From NCBI GenBank assembly GCA_017985015.1, contig JAGNYI010000007.1, positions 33,395 to 97,394 on the forward strand: 64,000 nt of DNA, in the 5' to 3' direction. Both the position numbers and the translations under genes were made by a program. The notes beneath the pieces are model-generated. The model saw nothing but the letters and a program-made list of their open reading frames with translations. It ran no database searches and was not told the origin of the DNA. Source of the DNA: Giesbergeria sp. GTDB lineage: Bacteria > Pseudomonadota > Gammaproteobacteria > Burkholderiales > Burkholderiaceae_C. Numbering within the stretch: the stretch's first letter is position 1; every line of letters starts with the position of its first letter. Positions 1 through 64,000 of the stretch are shown piece by piece.

Positions 1-128
1 ACGGCTTTGGCGCCGTCCTCGCCTTCGTCCTCAATGGCTTGCAGCGCGCCCATGATGCGGGTCTGCAGACCCAGAAGGTAGTCGCGCATGCCGGCCACGC
101 CGGCGCTGCGCTCAAAGATCTTGCTCAT
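1..128 (-). CDS. hemF: Oxygen-dependent coproporphyrinogen III oxidase, N-terminal part
   Basis: Only the first 42 codons are present; the gene runs off the left edge. The protein would oxidatively decarboxylate coproporphyrinogen III to protoporphyrinogen IX in haem synthesis. The visible N-terminus begins MSKIFERSAG and contains YLLGLQTRIMGAL, matching the V-x2-YLL-x-LQ-x2-I pattern at the start of HemF. The ATG overlaps the stop of purD as ATGA, so the two genes are translationally coupled. The purD-hemF order is, to my knowledge, common in Comamonadaceae. The call rests on the short N-terminal match and the neighbour. Confidence 0.8.
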   Translation of the reverse strand, partial: MSKIFERSAGVAGMRDYLLGLQTRIMGALQAIEDEGEDGAKA

Positions 129-1414
129 GGATTCTTGATGGCGCGGTGGCCGATGTCGCGCCGGTACTGGGCGCCGTCAAAGTGGATGCCGCGCGCCACG
201 TCGTAGGCCCGCTGCTGGGCCTGGCGCACGTTGTCGCCCAGGGCCGTCACACACAGCACGCGCCCGCCGCTGGTGCGCACCACGCCCTCCTCCAGCACGG
301 TGCCGGCATGGAACACCATGGCATCGTCCTGCTCCTGCGGCAGGCCGTTGATGGCGTCGCCCTTGCGCGGCGCCTCGGGGTAGCCGTGGGCGGCCATCAC
401 CACGCCGAGCGCGGTGCGGCGGTCCCATTGCAGTTCGATCTGGTCGAGCTTGCCGTCAATGGCGGCGGCGAGCACGTCGAGCAAGTCGCTCTTGAGCCGC
501 ATCAGAATCGGCTGGGTCTCGGGGTCGCCCATGCGGCAGTTGAATTCCAGCGTCTTGGGGTGGCCCTGGGCATCGATCATCAGGCCGGCATACAGGAAGC
601 CAGTGTAGGGAATGCCGTCCTTTTCCATGCCCCGAATGGTGGGCAGAATGATCTCCCGCATGGCGCGGGCGTGCACATCGGCCGTGACTATCGGAGCAGG
701 CGAATAGGCCCCCATGCCGCCGGTGTTGGGGCCGGCGTCCCCATCCTGCAGGCGCTTGTGGTCCTGGCTGGTGGCCAGTGCCGCGACGTTCTTGCCGTCG
801 CACAGCACGATGAAGCTGGCTTCCTCGCCATCGAGGAATTCCTCGATGACGACGCGTGCGCCACCTTCGTTGTGTACCGCGCCGTATTTGTTGTCCACCA
901 GCATGAAATCCACGGCGTCGTGCGCTTCCTGGAGCGTCATGGCCACCACCACGCCCTTGCCCGCTGCCAGGCCATCGGCCTTGATGACGATGGGCGCGCC
1001 CAGACGCTCGACAAAGGCGTGGGCCTTGGCCGGCTCGGTAAACGTGTCGTAATCGGCGGTGGGAATGCCGTGGCGGCGCATGAAGGCCTTGGAGAAGGCC
1101 TTGGAACTCTCGAGTTGCGCAGCGGCCTTCGTTGGCCCAAAAATACGAAGACCGTGGGCGCGAAACTCATCCACCACACCGGCCGCCAGCGGCGCCTCCG
1201 GGCCCACCACGGTCAGGCCGATCTTGTTGGCCTGCGCCCACTCGCGCAGCGCACGCACATCGGTAATGGCAAGGTTGTGCAGATCGGGCGAGAGCGCCGT
1301 GCCGCCGTTGCCCGGCGCCACATAGACGCGCGTGGCCTTGGGCGACCGGGCCAGCTTCCAGGCGATGGCGTGTTCGCGGCCACCGCCGCCAATGACAAGT
1401 ACATTCATGTTCAA
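125..1414 (-). CDS. purD: Phosphoribosylamine-glycine ligase
   Basis: This 429-residue ATP-grasp enzyme joins 5-phosphoribosylamine and glycine in the second step of purine synthesis. The N-terminus carries the family signature VLVIGGGGREHAIAWKL. Other hallmarks are GPEAPLAAGVVDE, the ATP-grasp stretch IKADGLAAGKGV and the late LEFNCRMGDPETQ motif. Length is normal for the family. The ATG lies 8 bases after the stop of the upstream YebC-family gene, and its own stop overlaps the hemF start. The three genes therefore probably form one transcript, and cytoplasmic localisation is expected. Confidence 0.98.
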   Translation of the reverse strand: MNMNVLVIGGGGREHAIAWKLARSPKATRVYVAPGNGGTALSPDLHNLAITDVRALREWAQANKIGLTVVGPEAPLAAGVVDEFRAHGLRIFGPTKAAAQLESSKAFSKAFMRRHGIPTADYDTFTEPAKAHAFVERLGAPIVIKADGLAAGKGVVVAMTLQEAHDAVDFMLVDNKYGAVHNEGGARVVIEEFLDGEEASFIVLCDGKNVAALATSQDHKRLQDGDAGPNTGGMGAYSPAPIVTADVHARAMREIILPTIRGMEKDGIPYTGFLYAGLMIDAQGHPKTLEFNCRMGDPETQPILMRLKSDLLDVLAAAIDGKLDQIELQWDRRTALGVVMAAHGYPEAPRKGDAINGLPQEQDDAMVFHAGTVLEEGVVRTSGGRVLCVTALGDNVRQAQQRAYDVARGIHFDGAQYRRDIGHRAIKNP

Positions 1415-1422
1415 GGAAGCGG

Positions 1423-2142
1423 TCAGATTGCCGCGTTGTGGAAGACTTCCTGGACGTCGTCGAGGTCTTCGAGCACGTCCAGAAGTTTTTGCATGCGCTC
1501 GGCGTCGTCGCCGGCCAGCTCAATGGTCAGGTCCGGGCGCATGGTGACGCCCGCGTCAGCAGGTTCCAGGCCAGCGGCCTGCAAGGCGTTCTTGACGGCC
1601 TCGAATTCGCTTGGCGCCGTCAACACCTCAATGGCGCCGTCTTCGTCGGTGATGACGTCGTCGGCGCCGGCTTCCAGCGCCACCTCCATCACCTTGTCTT
1701 CGTCGGTGCCCGGCGCAAACACCAGTTGCCCGACGTTCTTGAACTGGAAGGCCACCGAACCGGTGGTGCCCATGTTGCCGCCGTACTTGCTGAAAGCGTG
1801 GCGCACCTCGGCCACGGTGCGCACATGGTTGTCGGTCATGGTGTCCACAATGATGGCCGCGCCGCCGATACCGTAGCCCTCGTAGCGGATTTCCTCGTAG
1901 TTCATGCCTTCGAGCGTGCCCGAAGCCTTGTCGATGTTGTATTTGATGCGCTCGGCCGGCATGTTGGCCGCCTTGGCCTTGTCCACCGCCAGTCGCAGGC
2001 GCGGGTTGGCCGACAGATCGCCGCCACCGGCGCGCGCCGCCACGGTGATTTCACGGATGATGCGCGTCCAGATCTTGCCGCGCTTCTCGTCCTGCCGCCC
2101 CTTGCGGTGCTGGATGTTCGCCCACTTGCTGTGTCCGGCCAC
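1423..2142 (-). CDS. YebC/PmpR family regulatory protein (copy 1)
   Basis: This 239-residue protein starts [18 protein letters not shown], the classical YebC/PmpR N-terminus, and keeps the conserved [20 protein letters not shown] region. Members have been described as DNA-binding regulators and, more recently, as ribosome-associated factors that relieve stalling; the sequence does not decide between these roles. It sits directly upstream of purD and is likely co-transcribed with it. A diverged second family member is encoded at 39844-40554. That copy lacks the MAGHSKW start, so this is the canonical type. Confidence 0.95.
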
Positions 2143-2205
2143 GGATGTTCCTTGATGTCGATACTGAATTAAGCTATCCCTTGATTCTACTTTTCACCCC
2201 ATGCC

Positions 2206-3717
2206 ATGGCTGACCCCCTGCTGATTGCGAAAAACGGCACCACCGAGTGCTTTCTCCTGCCCGGCCTGGCCAACCGGCACGGCTTGATCACCGGCGCCAC
2301 CGGCACCGGCAAGACAGTGACACTGCAAAAGCTGGCCGAACAGTTCTCTGCCATTGGCGTGCCTGTGTTCATGGCCGACGTCAAGGGCGACCTCACTGGC
2401 ATCAGCCAGCAGGGCAGCGTGCCCGACAAGCTCGCCGCTGTGCTCAAGGACCGCGGCCTGGGCCTGCCCGAGCCCGTCGCCTGCCCCACCACGCTGTGGG
2501 ACGTGTTTGGCGAGCAAGGCCACCCGGTGCGCGCCACCATCACCGACATGGGGCCGCTGCTGCTCGGGCGCATGCTCGATTTGAACGAAACGCAGCTCGG
2601 CGTGCTGAACCTGGTGTTCAAGGTGGCGGATGACAACGGCCTGCTGCTGTTGGACCTGAAAGACCTGCGCACCATGCTCAGCTACGTGGGCGACAACGCC
2701 AAGCAGTTCACCACCGAGTACGGCAATGTGAGCGCCGCCAGCATTGGCGCCATCCAGCGCGGGCTGCTGCAGATCGAGAGCCAGGGCGGCGAAAAATTCT
2801 TTGGCGAGCCCATGCTCGATATCAACGATCTGCTGCAAACGGTATCGGGGCGCGGCGTAGTCAACATTCTCGCCGCCGACAAGCTGATGAACTCGCCGCG
2901 CCTCTACGCCACCTTTCTGCTATGGATGCTGTCCGAACTGTTCGAGCAGTTGCCGGAGATTGGCGACCCCGAGAAACCCAAGCTGGTGTTTTTCTTCGAC
3001 GAAGCGCATTTGCTGTTCAACGAAGCGCCCAAGGTGCTCGTCGAGCGCATCGAACTCGTCGTGCGCCTGGTGCGTTCCAAAGGCGTGGGCGTCTATTTCG
3101 TCACCCAGAACCCGCTCGACATCCCTGACAGCGTGCTGGCGCAGCTGGGCAACCGCGTGCAGCATGCGCTGCGCGCCTTCACGCCGCGCGACCAGAAGGC
3201 CGTGAAGGCGACGGCCACCACCATGCGCCAGAAACCCGGCCTGGACATCGAAGCGGCCATCACCGAGCTGGCGGTGGGCGAGGCGCTGGTGAGCCTGCTC
3301 GACGCCAAGGGCCGCCCGAGCATTACCGAGCGCGTCTATGTGCTGCTGCCTGGCAGCCAACTCGGCCCCATCACGGCGCAGCAGCGGCGCGCGCTCATCA
3401 GCCAGTCGCTGGTGGCCGGGGTGTACGAGAAAATAGTGGACCGCGAATCGGCCTACGAAAAGCTCAAGGCACGCACGGCCGATGTGGCTGCCCAGGCGCC
3501 CGGTGCGATCCCTGGCGCTGCGCCTGCCCAGGACGGCGGTGGTCTGCTCGGCGGGCTCAACGATGTTCTGTTTGGCTCCACCGGCCCGCGCGGCGGCAAG
3601 CGCGATGGCCTGGCGCAGACCATGGCCAAATCGGCCGTGCGCACCATGGGCACCAGCCTGGGACGCGAGATTCTGCGCGGCGTACTGGGCAGTGTGTTCG
3701 GCGGGCGCAAGCGCTAG
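2206..3717 (+). CDS. HerA-like ATPase, DUF853 family
   Basis: This 503-residue protein belongs to the helicase HerA-like DUF853 (YjgR) family. It has a Walker A motif GATGTGKT near residue 30, followed by the family stretch [17 protein letters not shown], and a Walker [14 protein letters not shown] near residue 262. The C-terminus after about residue 425 is low-complexity and Gly/Ala-rich. Function is unknown beyond a predicted ring ATPase related to HerA/FtsK translocases. Two ATGs occur five bases apart; only the one at 2206 is in frame. It is divergent from the YebC gene with a 63-base gap. Confidence 0.9.
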
Positions 3718-3741
3718 CACTCTGCCGTGCAACACACACCC

Positions 3742-4578
3742 ATGACTTACACCATCACCGGCTTTGAATTCGGGCTGCTGCGGCTTTCCGGCCTGCTGGT
3801 GCCCCTGGCCATTGCGCCATGGGCTGTAGCCCTGATCGGTGTGCCGGCCGGCTGGTGGGAGCCCGAGGGACGTTGGGCGGTCTATCTGATTTGCACTGCA
3901 CTGGCCGTCCTCGGCGCCCGGCGCTGGACGCTCGCCGTGCGCGAATGCTTCGTGCGCGAAGCCGCCTTGCCGCAACTGCTCAAGCACAGACTGCGCGACG
4001 CGTACCCACTCCTGAGCGCCAAAGATGCCGATCTGGCCGAGCGCGGCCTGCGCCAGTTCTTCATCGCCTGTCTGCGCAGCAACAAAAATTTCGTGGCTGT
4101 TCCGTCGCACGCGGTAGGTGCTCTTTGGAGCGCCTTCTCCCAGGATTCCAAGGCCTACAGGAACTGGTGCCAGAACGCCCTGGGTTACGCACCGGACTAC
4201 TCACCCGCGCAAGTGCTGGGCAAGAAAGCGTCGAACAACGACGCGCTGCGCCGTGCCTGGTACTGGGCCTGCAAAGACGAGGCCATCGATCCGCGCAAAC
4301 CCAGCCGCCTGCCCCTGCTGTTCGCGCTGGACGCCAAACTGGCCATTCCCGACGGCTTTTACTATGTCCCCGCCGCGCCGAGCAGCGCCCAGCCAGGCCG
4401 CGACCCACAGCCCACTGTCACGCAGCGCTTTGGCACCAGTTTTTCGGACAGCAGTTATTCCGGCCGCTTTCAGGATTTTGGTGGCTCCGAGCGCTCGGGC
4501 GGCAAGACCAGTCACAAACATGGGGATGATGGCGGTGAGGGTGATTCCAGCGATGCTGAAGAGAACGGCGACAATTAA
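3742..4578 (+). CDS. Membrane-anchored protein, distantly GRDP-like
   Basis: I do not recognise a characterised family for this 278-residue protein. Hydrophobic segments near the N-terminus (around LLVPLAIAPWAVALIGV and YLICTALAVLGA) predict two membrane helices. The middle part has a W-x2-F...Y-x2-WC...LGY pattern that faintly resembles plant glycine-rich-domain (GRDP) proteins. The last 60 residues are Ser/Gly/Asp-rich and probably disordered. A GTG five codons upstream (3727) is an alternative start; I chose the ATG because neither has a strong ribosome-binding site. It follows the DUF853 gene closely and may share its transcript. Confidence 0.7.
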   Translation: MTYTITGFEFGLLRLSGLLVPLAIAPWAVALIGVPAGWWEPEGRWAVYLICTALAVLGARRWTLAVRECFVREAALPQLLKHRLRDAYPLLSAKDADLAERGLRQFFIACLRSNKNFVAVPSHAVGALWSAFSQDSKAYRNWCQNALGYAPDYSPAQVLGKKASNNDALRRAWYWACKDEAIDPRKPSRLPLLFALDAKLAIPDGFYYVPAAPSSAQPGRDPQPTVTQRFGTSFSDSSYSGRFQDFGGSERSGGKTSHKHGDDGGEGDSSDAEENGDN

Positions 4579-4613
4579 CCTATCAAAATTTATAGCAGCA
4601 AAGGCCGTATTCA
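4577..4613 (-). repeat. Degenerate copy of the dispersed AGCGCTTA palindrome
   Basis: The plus strand reads CTATCAAAATTTATAGC followed by a diverged stretch ending ACAAGCGCT. This is the tail and one arm of the dispersed repeat in inverted orientation; the second arm has decayed. It fills most of the gap between the membrane protein and the dehydratase gene. Confidence 0.5.
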
Positions 4614-4724
4614 CAAGCGCTGCACCGTATTTTCTTTGCAAGAATGGCGGCTCACCCTAGGATGATTCCCAGTGCGACGCCTTCGCTTGCGGCAAGAAGC
4701 TAAGCACGTTCCAAGGACACCGAC

Positions 4725-5705
4725 ATGAACGCCTGGCCACACCTGATTGCACCCACCGCCCACGATGTCGTGGAAGCCGCCCACCGGCTCAAAGGCATCG
4801 CGCACCGCACGCCGGTGCTGCGCTCAAGTACGGCGGACGAACTGCTCGGGGCGCAGGTTTTCTTCAAGTGCGAGAGCCTGCAGCGCAGCGGTTCGTTCAA
4901 GTTCCGCGGGGCTTACAACGCGCTGGCGCAGCTCTCGCCCGAGCAACGCGAGCGCGGCGTACTCACCTTTTCGGCCGGCAACCATGCGCAGGCCATTGCG
5001 CTGGCGGCCCGCATGCAGGGCATACCGGCGCTGGTCGTCATGCCGCACGACGCGCCGTCTTCCAAGATGGCGGCCACCCGTGCCTATGGCGCCCAGGTAG
5101 TCACCTACGATCCGCTCACCGAAGACCGTGAGGCCATCAGCCGCAAACTCTCAGACGAGCGCGGCATGGCGCTCGTGCCGCCCTCGGACCATTTCGACGT
5201 CATTGCAGGCCAGGGCACGGCCGCGCTGGAGCTCATCGAAGAAGTGCCGCGCCTGGACGTTCTCTTTGTCGGCGTCGGCGGCGGCGGCCTGCTCGCGGGC
5301 AGCCTGCTCGCCGCCAAAAGCACCTTGCCGCTGTGCCGCGTGTACGGCGTGGAGCCCGAAGTAGCCAACGACGGCCAACAGTCGCTGGCCAGCGGAGAGA
5401 TCGTCGAAATCGCCTGGCCGCGCAGCACCATTGCCGACGGCGCGCGCGCCACGGCACTGGCGCCCTTGGCGTTTGACATCATCCAGCAAGGGGCCGAAGG
5501 CATCGTCACCGCCAGCGACCCGCAGTTGATGGAGGCCATGCGCTTCTTTGCCGAGCGCATGAAAATCGTCGTCGAGCCGACCGGCGCGCTGGCGCTGGCC
5601 GGCGCCCGCCACGGCGGCTGCGACGTACGCGGCGCGCGCGTGGGCATCATCGTCAGCGGCGGCAACGTCGACCTCGCGCGCTACGCCCGCTTTCTGGCAG
5701 ACTAG
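4725..5705 (+). CDS. Threonine/serine dehydratase-like PLP enzyme
   Basis: This 326-residue fold-type II PLP enzyme resembles catabolic threonine/serine dehydratases and threo-3-hydroxyaspartate dehydratases. The Schiff-base lysine is K59 in SGSFKFRGAYN. The SAGNHAQA motif and the glycine-rich phosphate-binding loop VGVGGGGLLAGS are present. It lacks the C-terminal ACT regulatory region of biosynthetic IlvA (about 500 residues), so feedback control by isoleucine is not expected. Family knowledge does not fix the substrate: threonine, serine or 3-hydroxyaspartate are all possible. It stands alone between a membrane protein and upp. Confidence 0.9.
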   Translation: MNAWPHLIAPTAHDVVEAAHRLKGIAHRTPVLRSSTADELLGAQVFFKCESLQRSGSFKFRGAYNALAQLSPEQRERGVLTFSAGNHAQAIALAARMQGIPALVVMPHDAPSSKMAATRAYGAQVVTYDPLTEDREAISRKLSDERGMALVPPSDHFDVIAGQGTAALELIEEVPRLDVLFVGVGGGGLLAGSLLAAKSTLPLCRVYGVEPEVANDGQQSLASGEIVEIAWPRSTIADGARATALAPLAFDIIQQGAEGIVTASDPQLMEAMRFFAERMKIVVEPTGALALAGARHGGCDVRGARVGIIVSGGNVDLARYARFLAD

Positions 5706-5850
5706 GATGAAACACCCCCCTATGTCGCTTCGCTCCCTCCCCCCGCTCTCCCATCGCTGCGCGATGCGGGCAGGGGGACGCTCCCAGCGCAGCGGGGCGG
5801 CCCTTGCGCGGGAGCCCTGGCTTGAGCCGCGCCAGTTCCATGCGTCGCGG
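5706..5850. repeat. Intergenic GC-rich repeat of the CCCCCT...GGGGGAC type
   Basis: Between the dehydratase stop and upp lies a GC-rich stretch with CCCCGCTCTCCC facing GGGCAGGGGGAC, then GCAGCGGGGCGGCCC and a GGGAGCCCTGGCTTGA tail. I recognise this layout as a frequent noncoding repeat of Comamonadaceae intergenic spaces. Related but shorter units occur at 62853-63030. Possible roles are transcript-end structure or simple dispersed repeat; nothing coding is visible. Confidence 0.45.
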
Positions 5851-5910
5851 ATGCTGCGAATGCGCAATGGTTAACTGATATTCCCCACTTTTTCTTTTCC
5901 CCTTTTCTTC

Positions 5911-6540
<630 letters not shown>

Positions 6541-6567
6541 GCCTCGCTATTTCGTCCAGCGACCGCG

Positions 6568-8064
6568 TCACTCTTCAACGGCCTCCGCCAGATCACTGGC
6601 AACCAGTTGGAATTGGGCCAGCGCCGCTTGCAGGTCTTCCACGATCTCCAGGGCAATCACGCCCGGTGCGGGCAGGTTGTCGCTGTCGGCCAAGCTTTCA
6701 TCTTTCAGCCAGAAGATGTCGAGGCTGGTCTTGTCGCGGGCAATCAGCTCGGCGTAGCTGTAGGCGCGCCAGCGGCCATCGGGGTTCTCGGTTGACCACG
6801 TGGCTTGCCGCTGACGGCGGTTGCCCGCCTGGTACAGCTCCACAAACTCGTTCAAGTCGTCGCGGCGCAGCGGGTTGGTCTTGAGCGTGAAATGCTTGTT
6901 GGTGCGCAGGTCGTAGATCCATAGCTGCTTGGTCCACGGTGTTTCACTGGCGCCCTTCTTCTCGAAGAACAGCACATTGGCCTTCACACCCTGGGCGTAG
7001 AACAGGCCGGTTGGCAGGCGCAGCAGCGTGTGCACATCGCATTCGTGCAGCAGCTTCTTGCGGATGGTTTCGCCCGCCCCGCCTTCAAACAGCACGTTGT
7101 CGGGCAACACCACGGCCGCGCGGCCGTGGGTGGCCAGCAGGGTCTTGATGTGCTGCACAAAATTGAGCTGCTTGTTGCTGGTGGTGGCCCAAAAGTCGTC
7201 GCGCTCAATGGTGTCCTTTTCGGTGCTGGTGCGGCCGTCTTCGCCCACGATGACGGTGCTGCTCTTCTTGCCAAAGGGCGGGTTGGCCAGAACCACCTCG
7301 TAACGCTCGCCGGGGTCGGCGGCCAGTGCGTCGCCCACCACTACGGGCACGGATTTTTCGGAGCCAATGCCGTGCAGCAGCATGTTCATGGCGCATACGC
7401 GAGCTGTGCCGTGCACCAGCTCGTAGCCGGTGAAGGCTTTCTCTTTCAGGTGCTTGAGCTGGTCGCGCGTCAGACTCTTGTTGTGGGCGGTGATGTAGTT
7501 GTGCGCGGTGAACAAGAAGCCGCCCGTACCGCAGGCCGGGTCGCATAGGCGCTCTGCTGGCAGCGGCGCAATGCAGTCGACCATGGCCTGGATCAGTGCG
7601 CGTGGCGTGAAGTACTGGCCTGCGCCGCTCTTGGTGTCTTGCGCGTTTTTCTCCAGCAGGCCCTCATAGGCATCGCCTTTCACGTCGGCGCCCAGAATCG
7701 TCCAGGTCTCAGCGCCGATCAAATCCACGATCACGCGGCGCAGCTTGGCCGGGTCTTGAAACTTGTTTTGCGCCTTGCCGAAGATCAGGCCCAGCGTGCC
7801 CTTCTCCTGCCCCAGCTTCTCCAGCAGGTGGCGGTAGTGGTCAAAGAGCTCGTCGCCGTCCTTCGCCAGCAGCGTGGGCCAGGCGTAGGCGGCGGGCACG
7901 ATGCTGGCCTGGTTGTAGGGGGGCGCGCTGCGCTCGTCGGCCATCTTGAGGAACAGCAGGTAGGTGAGCTGCTCCACATAGTCGCCATAGCTCATGCCGT
8001 CGTCACGCAGCACGTTGCAATAGTTCCAGAGCTTCTGGACGAGGGAGTGGGTGGTGGTGTTCAT
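6568..8064 (-). CDS. hsdM: Type I restriction-modification DNA methyltransferase (M subunit)
   Basis: This 498-residue protein is the N6-adenine methyltransferase subunit of a type I system. It has an N-terminal HsdM_N helical region, then the AdoMet motif DPACGTGGF at residues 175-183 preceded by GQYFTPRALIQAM, and the catalytic NPPF at 261-264. With HsdS it would methylate the host target site; with HsdR it forms the restriction complex. Its ATG overlaps the stop of the nucleotidyltransferase gene as ATGA. It is unusual in being five genes away from hsdS and last in the apparent operon. Confidence 0.97.
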   Translation of the reverse strand: MNTTTHSLVQKLWNYCNVLRDDGMSYGDYVEQLTYLLFLKMADERSAPPYNQASIVPAAYAWPTLLAKDGDELFDHYRHLLEKLGQEKGTLGLIFGKAQNKFQDPAKLRRVIVDLIGAETWTILGADVKGDAYEGLLEKNAQDTKSGAGQYFTPRALIQAMVDCIAPLPAERLCDPACGTGGFLFTAHNYITAHNKSLTRDQLKHLKEKAFTGYELVHGTARVCAMNMLLHGIGSEKSVPVVVGDALAADPGERYEVVLANPPFGKKSSTVIVGEDGRTSTEKDTIERDDFWATTSNKQLNFVQHIKTLLATHGRAAVVLPDNVLFEGGAGETIRKKLLHECDVHTLLRLPTGLFYAQGVKANVLFFEKKGASETPWTKQLWIYDLRTNKHFTLKTNPLRRDDLNEFVELYQAGNRRQRQATWSTENPDGRWRAYSYAELIARDKTSLDIFWLKDESLADSDNLPAPGVIALEIVEDLQAALAQFQLVASDLAEAVEE

Positions 8065-8750
8065 AGGTCTTTCAATTTTGCAATCTGGGTCAACCGTGCC
8101 TTGACGGTGGGCTCACGCTCCGGGTCGCTCAGCAAGCCGGGCAGGGCGTTGTGGAAGGCGGGTATTTGCAGCAGCGCTGCGGCTGCCTGCGCCACATGCT
8201 GGCGCACAGGTGCACTGGCTGCGGCAACCTCGCGGGCCGCTGAGGCGCGGCCCTCCATCACGGTCATGATGTCTTCAAGGTCATGGCTCAGGTACACATC
8301 GTTGCCGCCACGGTCTTTAAAGGCTTCGAACTTGGTGACCAAAAAATGCGGTGCCGACAAGTGCCGCACCATCAGCCCGTCGGCCAGCTCTGCAGACAAC
8401 GCTTCTTCAAACCCCACCCGGTACCACGGGTTGGCAAAGCCCAGCACCTTTTCGTCCAATGGCACCAGGTCCAGCTGCATGCGGTGCCAGAACCAGCGAA
8501 ACGGCGGCGTGTTGTCTGCCATGGGCTGGTTAAAGCCGCGCTGCATCAGTTGTTCAGCCAGACGGTGGTAGGCGCCCAAGGTGGCTACCTCCACAATGGC
8601 GTCCACGTCTTCGGTGGGGCGCACATCCATCAGGCCTGCGTCGTCCACCAGCAGGCCCGTGGCGCAGCCACCCACAAACACCACCTGCTCACACAGCGGG
8701 CCCATGGCCCGCGCCATGCCCAGCAACATTTCGAGGTTGGGGTTAGCCAT
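8061..8750 (-). CDS. Nucleotidyltransferase, AbiEii-like
   Basis: This 229-residue protein has a nucleotidyltransferase-fold signature: FVGGCATGLL followed by VRPTEDVDAIVEV, i.e. a GG motif and a D-x-D metal pair. Such proteins include AbiEii/MenT-type toxins and related enzymes that add nucleotides to tRNA or protein. The preferred start overlaps the upstream stop by 8 bases (ATGGCTAA); an ATG 13 codons earlier (8789) is possible. The partner upstream is an HTH protein, the arrangement of AbiE toxin-antitoxin pairs. The role in this island (stand-alone toxin or RM accessory) is inference. Confidence 0.75.
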   Translation of the reverse strand: MANPNLEMLLGMARAMGPLCEQVVFVGGCATGLLVDDAGLMDVRPTEDVDAIVEVATLGAYHRLAEQLMQRGFNQPMADNTPPFRWFWHRMQLDLVPLDEKVLGFANPWYRVGFEEALSAELADGLMVRHLSAPHFLVTKFEAFKDRGGNDVYLSHDLEDIMTVMEGRASAAREVAAASAPVRQHVAQAAAALLQIPAFHNALPGLLSDPEREPTVKARLTQIAKLKDL

Positions 8751-9423
8751 ACGAAGGACTCTTTGCTTTCTTTGGTGCGTCTGGGTCAATCAGGGCTTGC
8801 AGGCGCTCTAGCGCCATGCCCCGCTCGCGGGCCTTGCCTACACGCAGGGCGTCAAACAGCGCCAGCAGTTCGTACAGCTTGGCGTCTTGCATGGCGGCAA
8901 AGGGCACGGAAGGGTGCAGGGGCTCCACCCCTACGCCGCGCACAGCGCCATTGGGGTGCGGCCATACAAAATCGGTGCTGCCCGGCGCAAACACCCCGGC
9001 AAATGCGGGCGCGCTGTGGCTGGTGGGCACACCGGCCACCAGCGGTAGCTTGACGGCCGGGAACGCATATTTGGCACCGTGCAACGCAAATTCCGCCAAG
9101 TTGCGTGCATGGGGGCGCACCGGGTTGTCGGCTACCGCTTCACCATCTGGCAAGGCCGTGCGGCGCACCCGCTTGCGTGTGACCCGGTAAATGCCCAAGG
9201 GCTCTTGCGCGTCTGGCGCAGCGGGGCCGTCAGCCCCCATCGTTGGAGGCGGTGGCTCCCGGTTCGGCAACAGCAGGCCCGCCAGCAATCCGCGCTTGAT
9301 GCAGGCATGGGCCTCCGACACGCTAATGCCCAGTTCCTGAGCCAGCCGCGCATACGTCCAGCGCTGCTCACCCCAGGCGACGAGCTTGAGGGCGACCAGA
9401 AAATCTTGGGGCTTGAGTTGCAT
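8743..9423 (-). CDS. HTH protein, candidate antitoxin/regulator
   Basis: This 226-residue protein has an N-terminal helix-turn-helix (RLAQELGISVSEAHACIKRG, about residues 26-45). A Pro-rich linker follows, then a C-terminal region with no catalytic motif that I recognise. It overlaps the downstream nucleotidyltransferase gene by 8 bases, so the two products are probably made together. A perfect 13-base inverted repeat starts only 4 bases upstream of the ATG, the expected place for an autoregulatory operator. By analogy with AbiEi/AbiEii, it could be the antitoxin and repressor. Sequence similarity to AbiEi itself was not demonstrable by eye. Confidence 0.65.
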   Translation of the reverse strand: MQLKPQDFLVALKLVAWGEQRWTYARLAQELGISVSEAHACIKRGLLAGLLLPNREPPPPTMGADGPAAPDAQEPLGIYRVTRKRVRRTALPDGEAVADNPVRPHARNLAEFALHGAKYAFPAVKLPLVAGVPTSHSAPAFAGVFAPGSTDFVWPHPNGAVRGVGVEPLHPSVPFAAMQDAKLYELLALFDALRVGKARERGMALERLQALIDPDAPKKAKSPSYG

Positions 9424-9426
9424 GGG

Positions 9427-9459
9427 TATTCAATATTCGAAAATCGCGAATATTGAATA
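9427..9459. promoter_or_regulatory. Perfect 13-bp inverted repeat, likely operator of the HTH gene
   Basis: The arms TATTCAATATTCG (9427-9439) and CGAATATTGAATA (9447-9459) are exact reverse complements around a 7-base spacer. They lie 4 to 36 bases upstream of the HTH gene's ATG on the minus strand. The AT-rich palindrome contrasts with GC-rich surroundings. There is no T-tract, so an operator is more likely than a terminator. Confidence 0.75.
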
Positions 9460-9502
9460 TATGCTGATCTGGCGTCAGTGGCAAGGCTTTGAGTGAAAAT
9501 GG

Positions 9503-9548
9503 TCTCTGGCGCTTATGCATCAAGCGCAATCAGCTATCAAAATAGTAG
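9503..9548 (+). repeat. Dispersed palindromic repeat, copy
   Basis: It reads GGCGCTTATGCATCAAGCGC, then a short linker, then GCTATCAAAATAGTAG. The arms are the AGCGCTTA / TAAGCGCT type with one change each. It lies between the HTH gene's upstream region and the end of the GIY-YIG gene, so it has entered the defence island. Confidence 0.75.
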
Positions 9549-9556
9549 TGGGTGGC

Positions 9557-10426
9557 TTACTGCGCCGCTTCGGCCTCTTGAAGCTCTTTCAACGTGCGCC
9601 CATCCGCCGCCTTCCATTCAATGCGCCCATTGGCGCTGCGGCCCAGCACCGCGGCGGCGGCCGTGCTGGGGGAGCTAAAGCTGTAGTCCTGAGTGAACTG
9701 GTAAAGCCCGCCCTGCAGGCCCAACACGCCATTGCCAATCAGCTCCTGCCGCAGGTCAAACATCCCGCGCACATGCAGCGCCATGCTGGGCACGGTGTCT
9801 GCCACCGCCTGCGAACCCGCCCGCACCACAAAGCCCTGGCTGGCTTCGTAGCCCGTGGCCTGCACGCCCTTGCCCTTGCAGGTGAGCACCGGGCCGGACT
9901 TGGCGGCGGGGGCTTTGGGCGCTTGCTCAAACGCATGCACACCCAACACCGGCAGCATGCCCAGCATGTGGCCCAAAAAGACCTCCATGTCGGCCCGGTC
10001 GGCTTCGCTCAGGGACGGCTCGGCGGGCTGGTTGGCGTTGTCCAGCGGCATGCGCTTGGCGGCGCGGGCCAGGGCGATGAGGCGCGACTCCAGAAACTGC
10101 ACATGCGCCTTGTTGAGCTGCCCGGCCGTGGTGGTGGTGAAGCCGATGGCGCGGGTCCAGAAATCCTTTTGCGCATAGTGGCTCTCCAGCCGGGGGCGGA
10201 TGGGGTCGCCCTCGCCCACGTAGAGCATGTCGCCCTCACCGTCCGGGCGCGGCCCCAGCAACAGGTACACCCCGGTCTGCGCCAGCTCGGGCCGGGCCTT
10301 GACCTGTGGCAGCAGCGCACGCGGGAACACCAGCGCCTTGCCGATCCAATTGGACTTGTCGACGATGCGCAGGCCATCGGGGTCACCGTCGGCGACGAAG
10401 ATGCGGAGGGAGAAAGGGGTTTGCAT
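9557..10426 (-). CDS. GIY-YIG nuclease-like protein with DUF4357-type C-terminus
   Basis: This 289-residue protein has a GIY-YIG-like core with GVY at residues 52-54 and YVG at 69-71, followed by RPRLESH and a later FLESRLIALAR that could supply the conserved Arg and Glu. The C-terminal 90 residues (GYEASQGFVVRAGSQAV onward) look like DUF4357. Proteins of this type are frequent passengers of type I restriction loci; their function there is not established. A near-identical but truncated N-terminus is found at 12437-12607. A 20-base inverted repeat lies 14 bases upstream of the ATG. Confidence 0.8.
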   Translation of the reverse strand: MQTPFSLRIFVADGDPDGLRIVDKSNWIGKALVFPRALLPQVKARPELAQTGVYLLLGPRPDGEGDMLYVGEGDPIRPRLESHYAQKDFWTRAIGFTTTTAGQLNKAHVQFLESRLIALARAAKRMPLDNANQPAEPSLSEADRADMEVFLGHMLGMLPVLGVHAFEQAPKAPAAKSGPVLTCKGKGVQATGYEASQGFVVRAGSQAVADTVPSMALHVRGMFDLRQELIGNGVLGLQGGLYQFTQDYSFSSPSTAAAAVLGRSANGRIEWKAADGRTLKELQEAEAAQ

Positions 10427-10440
10427 GGCTTAGCTCAATC

Positions 10441-10489
10441 CTTTGTTTGGTCTTTGCTAAATAACGCGCTTAGCAAAGATCAAACAAAG
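10441..10489. promoter_or_regulatory. 20-bp near-perfect inverted repeat upstream of the GIY-YIG gene
   Basis: The arms occupy 10441-10460 (CTTTGTTTGGTCTTTGCTAA) and 10470-10489 and match at 19 of 20 positions around a 9-base spacer. It sits 14 bases before the GIY-YIG ATG on the minus strand. No T-tract follows on either strand, so an operator or mRNA leader hairpin is more likely than an intrinsic terminator. Confidence 0.65.
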
Positions 10490-10492
10490 CCT

Positions 10493-10531
10493 AAGTTGTT
10501 GATTTTTAAAGGTTCTTGTTCCCAACAACTT
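10493..10531. other. 9-bp inverted repeat just after the AlbA-type gene
   Basis: AAGTTGTTG at 10493-10501 pairs with CAACAACTT at 10523-10531 around a 21-base spacer, directly downstream of the ATP-binding protein's stop codon. It could be a weak transcript-end hairpin; it lacks a clear U-run. Confidence 0.35.
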
Positions 10532-10533
10532 CC

Positions 10534-12420
10534 TTACCCTTTGTTAGAAAGTCCTACCGTGCGATACGCCTGATCCGGCCGGTTGCGTACATCGGGGTAT
10601 CTCAGCTCCAAAACACCCTCGCGCACCATTGCGGTCAAAAAGCGTGATTGCAGCTTCTCGGCATCGCGATCCACAAGCGTCGCGATTTCAGACGTTGCCA
10701 ACCAGCGCCCGTCGCAGAGCTGCTGAATAAGGCCCTTGAGTTGATCCACCGGCAGCTTCTTGTTCTTGCGCGCAGGCCCAGCAATGGGCAAAAGGCCTTG
10801 AATTTCGGGCGACAGCCCGGCCAATCGGTCCAATTGGGGGGAGTTCGGCGGCAATTGGGGGGAGCCCCCGCCTAATTGGGGGGAGCTTTGGGGGGAGTCC
10901 GCCTCCAAATGAGGGGAGTCGTCACCTGATTGGGGGGAGTCCTCCGCCACGCGGTAGCTGGCCCAGCGCCGCTGGTTTTGCTGGGTAAGCAAGCCATCGC
11001 GCACCAGACTTTGCAGCACGCCGGTGATGTCTTTGGAGTGTTCGCCGGTGATTTCCTGCATGCGACTGTTGGTCACGCTGCCTTCCACCTGGGCCGTTAC
11101 CACCGCCTGCACCGCCGTCTTGTCCAGCTTGGCGAAGCGCTCGCCAAAGCGCACGCGAAGCGCCTGGTCCACTTCATCCGGTATCAGGCTGACCATGGGT
11201 AACACCAGCTTCACGCGGTCGGGTTGCAAAGATTCTTCCAGCCGGGGCGAACGCCAGTGCTGTGCGCGCCAGCCTGCCCGAATCTTGTCCATGCCCGAGC
11301 CTGCCTTGTCGCCACCACCCATGAGCTGGAACATCAGCTGCAAACTCTTGTTGCGGCATTCGCTCACGCCGCCTTGCAACAACTGCACCCGCGAAACCAG
11401 TAGCGAGCCGGGGTTGGACAGCTCAATGCGGTCCGGGTAGCGCTCAATCACTACGCCGCCCTGCCCGCGGTGGTCCGCATGCACCAGCGCGTTGACCACT
11501 GCCTCGCGCAGCGCCTCGTGCACGGCAGAGTCGTCCTTGCGGTACAGCTCGCGGTCCAGCTGGAAAGGCATTTTCAAATCGCCCGACAGGCGCTGCATCA
11601 CCCGCAGATAAAACTGGAACAGGTTGTTTTCCCAGGTGCCATCGGGCACCACGCGGTCGGTCCAGCGCACGGCGGGGTCGTCGGACAAGCGCTCGCGGTA
11701 GTCCACATGAAAACCCGGCAGCGCATCGCGCAGCGCCTCAAACCGGCCAAACATCAGCAGCCCCGCCACGGTGGCACCCTCCAAACCCGTGGCACGGTCA
11801 CGGCGCAACGCGCTCAGCTTGGTGAGTAGCGGCGCATCGTCCAACAGCAGCCACGGATGGTCTGGCGCACGGGAGGCAAAGCGGTTGCGGTATTGCTTGA
11901 CCGTTTCCGGGTCAAAGTCTGGCTGGCCAAAATGCTCCACGATTTGCGAATCGGCGGGCGTGTCGGACTGATCGGCCAGCATGCGGCGCACCTCGTCATC
12001 CGAGCAGCGGTAGTCGCCCTCATCCGCACGGCGGTAGGTGCCGGTCATGGGGTTGGGCCCCACAAACACCGGGCGCTGCAGCCGCGAGGCACGCGGCACA
12101 TTCACCACCACAAACTGGCGGCCCTCGTCTTCCACCGTGCGCACATCGTCATCGCGCAGCAGGTTGGTGCTGACCTTGTGCCGGTCATTCAGCTGGCCCC
12201 ACAGCACCGTGCGCAGCTGCGCGGCATCGGGCACGCCCTCCCACACCAAGCCGGTGGACTTTTCAGCTACGCCCAACACAATGGTGCCGCCCTGGGTATT
12301 GGCCATGGCGGAATAGGACTCCCAAAAACTGCCGGGCATGCCACCGCGCGCCGACTTGAATTCGGTGTCGATGCCCTCGGTGCTGGACTGCAGGGCGGAG
12401 AAGAGGTCAAGCTGGCGCAT
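10534..12420 (-). CDS. AlbA_2/Schlafen-type ATP-binding protein, RecG-like annotation group
   Basis: This 628-residue protein begins with an AlbA_2-like domain (EFKSARGGMPGSFWESYSAMAN, then GGTIVLGV, about residues 18-55). A GHKL-type ATPase segment follows (VHEALREAVVNALVHADHRG; IELSNPG) near residues 300-360. Winged-helix-like segments lie near the C-terminus. Residues around 495-530 form a run of SPQ/SPQL units encoded by a tandem DNA repeat. Members are often labelled 'ATP-dependent DNA helicase RecG-related' but lack helicase motifs. They recur in type I loci, with regulatory or defence roles proposed but unproven. Confidence 0.8.
   Translation of the reverse strand: MRQLDLFSALQSSTEGIDTEFKSARGGMPGSFWESYSAMANTQGGTIVLGVAEKSTGLVWEGVPDAAQLRTVLWGQLNDRHKVSTNLLRDDDVRTVEDEGRQFVVVNVPRASRLQRPVFVGPNPMTGTYRRADEGDYRCSDDEVRRMLADQSDTPADSQIVEHFGQPDFDPETVKQYRNRFASRAPDHPWLLLDDAPLLTKLSALRRDRATGLEGATVAGLLMFGRFEALRDALPGFHVDYRERLSDDPAVRWTDRVVPDGTWENNLFQFYLRVMQRLSGDLKMPFQLDRELYRKDDSAVHEALREAVVNALVHADHRGQGGVVIERYPDRIELSNPGSLLVSRVQLLQGGVSECRNKSLQLMFQLMGGGDKAGSGMDKIRAGWRAQHWRSPRLEESLQPDRVKLVLPMVSLIPDEVDQALRVRFGERFAKLDKTAVQAVVTAQVEGSVTNSRMQEITGEHSKDITGVLQSLVRDGLLTQQNQRRWASYRVAEDSPQSGDDSPHLEADSPQSSPQLGGGSPQLPPNSPQLDRLAGLSPEIQGLLPIAGPARKNKKLPVDQLKGLIQQLCDGRWLATSEIATLVDRDAEKLQSRFLTAMVREGVLELRYPDVRNRPDQAYRTVGLSNKG
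10831..10945. repeat. Degenerate tandem repeat AATTGGGGGGAG inside the ATP-binding gene
   Basis: Five to six spaced copies of (A)ATTGGGGGGAGT/C occur here, some partly decayed (GAGGGGAGTC). They encode repeated Ser-Pro-Gln(-Leu/Ser) units on the minus strand. The unit spacing is a multiple of three, so copy-number change would keep the frame. Confidence 0.75.
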
Positions 12421-12436
12421 GTTGACTCACAAAAAG

Positions 12437-12607
12437 ACTACCAGTCTGCGCCAACTCGGCCCGCGCCTTGACCTGCGGCAGCAACGCACGCAGGAACACC
12501 AGCGCCTTGCCGATCCAGTCGGATTTTTCGACGATGCGCAGACCGTCGGGGTCGCCGTCGGCGACGAAGATGCGTAGGGAGAAAGGGGATGGATTGATGT
12601 CACTCAT
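12437..12607 (-). pseudogene. Truncated N-terminal duplicate of the GIY-YIG gene
   Basis: The reading frame starting at 12607 (MSDINPSPFSLRIFVADGD) matches the first 51 residues of the intact GIY-YIG protein almost exactly, up to ELAQTG. It then diverges into unrelated sequence and stops. DNA identity with 10275-10420 is high over roughly 145 bases. The remnant therefore forms a direct repeat with the intact copy, flanking the AlbA-type gene. It retains an ATG, but the GIY-YIG catalytic core is missing. Confidence 0.85.
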
Positions 12608-12625
12608 TGACTTGCCCCTGACGTA

Positions 12626-14884
12626 TTACGGCAAATCGAACGAAAACAGATCATCAATTTCGCCCGTACCGCGATCGACATATCCCCTATCGTCATCTCC
12701 ACCGTCATGTGAGGCTCGTTTAATGTTTCCATTGATGATGTCGCCGACATCAAAATATCTCAAAATTTCTTCGTGATCGGATTGGGTGAAGCCGATACCA
12801 TAGTCGTCCAATATTCGACCTAGCTCTTCTTTCATTAGTCTTTCAGCTCGCGAGGTGTCTTCATAATCAAATAGATCACCCAAAATATCCCTCTCAACAA
12901 TTTCCTCCTCTATGGAGTTTTGCCAATAATCAATGATTGCAGATCTGAGAGTATTTTCCAATGCGGATTGGTAATTCGATGGCAGTAGGGGCAAAATTTT
13001 CGAAACCGACTCCAATTCCTCGCGATCTAAATCTGATGCATCGAAACCCTCCAGCAGCCTCGCCAATGATTCATTTGAGATCAGCTGATTTTGCAGCTCA
13101 TATCTCAACAGGGTTGAGATCGCGGCAAGATATACGGAACATTCCTGGAGGTCGGACACAGCCTGCACGAACCGATGAATTTCCGGTATTGCTTGGCCAC
13201 TAACATCGCAATGCTGAACCGCCAACTCGCAAAGTTTAGCCATACAGATCACACTATCTGGATGCAACGAACCCGTAGTCAGTTTTGTTTTGCAGAGATG
13301 TCTAATGACATCTACGTAAACAGCGAACGTGACAATTCCATTCACTCGAAGCTTTTCGAAATTATCCAATGAACGAATATCAAATAACGCAGTCATTAGA
13401 CTAGATAGCTTTAGCGCCGACTTGGATGTCTTACGCAGTACGTAGTCAGCAATTGACGGGTTAAACAGAGTAACGGTTACGTCGTTTCCCTCAACACGTC
13501 GATTCAATACTGATCCAACCAACACCCGCATTCCCATGTCAAAGTCTGCGTCACCAACATAATTTCTGACCAAAGCATCAGACGAGAGGCTCTCGTAGCA
13601 ACGAAGAAGTCTGCGTTCGTCGATACTGCCACCAGCGAACACAACCAACAGGACTGTTAGTCGCGACCAGTCCGTCAACTGGCTACTGAAAACATGATCC
13701 CAAACGTCAATTGGATTTTGCAGAGTTCTTTCAATATAGCTCCAGTAATCTATTGGCATCACTCCAGTGAATCTGGACGGGTCAGTAATGAACGCGATTA
13801 GGCGTGGGTTGAAATTTGGGTGCCGAATAATTGTCCAATACTTTTGTTTGGCAACAATGACCTCCAAATACTCACGGGGAAGCCTAGAAAACCACATTCG
13901 ACTGTGCAGTATTCTGGCCTTATCAATTTCTGATAAGCACTTGACTTCGATTTCCAACTCGTGTTGCTCCAATTTCGCGAGCTTGAACCGATCGGTCAGA
14001 GTCTTCCCCCGATTCAGCACAGTGGACCGTGAAGTGAGAATAAATCTTTTATTTTTATCTTTACTCACACGTTGAATGAATCCAACAATGTGCGAATCCT
14101 CATGCCTGTTAAGAACTGCAAGGAAGTTGCTGCCAAGGAAATCGTCGAAGTAGAAAACTTGCTTTGCATCGTCCTGATATAAAGACTCAAGTTCTTCGAT
14201 CTGCCTGGCAGCTACACACAATTGGTAGCCGTCAACTGCATACTCCAAGCAAAGCTGCTCGGCCAAAGTCGTTTTACCGATTCCCGGCTCTCCGGTTATC
14301 AGGAGTACCCCTAGCTTCTTGACCTTTTCTCTCGCAAGTACATGACTAGCTGTCTGGACATATGCAGAACTTCGCTCTCGAATTTCTTGCAAGGTAAAGG
14401 CGCTTCGACCCAAGATGGCCGCATTCGCAAGCGTTGCGAGAACTTCCGTACTGTGTAGCCATAGCTTGAAATGAGACTTCTCAACATGCCGATGCTTTCG
14501 CAATAGGTCATTAATGTCTTCGCATCCGAGCACATCAGAATCGTTGTGCATGAATTTCCCGAAGACTGACCTAATTTTTGTTTTATCGGCTGCAGACAGC
14601 GGTACTGACGTTGCGATGATGTAGCGCTTCGGATTTAGGTGAACGACTTTCGCGTACTCCGTATTCTTTAAAGATCGCAAGAGTGCAGCTAAACCAGACT
14701 TAGCCCAGTGTTTACATTGAAAAATTACCTGTCCCCCAGAAGGGGCAAAGTACCTTCCATCGATGCCGCCGTCCCTGCCTGCCTTGAATCGCTCGAATCT
14801 AATGTTGTGCTCGATTGACAGTAGGTCGGCAACAAGAACCTCAAAGTCTTTGTCGTTCAGACTGGAAAAGTCGTAATAGGTCAT
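12626..14884 (-). CDS. Restriction endonuclease-STAND NTPase fusion (nSTAND3-like)
   Basis: This 752-residue protein starts with a PD-(D/E)xK nuclease domain of Mrr type: E15, D42 in GGIDGRY and Q56-C-K58 in FQCKHW. A P-loop NTPase follows with Walker A GEPGIGKTT at 198-206 and Walker B FYFDDF at 244-249, then FILTSRS. This is the layout of STAND NTPases, probably the nSTAND3 group. The C-terminal 300 residues are helical without recognisable repeats. STAND-nuclease proteins are phage sensors in Avs and related systems, so DNA cleavage upon sensing is inferred. Base composition is visibly AT-richer than neighbouring genes. It lies 37 bases after hsdS and was probably inserted into the RM operon. 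Confidence 0.85.
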   Translation of the reverse strand: MTYYDFSSLNDKDFEVLVADLLSIEHNIRFERFKAGRDGGIDGRYFAPSGGQVIFQCKHWAKSGLAALLRSLKNTEYAKVVHLNPKRYIIATSVPLSAADKTKIRSVFGKFMHNDSDVLGCEDINDLLRKHRHVEKSHFKLWLHSTEVLATLANAAILGRSAFTLQEIRERSSAYVQTASHVLAREKVKKLGVLLITGEPGIGKTTLAEQLCLEYAVDGYQLCVAARQIEELESLYQDDAKQVFYFDDFLGSNFLAVLNRHEDSHIVGFIQRVSKDKNKRFILTSRSTVLNRGKTLTDRFKLAKLEQHELEIEVKCLSEIDKARILHSRMWFSRLPREYLEVIVAKQKYWTIIRHPNFNPRLIAFITDPSRFTGVMPIDYWSYIERTLQNPIDVWDHVFSSQLTDWSRLTVLLVVFAGGSIDERRLLRCYESLSSDALVRNYVGDADFDMGMRVLVGSVLNRRVEGNDVTVTLFNPSIADYVLRKTSKSALKLSSLMTALFDIRSLDNFEKLRVNGIVTFAVYVDVIRHLCKTKLTTGSLHPDSVICMAKLCELAVQHCDVSGQAIPEIHRFVQAVSDLQECSVYLAAISTLLRYELQNQLISNESLARLLEGFDASDLDREELESVSKILPLLPSNYQSALENTLRSAIIDYWQNSIEEEIVERDILGDLFDYEDTSRAERLMKEELGRILDDYGIGFTQSDHEEILRYFDVGDIINGNIKRASHDGGDDDRGYVDRGTGEIDDLFSFDLP

Positions 14885-14921
14885 CGTTCAATCTGATCGA
14901 GAAGTAATAGTTCCCATGCGC

Positions 14922-16325
14922 TTATGCAACAAAGGATGTGTGCAAAATTGATTGCCGCAACGCCTTCGAGCGCTGGAGGTTGGCGTCGACCTCGGCTTCG
15001 ACTTCGCGGATGATGGACAGGTGGCGGTCGACTTCGGCGACGATTCGGGCTTGCTCTGCATAGGGCGGAACGGGCAATGCAATAGAACTGAAGTTCGCCA
15101 AGTTAACTTTCAACTGCGCAACGCCTTTTGTGATTCCCAAGATTTGGTCTTGCACGACCCGCGAGGCCATGGCGTACTCAATGAATGACGGATCGATGCC
15201 GAGTTTGGTCACCCGTAACTTGATGCAATCGGCAGTAATCACGGCAGGTGGGCGATTCGCCGGATAGCGGCACACATCCCCCGGTGGGTCACCCATCTTG
15301 GTCACAAGAATATCGCCAGCCTGCACCGAGTGCGCCGAAAGCTCTGCTGCCTTGTCAGTAGTGACGTAGACAGTGTTTTCACCACCGAATGACCCAGAAC
15401 GGATATTGCGCACAAAGACCAAAGGCACACCTTCGGTCTTGTAGTCGCTCACCTTCAAACTGCTACCAAAAGGACCAATCGCCAATGAATATGGTTCGCC
15501 TGCGGACACCTGCTCAGGCGAGGCCCAAGCCCAGCCTTCAGGCAATTCAGACACAGACTCCATTTCAGGATTCACTGGCTCACGGTATTTGCGCTTGCCC
15601 GCCCACTTCGCCCGCCGCTCCTCAAGAATCCGCTGCAAGAGTTGTTCGCCGGTTTCGTAGGTGCGGCCTTCACGGCGGGCCAGGGTGGCTTCGGTTTCTA
15701 CGAGGCGGCCTTCGACGGCGGCTTTGAGGACGGAGGCTTTGTAGCGTTTGAGGTTGGCTTTGACTCGCTGGAGGTTGGCGACGGCTTCGTCGAGGCGGGA
15801 GAACTGTTTTTCGAGTTCGGCGACGATTTCATCCTGCTCGCCAACCGAGCGCAACGGAACTTCAAGCGAAGTTATCTTCTTCTGATTTAGCGAAGACTGG
15901 TTCACGGCATGCTGAGCAATCGCCATGAACACACCTGTGCGACGGCAATAGTCGAGCCAATGGTGAAGATACTTGGGACGCAAACGATTTGAGTCCACTC
16001 GCAGGCGCAGCAGGTTCATACCGTGCAGAAGTGGTGCGTCGGAAGGAACGATCGCAGTCTTTCCCAAATGCAGATCGCTGTTGATGTGACTAAAGAGAAT
16101 GTCTCCCTTCCTCAGCCAAAAGCTATCAAGGCTCTTGCCTGCGGTATCACGGACATAACGCACGCGGTCCATGTCAACCGTACCCTTTGATATCGTCTCA
16201 ATCCTGGTAATCGGGATGCCGGGCAATTCCTTTTCCTGCTCGACAACAAGGCCGTTGCGGATGTCAGTCAGCAGTTCACCCAATGGAACAGTCGTAACCG
16301 CGGGCACATCTAGCACTTCACTCAC
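14922..16325 (-). CDS. hsdS: Type I restriction-modification specificity subunit
   Basis: This 467-residue protein has the two-fold HsdS layout: a first target-recognition domain (about 10-165), a conserved coiled region (FSRLDEAVANLQRVKANLKRYKASVL), a second recognition domain (about 260-420) and a C-terminal helix (VDANLQRSKALRQSIL). It sets which bipartite DNA site the complex methylates or cuts; the site cannot be read from the sequence. The ATG overlaps the hsdR stop by four bases (ATGA). Separation from hsdM is unusual. Confidence 0.95.
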   Translation of the reverse strand: MSEVLDVPAVTTVPLGELLTDIRNGLVVEQEKELPGIPITRIETISKGTVDMDRVRYVRDTAGKSLDSFWLRKGDILFSHINSDLHLGKTAIVPSDAPLLHGMNLLRLRVDSNRLRPKYLHHWLDYCRRTGVFMAIAQHAVNQSSLNQKKITSLEVPLRSVGEQDEIVAELEKQFSRLDEAVANLQRVKANLKRYKASVLKAAVEGRLVETEATLARREGRTYETGEQLLQRILEERRAKWAGKRKYREPVNPEMESVSELPEGWAWASPEQVSAGEPYSLAIGPFGSSLKVSDYKTEGVPLVFVRNIRSGSFGGENTVYVTTDKAAELSAHSVQAGDILVTKMGDPPGDVCRYPANRPPAVITADCIKLRVTKLGIDPSFIEYAMASRVVQDQILGITKGVAQLKVNLANFSSIALPVPPYAEQARIVAEVDRHLSIIREVEAEVDANLQRSKALRQSILHTSFVA

Positions 16326-19105
16326 GCCGCCAACTCCCGATTCAGTTCCTCAATCACCTTGGGCAGTTCCGCGCCAAAGAGCTGGTGCACCTTGCCCAGG
16401 CCGCCTTGGGCGTTGAAGGGGGCGTATTCAAAGTCGTCTATCTCAATGCCAAGGTTGGCGGCGATGTGGTCGCGGATCATTTCTAACCAGTGTTGTTGCT
16501 CAGTGGTGAACGGGTTGTTGTCTGTCTGTTGGTGCTGGGCCAGCCAGGCTTTGAAGTTGGCCTGCACGCGCTCGGGGTAGGGCACGAGTTCGTTGGTCTG
16601 CTGCATGGCAAAGCGCACCAGGCTGACCAAATCGGTGAGCAGGCGGCGCTGCTTGGCGCCTTTGACCTTGTCTTTGCGCAGCGTGGCGTAGGCCTGCCAC
16701 AGGGCGCCTTCGTCGATGTTCACGGGCGGGGCGTGCAGGGCATCGGCGAGAAGCTGAACGTCTTCAAACTTGAGCGGCGCGCGCGTGGGGCGGCTGTACA
16801 AAATTTGCAGGGCGGTGATTTCGTCTTTGTGCTGGGCAATGAACTGCTCAAAGCTTTGCACCAATGCGGTGGCGCGGTCGCTGCCCACCGTAAAAGCGGC
16901 ATCCAGCAAGGTGTCTTTGGTGACGGTGTCAATCACCAAGTCTGCCTTTCGCTTCATTTTTAATAGCTGCTCTCGCAATGCTGGCGCGCGGAAAGGCCAT
17001 ATTGAATCTCTCAAACGTTGCTCGGCCTGGGCGGGTGGCATGTCTTGGGTGGCGTCGATGGCGAGCGCATCCACAATGCCGCGCGCCAGGTCGCGCAGGG
17101 TTTTGCCGCCGCTCAACTCCACCACCTTGGCGCGGTCGGCGTCGCTGGCGTCTTTGTCCAGTCGGGCCAGGCGGGCGGCGATGCTGCTCAGCACCTCGTC
17201 TTCCACATTGCCCAGGCTTACGGCCTGCAGCAGTTTGTCCAGGGGCACGCTCTTCTTGGCGTCCATGGGGCGGCTGTCGGTTTTGTCGCGCTCGCACACG
17301 CCCACGCAATCGACGATGACGAAGTGGTCTTTCTTGATGTGTTCGCCGGGGTTCACAGCGGCCAGGTCGGTGGGGTTGCACACGCGCACGCCACGGCCTT
17401 TCATTTGCTCGAAGAAGCTGCGGCTTTTCACACTGCGCATGAAGACGACGATTTCCACCGGCTTGATGTCGGTGCCGGTGGCGATCATGTCCACGGTCAC
17501 CGCCACGCGGGGGTAGTAGCCGGTGCGGAAGTCTTTGATGAGCTGCTCCGGGCTGGTGCCGCCGCCCTGGGCGCTGCGGTAGGTTATCTTTTGCGCGAAC
17601 TCGTTGCCGCGGCCAAACTCTTCGCGCAAGATTTCCACAATCTTTTCGGCGTGGTTGTCGTCTTTGGCAAAGATCAGGGTTTTGGGCAGCTCGGTGCGGG
17701 TGGGGAACATGTCGGCCTGCCAGCGGTCCCGCAGGGTGCGGACCACGGTGCGGATCTGGTCGGGCGTTTGCACGGCGCGGTCCAGCTCTTCGGGCTGGTA
17801 TTCAAAGTCGTCGTCCAGCTGCCAGGCGGTCTTGCGGCGGGTGGCTTTGTCTTGCGTTTCCAGCCAGAAGCCTTTGTCTACCTTGGCGCCCTGCTCGCTT
17901 ACCTCGGTTTTGATGCGGTACACGTCGTAGTTCACATTCACACCGTCGGCCACGGCCTGGGCGTGGCCGTATTCCATGACCAGGTTCTGGTTGAAGAAGC
18001 CAAAGGTCTGCTTGTTGGGCGTGGCGGTCAGGCCAATCAGATACGCATCAAAGTACTCCAGCACCTGGCGCCACAGGTTGTAGATGCTGCGGTGGGCTTC
18101 GTCCGTCACCACAATGTCAAAGCTCTCGATGGGGATGGCCGGGTTGTAGCCAATGGGCTCGGGGTCTTTGAACAGGATCTCAATCTTCTCGGTGGATTCT
18201 TCGTCGGCGTCTTCGGCCAGCTCGCGCCCCTTGAGCATGCTGAACATGCGCTGGATGGTGCAGATGACCACGCGGGCGCTGGTGTCCAGCTGGTTGCCCT
18301 GCAGGTGCTGGACGATGTATTCCTCGCCAAACTTGTAGTTGTTGTAGGGCGAAGCGTAGGCGTCAAACTCTTTCTTGGTCTGGCGGGCCAGGTTGCCCCG
18401 GTCTACCAGGAAGAGCACCCGGCGGGCACCGCCAAACTTGATGAGGCGGTAGATGAAGCCGATGCTGGTAAAGGTCTTGCCGCTGCCGGTGGCCATTTGG
18501 ATGAGGGCCTTGGGTTTGTTGGCGGCGAGGCTTTTCTCCAGGTTGGTGATGGCGCTGATTTGGGCGGGCCACAGTGCATAGTGCGCGCCGCCGCTGCCCC
18601 ACTCCGTCACCAGTTTGGGCATGCTGCGCATGCGGGTGAGGAAGGTGCCCGCCTCCTGCTGCGCCGAAGAACCCACCTGCACTGGCAAATAGGCCAGCCA
18701 CTGCACCAGCAGCTCGGGGCGGAAGAAGGCGAATACGCTTCTTGCGCGTGGCTCGGGGTCCAGGCCGTTGGTGAAGTGGGTCTCAACCCCGGTGGACTCC
18801 CAGAGGAATGGCAAGGGCCTGCGCCATGCGGGCAAGCTGGCGGGCAGGCCTTGGGCGTAGCGGCCAGACTGCACTTCCACACCCGTGAGCGTGGCGCCCT
18901 CTTTCTTGGCCTCGATCACGCCGCAGGCCTTGCCGTTCACATAGAGCAGGTAGTCGGCAAAGCCAAACCCGGAGTTGAGGGGGAACTCGCGGATGGCGAC
19001 GCCAAGGGCCGCATGGATGTTCGCATCGGCTACGCCGCAGACATGCCAGCCCGCTGACAGCAAGAGTGCGTCTATCGTTTCGCGGGCTTTGGCCTCTGGC
19101 GTCAT
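16322..19105 (-). CDS. hsdR: Type I restriction endonuclease, R subunit
   Basis: This 927-residue motor and nuclease subunit has an N-terminal HSDR_N nuclease (D51 in FGFADYLL, then E65-A-K67). The helicase carries Walker A ATGSGKT at 205-211 and DEAH at 335-338, with later motifs TGTDIKP and MKGRGVRV. A longer frame begins at 19201, but the ATG at 19105 (MTPEAKARETIDALL) is where family similarity begins. It is the first gene of the minus-strand island; any promoter lies in 19106-19255, where I see no clear hexamers. A possible degenerate palindrome copy lies at 16950-16990 without breaking the frame. Confidence 0.96.
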   Translation of the reverse strand: MTPEAKARETIDALLLSAGWHVCGVADANIHAALGVAIREFPLNSGFGFADYLLYVNGKACGVIEAKKEGATLTGVEVQSGRYAQGLPASLPAWRRPLPFLWESTGVETHFTNGLDPEPRARSVFAFFRPELLVQWLAYLPVQVGSSAQQEAGTFLTRMRSMPKLVTEWGSGGAHYALWPAQISAITNLEKSLAANKPKALIQMATGSGKTFTSIGFIYRLIKFGGARRVLFLVDRGNLARQTKKEFDAYASPYNNYKFGEEYIVQHLQGNQLDTSARVVICTIQRMFSMLKGRELAEDADEESTEKIEILFKDPEPIGYNPAIPIESFDIVVTDEAHRSIYNLWRQVLEYFDAYLIGLTATPNKQTFGFFNQNLVMEYGHAQAVADGVNVNYDVYRIKTEVSEQGAKVDKGFWLETQDKATRRKTAWQLDDDFEYQPEELDRAVQTPDQIRTVVRTLRDRWQADMFPTRTELPKTLIFAKDDNHAEKIVEILREEFGRGNEFAQKITYRSAQGGGTSPEQLIKDFRTGYYPRVAVTVDMIATGTDIKPVEIVVFMRSVKSRSFFEQMKGRGVRVCNPTDLAAVNPGEHIKKDHFVIVDCVGVCERDKTDSRPMDAKKSVPLDKLLQAVSLGNVEDEVLSSIAARLARLDKDASDADRAKVVELSGGKTLRDLARGIVDALAIDATQDMPPAQAEQRLRDSIWPFRAPALREQLLKMKRKADLVIDTVTKDTLLDAAFTVGSDRATALVQSFEQFIAQHKDEITALQILYSRPTRAPLKFEDVQLLADALHAPPVNIDEGALWQAYATLRKDKVKGAKQRRLLTDLVSLVRFAMQQTNELVPYPERVQANFKAWLAQHQQTDNNPFTTEQQHWLEMIRDHIAANLGIEIDDFEYAPFNAQGGLGKVHQLFGAELPKVIEELNRELAA

Positions 19106-19255
19106 GCTGAATCTCCCTGCAGGGGATTCTAGGCATGCCGGTGTACCGCCCGAGACCCTCGACATAAAGGCACCAGCGCCCCATGGAACCGTACAGGGCA
19201 AGACTCCGTCACCGCCGTGGCGGATGCTTGGCCCGGCACCCGCTGCGTCAAAGCG

Positions 19256-20068
19256 TCAGTCCTTGAAACTGGGCGCCTGCTTGCTCATGCTGGCCGTCAT
19301 CGCTGCGGTCAAGTCGCTGCTCATCAGCATGGCGGCATTCCAGGTGGCGATGTAGTTCAGGCTGTCGGCCACCGAGTGGTCGCGGGCGTAGGTGATCATT
19401 TCCTTGGTGCCGCGAATCGACAGGGGCGACTTGGCGGCGATGGTGGCGGCAAGCTCGTGCACGCCGGCGTACAGCGCCTCGCGGCTCTCGAACACGCGGT
19501 TCACCAAACCCATTTCCTTCGCTTCAGCAGCATCGAACTTGCGGCCGGTGTAGGCCAGCTCGCGCGTGATGCCCTCGCCCACCAGCTTGGGCAAGCGCTG
19601 CAGCGTGCCGACGTCGGCCGTCATGCCGATGTCGATTTCCTTGATCGAGAAATAGGCATCGCTGCTGGCGTAGCGCATGTCGGCGCAGGTGATGAGGTCG
19701 ATGCCGCCACCAATGCAGGCGCCGTGGATGGCGGCGAGCACCGGTTTGCGGCAGCGTTCCAGGCTGGTGAGCGTGTCCTGCATATCGAGGATGACGCGGC
19801 GCAGCGCTTCGCGCGTGCGGCCATCGCAGTCGTTCTGGATCTGCGGGCCCAGGCCCATCATCATCTGCAGGTCAATGCCGGCGGTGAACAGCTTGCCCTC
19901 GCCTTGCAGCACGGCGACGCGGGCTTCGGGGGTTTCATCGACCCACTGGAAGGCGCGGCGAATGTCCTGCCACATGGCGGCGTTCATGGCGTTGGCCTTG
20001 TCCGGGCGGTTCAGGCGCACGGTGGCAATGTGGTCTTGCAGCGAGACGGCGAGGGTTTCAAATTGCAT
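19256..20068 (-). CDS. Delta(3,5)-delta(2,4)-dienoyl-CoA isomerase-like crotonase
   Basis: This 270-residue crotonase-fold enzyme carries KEIDIGMTADVGTLQRLPK, which matches mammalian ECH1 including the Glu and Asp eight residues apart used for isomerisation. The oxyanion-hole segments KLFTAGIDL and HGACIGGGIDL are present. The likely role is moving double bonds during beta-oxidation of unsaturated fatty acids. The ATG at 20068 has a GGAG seven bases upstream; a TTG six codons earlier is less likely. FadH, the next enzyme of the same route, is encoded 1.8 kb upstream. Confidence 0.85.
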   Translation of the reverse strand: MQFETLAVSLQDHIATVRLNRPDKANAMNAAMWQDIRRAFQWVDETPEARVAVLQGEGKLFTAGIDLQMMMGLGPQIQNDCDGRTREALRRVILDMQDTLTSLERCRKPVLAAIHGACIGGGIDLITCADMRYASSDAYFSIKEIDIGMTADVGTLQRLPKLVGEGITRELAYTGRKFDAAEAKEMGLVNRVFESREALYAGVHELAATIAAKSPLSIRGTKEMITYARDHSVADSLNYIATWNAAMLMSSDLTAAMTASMSKQAPSFKD

Positions 20069-20090
20069 GGGAGGCTCCAGTTTCAAGTCT

Positions 20091-20147
20091 TTTTGGCCTC
20101 TAGCGCTTATCTAGCAAGCGTTAGCAGCTATCAATTAAATAGTAATT
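20091..20147 (+). repeat. Dispersed palindromic repeat, copy
   Basis: It contains GGCCTCTAGCGCTTAT, a short loop, CAAGCGTTAGCAGCTATC and AATTAAATAGTA. It lies in the 64-base-class gap between the isomerase start and the end of the kinase-fusion gene. Confidence 0.8.
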
Positions 20148-20150
20148 CGA

Positions 20151-21725
20151 TCAGGCTTTCGTGTCCGTCGCGGCGTCTCGCCATTGGCGCTCAATGTCTG
20201 CTGCGCTCCACGGAGCATCGGTGTTCACGGTCAGTGTCAGCGCCTGCTCTTGCGCTGTCAGCGGTTCGGCTGTGCGCTGCTGCGCTGCCAATACGGCCAG
20301 GCCGGCCTCGGACGGGTCGCCTCCTGCCGCGAGGCGACTCTGCACACGCGCTTGCAGTTGTTGCTCGCCCGCGCGGCAGTGCAACACGGTGAAGGGCACG
20401 CCCAGCGCCTGCGCCACGGCGTGCATGCGCACGCGCTCGCTGTGGCGCAGGAAGGCGGCGTCGACGATGACCGGGTAACCGGCCTGCAGCACCGCGCGGG
20501 CCTGCTCGGCCAGGTGCTCGAAGGTGCGCTGCGATGACTCGGGCGTGTAGATGTCGGCGCCGCGCGCAGCCGAGTCGGCCAGTGGCGCCAGGCCATGCAG
20601 GCGCTTGCGCTCCACGTCCGAGCGCAGGCGCACGGCGCCAGCCTGGGCCAACAGGGCAGCGGCGACGGTGGATTTGCCCGAACCCGAAAGACCATGGGTG
20701 ATGAGCAGGCGCGGCTGCATGGGCCGGGCCAGCGCCTCGGCGCAGGCCAGGTAGTCAGGCCCGCACGCCTGCGCCCCACCTTGCTCGGTGCGCAGCCGCG
20801 CCGCCAGGGCGCGGACCAGGGCGCGGTAGATTTCGTAGGGGCGCAGCACGGCCAGTGCTGCGTAGTCACCGGTTTCGCTCAGGTAGGCATCGAGAAAGCG
20901 CCAGGCCAGATCAGAGCGGCCATGGGCATGCAGGTCCATGGTGAGGAACGCGGCATCTGCCAGGGTGTCGATCCAGCGGAGGGCCGGACTGAACTCGATG
21001 CAGTCGAAGGCGGTGAGCGCGCCCTCCAGCCGCACCAGGTTGCCCAGGTGCAGGTCGCCATGGCCCTCGCGCACATGGCCGTCCGCCTGGCGCTGTGCCC
21101 ACCACCCTTCCAGCCCGGCAAACACCGGGCGCAGCGCCTGCAGCCGGAGCGCATCGGCACCGTCCAGCAAGGTTGCCAGGGTTTCGAACACATCGCCAAC
21201 GGCCTGCTGCACCTGGGCGGCGCTGCCCCACGCGCTGCCGGCAGCCGCCACCGGACAGGCCGCATGAAAGTGCGCAAGCTGGTTTGCAAAACGCTCCACC
21301 TCGGCCGCTGGCAACGCGCCACTGCGCACCAGGGCGTCGGCCTCGCTGCCGCTGGCGAAGCGGTGCATGTGCACCACCCAGTCGATGGCGCCGTCTGCCG
21401 CTTCATTCGGCGCACCCAGGTGCGGCGCCTGCACGCTGCCGAGTACCGGCAGCACCTCCAGGTACAGCGATGGCGCCAGCCGCCGATTCAGTCGCAGCTC
21501 TTCTTCACAAAAGTGGCGGCGCGCGGCCACGCTGCTGAAATCGATAAAGGGCAGCCGCACCGGCCGCTTGAGTTTGTAGGCATGGCCGGGCGTGAGCAGG
21601 ATGTGCGAGATATGGGTCTGCACATGCTCCACGGGCGCGCCATCGCGCTGCTGCAGCATCAGCGCCAGATTTTTCAGCAGATCGCCATCGGTCTGGTTTT
21701 CAATAGTCAAATCGGCTCCAAACAC
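20151..21725 (-). CDS. Bifunctional APH-like/P-loop kinase protein
   Basis: This 524-residue protein combines an aminoglycoside-phosphotransferase-like half with a zeta-toxin/AAA_33-type P-loop kinase half. The first half has HGDLHLGNLVRLEG and FDCIEFSP, the catalytic and metal-binding loops of the APH fold. The second begins near residue 345 with Walker A GLSGSGKST. Proteins with this fusion are widespread in proteobacteria, but their substrate is unknown. The given start is a GTG at the edge of a palindromic repeat; an internal TTG with GGAG in front may be used instead, so the first six codons are uncertain. Confidence 0.85.
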   Translation of the reverse strand: MFGADLTIENQTDGDLLKNLALMLQQRDGAPVEHVQTHISHILLTPGHAYKLKRPVRLPFIDFSSVAARRHFCEEELRLNRRLAPSLYLEVLPVLGSVQAPHLGAPNEAADGAIDWVVHMHRFASGSEADALVRSGALPAAEVERFANQLAHFHAACPVAAAGSAWGSAAQVQQAVGDVFETLATLLDGADALRLQALRPVFAGLEGWWAQRQADGHVREGHGDLHLGNLVRLEGALTAFDCIEFSPALRWIDTLADAAFLTMDLHAHGRSDLAWRFLDAYLSETGDYAALAVLRPYEIYRALVRALAARLRTEQGGAQACGPDYLACAEALARPMQPRLLITHGLSGSGKSTVAAALLAQAGAVRLRSDVERKRLHGLAPLADSAARGADIYTPESSQRTFEHLAEQARAVLQAGYPVIVDAAFLRHSERVRMHAVAQALGVPFTVLHCRAGEQQLQARVQSRLAAGGDPSEAGLAVLAAQQRTAEPLTAQEQALTLTVNTDAPWSAADIERQWRDAATDTKA

Positions 21726-21768
21726 TTTCCAGATAAGCGCTGACAGCTATCAAAACGATGAACATATT
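21726..21768 (+). repeat. Dispersed palindromic repeat, half-decayed copy
   Basis: It keeps AGATAAGCGCTGACAGCTAT and CAAAACGATG, the right arm and tail of the repeat. The left arm is not recognisable. It directly abuts the GTG start of the kinase-fusion gene and may influence its translation. Confidence 0.6.
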
Positions 21769-21881
21769 GAAAACAAAGCTTGCACAGGCGCATCCAGTAC
21801 CGCAAGCACTCCTGGCCGAAGCATGCACCGGCCGGCTGCAAGCTTCTGTCCTGCTTGTTGCACCACCTGCTCCCAAACCCC

Positions 21882-24413
<2,532 letters not shown>

Positions 24414-24416
24414 CTA

Positions 24417-24430
24417 TGCAACCAGTTGCA
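24417..24430. promoter_or_regulatory. Candidate PadR operator 1
   Basis: TGCAAC-CA-GTTGCA is a perfect 6+2+6 palindrome in the 125-base gap between fadH and padR. It is about 40 bases upstream of the fadH start. Its half-site TGCAAC recurs in operator 2. Confidence 0.55.
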
Positions 24431-24456
24431 CAAAAGTGTACGTGCGTTCTTTTATT

Positions 24457-24474
24457 TATGCAACAAGGTGCATA
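24457..24474. promoter_or_regulatory. Candidate PadR operator 2
   Basis: TATGCA-ACAAGG-TGCATA is a perfect 6-base inverted repeat with a 6-base spacer. It resembles the ATG(T/C)-N8-(A/G)CAT layout of PadR sites. It lies about 30 bases before the PadR start, so it could serve autoregulation. Confidence 0.6.
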
Positions 24475-24502
24475 GTTTTCTATCGATCGGTACACTGCGC
24501 AG

Positions 24503-25048
24503 ATGTCGCTGGCCCACGCCGTACTCACTTCACTACTGGAAAAACCTTCCTCGGGCTACGACCTGGCACGGCGCTTCGACAAATCGATTGGCTACTTCTG
24601 GCACGCCACACACCAGCAGATCTACCGCGAATTGGCACGCATGGAGGCGGCTGGCTGGGTGCAAAGCAGCGTGCCGGCGGATGCGGGCAAAACGCGCAAG
24701 AAGGAATACCGTGTGCTTGCCGAAGGCCGGCTGGCACTGGCGCACTGGGCCGTGCAAAGCGCCCCACCGGCCGAACTGCGCGACGAATTCATGGTGAAAC
24801 TCCGCGCCGACGCCGTACTTTCCGAAGTGGACTTGCGGCCGGAACTGGCCCGCCACCTGGCGCTGCACCACGAGAAGCTGGCGCACTACCAAGCGATCGA
24901 AACGCGGGACTTTGCGCCGGGCCGCGTCCTGTCGCGCCACGCAACGATCCAGCACATGATTTTGAAAAAGGGCATTCTGTACGAGCAGTCGTCCATCCAG
25001 TGGACGCTCGAAATGCTGGGCACGCTGAACGCCTTGGCCGAGGCATGA
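24503..25048 (+). CDS. PadR family transcriptional regulator
   Basis: This 181-residue protein has the PadR winged-helix N-terminus (GYDLARRFDKSIGYFWHATHQQIYRELARMEAAGWV) and a helical C-terminal Vir_act_alpha-type domain for dimerisation. It is divergently transcribed from fadH. Two palindromes in the shared spacer suggest that it represses itself and fadH, possibly sensing an acyl-CoA or aromatic acid; the ligand is not predictable. A strong intrinsic terminator follows the stop within 12 bases. Confidence 0.9.
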   Translation: MSLAHAVLTSLLEKPSSGYDLARRFDKSIGYFWHATHQQIYRELARMEAAGWVQSSVPADAGKTRKKEYRVLAEGRLALAHWAVQSAPPAELRDEFMVKLRADAVLSEVDLRPELARHLALHHEKLAHYQAIETRDFAPGRVLSRHATIQHMILKKGILYEQSSIQWTLEMLGTLNALAEA

Positions 25049-25057
25049 GGCCCCATG

Positions 25058-25093
25058 AAAAAACCACCGCGCCCGCAAGGGCCGGTGGTTTTT
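25058..25093. terminator. Bidirectional intrinsic terminator between padR and nirS
   Basis: AAAACCACCG (25060-25069) pairs with CGGTGGTTTT (25083-25092), and an inner GCCC/GGGC stem closes on GCAA. A T-run follows on the plus strand and an A-run precedes, so it can end transcripts of padR and of the converging nirS. Confidence 0.9.
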
Positions 25094-25154
25094 AGTGGGT
25101 CAGGCCCTCAGGCTGCGCAAGGTGCGCCTGCCTGGGGCCTGAGCGCCGCTGCGC

Positions 25155-27104
<1,950 letters not shown>

Positions 27105-28406
27105 TCAAGACTGAATGAGAAAGGCGCGAAAGTCGTTTACGTTGGTGCACGTGGGCCCTGTGAGCACCGAGTCACCCAGCGCACCAAAAAAGCCATGACC
27201 ATCGTTGTTGGCAAGGCTTTCGCGCGGGTTGATGCCCAGCGCCCAGGCCCTCGCCAACGTATCGGGCGCCAACCAGGCGCCGGCGATTTCCTCCTGCCCA
27301 TCCACGCCATCGGTATCTGCCGCCAAACCGTGAATGCGGGGGTGGCCTGCCAGCGCCAGGGCGCATGCCAGCAGGCATTCGACATTGCGGCCACCACGCC
27401 CATTGCCACGCACAGTCACCGTGCTCTCGCCGCCCGAGAGCAGTACGCAGGGCCCAGCCACCGGCTGGCCGCGTTCGGCCACCTGGCGCGCAATGCCAGC
27501 CAGCAGCGTGCCCATGTCACGTGCCTCACCTTCCAGGGCATCGCCAAGGATGTAGGCCGGGTAGCCAGCACTCCGCGCTACCTGCGCCGCGGCCTCCAGA
27601 GCTTGCTGCGGCGCAGCGACGATGCGCCACGCGGCGCGCGCAAGCCGCGCATCGCCCGGCTTGACGGATTCGCCCGCACCGGTTTCCAGCAGCGCCTGCA
27701 CACCAACGGGTACATCAATGCCATAGCGCTGAAGAATGTCCAGCGCATCGGCGCAGCACGTAGTGTCGGCCACGGTGGGGCCCGAGGCGATATCCATGGG
27801 ATCGTCGCCCGGCACGTCAGAGATGAGCAGCGTGCGCACCTGAGCCGGGTGGCACGCAGCAGCCAGGCGCCCGCCCTTGATGGCCGAGAGGTGGCGGCGC
27901 ACACAGTTCATCTCGCGGATGGTGGCGCCCGACTGCAGCAGCGCGCGCGACAGCGCCTGCTTGTCGGCCAGCGTGACACCGGGCAGCGGCAGTGGCAACA
28001 GCGACGAGCCGCCGCCCGAAATCAGGCAGAGCACAAAATCGTCCTCACGCAGGCCCTCGCACAGCGCCAGCATGCGCCGGGCGGCCTGCTCGCCCGCTGC
28101 ATCGGGCACCGGGTGCGCAGCTTCGACAATTTCAATGCGCTCGCAGGGCACGGCGTAACCGTAGCGCGTGACCACCAAGCCTGAGATCGGCCCCGCCCAA
28201 TGCTGCTCCACCGCTCGCGCCATGGCTGCCGATGCCTTGCCCGCCCCGATGACGAGCAGCCGCCCGCGCACCTCTGCCGGGTCGGGCAGATGCGGTGGCA
28301 CGCAGCGCTCGGGCTGCGCCGAAGCCACGGCAGCATCGAACATCGCACGCAGCAGTGCGCGGGGCGCTGCGGCGGGCAGCTGAGAAAACGGCAATGGATC
28401 AGGCAT
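27105..28406 (-). CDS. Glycerate 2-kinase, MOFRL family
   Basis: This 433-residue protein has the DUF4147 N-terminal domain (LLVIGAGKASAAMARAVE; LISGGGSSLLPLPLPGV) and the C-terminal MOFRL domain (LLSGGESTVTVRGNGRGGRN; AADTDGVDG). It phosphorylates D-glycerate, giving 2-phosphoglycerate; older annotations call it hydroxypyruvate reductase TtuD. It is the last gene of the gcl-hyi-glxR operon, starting 17 bases after glxR, so it feeds the product of that pathway into glycolysis. Confidence 0.92.
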   Translation of the reverse strand: MPDPLPFSQLPAAAPRALLRAMFDAAVASAQPERCVPPHLPDPAEVRGRLLVIGAGKASAAMARAVEQHWAGPISGLVVTRYGYAVPCERIEIVEAAHPVPDAAGEQAARRMLALCEGLREDDFVLCLISGGGSSLLPLPLPGVTLADKQALSRALLQSGATIREMNCVRRHLSAIKGGRLAAACHPAQVRTLLISDVPGDDPMDIASGPTVADTTCCADALDILQRYGIDVPVGVQALLETGAGESVKPGDARLARAAWRIVAAPQQALEAAAQVARSAGYPAYILGDALEGEARDMGTLLAGIARQVAERGQPVAGPCVLLSGGESTVTVRGNGRGGRNVECLLACALALAGHPRIHGLAADTDGVDGQEEIAGAWLAPDTLARAWALGINPRESLANNDGHGFFGALGDSVLTGPTCTNVNDFRAFLIQS

Positions 28407-28423
28407 GGCGTCTAGTGGGTTGT

Positions 28424-29341
28424 TCAGGCGGCAGTCTGGCCGATTTCAAAGTTCGCCATTTTTTCCAGCGCACGCACCATGGCCGAATGGTCCCAGGCCT
28501 TGCCGCCGTGCGCTGCGCAGCTATTGAAAAGCTCTTGTGCAGTGGCGGTGTTGGGCAGGGCCACGCCCAACGCGCGCGCGCTCTCCAGCGCCAGGTTGAG
28601 ATCTTTCTGGTGCAGGGCAATGCGAAAGCCTGGGTCGAACGTGCGCTTGATCATGCGTTCGCCATGCACTTCCAGAATTTTGCTGGACGCAAAGCCGCCC
28701 ATCAGCGCCTGGCGCACCCGCGCCGGGTCGGCCCCGGCCCGCGCCGCAAACAGCAGCGCCTCGCCCACCGCCTCGATATTGAGCGCCACGATGATCTGGT
28801 TGGCTACTTTGGCCGTCTGGCCGTCGCCGTTGCCGCCCACCAGCGTGATGTTCTTGCCCATCCACTCGAACAGCGGCCGGATGCGCTCGAACACCTCCGG
28901 CGCGCCGCCCACCATGATGGACAGCGTGGCGTTCCTGGCCCCCACTTCGCCGCCCGAGACGGGAGCGTCGAGGTAGTCGGCGCCCAGCGCGTTGATCTTG
29001 TGCGCAAAGTGCTTGGTAGCAATGGGGGAAATGCTGCTCATGTCCACCACCACCTTGCGGGGGCTCCCCGTTTTGGCGAGGCCGGCGGCCACGCCGTCCT
29101 CGCCAAACAACACGGCCTCGACATCCGGCGTGTCGGGCAACATGGTGAAGACGATATCGGCCCGCTCGGCCACACCGCGCGCACTCACGCACTGCGTGGC
29201 GCTGCTCTGTGCAATAGGGACTGGCAGCTTGCCCCGGCTGTAGACAAAAAGCTGGTGACCCGCAGCCAGCAGATGACCCGCCATGGGCGCGCCCATGATG
29301 CCCAGGCCAATGAAGCCGATTTTGAGTGGGGATGAAGTCAT
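28424..29341 (-). CDS. glxR: Tartronate semialdehyde reductase (2-hydroxy-3-oxopropionate reductase)
   Basis: This 305-residue beta-hydroxyacid dehydrogenase reduces tartronate semialdehyde to D-glycerate. The N-terminal Rossmann motif is GFIGLGIMGAPMAGHL. The substrate motif is DAPVSGGEVGARNATLSIM, and the catalytic lysine lies in KVANQIIVALN. The ATG at 29341 overlaps the hyi stop as ATGA, which fixes the start; a frame-extended ATG at 29356 lies inside hyi. GarR is a close relative, so the symbol is chosen from the operon context. Confidence 0.92.
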   Translation of the reverse strand: MTSSPLKIGFIGLGIMGAPMAGHLLAAGHQLFVYSRGKLPVPIAQSSATQCVSARGVAERADIVFTMLPDTPDVEAVLFGEDGVAAGLAKTGSPRKVVVDMSSISPIATKHFAHKINALGADYLDAPVSGGEVGARNATLSIMVGGAPEVFERIRPLFEWMGKNITLVGGNGDGQTAKVANQIIVALNIEAVGEALLFAARAGADPARVRQALMGGFASSKILEVHGERMIKRTFDPGFRIALHQKDLNLALESARALGVALPNTATAQELFNSCAAHGGKAWDHSAMVRALEKMANFEIGQTAA

Positions 29342-30141
29342 TGCGCGTCCTTGCATTCAAAGCCCGATGTCAGACGTTCGCGCCAGGCCAGGCCCGCCGT
29401 GGTGCTGGTGGCCGGCTTGTATTCGCAGCCAATCCAGCCGGCGTAGCCGATGCGGTCCAGCAGTGCGAACAGAAAGGGGTAGTTGATCTCACCCGTGCCG
29501 GGCTCATTGCGGCCCGGGTTATCGGCCAACTGGATGTGGGCAATGCGCGCCAGGTGCTTTTGCAGCGTGGCGGCCAGCTCGCCTTCCATGCGCTGGGCGT
29601 GGTAGATGTCGTACTGCACGAACAAGTTGTCCGCGCCGACTTCATCGATCAGGGCCACGGCCTGCTCGGTGCGGTTGAGCACAAAGCCAGGGATGTCGAA
29701 GGTATTGATGGGCTCGACCAGCAAACGCAAGCCCGCGTCCTTCAAGGCGGCGGCGGCAAAACGCAAGTTTTCCACCAACGTGCGGTGCGCGGCTTGCGCA
29801 TCCACACCCGCAGGCAATTTTCCGGCCAGGCAGTTGAGTTGCGGCACGCCCAGCACACGGGCGTACTCGATGGCCTTGGCCACGCCCGCGCGAAATTCCT
29901 CCACGCGGCCGGGGTCGCAGGCCATACCGCGATCACCGGCGTCCCAGTCCCCGGCGGGCAGGTTGTGCAGCACCAGGGCGAGCCCATGGGTATCGAGCCG
30001 GTCCTTGATGTCAGTTACCGAATACGCATAGGGGAACAAGAACTCCACGGCCTTGAACCCCGCGTGGGCAGCGGCCTCGAAGCGATCGAGAAAAGGCAAC
30101 TCTGTAAAGAGCATGGTGAGGTTGGCAGCAAATTGGGGCAT
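29338..30141 (-). CDS. hyi: Hydroxypyruvate isomerase
   Basis: This 267-residue TIM-barrel protein starts MPQFAANLTMLFTELPFLDRF, a hallmark of Hyi. It interconverts hydroxypyruvate and tartronate semialdehyde. The metal-binding stretches LVEPINTFDIPGF, VQYDIYHAQRMEGEL and IGCEYKP are intact. It lies between gcl (26-base gap) and glxR (ATGA overlap), the standard order of the glyoxylate-to-glycerate operon. Confidence 0.95.
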   Translation of the reverse strand: MPQFAANLTMLFTELPFLDRFEAAAHAGFKAVEFLFPYAYSVTDIKDRLDTHGLALVLHNLPAGDWDAGDRGMACDPGRVEEFRAGVAKAIEYARVLGVPQLNCLAGKLPAGVDAQAAHRTLVENLRFAAAALKDAGLRLLVEPINTFDIPGFVLNRTEQAVALIDEVGADNLFVQYDIYHAQRMEGELAATLQKHLARIAHIQLADNPGRNEPGTGEINYPFLFALLDRIGYAGWIGCEYKPATSTTAGLAWRERLTSGFECKDAQ

Positions 30142-30167
30142 GGTTTTTCCTTGTGTCGGTCGCAATG

Positions 30168-31958
<1,791 letters not shown>

Positions 31959-32085
31959 CGCACACTCCTTGTTGGGATGGCGTCGATGGTGCAAGCGCGG
32001 CGCCAGGCGCGGAACCCCCGGCGCGGCCATATCAGCTATTCCACAGCGCGATAAAGCAGGGGCCACGGCCAAGTACATTGCGTGC

Positions 32086-33012
32086 ATGGACAGCCTGCTC
32101 AGCCTGCAACTCTTTGCGCGTGTCGTTGAAACCGGCAGCTTCAGCAAGGCTGCAGGCGAGCGCGGCCTGGCGCAATCCACCGCCACCAAGGCCATCGCCC
32201 GCATTGAAGAGCGCCTGGGCGCGCGCCTCCTGCACCGGTCCACGCGTGGCGTCACACCGACGGAGATCGGCGCGCTCTTCTACGAGAAATGCAAGGCGAT
32301 CGTGCGCGATGTGGAAGAAGCTGAGAACCTGGCCACGCTGCTGCAAAGCGCGCCGAGCGGACAGCTGCGGGTGAGCACTTCGGTCGCCTTTGGGCGCCGC
32401 GTGCTGGTGCCGCTGGCGCTTGCCTATATGCGCGAGCACCCCGGCCTGCGTGTGGACCTGAGCTTTGAGGACCGGTATGTGAACCTGGTGGAGCAAGGCG
32501 TGGATCTGGCCCTGCGCATGGGGCGCCTGGCCGATTCCAGCCTGGGCGCACGCTACCTGGGCGCCAACCCCTGGGTCATGGTGGCCTCGCCCACCTACCT
32601 GCGCCGCCACGCTGCCCCGCGCACCCCGGCCGATCTGGCGGCGCACGACTGCCTTGTCTACAGCAGCGTGCAAGGCGATGACCGCTGGAACCTGACTGGG
32701 CCGGAGGGCGACAAGGCCTCGGTTGCGGTAGGCGGGCCGCTGCGCTCCAACAATCTCTCGGCCGTGCTGGCTGCCGTGCGCGCTGATATGGGCCTGGCGA
32801 TCCTGCCCTGCTACGTGGCGCGCGAATCCCTGGCCGATGGCAGCGCCGTGGCCGTGCTGACCGACTGGGCGCTGCCAGCGCAGGAAGTGCACGCGGTGTT
32901 TCCCTCGCCCAAACTGGTACCGTCCAAGGTCACCCACTTCATCGCATTTTTGCAACAGTCTCTGGCAGGCGAGTGGTGGCGCATGGCGCCTGAACAGAAC
33001 GGCATTTCATAA
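32086..33012 (+). CDS. LysR family regulator, divergent from gcl operon
   Basis: This 308-residue LTTR has the usual winged HTH at the N-terminus ([41 protein letters not shown]) and a periplasmic-binding-like effector domain. Its 127-base gap with gcl suggests control of the glyoxylate operon, probably with a glyoxylate-related effector; this is inference from position. The frame is open further upstream to 31867, but [13 protein letters not shown] is the natural LTTR start. A weak TATC...GATA pair lies in the spacer at about 32030-32053. Confidence 0.88.
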
Positions 33013-33044
33013 TCAGGGTTATTACTTAGTTAATCGAACGCTCC

Positions 33045-35369
33045 GTGAACCACCCCACTTCTCGGCCTGATGCGGCATTTGCCTCCGCCTGCCCGTCCGT
33101 CCTGACGCTGCGCTGGACGGCCGCCTTGGCCCTGCTCGCCTGCGCCAGCGCAGGCAGTGCCTGGGCGCAAAGCGCAGCGGCCGAAGTCAGCGCGCGCGCT
33201 CTGCCTGAAATCGTGGTGAGCGGCTCGCGCCAGGAGCAAGCCAGCGACGACCTGCCCGTTTCCATCGACGTGATTGGGGCCAATGAGATCAGCAACCGCC
33301 AGAGCACCGACCTGCGCGATGCCGTTCGCGACCTGCCCAACGTGTCGGTGCAGATTTCGCCGGCACGTTTTGCGGTGGGCGGCACCACCGCCAGCGCCCT
33401 GCGCGACGGCAACACGGGGCTGAACATACGAGGCCTGGGCGGCAACCGCGTGCTGATGCTGGTGGACGGCATCCGCATTCCACGCAGCTACGCCTTTCGC
33501 ACCACCACGTTTGACCGCGAATACCTGTCGCTCGAACTCCTCAAACGCGTGGAGATCGTGCGTGGCCCGGCGTCGGCCCTGTACGGCTCGGACGGCATGG
33601 CCGGTATGGCCAACTTCATCACCTACGAGCCCCAGGATTTCCTGAAGAACGCGGACGGCTCGGCCAAGCCGTTGGGCGGACGTGTTTCCGCCGGCTGGAG
33701 CGGCGACGACAACGGCCACACTCTGGCCGGCACCGTAGCCGGGCGCGCCAGCGACAGCCTGGACTGGCTGCTGACGGCCAGCACGCGCGGCGCCCACGCC
33801 CTGGAAGCGCAGGGCACGAACCATGAGCCCAACGTCAACCGCACGGCCGCGAACCCGCAGCAGGACCATGACAGCGCGCTGCTCGGCAAGATCGTGCTGC
33901 GCCCCACCGCAGGCCAGAAGCACACTTTCACGCTGGAACATGTGGAGAAAAGCTCCGACGTCGATTTGCTCTCCAGCCGTGCGCCCCTGCCCCTGCGTGG
34001 TACGCCCAGCCAGATCGCGGGCGCGATCGTCGATGAATACGCCAGCCGCGACATGGAGCGCGACCGTTTCACTTGGGACGCACGCTTTGACCTGAACGCT
34101 CCCTGGGCCGATCACGTCAAGACCGTGATCGCCGCGCAGCGTGCCAAGTCGCGCCAGGTGGGCACCAGCGTGCGCAATACGCTGCCGCTGCGCGTGCGCG
34201 ACAACCGCTACGGCGAACGCACCTGGCAGGCCGGGCTGCAGGCCGACAAGCTGCTCAAGAGCGGCGACTGGGCACACCGCCTGACCTACGGCTACGACTA
34301 CGTGCGCAGCAGCATCGACAACCTGTATACGGGGCTGGCACCGCTGCCACCGGAAGTCTTCCCGCTCAAACGCTTTCCCGACACGCGCGAAACCACGCAT
34401 GCGCTGTACCTGCAGGACGAATCGGTACTGGGCGACTGGAGCCTGACGCCCGGCCTGCGCCTGGACCACTTTGCACTCGACGTAACCAGCCAGGCGGGCT
34501 TTTACCCACCAGCGTCCGAGCCAGGCAAGTCGCTCAGCGGATCGGCCCTGTCGCCCAAATTCGGCCTGCTCTACCGCGCCACACCAGCCTGGACGCTGTA
34601 CGGCCAGTACGCGGCGGGCTTTCGCGCGCCCGATGCCGGTCAGGTCAATGGCTACTACGAAAACATGGCCGAAGCCGTCGTGTTGATTCCGAATGCCGAC
34701 TTGAAGCCCGAGCGCAGCCACGGTCTGGAGCTGGGCGCGCGCGCGCGCTTTGATGCCCTGCGCGTGGACTTTGCGGCGTTCTCCACCAACTACCAGAACC
34801 TCATCGTTGACCGCGTGCTGATGGGCGGCACCGGCACTGCCGCCGACCCGCGCGTGTTCCAGACCATCAATACCGACCGCGCGCGCATCCACGGCTTTGA
34901 AGTCAAGGGCGCAATGGACTGGGGACGCATGGACTGGGCGGGCGGCGCGCGCTTCTCGACGCCCTTCAGCTACGGCCAGGCGCGTGGCAGCAACCGCGAC
35001 ACCGGCGCGCCGCTGAACTCGGTGGAGCCAGCCCAGCTTGCCCTCGGTTTGCAACTCGACACGGCACCCTGGACGCTGCGTTTCGACGTGCGCCACCACG
35101 CCGCCAAGAACGCCTCGGACATCGACAGTTCCGCTTCTGTCAAAGCGCCGGCGAGGCAGTTCACGATTCCCGCAGCCACCACGCTCGACGTCGCCCTGCA
35201 GTGGCGTCTGCGCAAGGACATGCGCCTGAACCTCGCCGTGCGCAATCTGACCAACCGCAAGTACTGGCTGTGGTCCGACGTGCAGGGGCTGGCCGCCAAT
35301 GCGACGACCAACGACGCCTACACGCAGCCGGGCCGAAGCGGATTCGTGTCGCTGGTGGTGGACTTCTAA
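33045..35369 (+). CDS. TonB-dependent haem/haemoglobin-type receptor
   Basis: This 774-residue outer-membrane receptor begins with a GTG and a signal peptide ending AGSAWAQ. A TonB-box-like LPEIVVSGSR and a plug domain (LNIRGLGGNRVLMLVDGIR; GPASALYGSDGMAG) follow, then a beta-barrel ending in an aromatic residue (VSLVVDF). The barrel contains FRAP followed by a PNADLKPE box, the signature of haem/haemoglobin receptors. Substrate is inferred from that signature. The upstream gap is only 32 bases; no convincing Fur box was found. No haem-degradation or TonB genes are adjacent. Confidence 0.88.
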   Translation: MNHPTSRPDAAFASACPSVLTLRWTAALALLACASAGSAWAQSAAAEVSARALPEIVVSGSRQEQASDDLPVSIDVIGANEISNRQSTDLRDAVRDLPNVSVQISPARFAVGGTTASALRDGNTGLNIRGLGGNRVLMLVDGIRIPRSYAFRTTTFDREYLSLELLKRVEIVRGPASALYGSDGMAGMANFITYEPQDFLKNADGSAKPLGGRVSAGWSGDDNGHTLAGTVAGRASDSLDWLLTASTRGAHALEAQGTNHEPNVNRTAANPQQDHDSALLGKIVLRPTAGQKHTFTLEHVEKSSDVDLLSSRAPLPLRGTPSQIAGAIVDEYASRDMERDRFTWDARFDLNAPWADHVKTVIAAQRAKSRQVGTSVRNTLPLRVRDNRYGERTWQAGLQADKLLKSGDWAHRLTYGYDYVRSSIDNLYTGLAPLPPEVFPLKRFPDTRETTHALYLQDESVLGDWSLTPGLRLDHFALDVTSQAGFYPPASEPGKSLSGSALSPKFGLLYRATPAWTLYGQYAAGFRAPDAGQVNGYYENMAEAVVLIPNADLKPERSHGLELGARARFDALRVDFAAFSTNYQNLIVDRVLMGGTGTAADPRVFQTINTDRARIHGFEVKGAMDWGRMDWAGGARFSTPFSYGQARGSNRDTGAPLNSVEPAQLALGLQLDTAPWTLRFDVRHHAAKNASDIDSSASVKAPARQFTIPAATTLDVALQWRLRKDMRLNLAVRNLTNRKYWLWSDVQGLAANATTNDAYTQPGRSGFVSLVVDF

Positions 35370-35383
35370 ATCCACAATTACAA

Positions 35384-35440
35384 GCAAAAATGGCTGCTAG
35401 CGCTTATTGGGTAAGCGTTTGAAGCTATCAAAAGATGAGT
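35384..35440 (+). repeat. Dispersed palindromic repeat, copy
   Basis: It contains CTAGCGCTTATTGGGTAAGCG and the tail GAAGCTATCAAAAGAT, 15 bases after the receptor stop. The rest of the 257-base gap up to the HD-GYP gene holds no feature I can support. Confidence 0.8.
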
Positions 35441-35626
35441 TACTTAGCCTAAGCGCCGACGTGGCACTCGCGACGCGGCGGCTCAAGCGTATGTTAAAGG
35501 CCGCAATTGCCCGGACTGAAGTTGTCGCAGGCAGCAAGACTTGATGAAAGACATGCACGACGCTCAGTCCGGTACGTACAGTCGGTTCAACAGCACTGTT
35601 CATTGACCCCATCGCGAACCCCATCC

Positions 35627-36946
35627 ATGACCGACAGCACACTCGATTCCGGCGCTCCGCTGCACGACAGCGCGCACTATTTACATGCGGTCACGGAACT
35701 GGCCGAAACCCGGCCCATGGTGGCGCAGGCTGCCATCTACAGCGAAAGCGGCATCAAACTGGTGGCCGAGGGCATGCGCATCGACCGCAAGGTGTACGAG
35801 CGGCTGGTACAGCACACGTTGCGCGAGCCCGTAGATACCCATTTGTGGGTGGAAGGCGCACTGACCACCGCATCGCTGAGCGCTGCGGCACGCGAGATGC
35901 TTGCAAGCTCCGTCCTGCCATACAAGCTTGCGCAAACCCTGCGCTCGCCGGAAAGCCTTCTTGCCCCGCTGGCATCCATGCCGCTGCCTTCCTCGGTCGC
36001 TTTCAAGCTCACGTTGATGCGGGAGCAGCGCCCCGCCTTGTGGAAGCACAGCGTGGAAATGATGTTGATCAGCATGTATCTGGCGCTTCGCTCGGACACC
36101 AGCGCGCGCGATTGCGTCGCACTCTGCGCGGCAGCGCTGATGCACGACGCCGGCATGCTGCATCTGGATCCCGCCTGGGCAGATCCTCAACACAAGCCGG
36201 TAGGCACCGACCGCAAGCACTTGGTCGTGCACCCCATCACTTCCATGCTGATGGTGCGCCAGGCCCAGGTGTACCCACGTTCGGTGGAAGTTGCCATCCT
36301 GGAGCACCACGAAAGAATGGACGGTTCGGGCTACCCGCGCGGCATTCCCGGTGCGCAGATTTCGCCCTTGGGGCGCGTGCTGCTGCTGGCTGAGGTGGCG
36401 GCTGCCATTTATGAAAAGTACGACGAAATGCCGGCGCTGCAACTGGCGTTGGTGCTGCGCTTGAACCACAGGAAGTTTCCTGCCGGCCTGAGCTCGCATT
36501 TGCTTCCCTTGCTCGACGAAGAACGCGCACGCGACTCGGCCCTCATGCCCATTGGTGCGAATGCGGCTCGCCAACTCGAAACCCTGGCGGACGCGTTTTC
36601 GGAATGGGACCGGCTGAAGGCGTCCTTGGCGCACCCCGAGCAACTGACCAGCGCAAAACAGGCGCTGGCTCAGCCCTTGGCCTTTATTGAAATGCGGCTT
36701 GGCGCCTTGCACAAAGTGCTGCTGGAGTCGGGTACCCACCCCACGCAACAAATCGCCTTGATCTCCCAGCTCGACGGCGATGCCGCAGGGATGGCGGAAG
36801 TCGCCTTTGTGGGAAAGGAAGCGCTTTGGCAACTGCAAACCATTGTCAATGCCTGCCAGCGGCGTTGGCCCGCCGCCTACGCCACAAGCCCTCCCGAGGA
36901 CCATGCTGCGCATGCCTGGTGCCAGTGGGTCTTGAGTCGCCTCTGA
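35627..36946 (+). CDS. HD-GYP domain protein
   Basis: This 439-residue protein has an HD-GYP phosphodiesterase domain in its middle part (about residues 150-270). Visible residues are KHSVEMM, HDAGMLHLD (in place of the usual HDIGK), HPITSMLM and HHERMDGSGYPRG. The metal and GYP residues are therefore kept, so cyclic-di-GMP hydrolysis is possible. No receiver or membrane domain precedes it. The N-terminal 100 residues are unrecognised. The frame extends upstream to 35507, but the ATG at 35627 (MTDSTLDSGAP) looks natural. It converges on the next operon. Confidence 0.85.
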   Translation: MTDSTLDSGAPLHDSAHYLHAVTELAETRPMVAQAAIYSESGIKLVAEGMRIDRKVYERLVQHTLREPVDTHLWVEGALTTASLSAAAREMLASSVLPYKLAQTLRSPESLLAPLASMPLPSSVAFKLTLMREQRPALWKHSVEMMLISMYLALRSDTSARDCVALCAAALMHDAGMLHLDPAWADPQHKPVGTDRKHLVVHPITSMLMVRQAQVYPRSVEVAILEHHERMDGSGYPRGIPGAQISPLGRVLLLAEVAAAIYEKYDEMPALQLALVLRLNHRKFPAGLSSHLLPLLDEERARDSALMPIGANAARQLETLADAFSEWDRLKASLAHPEQLTSAKQALAQPLAFIEMRLGALHKVLLESGTHPTQQIALISQLDGDAAGMAEVAFVGKEALWQLQTIVNACQRRWPAAYATSPPEDHAAHAWCQWVLSRL

Positions 36947-36962
36947 GCCAGCAGAGCCCGAA

Positions 36963-38228
36963 TCATTCCCCCACGTGGCACTCGCGCCGCAGCAGCGCCA
37001 GCGCGTCTCCAAGACCATAGTCGTGGTCATCCTGCAGCGTGCCACGCGCCTCGCCGACAAAGCTGCGCCACAGCGCCAGGTAGTCGGCTCGGTGCACTTC
37101 GGGGGCGTGCTCGGCGATGAAGGCTTCGGCCAGCGCGGGCTCCCAGCCCTTGGTGCGGAGCTTTCGCACCAAGGCCTTGGCGGCCTTTTCGGGCAGCAGG
37201 GTTTTCTTCGGCACGCCGACGGCCAAACACAGGAACAGCGTGAGCAGCGCGGCCTCATCGTTCTCGCCTTGCGTGGCGCGTTGCCAGGTCTTGCTGGCGG
37301 CCGCCGGCGGCGCCTCGTCCTCGCCCAGCGGCTCCGCAGCGCGCAGGTATTCGTCCACCTCGCCCAGCGGGTCTTCGAGCAGGAAGTAGCGGTTGCGCAG
37401 CGCGCTCATGGGGCGCAGCAGCGTGCCCAAGGGGCGGGCTGGGTCGAGCAGCTTGCCCAGATCGGCCAGCACCACCGATTTTTGCGCGTCCACCACCGCA
37501 TGCAATTCCGATGGCAAACCTTTGGGTGATGGCAGGGCCGCCGCACTGCCAAGCGCCTTCCCGGCCGCACGGCGGGTGGTCAGCAATTTTCGGAACACTG
37601 CGACGCTGGGCCATTCGGCACCGCGGTAGCCCAGGGCCTGCAGTACCAGCGCCGTGCGAATCACGCCTTCGGCATCGCCCTCTTCCAGAACGTCGTCGTC
37701 CAGCGCATAGCGCTCGGCCAGCCACAGCGCCGTCTGCACGGCCTCGCCAATGCGGCTGCGCCGCTCCAGTTCTTCGCGGTACTGGGCATAGCTGCGCAGC
37801 GACCACAGCGCCAGCAGCGAGACCTGCGCTTCGTCGTGGCCCTGCATGCCAAAGTGGCTGCTCTCGGGCAAGGCGATCAACTGGCGCAGCAAATCCGTGC
37901 CGGCCTTGGAGCGTGACAGCAGCGAATGGTCCGCCAGCAGGCGCGCCGACTGGGCTAGGTCACCGCCGGTGGCGTCCTGCAGGTGCAGGCTGATGAAGTT
38001 GACCATGCGCTCGCGTGCGCGTTCCAGCTCGGGGCGCAGGAATTCGCTGCCAAAGTAGCGCGCGATCTGCACCATGCCCTTTGGCGCCTCGGTGTGCATG
38101 GCGGCCAGGCGCTCGGCGCCCACAATGCCGTGCTGCACACCATAGACCAGCGCTTTTTCAAAGAGCGGCCGCGCATCGTGCAGCGCCAGTGCCTGCGCCG
38201 GCGCGCCCGCCTTGCTGCTGCCGGGCAT
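36963..38228 (-). CDS. Conserved protein of the DnaJ-linked operon
   Basis: I do not recognise this 421-residue protein. It is predicted largely alpha-helical and soluble, with no signal peptide and no catalytic motif that I can name. Its ATG overlaps the upstream gene's stop (TGATG), making it the last gene of a tightly coupled set: YebC paralogue, J-domain protein, two unknown proteins, this protein. Tight coupling suggests a shared complex or pathway with the J-domain protein. Repeated helical stretches such as RALPLFEKALVYG-like segments give no family assignment. Confidence 0.8.
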   Translation of the reverse strand: MPGSSKAGAPAQALALHDARPLFEKALVYGVQHGIVGAERLAAMHTEAPKGMVQIARYFGSEFLRPELERARERMVNFISLHLQDATGGDLAQSARLLADHSLLSRSKAGTDLLRQLIALPESSHFGMQGHDEAQVSLLALWSLRSYAQYREELERRSRIGEAVQTALWLAERYALDDDVLEEGDAEGVIRTALVLQALGYRGAEWPSVAVFRKLLTTRRAAGKALGSAAALPSPKGLPSELHAVVDAQKSVVLADLGKLLDPARPLGTLLRPMSALRNRYFLLEDPLGEVDEYLRAAEPLGEDEAPPAAASKTWQRATQGENDEAALLTLFLCLAVGVPKKTLLPEKAAKALVRKLRTKGWEPALAEAFIAEHAPEVHRADYLALWRSFVGEARGTLQDDHDYGLGDALALLRRECHVGE

Positions 38229-38974
38229 CAGATGGCCGATTCTTCGTCGGAGGCACGCGCTGCCGGTGTCGCCTTGCCGCGATCGGTTGCGCTGGTCTCG
38301 AACTTGCCGTCGTCCTCTTCTTCGAGCGCCTCGTCGCCCTCACCCAGGTCGTGGGCGCGGGCCTTGGCGCGCAGCACCAAGAGCATTTCGATGAACAGGT
38401 CGCGGCATTCGTAGCGCAGCAGCCAGGCCATCTGCATCCAGTCCTGGTCGGCCACTTCGTCAAGCTCGACGCGTGGGCGCACATAACCCGAGGCCAGCAG
38501 CTCGTCGTCGCTCAGCATCAGGCCGTAGTCTTCGGTGGCGTCAAAGCTGCCGGTGCGGGCAAAGGATTCGACGCGGCTCCACTTCTCGGTGAAGTAGTTG
38601 GCGAGTGCCTCGGCGCCGCCGTCCAAGTCGCCAATGGCGTTCAAAAATTCCAGTGGGTCGGCGCCGTCGCGGAACACCACGGCATTGACCATGTTGCGCA
38701 GATGCTGGTGCGTGAGGTCTTTGTACTGTTTCTCCAGCACCATGGCACGGGCGAACTGCTCGGGTGTGACCAGCAGGTTCACCACCGAGGCCTTGGAGCT
38801 GTCGTACTCGCGCATCACGGCCAGCACATCCTTGGGAGCGAGCTGGTCGAGCACGACCATCAAGGCGCGGTCGCCTTCTTCGTCGGCCAGCTCGGCCAGC
38901 GCGCCTTCCGCGCCGACGATATCGCCCGCGGCGATCAGGCTGGTGGTTTTTTCTATCAGTGCAAGATGGTTCAT
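38228..38974 (-). CDS. Conserved helical protein of the DnaJ-linked operon
   Basis: This 248-residue protein is not assigned. Residues 20-80 (ALAELADEEGDRALMVVLDQLAPKD, split by short loops) recall the helical repeats of the MgtE N-domain, but similarity is weak. The C-terminal 50 residues are acidic and probably disordered (EALEEEDDGKFE). It lies 8 bases after one unknown gene and overlaps the next, so it is almost certainly co-translated with them. No membrane segments are visible. Confidence 0.78.
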   Translation of the reverse strand: MNHLALIEKTTSLIAAGDIVGAEGALAELADEEGDRALMVVLDQLAPKDVLAVMREYDSSKASVVNLLVTPEQFARAMVLEKQYKDLTHQHLRNMVNAVVFRDGADPLEFLNAIGDLDGGAEALANYFTEKWSRVESFARTGSFDATEDYGLMLSDDELLASGYVRPRVELDEVADQDWMQMAWLLRYECRDLFIEMLLVLRAKARAHDLGEGDEALEEEDDGKFETSATDRGKATPAARASDEESAI

Positions 38975-38982
38975 GGGTGTGG

Positions 38983-39549
38983 TCAGTCCTTGCGCTCGAA
39001 GCCTTGCTCGGCCAGCCAGTCGGCGCCGGCCTCGTCGAGCGAACGCTCGTCCCGCGGGCCGTGCGCGTCGTCGGTGCTCAGGCCATCGTCGTCATCGTCG
39101 CGATCCCGGGCGCTGTCATCGCCCTCATCGGCGTCCTTCGGTGCTGCATCGGCCGAGGCAAAACCGTGCGCGTGCAGAAATTCCAGGCAGGCGGCCACCG
39201 TCATGAAGGCCGGACCGCCGGGTTCGGCCAGCACCTTGCGCGCCACCGGCTCGGCCCAGGGTTCGAGTGCGACGGCGCCAGCCAGTTCCGGCCACGCGGG
39301 CAGCGCCTCGGGCTGCAGCGTCAACAAGCGCTGCATGGCGGCCGGTTTGGCAAAGCGAAAGCCGCGGTGGAAGACCACGGCCACCATTTCGGGGCTGTAG
39401 CTCAGCATTTGCACCAGAAAGCCGATTTCGCTGCGCTTGGCGGCCAGGCGTTTCTTGAGCACATCCTTGCCCTCGGAATCCGAGGTCAGGTCGTCCAGCT
39501 CGGCTTCGTAGGCCGAGCGCAGGTCGGAAAAGTAGCGCGAGAGCTTCAT
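38983..39549 (-). CDS. Conserved acidic-tailed protein of the DnaJ-linked operon
   Basis: This 188-residue protein begins MKLSRYFSDLRSAYEAEL and is unassigned. The first 120 residues are predicted helical. The tail from about residue 133 is highly acidic (DADEGDDSARDRDDDDDG) and likely disordered. Its ATG overlaps the stop of the J-domain gene as ATGA. Acidic tails also occur in the next gene, so both may bind basic partners; that is inference only. Confidence 0.78.
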   Translation of the reverse strand: MKLSRYFSDLRSAYEAELDDLTSDSEGKDVLKKRLAAKRSEIGFLVQMLSYSPEMVAVVFHRGFRFAKPAAMQRLLTLQPEALPAWPELAGAVALEPWAEPVARKVLAEPGGPAFMTVAACLEFLHAHGFASADAAPKDADEGDDSARDRDDDDDGLSTDDAHGPRDERSLDEAGADWLAEQGFERKD

Positions 39550-39830
39550 GGCAACTCCATTCGTTTCACGTAGGCCTGCCAGATTGCGCTGGCGGTTTCC
39601 AGCGGATCGTCGAGCAGGTTGCGGCGGCGGTTGTCGTCGTACTGCTGGCGCCGCTCGGCGTCGGACAGCACATCGTAGGCCTGTTGCACTGCACCAAAGC
39701 GCGCAGCGGCGTCGCTCGCCGCGTTGCGGTCAGGGTGGTAGAAGGACGCCTTCTGGCGAAACGCTTTTTTGATGTCGGCCAGAGTGGCCGTGGCCGGCAG
39801 GCCCAGGGCGCTGTAGTGGTCTTCGCTCAT
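39546..39830 (-). CDS. Minimal J-domain protein
   Basis: This 94-residue protein is almost only a J domain: HYSALGLPATATLADIKKAF, then the essential HPD in FYHPDRNAA, then AYDVLSDAERRQQYD. It should stimulate an Hsp70 (DnaK) ATPase but lacks the Gly/Phe, zinc-finger and substrate domains of DnaJ. Specificity would have to come from its 30-residue C-terminus or from the co-encoded unknown proteins. It overlaps the next gene (ATGA) and follows the YebC paralogue by 13 bases. Confidence 0.92.
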   Translation of the reverse strand: MSEDHYSALGLPATATLADIKKAFRQKASFYHPDRNAASDAAARFGAVQQAYDVLSDAERRQQYDDNRRRNLLDDPLETASAIWQAYVKRMELP

Positions 39831-39843
39831 TCAGTGCAGGCGC

Positions 39844-40554
39844 TCATCCCAGCGCCGCGTACACGTTCTGCACGTCGTCGTTGGCGTCGATGGCGGCCAG
39901 AAAGGCTTCGACCTCCTCCAGCGCTTCGGCGCTCAGGCTGGCCGGGTCCACCGGGTTCTTGGGCCGGTAACCCAGTTTGACGGAGAGCACCGTAAAGCCA
40001 TGCTCGGGCAGCGCGCGGCTCACGGCGTCGAGGTCGGTGGGCTCGGTCCAGAACAGGGTTTGGCCCTCTTCTTCGCCGGGCTCCAGGTCCTGCGCGCCGG
40101 CTTCAATGGCGGCCATTTCGGCATCGGCGCCCGCGCTTGCGGGTTCGGCCTCGATCATGCCGACATGGTCGAAATCCCAGGCGACCGAGCCCGAGGTGCC
40201 CAGCTGCCCCTTGCGAAACAGCACGCGCATTTCGGGCGCGGTGCGTTTGACGTTGTCGGTCAGGCATTCGACCATCACCGCCACTTGGTGCGGCGCGAAG
40301 CCTTCATACACCACATGCTCGAAACTGGCGGCGTCGCCACCGATGCCGGCGCCCTTCTTGATGGCACGCTCCAGCGTGTCTTTGGGCATGGAGACCTTGC
40401 GGGCCTGCTCCAACACCAGCCGCAGCTTGGAGTTGCCAGCCGGGTCGGCGCCGCCGCGTGCGGCGACCATGATTTCCTTGGCCAGCTTGCCAAACAGCTT
40501 TCCTCGGGCATCAGCGGCCTGCGCCTTGCCCTTTGCTTTCCATTGCGCACCCAT
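39844..40554 (-). CDS. YebC/PmpR family protein (copy 2)
   Basis: This 236-residue paralogue of the gene at 1423-2142 starts [19 protein letters not shown] in place of MAGHSKW. It keeps the middle family region ([32 protein letters not shown]). The frame runs upstream to 40734, but the ATG at 40554 is where family similarity starts. Divergence from copy 1 suggests a different target. It is first in the DnaJ-linked operon, so it may regulate or accompany those genes. Confidence 0.92.
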
Positions 40555-40600
40555 GCGAGTTCCTTGATGGTGCCCGCTGGTGCAGTGCTTCATGCTGGAT

Positions 40601-40718
40601 GGCACAAATAAAAAGGATGGATTTTTGGTCCTGGCGAGGCGCAAACCGCAGCGATACCCGTAGGTATCGCGAGGATTTGCAACGCGGCCAGGGCCGAAAA
40701 GACGCCTTTTTATGTGCC
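40601..40718. repeat. 118-base imperfect palindrome
   Basis: The segment folds back on itself almost end to end. GGCACA...TAAAAAGG at 40601-40616 pairs with CCTTTTTATGTGCC at 40705-40718, CCTGGC pairs with GCCAGG, and the centre is GCGATACC-CGTA-GGTATCGC (40651-40670). It sits between the YebC paralogue and the SpmA-SpmB gene. It is probably a large dispersed hairpin element; I recall the GGTATCGCGAGG core from related genomes, but cannot count copies here. Confidence 0.8.
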
Positions 40719-40836
40719 CTATAGCGTGAAACACTGCACCACCCCCCCAACGGCTGAGGGAAAGTCCGGGCGAAAGAGGGCAAGGTTACCACCGCCGCCG
40801 CACGCACAATGGCGGCTTTTCCGCTTCGGTTCCCCC

Positions 40837-42066
40837 ATGCTCAACACCCTCTGGCTGGGTTTTTTCGTCACCTCCGCCATCGCCGCGCTGGTGCAGTGGC
40901 TGGCCGGCGGCAACGCGCAGGTATTTGCCGCCATGGTCGAGGCGCTGTTTGCCATGGCCAAGCTTTCGGTCGAAGTGATGCTGCTGCTGTTTGGCACGCT
41001 CACGCTGTGGCTGGGTTTTTTGCGCATTGCCGAGCGCGCCGGCCTGGTCGAAACCCTGGCGCGCTGGCTCTCGCCACTGTTTGCCCAGCTGATGCCGGGC
41101 GTGCCGCGCGGCCACCCGGCTTTGGGGCTGATGACGCTGAACTTTGCCGCCAACGCGCTCGGCCTGGACAACGCCGCCACGCCCATCGGCCTCAAGGCCA
41201 TGCATTCGCTGCAAAGCCTGAACCCCGAGCCCGAGACCGCTACCAACGCGCAAATCCTGTTCCTGGTGCTCAACGCCTCGTCGCTCACGCTGCTGCCGGT
41301 TTCCATCTTCATGTACCGGCTGCAGCAAGGCGCGCCGGACCCGACGCTGGTGTTCGTGCCGATTCTGCTGGCAACCTCGGCCTCTACCTTGGTTGGGCTG
41401 CTGAGCGTGGCCGTAGTGCAGCGCCTGCCCATCTGGAGCCCGGTGGTGCTCGCCTACCTGCTGCCGCTGGCGCTGGGCATCGCCGCGCTGGTGGCCTTCC
41501 TTTCCACGCTGGGCGCCACCGCGCTGGCACACCTCTCGTCGCTCGCGGGCAACCTGACGCTGTTTGGCCTGGTCCTGCTCTTCGTGCTGCTCGGCGCCTG
41601 GCGGCGCGTGCCGGTGTACGAGGCGTTTGTCGAGGGCGCGCGCGACGGCTTCGACGTGGCGCGCAACCTGCTGCCCTATCTGGTGGCCATGCTCTGCGCC
41701 GTGGGCGTGCTGCGCGCATCTGGCGCACTGGGCTATGTGCTGGATGGCATCCGCTGGCTGGTCGAAGGCGCAGGCTGGGACACGCGCTTTGTCGATGCAC
41801 TGCCGACCGCCCTGGTCAAACCGTTCTCAGGCAGCGCCGCGCGCGCCATGCTGATCGAAACCATGCAGGCCAAGGGTGTGGACAGCTTCCCTGCGCTGGT
41901 GGCCGCCACGGTGCAGGGCAGCACGGAAACCACCTTCTATGTGTTGGCGGTGTACTTTGGGGCGGTGGGCATTCAGCGGGTACGGCACGCGGTGCCGTGT
42001 GCGCTGCTGGCAGAGCTGGCGGGGGTGCTGGCGGCGATTGGGGTTTGTTATTGGTTTTTTGGGTGA
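40837..42066 (+). CDS. Fused SpmA-SpmB-like membrane protein (nucleoside-recognition domains)
   Basis: This 409-residue integral membrane protein joins SpmA and SpmB, which are separate spore-maturation proteins in Bacillus. The SpmA half has NFAANALGLDNAATPIGLKAM; the SpmB half has KPFSGSAARAMLIE and STETTFYVLAVYFGAVGIQR. About ten hydrophobic segments are visible. The bacterium is not a spore former, so the role is something else, possibly transport of a small solute. The frame is open upstream to 40714, within the palindrome; the ATG at 40837 precedes the first membrane helix. Confidence 0.9.
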   Translation: MLNTLWLGFFVTSAIAALVQWLAGGNAQVFAAMVEALFAMAKLSVEVMLLLFGTLTLWLGFLRIAERAGLVETLARWLSPLFAQLMPGVPRGHPALGLMTLNFAANALGLDNAATPIGLKAMHSLQSLNPEPETATNAQILFLVLNASSLTLLPVSIFMYRLQQGAPDPTLVFVPILLATSASTLVGLLSVAVVQRLPIWSPVVLAYLLPLALGIAALVAFLSTLGATALAHLSSLAGNLTLFGLVLLFVLLGAWRRVPVYEAFVEGARDGFDVARNLLPYLVAMLCAVGVLRASGALGYVLDGIRWLVEGAGWDTRFVDALPTALVKPFSGSAARAMLIETMQAKGVDSFPALVAATVQGSTETTFYVLAVYFGAVGIQRVRHAVPCALLAELAGVLAAIGVCYWFFG

Positions 42067-42073
42067 GATTTTA

Positions 42074-42130
42074 ATCCAAATTGGCCTCTAGCGCTTATCC
42101 CATAAGCGCTGGCAGCTATGAATTTTGAAG
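42074..42130 (+). repeat. Dispersed palindromic repeat, best-preserved copy
   Basis: It reads GGCCTCTAGCGCTTATCC, CATAAGCGCTGGCAGCTATG and AATTTTGAAG. AGCGCTTAT and ATAAGCGCT form the stem. It marks the left edge of the ATPase-methylase island. Confidence 0.85.
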
Positions 42131-42200
42131 ACTAGCGTACCGGTATCTGAACAGGCTGCCGCCGCATGCAATCATGTAAGACAATGTCACTGAATTGAGC

Positions 42201-42228
42201 TTGACTTCCTCTGTCGGGCAGTTATGAG
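42201..42228 (+). promoter_or_regulatory. Candidate sigma-70 promoter of the ATPase-methylase pair
   Basis: TTGACT (42201-42206) and TATGAG (42223-42228) are separated by 16 bases. They lie 13 bases before the ATPase ATG at 42241, so transcription would begin close to the start codon. A GAGAGG at 42226-42231 may be the ribosome-binding site. Confidence 0.45.
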
Positions 42229-42240
42229 AGGTATGGTGGA

Positions 42241-43926
42241 ATGGCTACCGCGAACAAAAAGATCAAGCTGCAATCTCTTGAGTTCACAGCTTCGCCTTTC
42301 AGGAAGTTGCGGCAACTCAAGATCGACTTCGCCGACCGGCTGACGGTGATCGCTGGTCATAACGGCATTGGAAAATCGACGATCCTGGGTTTAGTCGCAA
42401 ACACTTTCGGATTGACTGCTTCAAGCGACCCGAGGCGCTACGACGGGGACCCATTCTCCGCAAACATTGAGCGCATCGTGTACTTAGCATTGGATGAGGT
42501 AGGTTTGGCTCAGGAAAATCCGTCTGATGCACCTGTTGTCACTGCGGAGGTCTTTGGAACCACGATGAGGAAGCGTTGCTCCATGACTCGGCGGAGACAA
42601 TGGAAACGCGCCCGCGTGGTTCCTCGCACCATTGAACCCAAGGATGACGATGTAGTCGGGCCCGACGCAAAGATTCCACTGCCGACGATCTACCTAGGTA
42701 TCAGGCGCTTGGCGCCGATTGGTGAGGCGGGGGAAACGGAAGTGGAAAGTCAGAAATTGAAGATGCACGCTGAAGACAATAAAGTCATGGTCGACTTCGT
42801 CAACGGCGTGATACGAGGAGTTACCGTCACCTCAGACATCACGCTTCAAAGCATTAAAGGCTCCCGTAAGAAGAGTGCACAGCCTGGTTATCCAAATCAT
42901 GAAGCGCTAGCCATTTCGTTGGGACAGGATAGTTTGGCCAGTATTGGCACTGCGCTTGCCTCGTTCAATCGCCTCAAGCGAGAACTGGGCGATGACTACC
43001 CGGGCGGCCTGTTGATCATCGATGAGTTGGACGCCGGTTTTCATCCCCACGCAATAGATCGGCTGGTCAGCACCCTCAAGACGCAAGCGCGCCGCTTGGA
43101 CCTTCAGATCGTCGCGACCACGCATTCACCTCGCCTGATTGAATCTGTTCATCCTGACGGCAAGGGCAATCTGCGTGCGCCGGACAAGGTGGTCTACCTC
43201 CTCGACACAGCCCGACCTCGGCTGGCTGAAGATCAGTCACTCGCCGCCGTGCTGAGTGACATGGCTCTCAGCAGTGATGACGACGATGCACCAGCGACGA
43301 AGCCGTCAGTCTGTGCCTATTTCGAAGACCAGGAAGCGATGCAGTTTTTCGAGGCGTTGTTCCCACCCGCCAAACGGGCAGGTTTGGGGCGTCGTCTCGG
43401 CGTTCAGATCAAACTCATTTCACTTGGCGTTTCTGGATCGCATCTAGTAGCTCTCCCCTCCAAGGATCGGATTTTCAAAGAACGCGTGCTGGTGGTCGAC
43501 GCGGATACGACGATCCCAAAGGCCGCAGCTCATCTAGGCAACACGGTTAAGCTGCCATGTGCTGCGGGCGCTCGTGGGACTGATCGTTCACCAGAAAACA
43601 CCGTTCGACTCTTTCTGCACGGTGTCGCAGCAGCGCAGGATGGGCCGCTGCAAGCTGCGCTTCGACAGTTCAGCGTAACCAATCCAAGCACCGACAGGCT
43701 TCTCGAAACCTTCTTCGGCGACGGCTCGGGCGAGAGTTCTGAAAGGACAAGTACGAAGGCGTGGTGGATCGCGAAATGGCCGAAGCTTCACAAGTGGAAC
43801 GTGATTAGCGCTTGGGCGAGCCTTCACAAAACCGAAGTCGAGCGTTTTCGAGCAGAGTTGGAAGCGGCGTGCACCGCTACCGCGACGCGTGTCAAGCTGA
43901 CGATGGCTGGCCAGGCTCGGCGTTGA
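42241..43926 (+). CDS. AAA ATPase with OLD-like C-terminus
   Basis: This 561-residue protein has an SMC/ABC-type ATPase core: Walker A GHNGIGKST at 39-47, Walker B LLIIDE at 257-262 and the H-loop THS at 294-296. The C-terminal part carries FEDQEA (E362, E365) and VVDAD (D420, D422). These are spaced like the Glu and D-x-D of a TOPRIM nuclease, as in OLD-family defence proteins, but are degenerate. It is followed after 18 bases by an adenine methylase. Together they look like a two-gene phage-defence or DNA-modification unit; this is inference. Codon and base use are less GC-rich than in the flanking genes. Confidence 0.8.
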   Translation: MATANKKIKLQSLEFTASPFRKLRQLKIDFADRLTVIAGHNGIGKSTILGLVANTFGLTASSDPRRYDGDPFSANIERIVYLALDEVGLAQENPSDAPVVTAEVFGTTMRKRCSMTRRRQWKRARVVPRTIEPKDDDVVGPDAKIPLPTIYLGIRRLAPIGEAGETEVESQKLKMHAEDNKVMVDFVNGVIRGVTVTSDITLQSIKGSRKKSAQPGYPNHEALAISLGQDSLASIGTALASFNRLKRELGDDYPGGLLIIDELDAGFHPHAIDRLVSTLKTQARRLDLQIVATTHSPRLIESVHPDGKGNLRAPDKVVYLLDTARPRLAEDQSLAAVLSDMALSSDDDDAPATKPSVCAYFEDQEAMQFFEALFPPAKRAGLGRRLGVQIKLISLGVSGSHLVALPSKDRIFKERVLVVDADTTIPKAAAHLGNTVKLPCAAGARGTDRSPENTVRLFLHGVAAAQDGPLQAALRQFSVTNPSTDRLLETFFGDGSGESSERTSTKAWWIAKWPKLHKWNVISAWASLHKTEVERFRAELEAACTATATRVKLTMAGQARR

Positions 43927-43944
43927 TCGGTAAAGTGCGTACAG

Positions 43945-44814
43945 ATGTATTCCAATAAGCTCTACACGCCGCTTCGCTACCCAGGCGGGAAGGCACGGTT
44001 CGCTCCACTCATCGTTGAAGCGATCCACTCGAACTTGCTCACGGGCGGGCACTACCTTGAACCTTATGCCGGTGGCGCTGGCGTGGCGCTGACTCTCCTT
44101 CTCGATGGTCACGTCTCGCATGTGCACATCAACGACGCCGATCCGGCTGTCGCAGTGTTTTGGCGGACCGCCACGACCCAAGCGACTGGCCTGATCGACA
44201 AGGTAGCTAACGAGCCGGTCACAATTGAAGCTTGGCATCACTGGCGCGCGGTAATGTTGGGGCAGATAGAAGCGACTGAGTTAGACCGTGGCTTTGCGAC
44301 CCTGTTTGTGAACCGAACGAACCGCTCCGGGATTCTCATGGGCGGCGTGATTGGCGGCAAAGCGCAGTCAGGCACCTACAAGCTCGATGCTCGCTTCATG
44401 CGAGACCAGATCTGCGCTCGCCTGGCTCGGATCGGAGAGCACTCGTCTGCTATCCACGTGTACGAGGAAGACGCCCTCGCGCTCCTGACCCGGTGCCATC
44501 AGTTTCTCCCGAAGAAATCCCTCGTTTACCTTGACCCGCCGTATTATGTGAAGGGCTCGGGTCTGTATCGAAATTTCTACAAGCACGTAGACCACGTGCG
44601 AATCGCGAAGCTATTGAGCAGCCGGAAATTTCGGCGGCCGTGGATCGTGTCCTACGACAACGTCGATGAAATTCGTCTGATGTACGAATACGCTCGATCG
44701 TTCACCTACGGTCTGAATTACACGGCGCAGCGTCGGTACATCGGCGCCGAAGTAATGTTCTTCGGTGATCGACTAAAGCCGCCGATGGAGATGATCGAGC
44801 AACTCGCGGCATAA
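43945..44814 (+). CDS. D12-class DNA adenine methyltransferase
   Basis: This 289-residue enzyme is a Dam-like N6-adenine methyltransferase. It shows YPGGK at 12-16, the AdoMet-binding EPYAGGAG at 39-46 and the catalytic DPPY at 197-200, in the order of alpha-class (D12) enzymes. Target specificity is not predictable, though family members often methylate GATC or related sites. It is 18 bases after the ATPase and likely in the same transcript. Its role could be to mark self DNA for the ATPase partner, or it may be a solitary methylase. Confidence 0.9.
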   Translation: MYSNKLYTPLRYPGGKARFAPLIVEAIHSNLLTGGHYLEPYAGGAGVALTLLLDGHVSHVHINDADPAVAVFWRTATTQATGLIDKVANEPVTIEAWHHWRAVMLGQIEATELDRGFATLFVNRTNRSGILMGGVIGGKAQSGTYKLDARFMRDQICARLARIGEHSSAIHVYEEDALALLTRCHQFLPKKSLVYLDPPYYVKGSGLYRNFYKHVDHVRIAKLLSSRKFRRPWIVSYDNVDEIRLMYEYARSFTYGLNYTAQRRYIGAEVMFFGDRLKPPMEMIEQLAA

Positions 44815-45578
44815 CCTGACCATCCTTATGCGACGAGCGATAAGGTTCGTCACCGCCGCAGGTAGTCGCGAATGTCGGCCGCTGATAGCTGCGGTGCCTC
44901 ATGGCCGCCGAGAGAAAATTAAGTAACTAGTCCGAAGCGCTCAAATGATCTGCTGTGACGATTGACTACCCTTGGTCGACAGCAAACGCTCATCCTTCGG
45001 CGGTATCGCACTGTCGCAAGCATGAGCTGGAATGATCCCTCGCTGCGCCCAGCGTTTCGAGGCTGGCGTCTGAGCACAAGCGCTGCGTCAAGATCCGGCA
45101 ACCTCACTGCGCCCCCAATGGCTGCGCTTCCCTGAACCCTGTCCGACCGCCTGCGCCACGCTCATCCCGACGCCAGGGCCGAGCGCAGCGATGGCCCGAA
45201 AGGCTGCCCGGCTCCCCTTCCCCTCTGTCCGTGCCGAGGAGCACAGCTTCAGGCGGATCAGGGCCGCGCGCTGTTTGAGCGAAACGCAGTGAAGCGAGTT
45301 TGCGCGGACCCCGCCTGAAGCGAGCACCGCAGGTTGCCCCGAAGGGGTCACGGACAGCGGGGTCGCCTTCTCTTTGGTGTCTTTCTCTTGGCGACGCAAG
45401 AGAAAGATACTGCGCCGCCGGGCGCACATCCCGGCATGCGGCCTTGGCAAAGGCAAGCTGCCATTAAAACGATGATGAACCCGGTGAATCCATCGGCCGC
45501 TGCGCCACGCCTCCGGCGCTTGCGAACTCCAGCGTTGGGCAAACATCAGGCAAGAGGTTGATTGAACGTATCTCATAG
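44815..45578. other. Gene-free stretch after the methylase
   Basis: I see no gene here that I can support. Open frames exist (notably on the minus strand over 45088-45576) but show no family pattern and cross the hairpin at 45380-45407. Segments such as GCCTTCTCTTTGG followed by the hairpin, then GGGCGCACATCCCGGC, resemble noncoding sequence I associate with many Comamonadaceae genomes. Confidence 0.5.
45380..45407. repeat. 11-bp perfect hairpin TCTTTCTCTTG / CAAGAGAAAGA
   Basis: The arms at 45380-45390 and 45397-45407 are exact reverse complements around GCGACG. The hairpin is pyrimidine-rich on one side and lacks a following T-run. It lies in the gene-free stretch; function unknown. Confidence 0.7.
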
Positions 45579-45785
45579 GATACAGACAGGCTTGCCCGTG
45601 GCAATCCCGGCCAGCATCGCCATCTGACGGAGGGTGTCTCCGAGCTGAAGATGGATGCAGGGCCTGGGTACCGGGTTTACTACACCGAAAGGAATGGCGA
45701 ACTCATCGTCCTTCTTGTTGGTGGAGACAAATCCAGTCAGCAAGAAGACATCAGGGCCGCTATTGCACTGGCCCGAAACCTTTAG
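45579..45785 (+). pseudogene. 5'-truncated RelE/HigB-type toxin remnant
   Basis: An in-frame stretch reads RLARGNPGQHRHL, then EGVSELKMDAGPGYRVYYTE, then LLVGGDKSSQQEDI and ends ALARNL before a stop. This is the C-terminal two thirds of the RelE/ParE (HigB-like 'addiction module killer') family. A stop codon precedes residue 1 of the remnant, and about 40 N-terminal residues are missing, with no ATG in a suitable place. No antitoxin gene follows; the DNA after the stop is a short tandem repeat. The remnant is not expected to be active. Confidence 0.75.
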
Positions 45786-45804
45786 GAGCTGGACTGCGCC
45801 CCCA

Positions 45805-45864
45805 ATGCCTGCGCCAGTGCCTGCGCGAATGCCTGCACCAATGCCTGGACCAATGCCTGAAAAA
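45805..45864 (+). repeat. Five tandem 12-base units of ATGCCTGCACCA type
   Basis: Five consecutive 12-base units share ATGCCTG and end in CGCCA, CGCGA, CACCA, GACCA and AAAAA. They begin 19 bases after the toxin-remnant stop, where an antitoxin gene would normally begin. No protein of known type is encoded. Confidence 0.8.
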
Positions 45865-45869
45865 CATAA

Positions 45870-45930
45870 CAAAATGACCGCTAGCGCATACCCATAAATC
45901 TTTTAAAGCTATCAAATAAATAGTATTTAG
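45870..45930 (+). repeat. Dispersed palindromic repeat, degenerate copy
   Basis: It contains ACCGCTAGCGCATACCCATAA and AAAGCTATCAAATAAATAG. The right arm has lost its GCGCT. It marks the right edge of the gene-poor island, next to the FMN reductase stop. Confidence 0.7.
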
Positions 45931-45936
45931 GTGCGC

Positions 45937-46485
45937 TCAGGCGTGCTTCTTTACCCAGGCCATGTAGGCGTCCAGCCAGGTCTGCACAAATTTCCGGCTG
46001 GTCTCGCCGATCTCGCCGTCGGCGCCAAACAGACCTTCTTTGGCCTGAATGAAGGCCTCGGGCTGGCCCAGCGTGGGCATGTCCAGGTAGGCCAGGATGT
46101 TGCGCAGGTGCTGCTGAGCCAGCGCGGTCCCGATGGCACCACCGGACACGCCGATGACGCCGGCGGGCTTGCCTGCCCAGGCACTCGTGCCGTAGGGGCG
46201 CGAGGCATGGTCTATGGCGTTCTTGAGCACGCCCGGCACCGAGCGGTTGTATTCGGGGGTCACGAAGATCACCCCCTGCGCGGCGGCAATTTCCGACTTC
46301 AGGCGGCGCACCGGCTCTGCCTGCTGGGCGTCGTCGTCCTGGTTGTAGAGCGGGAGATCGTCAATGCGGGGCATGGTGAACTTGCAGCCGGCTGGCGCCA
46401 TGCGGGCCAGCGCCTGGGCCAGGCGGCGGTTGAAGGACTCTTTGCGCAGGCTGCCGACGAGCACGGCAATGGTGATGTCACTCAT
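45937..46485 (-). CDS. NAD(P)H-dependent FMN reductase
   Basis: This 182-residue flavodoxin-fold protein matches the FMN_red family: the FMN phosphate loop VGSLRKESFNRRLA near residue 10 and TPEYNRSVPGVLKNAIDHAS near residue 75. It probably reduces FMN, quinones or chromate; the substrate is open. The ATG at 46485 has a short AGGAGAA upstream on the minus strand and gives the family's natural N-terminus; the longer frame to 46569 has no support. It is flanked by palindromic repeats on both sides. Confidence 0.9.
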   Translation of the reverse strand: MSDITIAVLVGSLRKESFNRRLAQALARMAPAGCKFTMPRIDDLPLYNQDDDAQQAEPVRRLKSEIAAAQGVIFVTPEYNRSVPGVLKNAIDHASRPYGTSAWAGKPAGVIGVSGGAIGTALAQQHLRNILAYLDMPTLGQPEAFIQAKEGLFGADGEIGETSRKFVQTWLDAYMAWVKKHA

Positions 46486-46576
46486 GGAAATTCTCCTTGC
46501 TGAGGGCGGCCGCCAATGGCCACCGGTGCGCAGCATGATAGGCCGCGCGCCGGTCTGGCGCCGACCCATCGAGAAT

Positions 46577-46641
46577 GAAAACGCTATTAAATGAATAGCT
46601 TACAATGCTTACCCAATAAGCGCTATAGCCATTTTTTATTC
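46577..46641 (-). repeat. Dispersed palindromic repeat, inverted copy
   Basis: On the minus strand it reads GGCTATAGCGCTTATTGGGT, then AAGCATTGTAAGCTATTCAT and TTAATAGC. It lies between the FMN reductase start and the end of the DUF6817-like gene. Confidence 0.8.
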
Positions 46642-46682
46642 AAATTTTTCCCCAATGGGTCTGCCCACTGCGCGGCGCGGTC

Positions 46683-47768
46683 CTACACCCGCAGTGCCAC
46701 GTTGTTGAGCTTGTCCAGCCGCTCGGGCCAGCGGCCCGTCTGCGCCGACTGGAGCAGGATGCGCGTCCAGGCCACCCAGGCGTCCCAGGCCACGCGCTTG
46801 TCCCAGGCGTTGCCCCAGGCGCTGAACTGCTGCAGCGCGCTGGCGGCCGCCTGCTCTGCATCGGCGTTCCTGCCGGCCGAAAGGTAGAGCTGCGCCAGCA
46901 CCATTTGCGGCTCGCCCACAAACGGGTTGTGGCGCACCGCCTGCTCCAGCACCGCGGTCGCTACGTCCAGGTCGACCAGCGGCTGATCCTGCTGAATGAC
47001 CGACCAGTACAACGCGGTGGCGGCCGCCTCGTCGGCAGCGCTCAGCGCCTGCCGGCAGTGGTCGAACACCGGCGGCGTCGGCAGCAGGCCGCTGAGCGCC
47101 GGATGCGCCAGCGCGCGCCCCAGCAGCGAGATCTGGTGCAGCATGCGCCCGCTGGGCCGCATCGGGCCGGGCCAGAGCGACGCGGCCCAGTGCACGTTCT
47201 GCGGGCGGTGCTCCACCTTGGGAAAGCGCGAATAGATGTCGTCCTGCCAGCTGAACCACTGCTCGATGGTGTCGGCCATGCTGACCACGATGAAGGCTGC
47301 CACCTGATGGGCGGTGAGCCGGTGCTCGCCCGAGGCGTCCTGGAGCAACACGCTGCCGTCGGCGGCGATCGCGCACTCCAGCACGCGCTGGACAAACTGC
47401 GCGCGCGGGCGCTGGCAGAACAGAAACACCAGCTCTTCCGCCTCTGCTCCCACCAACCCGCGCAGGCGCGCGCGCTCGCTGGCCGGATCGAACTTCACCA
47501 GATCGACAAAGGCGTTGCCGTACACGCTGTGCAGCAATCCCAGGAGCCGCACCTCGCGCGGTTGCTGCCACAAGGCCAGCGAACGCGCCACGCCCACCAG
47601 GTGGTGGCGGAAGGTGCCGGCCTTGTGCCAGTCCTGGCCCACACCGCGTGCCAGCACGGTGGGCAGCACGGGCGCCAGATCGGCATCGCCCGCCAGCCAG
47701 TCCTCGTCGAGCAAGGTCTGGGCGCGGGCAAACAGGTCGGAATCCAAAGTCTGAAACAGGGGGTTCAT
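46683..47768 (-). CDS. DUF6817-like protein with helical C-terminus
   Basis: This 361-residue protein has an HD-like N-terminal region (HHLVGVARSLALW; LLGLLHSVYGNAFVDL; GAEAEELVFLFCQR) that resembles DUF6817, a family of unknown function with His residues suggestive of metal binding. The C-terminal 130 residues look like helical TPR-type repeats (AQLYLSAGRNADAEQAAASAL). The ATG at 47768 precedes the first recognisable residues; a frame extension upstream crosses the intergenic hairpin and is unlikely. The gene is divergent from the TAXI-TRAP operon. Confidence 0.75.
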   Translation of the reverse strand: MNPLFQTLDSDLFARAQTLLDEDWLAGDADLAPVLPTVLARGVGQDWHKAGTFRHHLVGVARSLALWQQPREVRLLGLLHSVYGNAFVDLVKFDPASERARLRGLVGAEAEELVFLFCQRPRAQFVQRVLECAIAADGSVLLQDASGEHRLTAHQVAAFIVVSMADTIEQWFSWQDDIYSRFPKVEHRPQNVHWAASLWPGPMRPSGRMLHQISLLGRALAHPALSGLLPTPPVFDHCRQALSAADEAAATALYWSVIQQDQPLVDLDVATAVLEQAVRHNPFVGEPQMVLAQLYLSAGRNADAEQAAASALQQFSAWGNAWDKRVAWDAWVAWTRILLQSAQTGRWPERLDKLNNVALRV

Positions 47769-47819
47769 GGCAAAGCATTGGCGGCAAGGAACAAGGCGCC
47801 AGTATGGCCGGCCATCCAC

Positions 47820-47848
47820 CGCACCGCCACTGCGGCAGTGGCGGTGCG
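47820..47848. other. 13-bp perfect hairpin between divergent genes
   Basis: CGCACCGCCACTG (47820-47832) and CAGTGGCGGTGCG (47836-47848) are exact reverse complements with a 3-base loop. It lies 52 bases upstream of the DUF6817-like gene and 107 bases upstream of the TAXI gene. It could be an operator or leader hairpin. Confidence 0.65.
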
Positions 47849-47954
47849 CTAGGGTGCGCACCAATGCGGGCTTGCCAAGCTGACGCTACAGTCGCTCGTT
47901 CGTGGTGGCGCCGATGCGGCGCTGCCTTCTCGAACGAAAAATCCGGAGACACCG

Positions 47955-48934
47955 ATGAAGCACCTCATTTCCGCCCTGCCCCTGCCGCGCCGCACCCTCG
48001 TGCTCGGCGCCCTGGCCAGCGCCACGCTGCCGTTCTCGCGCCTGGCGCTGGCGCAGCAAAAGTTCATCAACGTGCTGACCGGCGGCCAGAGCGGCGTGTA
48101 TTACCCCATGGGCGTGGCGCTGTCGCAGATTTACGGCAAGGCCATGCCAGACGCCAAGGTCACGGTGCAAGCCACCAAGGCCTCGGCAGAAAATCTCAAT
48201 CTGCTGCAGGCAGGGCGCGGTGAAATCGCCTTCACGCTGGCCGATTCGCTGTCTGACGCCTGGAGGGGCGACAAGGACGCCGGCTTTGCCGCCCCGCTGA
48301 CCAAGCTGCGCGCCATCGCCGGCATCTATTCCAACTACATCCAGATCGTGGCCAGCGGCGACTCGGGCATCAAGACCATGGCCGACCTGAAGGGCAAGCG
48401 CATCTCTGTGGGCGCGCCCAAGTCGGGCACTGAACTGAACGCGCGCGCCATCCTCAAGGCGGCCGGCCTGGCCTACAGCGACTTCGCCAAGGTGGAATAC
48501 CTGCCCTTTGGCGAGTCCGTCGAGCTCATGAAAAATCGCCAGCTGGATGTAACGCTGCAATCGGCTGGGTTGGGCGTATCGTCCATTCGCGACCTTGCCA
48601 CGAGCGTCAAGATCGTGGTCGTGCCAGTGCCCGCCGAGGTGGTTGCCAAAGTCGGCGATGCTGCCTACCAGCCCGCCGTGATACCGGCCAACACCTATGA
48701 CGGCCAGACCGCCGACGTGGCCACGGTAGCGATCCGCAACTTCCTGGTCAGCCACACGGGCGTCTCGAGCGACGACGCGTACATCCTCACCAAAAGTCTG
48801 TTCGAAAACCTGCCCACCATGGTGGCTGCACACAACGCCGCCAAGGCCATCCAGCGCGACACTGCAATGCAAGGCACCACCGTGCCCTTCCACCCTGGCG
48901 CCGAGAAGTACTACCGCGAAGCAGGCGTGCTGAA

Positions 48935-48938
<4 letters not shown>
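47955..48938 (+). CDS. TAXI-type TRAP transporter solute-binding protein
   Basis: This 327-residue periplasmic protein has a signal peptide with twin arginine (LPRRTLVLGALASATLPF) ending near LALAQ. It shows the TAXI hallmarks FINVLTGGQSGVYYPMG and QATKASAENLNLLQAGRGEI. It captures a carboxylate or amino-acid-like substrate for the permease encoded next. The stop overlaps the permease ATG (ATGA). The substrate is unknown. Confidence 0.95.
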
Positions 48939-51001
<2,063 letters not shown>

Positions 51002-51010
51002 GGCAGAGCG

Positions 51011-51400
51011 TTGCTTGCAGCCCTCTGCCTGGCGGCAGGCGCACTCACGGTGAGCCTGCCGGCCACGCATTTCACCCTGCGCTGGCAGCATTCCATCGAG
51101 AAAATCTGGTGGGAAGAAGACTACGCGCTGGCCGGGCCCTGGCTGGTCATCACCGGCGCGCGCATTCGCGGTTCGGGCGCGGGCATGGATCCGCCGGATG
51201 GCGCCTGGCTGGACCACGGCGTGTGGCATTACCGCCTGGCCGACCCCTGGCGCCGCGAAGCGGTGCTGGCGCGCTCGCCCTATGTGCGTGACTACGATCT
51301 GTGCCTGGACGAAAAATGCATCCCCCTCTCCCACTGGATTGCCGTCTCTTCCGGTACCACCACGCTGCGCGCCTGCGGCGCGCACGATGCCCACCCCTGA
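51011..51400 (+). CDS. DUF1850 protein of TAXI-TRAP operon
   Basis: This 129-residue protein starts with a TTG and a short hydrophobic N-terminus, then LRWQHSIEKIWWEEDYAL, which matches DUF1850. DUF1850 proteins regularly follow TAXI-TRAP permeases, but their function is not known. The two last Cys (CLDEKC) could form a disulphide in the periplasm. The start is 7 bases after the permease stop, so translational coupling is likely. Confidence 0.8.
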   Translation: MLAALCLAAGALTVSLPATHFTLRWQHSIEKIWWEEDYALAGPWLVITGARIRGSGAGMDPPDGAWLDHGVWHYRLADPWRREAVLARSPYVRDYDLCLDEKCIPLSHWIAVSSGTTTLRACGAHDAHP

Positions 51401-51450
51401 GAGCCTGCTCAAAGCTTCTTCATGGTCCAAGGCGAACCCCCAATACCCTC

Positions 51451-52188
51451 ATGAGTATCTCCACCCACTACACGGTCGAACAAGAACAGGCCTGGAACAG
51501 CCGCCAACTCGAGGTCTCCGTGGCCGCACCGCGCTTTCATGTCTGGACGTACGCGACCCCCACCGTCGTGCTGGGCTGCTCGCAGCGGGCACTACACGCA
51601 GAAATTGCCTGCAAGCTGCCACAGGGGCTGGCGCTGGTGCAACGCCCCTCGGGCGGCGGCGCGGTGCTGACCGGGCCCTGGCTGGTGGGCGTATCGGTGG
51701 TGCTCCCCGTAGTCCACCCCTGGGTGCGCGGCGGCCTGGTGGACAGCTACCGCGAACTCGGCCGGCTGCACGCTGCTGTGCTGGCGGGCCTGGGCATCTC
51801 CTCCCGTGCCCTGCCGCCGGCCGAGGTTGCACAGGCCAACGCGGCTCTGGGCGCCAGCGTGGACTGGGCCTGCTACGGGAGCCTGGCCCCCTGGGAGCTG
51901 ATCGACGCGCGCGGCCGCAAGCTCGTCGGCCTGGCGCAGCGGCGCCAGCGCAACGGCATCCTGCTGGTCGCCGGCACGCTCATCCAGGTGCCCGACTGGC
52001 CCTTGCTGTGCACCGCTCTCGGACACCCCGAGGACGCGCCCGCCATGCGGCGGCGCACTGTGGCCTGCGAGGAGCTGACCGAGCGCCCACCCTCGGCGGC
52101 CGCACTCGTGGCGGGCCTGGAGCACGCGCTGGCGCTGGCCTTGCCGGACGCCGCCCGCCCGCAGCCGGCATCGGCTCACTTGGCGTAG
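51451..52188 (+). CDS. Lipoate-protein ligase A-like protein
   Basis: This 245-residue protein belongs to the BPL/LplA/LipB fold family. It has [13 protein letters not shown], a variant of the RRxSGGGAV lipoate loop, and [20 protein letters not shown], in which the catalytic lysine region is recognisable. It may attach lipoate or octanoate to E2 or GcvH proteins, or be an amidotransferase. The ATG at 51451 gives the natural start; the frame continues upstream into the DUF1850 gene. Its stop lies inside the 3' end of the convergent sbp gene, a 13-base overlap. Confidence 0.82.
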
Positions 52189-53195
52189 ATGCGGTCAAAG
52201 CTGGCGCCATCGGCAAAATGCTCTTTCGACGCCTTGACCCAGCCGCCAAAGGCTTCGTCGATGGAGAACAGGCGCAGCGCCGGAAACTGTTTGGCGTACT
52301 TGGCCTGGGCGGCGGGCGACACCGCCGGCCGGTAGAAATGCTTGCCTGCGAGGTCCTGGCCTTCTTCGGAATACAGGTACTTCACGTAGGCCTCGGCTGC
52401 GGCCCGCGTGCCCTTCTTGTCCACCACCTTGTCCACCACCGTGACCGCCGGCTCGGCCAGGATGCTGATTGAGGGCAGGACGATTTCCACCTGATCGCCG
52501 AACTCCTTCTTCAGCAGGTGCGCCTCGTTTTCCCAGGAAATGAACACATCGCCCTGGGCGCGCTGGGCGAACGTGACGGAGGAGCCGCGCGCGCCCGAGT
52601 CAAGCACCGGCACATTGGCAAACAGCTTGCGGATGAAGGCCTCGGCCTGGGCATCGCTGCCATATTTGCGGCGGGCGAATTCCCATGCCGCCAGGTAGTT
52701 CCAACGCGCCCCGCCCGAGGTCTTGGGGTTGGGCGTGATCACGTTGACGCCTGGCTTGATCAGGTCGTCCCAATCGCGGATGCCCTTGGGGTTGCCCTGG
52801 CGCACCACCAGCACGATGGTCGAGGTGTAGGGAGAAGCGTTGTGCGGCAGGCGCTGCTGCCAGTTTGCGGGGATCAGCTTGCCCACGGTGCGCAGCGCCT
52901 CGGTGTCCCAGGCGAGCGCGAGCGTGGCCACGTCGGCCTCCAGCCCATCGATGATGGAGCGCGCCTGCTTGCCCGAGCCCCCGTGCGACTGTTTGAGGGT
53001 GAGTTCCTGCCCGGTCTGCGCCTTCCAGTAGCGGGCGAAGGCGCGGTTGAAATCGACGTAGAACTCGCGCGTCGGGTCGTAGGAGACATTCAGCAAGGTG
53101 AGACCCTGCGCACGCGCCGGCCCCGACGCTGCGGCAAAGCCGCCGGCAAGGGCCAGGGTCAAAGGAATCTTGATAAAGTGGCGCCGATTTCGCAT
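52176..53195 (-). CDS. sbp: Sulfate/thiosulfate ABC transporter substrate-binding protein
   Basis: This 339-residue periplasmic protein has a signal peptide ending near GPARAQG and the family signature [17 protein letters not shown]. Further marks are [17 protein letters not shown] and [16 protein letters not shown], the oxyanion-binding loops. It feeds sulfate to a CysTWA importer, whose genes are not in this window. The product would supply the cys operon 2.5 kb away. Its 3' end overlaps the lipoate-ligase-like gene convergently. The promoter should lie in the AT-rich 53196-53328 gap shared with yggX. Confidence 0.95.
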
Positions 53196-53328
53196 GGAGA
53201 ACCTTGAAGTAGTTGAGCGCGGTATCCGTCACCGCTGAACGCATTCTTGAGAACCTCTTTAAAAACTGGAACGAATAAAATTTCATTTTTTAATGCGTAT
53301 AGATACATAACCAATCGATAAGGACCCT

Positions 53329-53601
53329 ATGGCACGCATGGTTAACTGCATCAAGCTCGGCAAGGAAGCCGAAGGACTTGATTTCCCGCCCTACCCCGGC
53401 GAACTCGGCAAACGCCTGTGGCAAAGCGTCAGCAAGGAGGCCTGGGCCGCGTGGCTCAAGCACCAGACCATGCTGGTCAACGAGAACCGGCTGAACCTGG
53501 CCGACGCCCGGGCGCGCCAGTACCTGGCGCGCCAGATGGAGCAGCATTTCTTTGGCGGCGGCGCCGATGCCGTACAGGGCTACGTCCCGCCGAGCGCTTG
53601 A
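53329..53601 (+). CDS. yggX: Fe(2+)-trafficking protein YggX
   Basis: This 90-residue protein begins [20 protein letters not shown] and keeps [11 protein letters not shown] and [15 protein letters not shown], standard YggX features with a conserved Cys7. It protects iron-sulfur clusters from oxidative damage in the cytosol. It is divergent from sbp and followed by an intrinsic terminator. Its placement next to iron-sulfur-dependent sulfur genes is suggestive only. Confidence 0.95.
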
Positions 53602-53624
53602 AGCACCGCTGCGGCACGCACCCC

Positions 53625-53647
53625 GGCGCCCTGTGAGGCGCCTTTTT
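53625..53647 (+). terminator. Intrinsic terminator of yggX
   Basis: GGCGCC (53625-53630), a 6-base loop and GGCGCC (53637-53642) are followed by TTTTT. It ends 23-46 bases after the yggX stop and just before mnmC. Confidence 0.8.
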
Positions 53648-53661
53648 CATTGGCGCATCGC

Positions 53662-55602
53662 ATGACCACCCAAGACATCGCCTGGCTGCCCGACGGCACG
53701 CCCTACAGCCAGCGCTTTGGCGACCGCTACCAGAGTGAACAGGCGCTGGCCCAGGCACGCGAGGTCTTTCTGCACGGCTGCGGCCTGCCCCTGGCCTGGG
53801 CCGGGGCGGCGCAGTGGCGCATCCTGGAAACCGGCTTTGGCTTTGGGCTGAACTTTCTTGCCACCTGGGCCGCCTGGCGCGCAGACCCCGAACGCCCGCG
53901 CCTGCTGCATTTCGTCTCACTTGAAGCCTGGCCGGTGTCGGCCGCCGATCTGTTGCGCGCCGCCGCACGCTACCCCGAACTGCTGCCGCTGGCACAGGAA
54001 CTGCAGGCCCAGTACTGGGGCCTGCTGCCCGGCGTGCACCGCCTGTGGTTCGAGGGCGGCCGGGTGCTGCTGACCTTGTGCATTGGCGACGCGCAGGCGC
54101 TGCTGCGCCAGCAGCGCTGGGACGTGGACGCGGTCTACCTTGATGGTTTCAGCCCGCAGTGCAACCCCGAGCTCTGGAACGCGCACACCCTCAAGGCCGT
54201 GGCGCGCTGCTGCCACCGGGGCACGCGCCTGGCCACCTGGACCGTGGCGCGCGCCGTGCGCGATGCGCTCGTGCAATGCGGCTTCACGGTCGAGAAGGTG
54301 CCGGGCGCACTTCCAAAGCGCGACAAGCTCTGCGCCACCTTCGACCCGGCCTGGGAGCCGCGCGCCCGCCGCACGGCCGAGCCCGCAGCCGCGCCGCCGA
54401 AGCCGGCGCGCTGCATCGTGATCGGGGCCGGCCTGGCGGGCGCTGCCAGCGCCGCCAGCCTGGCGCGGCGCGGCTGGAGCGTGCGGGTGCTGGACGCCGC
54501 CGACGCCCCCGCGAGCGGCGCCTCGGGCCTGCCGGCCGGCGTGTTCGCGCCGCATCTCTCGCCCGACGACAACCTCTTCTCGCGCGTCTCGCGCAGCGGC
54601 GTGCGCGCCATGCTGCAGCAATCAGCGCAGTTGCTGCAGGCCGGGGTGGACTGGAGCCCGAGCGGCGTACTGGAAAGCCGCCCGGCCACGCACCTGGGCC
54701 TGCCCGCAGACTGGCACAGCGGCCCCGGAACCGAATGGAGCCAGCGCGCTGCGGCGGACCGCTTGCACCTGGCAGGCCTGGCGCCGCAGGCCACCGCCAT
54801 CTGGCACGCGCGCGCCGGCTGGGCGCGCCCGGCGCGGCTGGTGGCGGCGCTGCTCGGCGAGCCGGGCATTGCCTGGCAGGCTGGGGCCAACGTGGCGCGC
54901 CTGGAATGCGTGCCATCCAGCGCCAGCTCGTTCTGGAGGGCGCTGGACGCCCAAGGCCGCACGCTCGCCGAAGCCGAACTGGTGGTGCTTGCCGCAGGCC
55001 CGGCCTGCAACGCGCTGCTGGCGGGCTTGTCGGCGCCACCCTTGCCACTGCAATCGGTGCGCGGCCAGCTCTCCTGGGGGGTGCAAGGCGCCGAGGCGCG
55101 CAGCCTGCCCGCTTTTCCCGTCAACGGCCACGGCGCGCTGGTGGCCCAGGTGCCGCTGGCCGGCGGCGGCCACGCCTGGCACGCCGGTTCGACCTTCGAG
55201 CGCGATGTGGCGCAGCTGCCGCTCTCGCCCGAGGAGCGCGCCGCCGCCCATGCACGCAACTGGCAGCACCTGGCGGAACTGCTGCCCGGCTCCGCCGCCA
55301 CCCTGCAAGCGGCGTTTGACCCGGCCGCGTGCGACGCGCCCGGCGCCGTGCAGGCCTGGGCCGGCGTGCGCTGCACGGCGCACGACCGGCTGCCCATCGT
55401 CGGCCCGGTGAACGCCGCTGCCTTGCCCGGCCTATGGGTCTGCACCGCCATGGGCGCGCGCGGGCTGACGCGGGCCGTGCTGTGCGGCGAACTGCTGGCG
55501 GCGCAGCTCCACGGCGAACCCCTGCCATTGGAGACACGGCTTGCACGCGCGATGTCCAGCGAGCGGTGTCTGCCCGAGACGGCCCAGATCCCATCTCACT
55601 GA
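53662..55602 (+). CDS. mnmC: Bifunctional tRNA modification enzyme MnmC
   Basis: This 646-residue enzyme makes mnm5s2U34 in tRNA. The N-terminal methyltransferase half has ILETGFGFGLNFLATW and DAVYLDGFSPQCNPELW. The C-terminal FAD half begins near residue 250 with CIVIGAGLAGAASAASLARR and has SGASGLPAGVFAPHLS and a late MGARGLTRA. The ATG at 53662 (MTTQDIAWLPDGTPYS) is preferred over a TTG four codons earlier. It runs alone between the yggX terminator and the sulfur operon. Confidence 0.96.
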   Translation: MTTQDIAWLPDGTPYSQRFGDRYQSEQALAQAREVFLHGCGLPLAWAGAAQWRILETGFGFGLNFLATWAAWRADPERPRLLHFVSLEAWPVSAADLLRAAARYPELLPLAQELQAQYWGLLPGVHRLWFEGGRVLLTLCIGDAQALLRQQRWDVDAVYLDGFSPQCNPELWNAHTLKAVARCCHRGTRLATWTVARAVRDALVQCGFTVEKVPGALPKRDKLCATFDPAWEPRARRTAEPAAAPPKPARCIVIGAGLAGAASAASLARRGWSVRVLDAADAPASGASGLPAGVFAPHLSPDDNLFSRVSRSGVRAMLQQSAQLLQAGVDWSPSGVLESRPATHLGLPADWHSGPGTEWSQRAAADRLHLAGLAPQATAIWHARAGWARPARLVAALLGEPGIAWQAGANVARLECVPSSASSFWRALDAQGRTLAEAELVVLAAGPACNALLAGLSAPPLPLQSVRGQLSWGVQGAEARSLPAFPVNGHGALVAQVPLAGGGHAWHAGSTFERDVAQLPLSPEERAAAHARNWQHLAELLPGSAATLQAAFDPAACDAPGAVQAWAGVRCTAHDRLPIVGPVNAAALPGLWVCTAMGARGLTRAVLCGELLAAQLHGEPLPLETRLARAMSSERCLPETAQIPSH

Positions 55603-55682
55603 AATTGATATAAGCTTATTGGAATATGGGAAGCACCAAATAGTCGTTTGGTTTTATATGAACGCCCCCTAGAGTGGCGTCC

Positions 55683-56486
55683 ATGCCCGATTTTGCGTTC
55701 ATTCTTGCCGGTTTCCTGGTTGGCCTCATCGTCGGCCTGACGGGCGTGGGCGGCGGCTCACTGATGACGCCGGTGCTGATCTTTTTCTTCGGCTTCAAGC
55801 CGCACCTGGCCATTGGCACCGACCTGTTGTTTGCCGCCTTCACCAAACTGGGCGGCACGGTGAGCATGGCGCGCCAACATCTGGTTCCCTGGAAGGCTGT
55901 GGCTCTGCTGTGCGCCGGCAGCATTCCCGCCGCACTCGGCTCGCTGTGGATGCTGCAGCGCCTGGGGCCCACCAGCGAGCATGTGCAGCACCTCATGACC
56001 AGCACCCTGGGCTTTGCCCTGCTGCTGACCGCTGCGGCCATGCTCTACAAGGTGCTGGCCTTCTCGGCGCAGCGCCAGGCTGCGGAGCAGGCCGCGCGCC
56101 AGTCCAGCGGTGCGGCCGCTACCCAGCCGCGCCACTGGAGCCTGCCCATCCTGCTCGGCGCCGTGATCGGGACCCTCGTCACCTTCACTTCTGTGGGTGC
56201 GGGTGCCATTGGCGTCACGGTCCTGCTGCTCGTCTTTCCGCATTTGCCGCTGCCGCGCATCGTTGCCGCCGACATTGCCTATGCCGTGCCGCTGACGCTC
56301 GTCGCGGGCCTGGGCCACGCCTCACTCGGCTCGGTCGACTGGGCTTTGCTGGCGCAGTTGCTGGCAGGTTCGCTCCCTGGAATTTGGCTCGGATCGCGGC
56401 TGGTGTCGCGCACGCCCGAGCGCCTCATCCGCTCTGGCCTGTCGCTGCTGCTCGCGTGGGCCGGCGCCAAACTGGTTTTGATTTAA
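55683..56486 (+). CDS. TSUP/TauE-SafE family permease
   Basis: This 267-residue membrane protein has the TSUP repeats (GLIVGLTGVGGGSLMTPVL; GTLVTFTSVGAGAIGVTVLL) and about eight hydrophobic segments. TSUP members export or import sulfite, sulfonates or sulfate. As first gene of the assimilatory sulfate operon it may handle sulfite or sulfate. A GTG three codons upstream is an alternative start. The region before it (ATAAGCTTATTGGAATATGG) is AT-rich and probably contains the operon promoter; a CysB site is likely but not recognisable with certainty. Confidence 0.85.
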   Translation: MPDFAFILAGFLVGLIVGLTGVGGGSLMTPVLIFFFGFKPHLAIGTDLLFAAFTKLGGTVSMARQHLVPWKAVALLCAGSIPAALGSLWMLQRLGPTSEHVQHLMTSTLGFALLLTAAAMLYKVLAFSAQRQAAEQAARQSSGAAATQPRHWSLPILLGAVIGTLVTFTSVGAGAIGVTVLLLVFPHLPLPRIVAADIAYAVPLTLVAGLGHASLGSVDWALLAQLLAGSLPGIWLGSRLVSRTPERLIRSGLSLLLAWAGAKLVLI

Positions 56487-56500
56487 GAGATTCGTTGCCC

Positions 56501-58297
56501 ATGTACCAATACACCGACTTCGACAAGCAATTCGTCAAGCTGCGCGCCCAGCAGTTCCGCGACCAACTCGAGCGCTGGGAGCGCGGTGAACTCACCGACG
56601 AGCAGCTCTTGCCCTTGCGCCTGCAAAACGGCTGGTACATCCAGCGCTACGCCCCCATGGCGCGCATTGCCGTGCCCTATGGCGAAATCAGCAGCACGCA
56701 GTTGCGCACGCTGGCGCATATTGCGCGCGAATACGACAAGCCCGCACCTGAACTGCTGGCGCATGCCCAGGCCACACAGGACGCCTTGCAGGACGCACAG
56801 CCCGGCGCGACGCTGCCCGCACCGCCGCTGCGCTATGGCTACGGCCACTTCACCACGCGCACCAACTGCCAGTTCAACTGGATTCCGCTGTCCCGCGCCG
56901 CCGACGTGATGGACCTGCTGGCCGGCGTGGGCATGCACGGCATCCAGACCAGCGGCAACGACATTCGCAACATCACCTGCGACGCGCTCGAAGGCATCGC
57001 CGCAGACGGCATCGTGGACTGCCGCCCGTTTGCCGAAATCACGCGCCAGTGGAGCTCACTGCACCCTGAATTCAGCTACCTGCCACGCAAGTTCAAGATT
57101 GCCTTCAACGGCGCCGCGGAAGACCGCGCCGCGATCGGCTGGTACGACATCGGCCTGCAGGCACGCCTGGCCGACGACGGCAGCGTGGGCTTCACCATGA
57201 AAGTGGGCGGCGGCATGGGCCGCACGCCGGTCATTGGCAGCGTGGTGCGCGAATTTTTGCCCTGGGACCAGCTGCTCAACTACATCGAAGCCGTGGTGCG
57301 CACCTACAACAGCTATGGCCGGCGCGACAACAAGTGGAAGGCGCGCATCAAGATTCTGGTCAAGAGCGAAGGCCAGAAATTCATCGACGCGGTGGAGAAG
57401 GAATACAAGGCCATCGTCGAGCTCGATGGCGCGCCACACACCATCACGCAAGCCGAACTCGACCGCGTCAGCAGCCACTTTGTGCTGCCTGAACTCAAGG
57501 CGGCGAACTTGCCTTCCAAGGTCAGCCCGCAAGGCCAGCTCTACCAGCGCTGGTTGCAGCAGAACGTGCGCGGCCACAAGCTGCCTGGCCTCAAGACCGT
57601 GACCTTGTCGTTCAAGCGCCCGGGGTCTAACACGGGCGATGCCGACGCTGACACCCTGAACGCTTTGGCCCAACTGGCCGAACAGTTCAGCGCTGCCGAA
57701 GCACGCCTGACACACGAGCAAAACCTGATGCTGCCCTGGGTGCACGAGAGCGACCTGCCCGCGCTGTACGAAGCGGCCCGCGCGCTCGGCCTGGCCCAGC
57801 CCAACATTGGCCTGCTGACCGACATGATCATCTGCCCCGGCGGTGATTTTTGCTCGCTCGCCAACGCGCGCTCGCTGCACATTGGCGCCGCCATCACCGA
57901 GCGCTACCAAGATCTGGACGAGCTGTTCGACCTGGGCCCCATCGACCTGCACATGAGCGGCTGCATCAACTCCTGCGGCCACCACCACAGCGGGCACATC
58001 GGCATTCTGGGTGTCGATAAGGATGGCAAGGAGTGGTACCAGATTACGCTGGGCGGCGCCGACGGCTCCGAGCTTTCCGGCCCCGCCATCGGCGGCAAGG
58101 TGGTCGGGCCCTCATTCACGGCCGCTGAGGTGCCCGACGTGATTGAGGCACTGCTTGCCACTTTCCGCACGCTGCGCAAACCGGGCGAGTTTTTCATTGA
58201 CGCGCTGCGCCGCGTCGGCCACGACCCTTTCAAGCAGGCGGCCGACAGCGCACGCCGCCCCAAGGCCGACCAGGAATCCCTGGCTGAGCAGAACTGA
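56501..58297 (+). CDS. Nitrite/sulfite reductase (sirohaem, assimilatory)
   Basis: This 598-residue ferredoxin- or NADPH-linked hemoprotein reduces sulfite to sulfide. It has the two-repeat fold with GHFTTRTNCQFNWIPL early. The sirohaem/4Fe-4S cysteines are in CPGGDFC and GCINSCGHHHSGH. Length fits the CysI/NirA superfamily. Context in the cys operon favours sulfite over nitrite. The frame extends far upstream into the TSUP gene; the ATG at 56501, 14 bases after the TSUP stop, is chosen. No flavoprotein (CysJ) is adjacent; electrons may come from the ferredoxin and reductase encoded at 62523-64000. Confidence 0.92.
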   Translation: MYQYTDFDKQFVKLRAQQFRDQLERWERGELTDEQLLPLRLQNGWYIQRYAPMARIAVPYGEISSTQLRTLAHIAREYDKPAPELLAHAQATQDALQDAQPGATLPAPPLRYGYGHFTTRTNCQFNWIPLSRAADVMDLLAGVGMHGIQTSGNDIRNITCDALEGIAADGIVDCRPFAEITRQWSSLHPEFSYLPRKFKIAFNGAAEDRAAIGWYDIGLQARLADDGSVGFTMKVGGGMGRTPVIGSVVREFLPWDQLLNYIEAVVRTYNSYGRRDNKWKARIKILVKSEGQKFIDAVEKEYKAIVELDGAPHTITQAELDRVSSHFVLPELKAANLPSKVSPQGQLYQRWLQQNVRGHKLPGLKTVTLSFKRPGSNTGDADADTLNALAQLAEQFSAAEARLTHEQNLMLPWVHESDLPALYEAARALGLAQPNIGLLTDMIICPGGDFCSLANARSLHIGAAITERYQDLDELFDLGPIDLHMSGCINSCGHHHSGHIGILGVDKDGKEWYQITLGGADGSELSGPAIGGKVVGPSFTAAEVPDVIEALLATFRTLRKPGEFFIDALRRVGHDPFKQAADSARRPKADQESLAEQN

Positions 58298-58345
58298 ATA
58301 CTATGAAAATAATAGCTTCTAACGCCCTACCCATAAGCGCTGGGA
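58295..58345 (-). repeat. Dispersed palindromic repeat used as coding sequence (DUF934 gene)
   Basis: On the minus strand it reads CCCAGCGCTTATGGGTAG, GGCGTTAGAAGCTATTATTT. It overlaps the first 14 codons of the DUF934 gene (AATAATAGCTTCTAACGCC, then CATAAGCGCTGGG on the plus strand), so the element supplies the protein's N-terminus. Confidence 0.75.
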
Positions 58346-58710
58346 CCGGAAAAACCTTGAAACTTTCCAACGACGCAGACCTCGCGGCGCTGGCAGCCAG
58401 CGGCGCGCTCGAAGGCGTTGATCGCATCGAGTTGGACTTCCCCAAATTCACCGACGGCCGCGCCTACAGCCAGGCCCTGTTGCTGCGCCGGCGCTACCGC
58501 TTTGCAGGCGACATCCGCGCCATGGGCGATGTGCTGATCGACCAACTGGTGCACATGCACCGCAGCGGCTTCACCAGCGCCGTGCTGGCCGAAGGCGTGG
58601 ATGCTGCCGCCGCAGAGCGCCAGTTCGCCCGTTTCAGCGCGTTCTACCAAGGCGATGTGCACGAGCCGCGCCCGCTGTTTGCCCGCGAGGCGGCGCTGGA
58701 ATCTGCATGA
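58303..58710 (+). CDS. DUF934 protein of the sulfur operon
   Basis: This 135-residue protein has the DUF934 core (IELDFPKFTDGRAYSQALLLR; FAGDIRAMGDVLIDQL), a family found almost only between sulfite reductase and cysH in beta- and gamma-proteobacteria; function unproven. Its start is 5 bases after the sulfite reductase stop, and its stop overlaps cysH (ATGA). Codons 1-14 consist of the dispersed palindrome, which suggests that the original N-terminus was replaced or extended. An internal TTG at residue 19 is a possible alternative start. Confidence 0.9.
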   Translation: MKIIASNALPISAGTGKTLKLSNDADLAALAASGALEGVDRIELDFPKFTDGRAYSQALLLRRRYRFAGDIRAMGDVLIDQLVHMHRSGFTSAVLAEGVDAAAAERQFARFSAFYQGDVHEPRPLFAREAALESA

Positions 58711-59513
58711 ACAAGACTTCTGCCCTGAGCCCCTTGGCCGGTGCCGCCAAGGCCTCCGCGATTGCGCTGTACGCCAAGCCCTCCCCCGGCTACGCCGCCA
58801 AGCGCGCCGCGGCCGAAGCCCTGCTGCGGCGCGCCGCTGCCCTGGGCGCAGTCACGCAGGCCAACAGCCTGGGCGTAGAAGACATGGTCCTCACCGACAT
58901 GATTCGCCGCCTGCAACTGCCGATCAGCGTGTTTGTGCTCGAAACCGGGCGCCTGCACACCGAGACCCTGGCGCTGCTCGAGCGCACCCAGGCGCTTGAA
59001 GGCATCGAGGTGCAGGTGTTCCGCCCCAAGCAGGAGGCGGTGATCCAGTTCATCCGCACCCAGGGCCAGGACGCGATTTACAACAGCGTCGCCCAGCGCA
59101 AGCACTGCTGCGATATCCGCAAGATGGAGCCCCTGTCGCGCGCCCTGGCGGGAAAAAAAGGCTGGATCACCGGCCTGCGCCGCGAACAGTCGAACGCCCG
59201 GGCCGAAGTGCCCCAGGTGGACGAGAGCGAGCAGGCGAGCAAAGGCCTGACCAAGTTCAACCCGCTGGCCGACTGGACGCAGGGCGACGTCTGGCACTAC
59301 GTGCTTGAGAACCGCGTGGACTACAACCCGCTGCACGACCAGTTCTACCCCAGCATCGGCTGCGCACCCTGCACGCGGGCGGTGACGGTGGGCGAAGACT
59401 TCCGCTCGGGGCGCTGGTGGTGGGAGGATGAGGCGGCGAAAGAATGCGGCTTGCATGTCAAGAAGCCCACACCGGCTCAACCCCAGAAACACAACGAGGA
59501 AACCCCCGCATGA
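58707..59513 (+). CDS. cysH: Adenylyl-sulfate (APS) reductase
   Basis: This 268-residue enzyme reduces activated sulfate to sulfite. It carries the double-cysteine motifs KHCCDIRKMEPL and IGCAPCTRAV, which ligate a 4Fe-4S cluster and mark APS-reducing (not PAPS-reducing) enzymes. That fits the absence of an APS kinase in this operon. The PP-loop-like N-terminus (ANSLGVEDMVLTDMI) binds the nucleotide. The stop overlaps cysD (ATGA). Confidence 0.95.
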   Translation: MNKTSALSPLAGAAKASAIALYAKPSPGYAAKRAAAEALLRRAAALGAVTQANSLGVEDMVLTDMIRRLQLPISVFVLETGRLHTETLALLERTQALEGIEVQVFRPKQEAVIQFIRTQGQDAIYNSVAQRKHCCDIRKMEPLSRALAGKKGWITGLRREQSNARAEVPQVDESEQASKGLTKFNPLADWTQGDVWHYVLENRVDYNPLHDQFYPSIGCAPCTRAVTVGEDFRSGRWWWEDEAAKECGLHVKKPTPAQPQKHNEETPA

Positions 59514-60442
59514 CCGCCCGCGCAGAACCCCAGCTGCTCAGCCAGCTCAGCAACCGCCACCTCGACGCGCTGGAAGAAGAGACCATCTTCATCCTGCGCG
59601 AAGTGGCCGCCGCTTTCGAGCGCCCCACCCTGCTGTTCTCCGGCGGCAAGGATTCGCTGGTGATGCTCCGGTGTGCCGAAAAAGCCTTTGGCGTGGGCCG
59701 CATTCCCTATCCGCTCTTGATGATCGACACCGGCCACAACTTCCCTGAAGTGACGGCGTTTCGCGACCTGCGTTCCGGCGAGCTGGGCGCCAAGCTCATC
59801 GTGCGCAGCGTGGAAGATTCGATGGCACGCGGCACCGTGCGGCTGGCGCACCCCGGCGAGCCGCGCAATGTCCACCAGTCGGTGACGCTGCTCGAAGCCA
59901 TTGAAGAATTTCGCTTTGACGCGCTGATCGGCGGCGCGCGCCGCGACGAAGAAAAGGCCCGCGCCAAGGAACGCATTTTTTCGCACCGCGACAGCTTCGG
60001 CCAGTGGCAGCCCAAGGACCAGCGGCCCGAGCTGTGGACGCTGTTCAACACCCGCCTGGCGCCTGGCGAGCACTTTCGCGTCTTCCCCATCAGCAACTGG
60101 ACCGAGCTGGACGTGTGGCAGTACATCGAGCGCGAGCAGATTGCCCTGCCCTCGCTCTACTTCTCGCACCGCCGCCAAGTGGTGGACCGGCGCGGCATGC
60201 TGGTGCCCGTCACAGAGCTCACGCCGCCACGCGACGGCGAGCAGGTGCAAGAGCGCGACGTGCGCTTTCGCACCCTGGGCGACGTGACCTGCACCTGCCC
60301 GGTCGCCAGCCTGGCCGCCACGGCCGCCGACATCGTCATTGAGACCCTGGCCGCCGACATGAGCGAGCGCGGCGCCACCCGCATGGACGACCAGACCAGC
60401 GAAGCCTCGATGGAAAAGCGCAAGAAAGACGGGTATTTCTAA
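59510..60442 (+). CDS. cysD: Sulfate adenylyltransferase subunit 2
   Basis: This 310-residue ATP sulfurylase subunit has the PP-loop SGGKDSLVML near residue 45 and the family stretch IGGARRDEEKARAKERIFS. It adenylates sulfate together with CysN, at the expense of GTP hydrolysis. The ATG at 59510 overlaps the cysH stop, so the longer frame from 59444 is rejected. The stop TAA overlaps the cysN ATG (TAATG), showing strict coupling between the two subunits. Confidence 0.97.
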   Translation: MTARAEPQLLSQLSNRHLDALEEETIFILREVAAAFERPTLLFSGGKDSLVMLRCAEKAFGVGRIPYPLLMIDTGHNFPEVTAFRDLRSGELGAKLIVRSVEDSMARGTVRLAHPGEPRNVHQSVTLLEAIEEFRFDALIGGARRDEEKARAKERIFSHRDSFGQWQPKDQRPELWTLFNTRLAPGEHFRVFPISNWTELDVWQYIEREQIALPSLYFSHRRQVVDRRGMLVPVTELTPPRDGEQVQERDVRFRTLGDVTCTCPVASLAATAADIVIETLAADMSERGATRMDDQTSEASMEKRKKDGYF

Positions 60443-60500
60443 TGAATGCTACTCAAAATATAGCTGATCGCGCTTATTCAATAAGCGCTAGCGGCCAAAA
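60442..60500 (-). repeat. Dispersed palindromic repeat used as coding sequence (cysN)
   Basis: On the minus strand it reads GGCCGCTAGCGCTTATTGAA, TAAGCGCGATCAGCTATATT. On the plus strand CGCGCTTATTCAATAAGCGC forms the stem within codons 10-16 of cysN. It starts at the initiation codon of cysN. Confidence 0.85.
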
Positions 60501-61836
60501 AGACCATAAATCTGAAGCCCCCACCAACCACGACGCCGCCCTGCGCTTCATCACCTGCGGCAGCGTGGACGATGGCAAGAGCACGCTGATCGGCCGCCTG
60601 CTGGTGGATGCCAAAGCCGTGTTGCAAGACCACCTCGCCGGCGTGCAGCGCCAGGGCGAAACCGACCTGGCCCTGCTGACCGATGGCCTGTCCGCCGAGC
60701 GCGAGCAGGGCATCACCATCGATGTCGCCTACCGCTACTTCGCCACCGAGGCGCGCAAGTTCATCATTGGCGACGCACCCGGCCACGAGCAGTACACGCG
60801 CAACATGGTCACCGCCGCCAGCAGTGCCGACGCCGCCGTGGTGCTGGTGGACGCCACCAAGCTCGACTGGCAAAACCCCGTCCCCACGCTGCTGCCGCAA
60901 ACCCGCCGCCACAGCCTGCTGGTGCACTTGCTGCGCGTACCGTCCCTGGTGTTTGCCGTCAACAAGCTCGACGCCGTCGCCGATCCGGCGCTCGCCTTTG
61001 CCCACATCAGCGCCGCACTGGCCGCCTTTGCGCAAGAGGCCGGCATCACCGTGCGCGCCACAGTGCCCGTCTCGGCGCTCAAGGGATGGAACGTGGTGGA
61101 TGGGCGCGCCGGCTGGTGCGACTACATCGGCCCCAGCCTGCTGCACATCCTGGAGCAGCTGCCAAACACGGCACCCGACAACGACCTGCCGCTGGCCTTC
61201 CCCGTGCAGTGGGTAGAAAAATTTTCGGGTTCCGCCGATACCACGCAGGGCCGGCGCGTTTTCTGGGGCCGCATTGCCGCTGGTCTGGCGCAGCCGGGCT
61301 CTGAAGTGCAGGTGTTTCCCAGTGGCCAGCGCGCCCGCGTGGCCCAGGTGCTGGACCGCACCCGCCAGCCGGGCGAAGTGGCCGCCGGCCACAGCGCCGG
61401 TATCGTGCTCGACCGCGAGATCGACATTTCGCGCGGCGACTGGCTGCTGGCCACAACGCCGCAGGTGCAAGGCAACGAGCAAGGCGACGGTTTCGACGCG
61501 CCCGAGCCGGCATCGCCCTGGCCCGCGCAAACGCTGCTCAGCTGCACCGTCGCCTGGCTGGACGAGCAGCCGCTGGTGGCTGGCCGCGTGTACCAATTGC
61601 TGCACGGCCACCGCTGGGTCAAGGCGCGGGTACAGCGCATCGTGCACGGCCTGGACATCCACACGCTGGCCGAGCACCCGGCCAGCGAGCTGGCGCCCAA
61701 TGCCATTGGCCACGTCCTGCTGCAACTGCAATCGCCCCTGCCCGTCGCGCCCTATGTGCGCTCACGCCAGCTCGGCGCCATGATTTTGGTGGACACCGCC
61801 AGCAACCGCACCGCCGGTGCCGTGCTGTTACGCTGA
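60442..61836 (+). CDS. cysN: Sulfate adenylyltransferase subunit 1 (GTPase)
   Basis: This 464-residue EF-Tu-like GTPase activates CysD. It has G1 CGSVDDGKST, G3 DAPGHEQYTRNM and G4 NKLDAV. It ends after the beta-barrel domains, so it has no fused APS kinase (CysC). The start is fixed by the TAATG overlap with cysD. The first 20 codons (MNATQNIADRAYSISASG) are made of a dispersed palindromic repeat and precede the conserved domain, an unusual N-terminal extension. The start of the conserved domain is about residue 33 (LRFITCGSVDD). Confidence 0.97.
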   Translation: MNATQNIADRAYSISASGQKDHKSEAPTNHDAALRFITCGSVDDGKSTLIGRLLVDAKAVLQDHLAGVQRQGETDLALLTDGLSAEREQGITIDVAYRYFATEARKFIIGDAPGHEQYTRNMVTAASSADAAVVLVDATKLDWQNPVPTLLPQTRRHSLLVHLLRVPSLVFAVNKLDAVADPALAFAHISAALAAFAQEAGITVRATVPVSALKGWNVVDGRAGWCDYIGPSLLHILEQLPNTAPDNDLPLAFPVQWVEKFSGSADTTQGRRVFWGRIAAGLAQPGSEVQVFPSGQRARVAQVLDRTRQPGEVAAGHSAGIVLDREIDISRGDWLLATTPQVQGNEQGDGFDAPEPASPWPAQTLLSCTVAWLDEQPLVAGRVYQLLHGHRWVKARVQRIVHGLDIHTLAEHPASELAPNAIGHVLLQLQSPLPVAPYVRSRQLGAMILVDTASNRTAGAVLLR

Positions 61837-61841
61837 GGCGC

Positions 61842-62423
61842 ATGGATGATCCAAGCTCCAGCCTGCCGCCGGTCTTCACCATCGGGCACTCGACGCGCAG
61901 CTTCGACGAATTTGCCGCTCTGCTCGCGCACGAGGGCGTGCAGCGCATCGTCGATGTGCGCAAGCTCACCGGCTCGCGCCGCTTTCCGCAGTTCAACGCT
62001 GACGCCCTGGCACCGGCGCTGCACGCGTGCGGTGTCGGTTACCAGCACATTGCAGCGCTGGGCGGCCGGCGCGGACGCACCCTGGCCAAAGGCGAATCGT
62101 CGCCCAACGGCTACTGGACCAACGAGAGCTTTCGCCGCTACGCCGACTACGCGCTTACCCAAGATTTCGCCGCCGGCATGGCCGAGTTGCGCGAAGCCAG
62201 CCAGGCCACCCGCTGCGCCGTCATGTGCGCCGAAGCCGTGTGGTGGCGCTGCCACCGCCGCATCATCACCGACTACCTGCTGCTGGAAGGCCGCGAGGTG
62301 CTCCACATTCTGGGCAAGGCGCACGCCGAACCCGCCAGCATGACCTCCGGCGCAGAACCCACCACGCTTGTTGGACAACCGGACCGCACCGCGCTGATCT
62401 ACCCAAGCGCCGTACAGCGGTAA
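61842..62423 (+). CDS. DUF488 domain protein
   Basis: This 193-residue protein has the DUF488 hallmarks FTIGHSTRSFDEFAALL, IVDVRKLTGSRRFPQFN and CAEAVWWRCHRRIITDYL. The family has unknown function; members sometimes accompany DNA-repair or radical-related genes. It starts 5 bases after cysN and may be transcribed with the sulfur operon without being part of its chemistry. The conserved Cys/His residues could bind a metal. Confidence 0.88.
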   Translation: MDDPSSSLPPVFTIGHSTRSFDEFAALLAHEGVQRIVDVRKLTGSRRFPQFNADALAPALHACGVGYQHIAALGGRRGRTLAKGESSPNGYWTNESFRRYADYALTQDFAAGMAELREASQATRCAVMCAEAVWWRCHRRIITDYLLLEGREVLHILGKAHAEPASMTSGAEPTTLVGQPDRTALIYPSAVQR

Positions 62424-62522
62424 CGGTTTCGGCGATATTGCAGGACCGTCAGGGTCATATGCGGACCTCTCAGTGCAAACCCTTAAAATAACCTCCTTCC
62501 GTTTCCGAACAACGAGCCAGCC

Positions 62523-62852
62523 ATGACCCACGTCGTCTCCGAGAACTGCATCAAGTGCAAATACACCGATTGTGTGGACGTGTGTCCCGTGGACTGCTTC
62601 GTTGAAGGCCCGAACATGCTCGTCATCAACCCTGACGAGTGCATCGACTGCGCGGTGTGCGTGCCCGAATGCCCGGCCAACGCCATCTTTGCCGAAGAAG
62701 ACCTGCCTCCCGACGAGCTGGCCTTCATCAAGATCAACGCCGAGCTGACCAATGCCCCCGGCTGGAAAGTCATCACCAAGCGCAAGGGAGCCCTCCCTGA
62801 AGCCGATGAATGGAACGGCAAGCCTGGTAAACGCAGCGATATAGTGAAGTAA
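62523..62852 (+). CDS. fdxA: 7Fe ferredoxin
   Basis: This 109-residue ferredoxin has two clusters: [17 protein letters not shown] near the N-terminus (3Fe-4S/4Fe-4S) and [12 protein letters not shown]. It resembles FdxA/FdI of Azotobacter, with the usual C-terminal extension. It could supply electrons to the sulfite reductase or other reductases; partner specificity is inference. An AT-rich TTAAAATAA 30 bases upstream is a plausible -10 region. Confidence 0.95.
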
Positions 62853-63030
62853 CCCCCTGCGTCGTTTCGCACCTGTCCCCTGAGAGGGGACGCCGCTGGT
62901 GGACTGGCAAAGCCAGATCCACGGTGGCACTGGTCAACTTGATTCCCCCTGGGCCGCTAAGCGGTTTCCCCCTGAAGGGGACGCCTCCAGTGGACTGGCG
63001 AAGCCAGATCCACGGTGGCACTGGCTAAGG
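62853..63030. repeat. Two tandem intergenic repeat units
   Basis: Two units of about 88 bases follow one another after fdxA. Each has a CCCCTGA...GGGGACGCC hairpin and the shared end TGGACTGGC(A/G)AAGCCAGATC followed by CACGGTGGCACTGG. The first starts at 62853 and the second near 62943. The GGACTGGCNAAGCCAGATCC segment is itself palindromic. They may act as a terminator or dispersed repeat between fdxA and the reductase gene. Confidence 0.7.
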
Positions 63031-63079
63031 CAGGTGTGACTTGATACGCTGGTGCTCAATTTAAGGTCTGGAGGACTGG

Positions 63080-64000
63080 ATGGAAAAGACGGATGCTGTC
63101 GTCATCGGCGCAGGCCCCGTCGGTCTGTTCCAGATTTTTCAGCTGGGCTTGCAAGGCCTCTCCTGCCACGTCATCGACGCCCTGCCGCATGCGGGTGGTC
63201 AGTGCGCCGAGTTGTATGGCGACAAACCGATTTACGACATTCCCGCAATCAAGGTCTGCACCGGTCAGGAACTGACCGACCACCTGCTGGAACAGATCGT
63301 TCCCTTTGCCCCGCAGTGGCACCTGGGCGAACACGCCGCGGTGCTGGAGCCGCAGCCCGGCGGCAGTTTCCTGGTGGAAACCTGCGGCGGTACCCAGCTG
63401 CACGCTCGCGCGGTTTTCATCGCTGCCGGCGTCGGCGCATTCCTGCCTCGCACGCTCAAGCTCCCCGGACTGGAGGCGTTTGAGGGCACCCAATTGCGCT
63501 ACAGGCTCGACGATGGCGAAAACCTCGCCGGCCAGCACCTGGTGGTGCACGGCGGCGGCGAACATGCCGTGGCCACTGCCATCGCCTGCGCCACCGCGCC
63601 AGAGCATTTGCGCCCCAGCCGCACCACCCTGCACCACCGCCGAGATGTCTTTGATGCGCCACCCGCCGCTCTGGACCAGCTGCGCGTTCTGCGTTCGGCG
63701 GGTCGCATTGAGGTGGCGATTGGCGTGGCGAACGGCATTGAGCAAGCGGCTGGCCACCTGAGTGCACTGATGCTGACCACGCCCGAGAGCACGCTGCTGC
63801 GCGTGCCGCTGGATCGGCTGCTGGTCCGCCTGGGTTTGGTGCCCCGCCTTGGGCCCATTGCGGACTGGGGCATGGCCCTGGAGCGCAAGCAGCTCGTGGT
63901 GGACCCCGCTACGTTCGCCACGAGCGTTCCTGGTATCTACGCTGTGGGTGACACCATCACTTACCCTGGCAAACGCAAGCTCATCGTCAGCGGTTTTCAC
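63080..64000 (+). CDS. Ferredoxin-NADP reductase (TrxR-like type), 5' part
   Basis: The gene runs off the right edge after 307 codons. It encodes a two-dinucleotide-domain flavoprotein: FAD motif AVVIGAGPVGLFQIFQLG, then GGQCAELYGDKPIYDIP. The NADPH domain begins at about residue 154 with VVHGGGEHAVATAIAC and the C-terminal FAD motif VPGIYAVGDTITYPGKRKL follows. GGQ-x3-LY is characteristic of the thioredoxin-reductase-like ferredoxin/flavodoxin-NADP reductases. There is no redox-active CxxC pair. A strong GGAGGA is 4 bases upstream of the ATG. Its neighbour fdxA may be its redox partner. Confidence 0.92.
   Translation, partial: MEKTDAVVIGAGPVGLFQIFQLGLQGLSCHVIDALPHAGGQCAELYGDKPIYDIPAIKVCTGQELTDHLLEQIVPFAPQWHLGEHAAVLEPQPGGSFLVETCGGTQLHARAVFIAAGVGAFLPRTLKLPGLEAFEGTQLRYRLDDGENLAGQHLVVHGGGEHAVATAIACATAPEHLRPSRTTLHHRRDVFDAPPAALDQLRVLRSAGRIEVAIGVANGIEQAAGHLSALMLTTPESTLLRVPLDRLLVRLGLVPRLGPIADWGMALERKQLVVDPATFATSVPGIYAVGDTITYPGKRKLIVSGFH

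Follow-up and report, generated by a model that had tools for sequence, protein, structure and literature searches.

An Mrr-nSTAND3 gene inside a type I restriction operon of Giesbergeria sp., a candidate single-gene defence sensor with a conserved C-terminal tail

A low-GC gene between hsdS and hsdM

The window, a 64,000 nt stretch of a Giesbergeria sp. contig (JAGNYI010000007.1), harbours a type I restriction operon in which further genes occupy a slot between hsdS and hsdM (Table 1). Read along the minus strand, the order is hsdR, hsdS, a gene joining an Mrr-type nuclease to an nSTAND3 NTPase, a 66 aa fragment, an AlbA_2/HATPase gene, a DUF4357 gene, a 226 aa ORF, an AbiEii-like gene and hsdM. 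The Mrr-nSTAND3 gene starts with ATG and is present as a single copy in its own genome; that it might be a chance ORF was ruled out by the ORF check and by matches to Pfam and PADLOC models. Its GC content is 45.6%, against 63.5% for the window and 61.6% for hsdR, in keeping with a preliminary description of this DNA that had found it AT-richer than its neighbours, and third-position GC is 47.9% compared with 81.2% in hsdR. This composition suggests that the gene was probably acquired from elsewhere.

Table 1. Features of the Mrr-nSTAND3 gene and of the surrounding type I restriction operon, in window coordinates
Feature	Position	Strand	Basis
hsdR	16322..19201	-	Pfam EcoEI_R_C, ResIII, HSDR_N
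hsdS; stop 37 nt before the Mrr-nSTAND3 start	14922..16325	-	Pfam Methylase_S
Mrr-nSTAND3 gene, 752 aa (PDC-S73)	12626..14884	-	ORF, Pfam, PADLOC
Mrr-like nuclease domain, residues 1-130 (E15, D42, Q56-x-K58)	14495..14884	-	Pfam Mrr_cat and conservation
nSTAND3 NTPase domain, residues 175-331	13892..14362	-	Pfam PF20720
Walker A GEPGIGKTT, residues 198-206	14267..14293	-	sequence and alignment
Walker B FYFDDF, residues 244-249	14138..14155	-	sequence and alignment
ILTSR, residues 282-286; R286 kept in 39/39	14027..14041	-	sequence and alignment
Variable all-helical C-terminal part (sensor candidate), residues 480-727	12704..13447	-	AlphaFold2, BLAST clusters
Tail motif IDDLF, residues 743-747, behind acidic linker	12644..12658	-	motif counts, alignment
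66 aa fragment; residues 6-59 match the start of the DUF4357 gene at 83% identity	12407..12607	-	sequence comparison
AlbA_2/HATPase_c_4 protein, 628 aa (slot gene)	10534..12420	-	Pfam
DUF4357 protein, 289 aa (slot gene)	9557..10426	-	domain match
226 aa ORF (slot gene)	8743..9423	-	paired with AbiEii-like gene also in L116, L121 and L122
AbiEii-like protein, weak, below Pfam cut-off (slot gene)	8061..8789	-	Pfam
hsdM	6568..8064	-	Pfam N6_Mtase, HsdM_N

Relatives of hsdR at 1e-150 or better were found in 37 of the 399 genomes of the order, its own included. Twelve regions around such relatives were taken, nine of which hold hsdR, hsdS and hsdM; all nine have the order R-S-insert-M, with 1.5 to 7.2 kb between hsdS and hsdM, and the Mrr-nSTAND3 gene is absent from each of them at a threshold of 1e-5. 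The cargo in this gap changes across the nine complete loci of the family (L116-L126), including a reverse transcriptase (RT) with a PRTase, PDC-S06, PDC-S28, PDC-M11A and others. Slot ORFs of at least 90 aa number 29, and ten of these, from eight loci, were scanned with PADLOC. Six of them reach 1e-10 or better, matching RT-associated SLATT, PDC-M11A, PRTase_III-A, PDC-S28 and PDC-S06 and, partially, PDC-M36A. The differing slot content among relatives, together with these matches, suggests that the position between hsdS and hsdM carries exchangeable defence cargo, and several slot ORFs of L116-L126 that match no Pfam family could be new defence genes.

A copy of the AlbA_2 protein with 90% identity occupies this slot in a genome of the same family (L116). 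In the window its gene is flanked by a 148 nt direct repeat (10272-10419 and 12441-12588; 90% identical), in which the start of the DUF4357 gene is duplicated, a trace of an insertion or recombination inside the slot. The preliminary description had proposed looking for the same fusion within type I loci, and a second, independent embedding was found in Arenibacter (L025), arranged hsdM-gene-hsdS-hsdR; in the tree described below, this relative is placed at a great distance from the window protein.

Domain architecture and likeness to known systems

The N-terminus matches Mrr_cat (PF04471) over residues 8-63 (8.1e-06; 26.4 bits against a curated cut-off of 21) and is followed by a match to nSTAND3 (PF20720; 6.6e-46; 156.3 bits against a curated cut-off of 27.2), confirming that an Mrr-type nuclease and a STAND NTPase are combined in one gene, with their motifs intact. 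Conservation was assessed among 39 proteins, including that of the window, taken as ORFs above 40 bits and of at least 600 aa with one copy per locus; L015, L023, L027 and L069 were dropped as short, and L006 and L009 give almost the same row. Of the catalytic residues, E15 is present in 36 of the 39, and D42, Q56 and K58 in 38 each, the remaining row starting too late. Similarly, K204 and D247 are kept in 37 and D248, R286 and P360 in all 39; R286 is presumably the STAND sensor arginine. E15, D42, Q56-C-K58, GEPGIGKTT and FYFDDF all lie where they had originally been placed, and are conserved beyond chance in this alignment. Walker A and B are missing only from L065 and L066, a single long-branch pair in the tree, of 651-654 aa, in which the tail described below is also lost and the nuclease residues are retained. 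Within the nuclease domain, residues 35-50 are modelled by AlphaFold2 at low confidence.

The whole protein corresponds to a listed defence candidate, PDC-S73 (PDLC05079), of which its profile match makes it a member: residues 1-748 align to positions 1-750 of the 752-position PADLOC profile (825 bits, 2e-248). Nothing essential differs in the window protein. PADLOC gives no mechanism for PDC-S73, and neither a paper naming it nor a published test of it was found in the literature searched. The PDC names reportedly originate from a preprint by Payne and others. The domain combination is already in print: PMC9122126 mentions STAND proteins of P4 satellite hotspots that carry an Mrr_cat effector at the N-terminus and repeats at the C-terminus, a make-up that agrees, by description, with that of the window protein. 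The idea of an undescribed subtype was consequently given up, on the grounds of this mention and of the whole-length match to PDC-S73.

Effector, STAND NTPase and C-terminal helical sensor lie in one chain as they do in Avs proteins, judging by domain order and predicted helices. Foldseek matches to the whole model were headed by SAMD9 (7.0e-08), Avs5 (2.4e-07 and 6.8e-07) and Avs4 with a phage portal (9.6e-07), with Dark, the plant NLR RPP1 and Apaf-1 further down and the MalT-related complex 8bob also listed; TM-scores are low and rmsd values high, such that the matches appear to reflect related domains in a related order rather than the same shape. The 50 VIA-align matches listed are generic AAA+ ATPases. 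By sequence, no avs model is among the six PADLOC matches at 0.01 or better, and the best 60 of 174 PDB sequence matches include no Avs protein, neither Avs5 nor any other, whereas Foldseek does list Avs5 and Avs4.

Avs4, which has an Mrr-like nuclease as its effector, shares the central STAND NTPase, but at 1534 aa its chain is about twice as long as the window protein and ends in a long C-terminal sensor. Avs1-4 are activated by a conserved phage protein, either portal or terminase. Avs5 (AVAST type 5) shares the three-part layout and, according to PMC12931631, the nSTAND3 domain, but has SIR2 in place of the Mrr nuclease and matches with a low TM-score over the whole length. The assertion that the protein is shorter than the known Avs proteins fails, because the Avs5 chains among the PDB matches are 764-833 aa long. 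The Foldseek matches to Avs and NLR proteins, and the nSTAND3 domain held in common with Avs5, lead us to read the window protein as a compact Avs-like receptor with an Mrr effector, a likeness by domains to which no named Avs type is assigned.

A variable sensor candidate and a conserved tail

AlphaFold2 predicts about 13 helices for the C-terminal part, arranged much like repeats, and BLAST splits this region of the 39 proteins into 16 clusters. Of the earlier statement that no TPR sensor array is visible, the lack of a TPR signature held, as Pfam reports none in the C-terminal part, whereas a helical repeat-like array is predicted nonetheless; the placing of the sensor in the last 300 residues agrees with the last ~270 being the variable, sensor-like part.

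Behind this part lies a short motif. In the 39 proteins, on which it was defined, the pattern [ILVM]xx[LMIFYV]F occurs within the last 45 residues of 32, compared with a mean of 3.6 and a maximum of 13 in 1000 shuffles, with 64 of 432 other ORFs of the same loci, and with 1 to 13 of 36-39 when other stretches of these proteins are scanned; shuffling leaves common descent in these counts, yet the sensors ahead of the tail have diverged. With the tighter [ILVM]xx[LM]F, 29 of 39 match (shuffles 1.2; 34 of 432 control ORFs). Two further sets served as tests of the wide pattern. It was present in 12 of 14 proteins from plasmid and phage records (shuffles 0.8, maximum 5), of which L080 and L091 have the same tail, and in 13 of 14 from viral contigs (shuffles 0.9, maximum 4), or 11 of 12 new ones once L137 and L142, duplicates of L003 and L008, are set aside. 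The misses in the first set are L019, L022, L026, L065, L066, L072 and L078; in L022, L026, L072 and L078 the F is aligned and a different residue stands four places before it. Those in the second set are L084, annotated at 538 aa, and L090, and that in the third is L140, of 574 aa.

F747 is the sole invariant column of the C-terminal part in a 23-row alignment that excludes, from the loci of the named-genome scan, L015, L019 (which has no tail), L023, L027 and L028. Of the 44 motif-bearing rows in the first two sets, 20 have L three residues after the F, and D and E make up 26% of the 30 residues preceding it, against 15% of whole proteins. This L and the acidic linker suggest that the tail is an amphipathic helix on a tether. 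What seems to be new here is this short, strongly conserved tail, whose motif [ILV]xx[LM]F follows a disordered acidic linker.

When the whole protein was modelled by AlphaFold2 from 23 sequences (confidence 84.2, pTM 0.62), the linker at residues 728-738 scored below 50 and residues 741-750 averaged 80; when residues 480-752 were modelled alone, the tail helix (residues 740-749) averaged only 51. The simplest reading of this drop in confidence, to which the changed alignment could have contributed, is that the tail is packed against residues 1-479 in the AlphaFold2 model. Tentatively, the tail may act as a latch on the nuclease/NTPase core that would be released when the sensor binds a phage ligand, the release step going beyond the model itself.

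The tail might instead be a docking peptide for another host or phage protein, such as the sliding clamp, a partner of SSB or the next subunit in an assembly. That the motif is short and terminates a disordered acidic linker would suit such a role, as would four proteins (L011, L020, L025 and L028) that, besides carrying the motif, end in or near [LIV]PF, which we take to resemble the C-terminal tail of SSB. The usual clamp-binding motif is QLxLF, and the Q four residues before the F is found in none of the 36 rows having that F; a bare peptide for the DNA clamp (beta-clamp) was rejected for this reason. The loss of helix confidence once the protein's own residues 1-479 are removed likewise argues against an outside partner; we consider docking less likely than not, and only slightly less probable than the latch.

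Distribution of relatives and a proposed mechanism

Scanning of named genomes yielded 27 relative loci. Of 398 genomes from the phylum, 11 match PDC-S73 at 1e-40, the source genome among them, and two of the 11 do so in the nuclease part only. Among 369 genomes of the class, 114 have a match at 1e-3, mostly to the P-loop only, and eight reach 1e-30; nSTAND3 is found in 11 of these genomes, eight belonging to the Mrr-nSTAND3 family. Of the remaining three loci, L159 and L160 are truncated where their stretch ends, whereas the 530 aa frame of L161 is closed and its end lacks the tail pattern. Matches were also present in 52 plasmid records, none with 80% coverage, in two phage-labelled records and in 14 viral contigs. 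In a tree built from 51 cores, phyla are interspersed: Paenalcaligenes and a cyanobacterial MAG contig share a group with the window protein (100/99), and other branches hold Bacteroidota, Bacillota, Lentisphaerota and Streptomyces plasmid copies. This mixing fits horizontal transfer, with the proviso that the MAG contig is just 3.8 kb long and may be misplaced.

The neighbourhoods of relatives are rich in defence matches, 133 neighbouring ORFs (mean length 355 aa) matching 238 PADLOC models at 1e-10 and 132 control ORFs (~318 aa), from distant parts of ten of the same genomes, matching 38; these are counts of models, many of which overlap, not of systems, and about half of the control matches listed are to one kinase family. 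The annotated plasmid loci of relatives showed no partner gene that recurs throughout. In a Prosthecochloris plasmid (L079, 5099-9000), a diversity-generating retroelement lies directly upstream of the relative, with Avd, reverse transcriptase and formylglycine-generating-enzyme-like proteins. The cores of the phage-labelled MT836015.1 (L091) and the Pseudomonas plasmid NZ_OP918264.1 (L080) are at zero branch length and share their tail; the phage label may be wrong.

Judged by its sequence, the Mrr-nSTAND3 gene is probably a defence gene, and we consider it likely that it encodes a single-gene, NLR-like sensor-nuclease of the PDC-S73 family, directed against phage, or against plasmids. A modification-dependent enzyme akin to type IV restriction, in which the array would read methylated or foreign DNA, the NTPase move or assemble and the Mrr domain cut, such that DNA itself is the trigger, appears unlikely. 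It would account for the adjoining type I methylase, hsdR and hsdS and for weak P-loop matches to McrB in a profile search (E ~0.001), and Mrr and McrBC share the Mrr-type catalytic domain. These are GTPase or stand-alone nucleases, where the window protein has a STAND domain, and Pfam identifies no DNA-recognition domain in it; furthermore, an array in 16 clusters looks more like the tracking of changing protein ligands than of one DNA mark, and the whole-model Foldseek matches are Avs and NLR proteins.

It is improbable that the gene assists or guards the type I enzyme in whose operon it lies, firing, for example, when HsdR, HsdM or HsdS is inhibited, as PrrC does for EcoprrI. Its position inside the operon, 37 nt after hsdS on the same strand, and the second embedding in Arenibacter would be expected of a guard. 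Yet the operon does without the gene in all nine complete relatives, and among 35 relative loci of at least 6 kb only five match the hsdR, hsdS or hsdM of the window, one of which (L070) is a helicase without HSDR_N; since this comparison relied on three queries and some of the contigs stop close by, divergent type I genes may have been missed. On the same absence from nine operons, and with 30 of the 35 loci lacking a match, the gene was rejected as a fixed subunit of the type I enzyme. That the protein serves regulation or housekeeping and has no part in defence is very unlikely: STAND proteins include transcription regulators and 8bob is among the Foldseek matches, but the nuclease residues are kept in 36-38 of 39 proteins and the gene is patchily distributed, foreign in GC content and located in defence-rich neighbourhoods.

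For the sensor-nuclease, a mechanism can be proposed. At rest, the tail helix would dock on the conserved nuclease/NTPase core and keep it closed; an invader product, such as one from a phage, bound by the variable array would pull the tail off the core, upon which ATP-driven assembly would bring Mrr domains together for DNA cleavage. The infection would be halted, perhaps with the loss of the cell. By extension, and with some hesitation, Mrr-nSTAND3 proteins might share one activation device, a C-terminal amphipathic helix (approximately D-x-E-I-x-x-L-F-x-x-L) that sits on a flexible acidic tether and clips onto the core. As the lock would sit on the core and not on the sensor, arrays could be freely replaced while the lock stays, allowing one compact scaffold to serve many ligands. 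No tail lock for Avs-like receptors was found in the available portions of the literature searched.

The gene adds a well-placed, testable member to the PDC-S73 family. Should the tail prove to be a lock, the question of how compact STAND receptors are kept inactive, and how their sensors can change so fast, would become directly testable: a short deletion would reveal whether unlocking leads to killing or arrest, and would provide the same handle on relatives in several phyla.

Elsewhere in the window, a second stretch of lower GC content (42241-44814; 52.6-58.2%) encodes an AAA_15/AAA_21 ATPase beside a D12-class adenine methyltransferase, which may be another defence pair.
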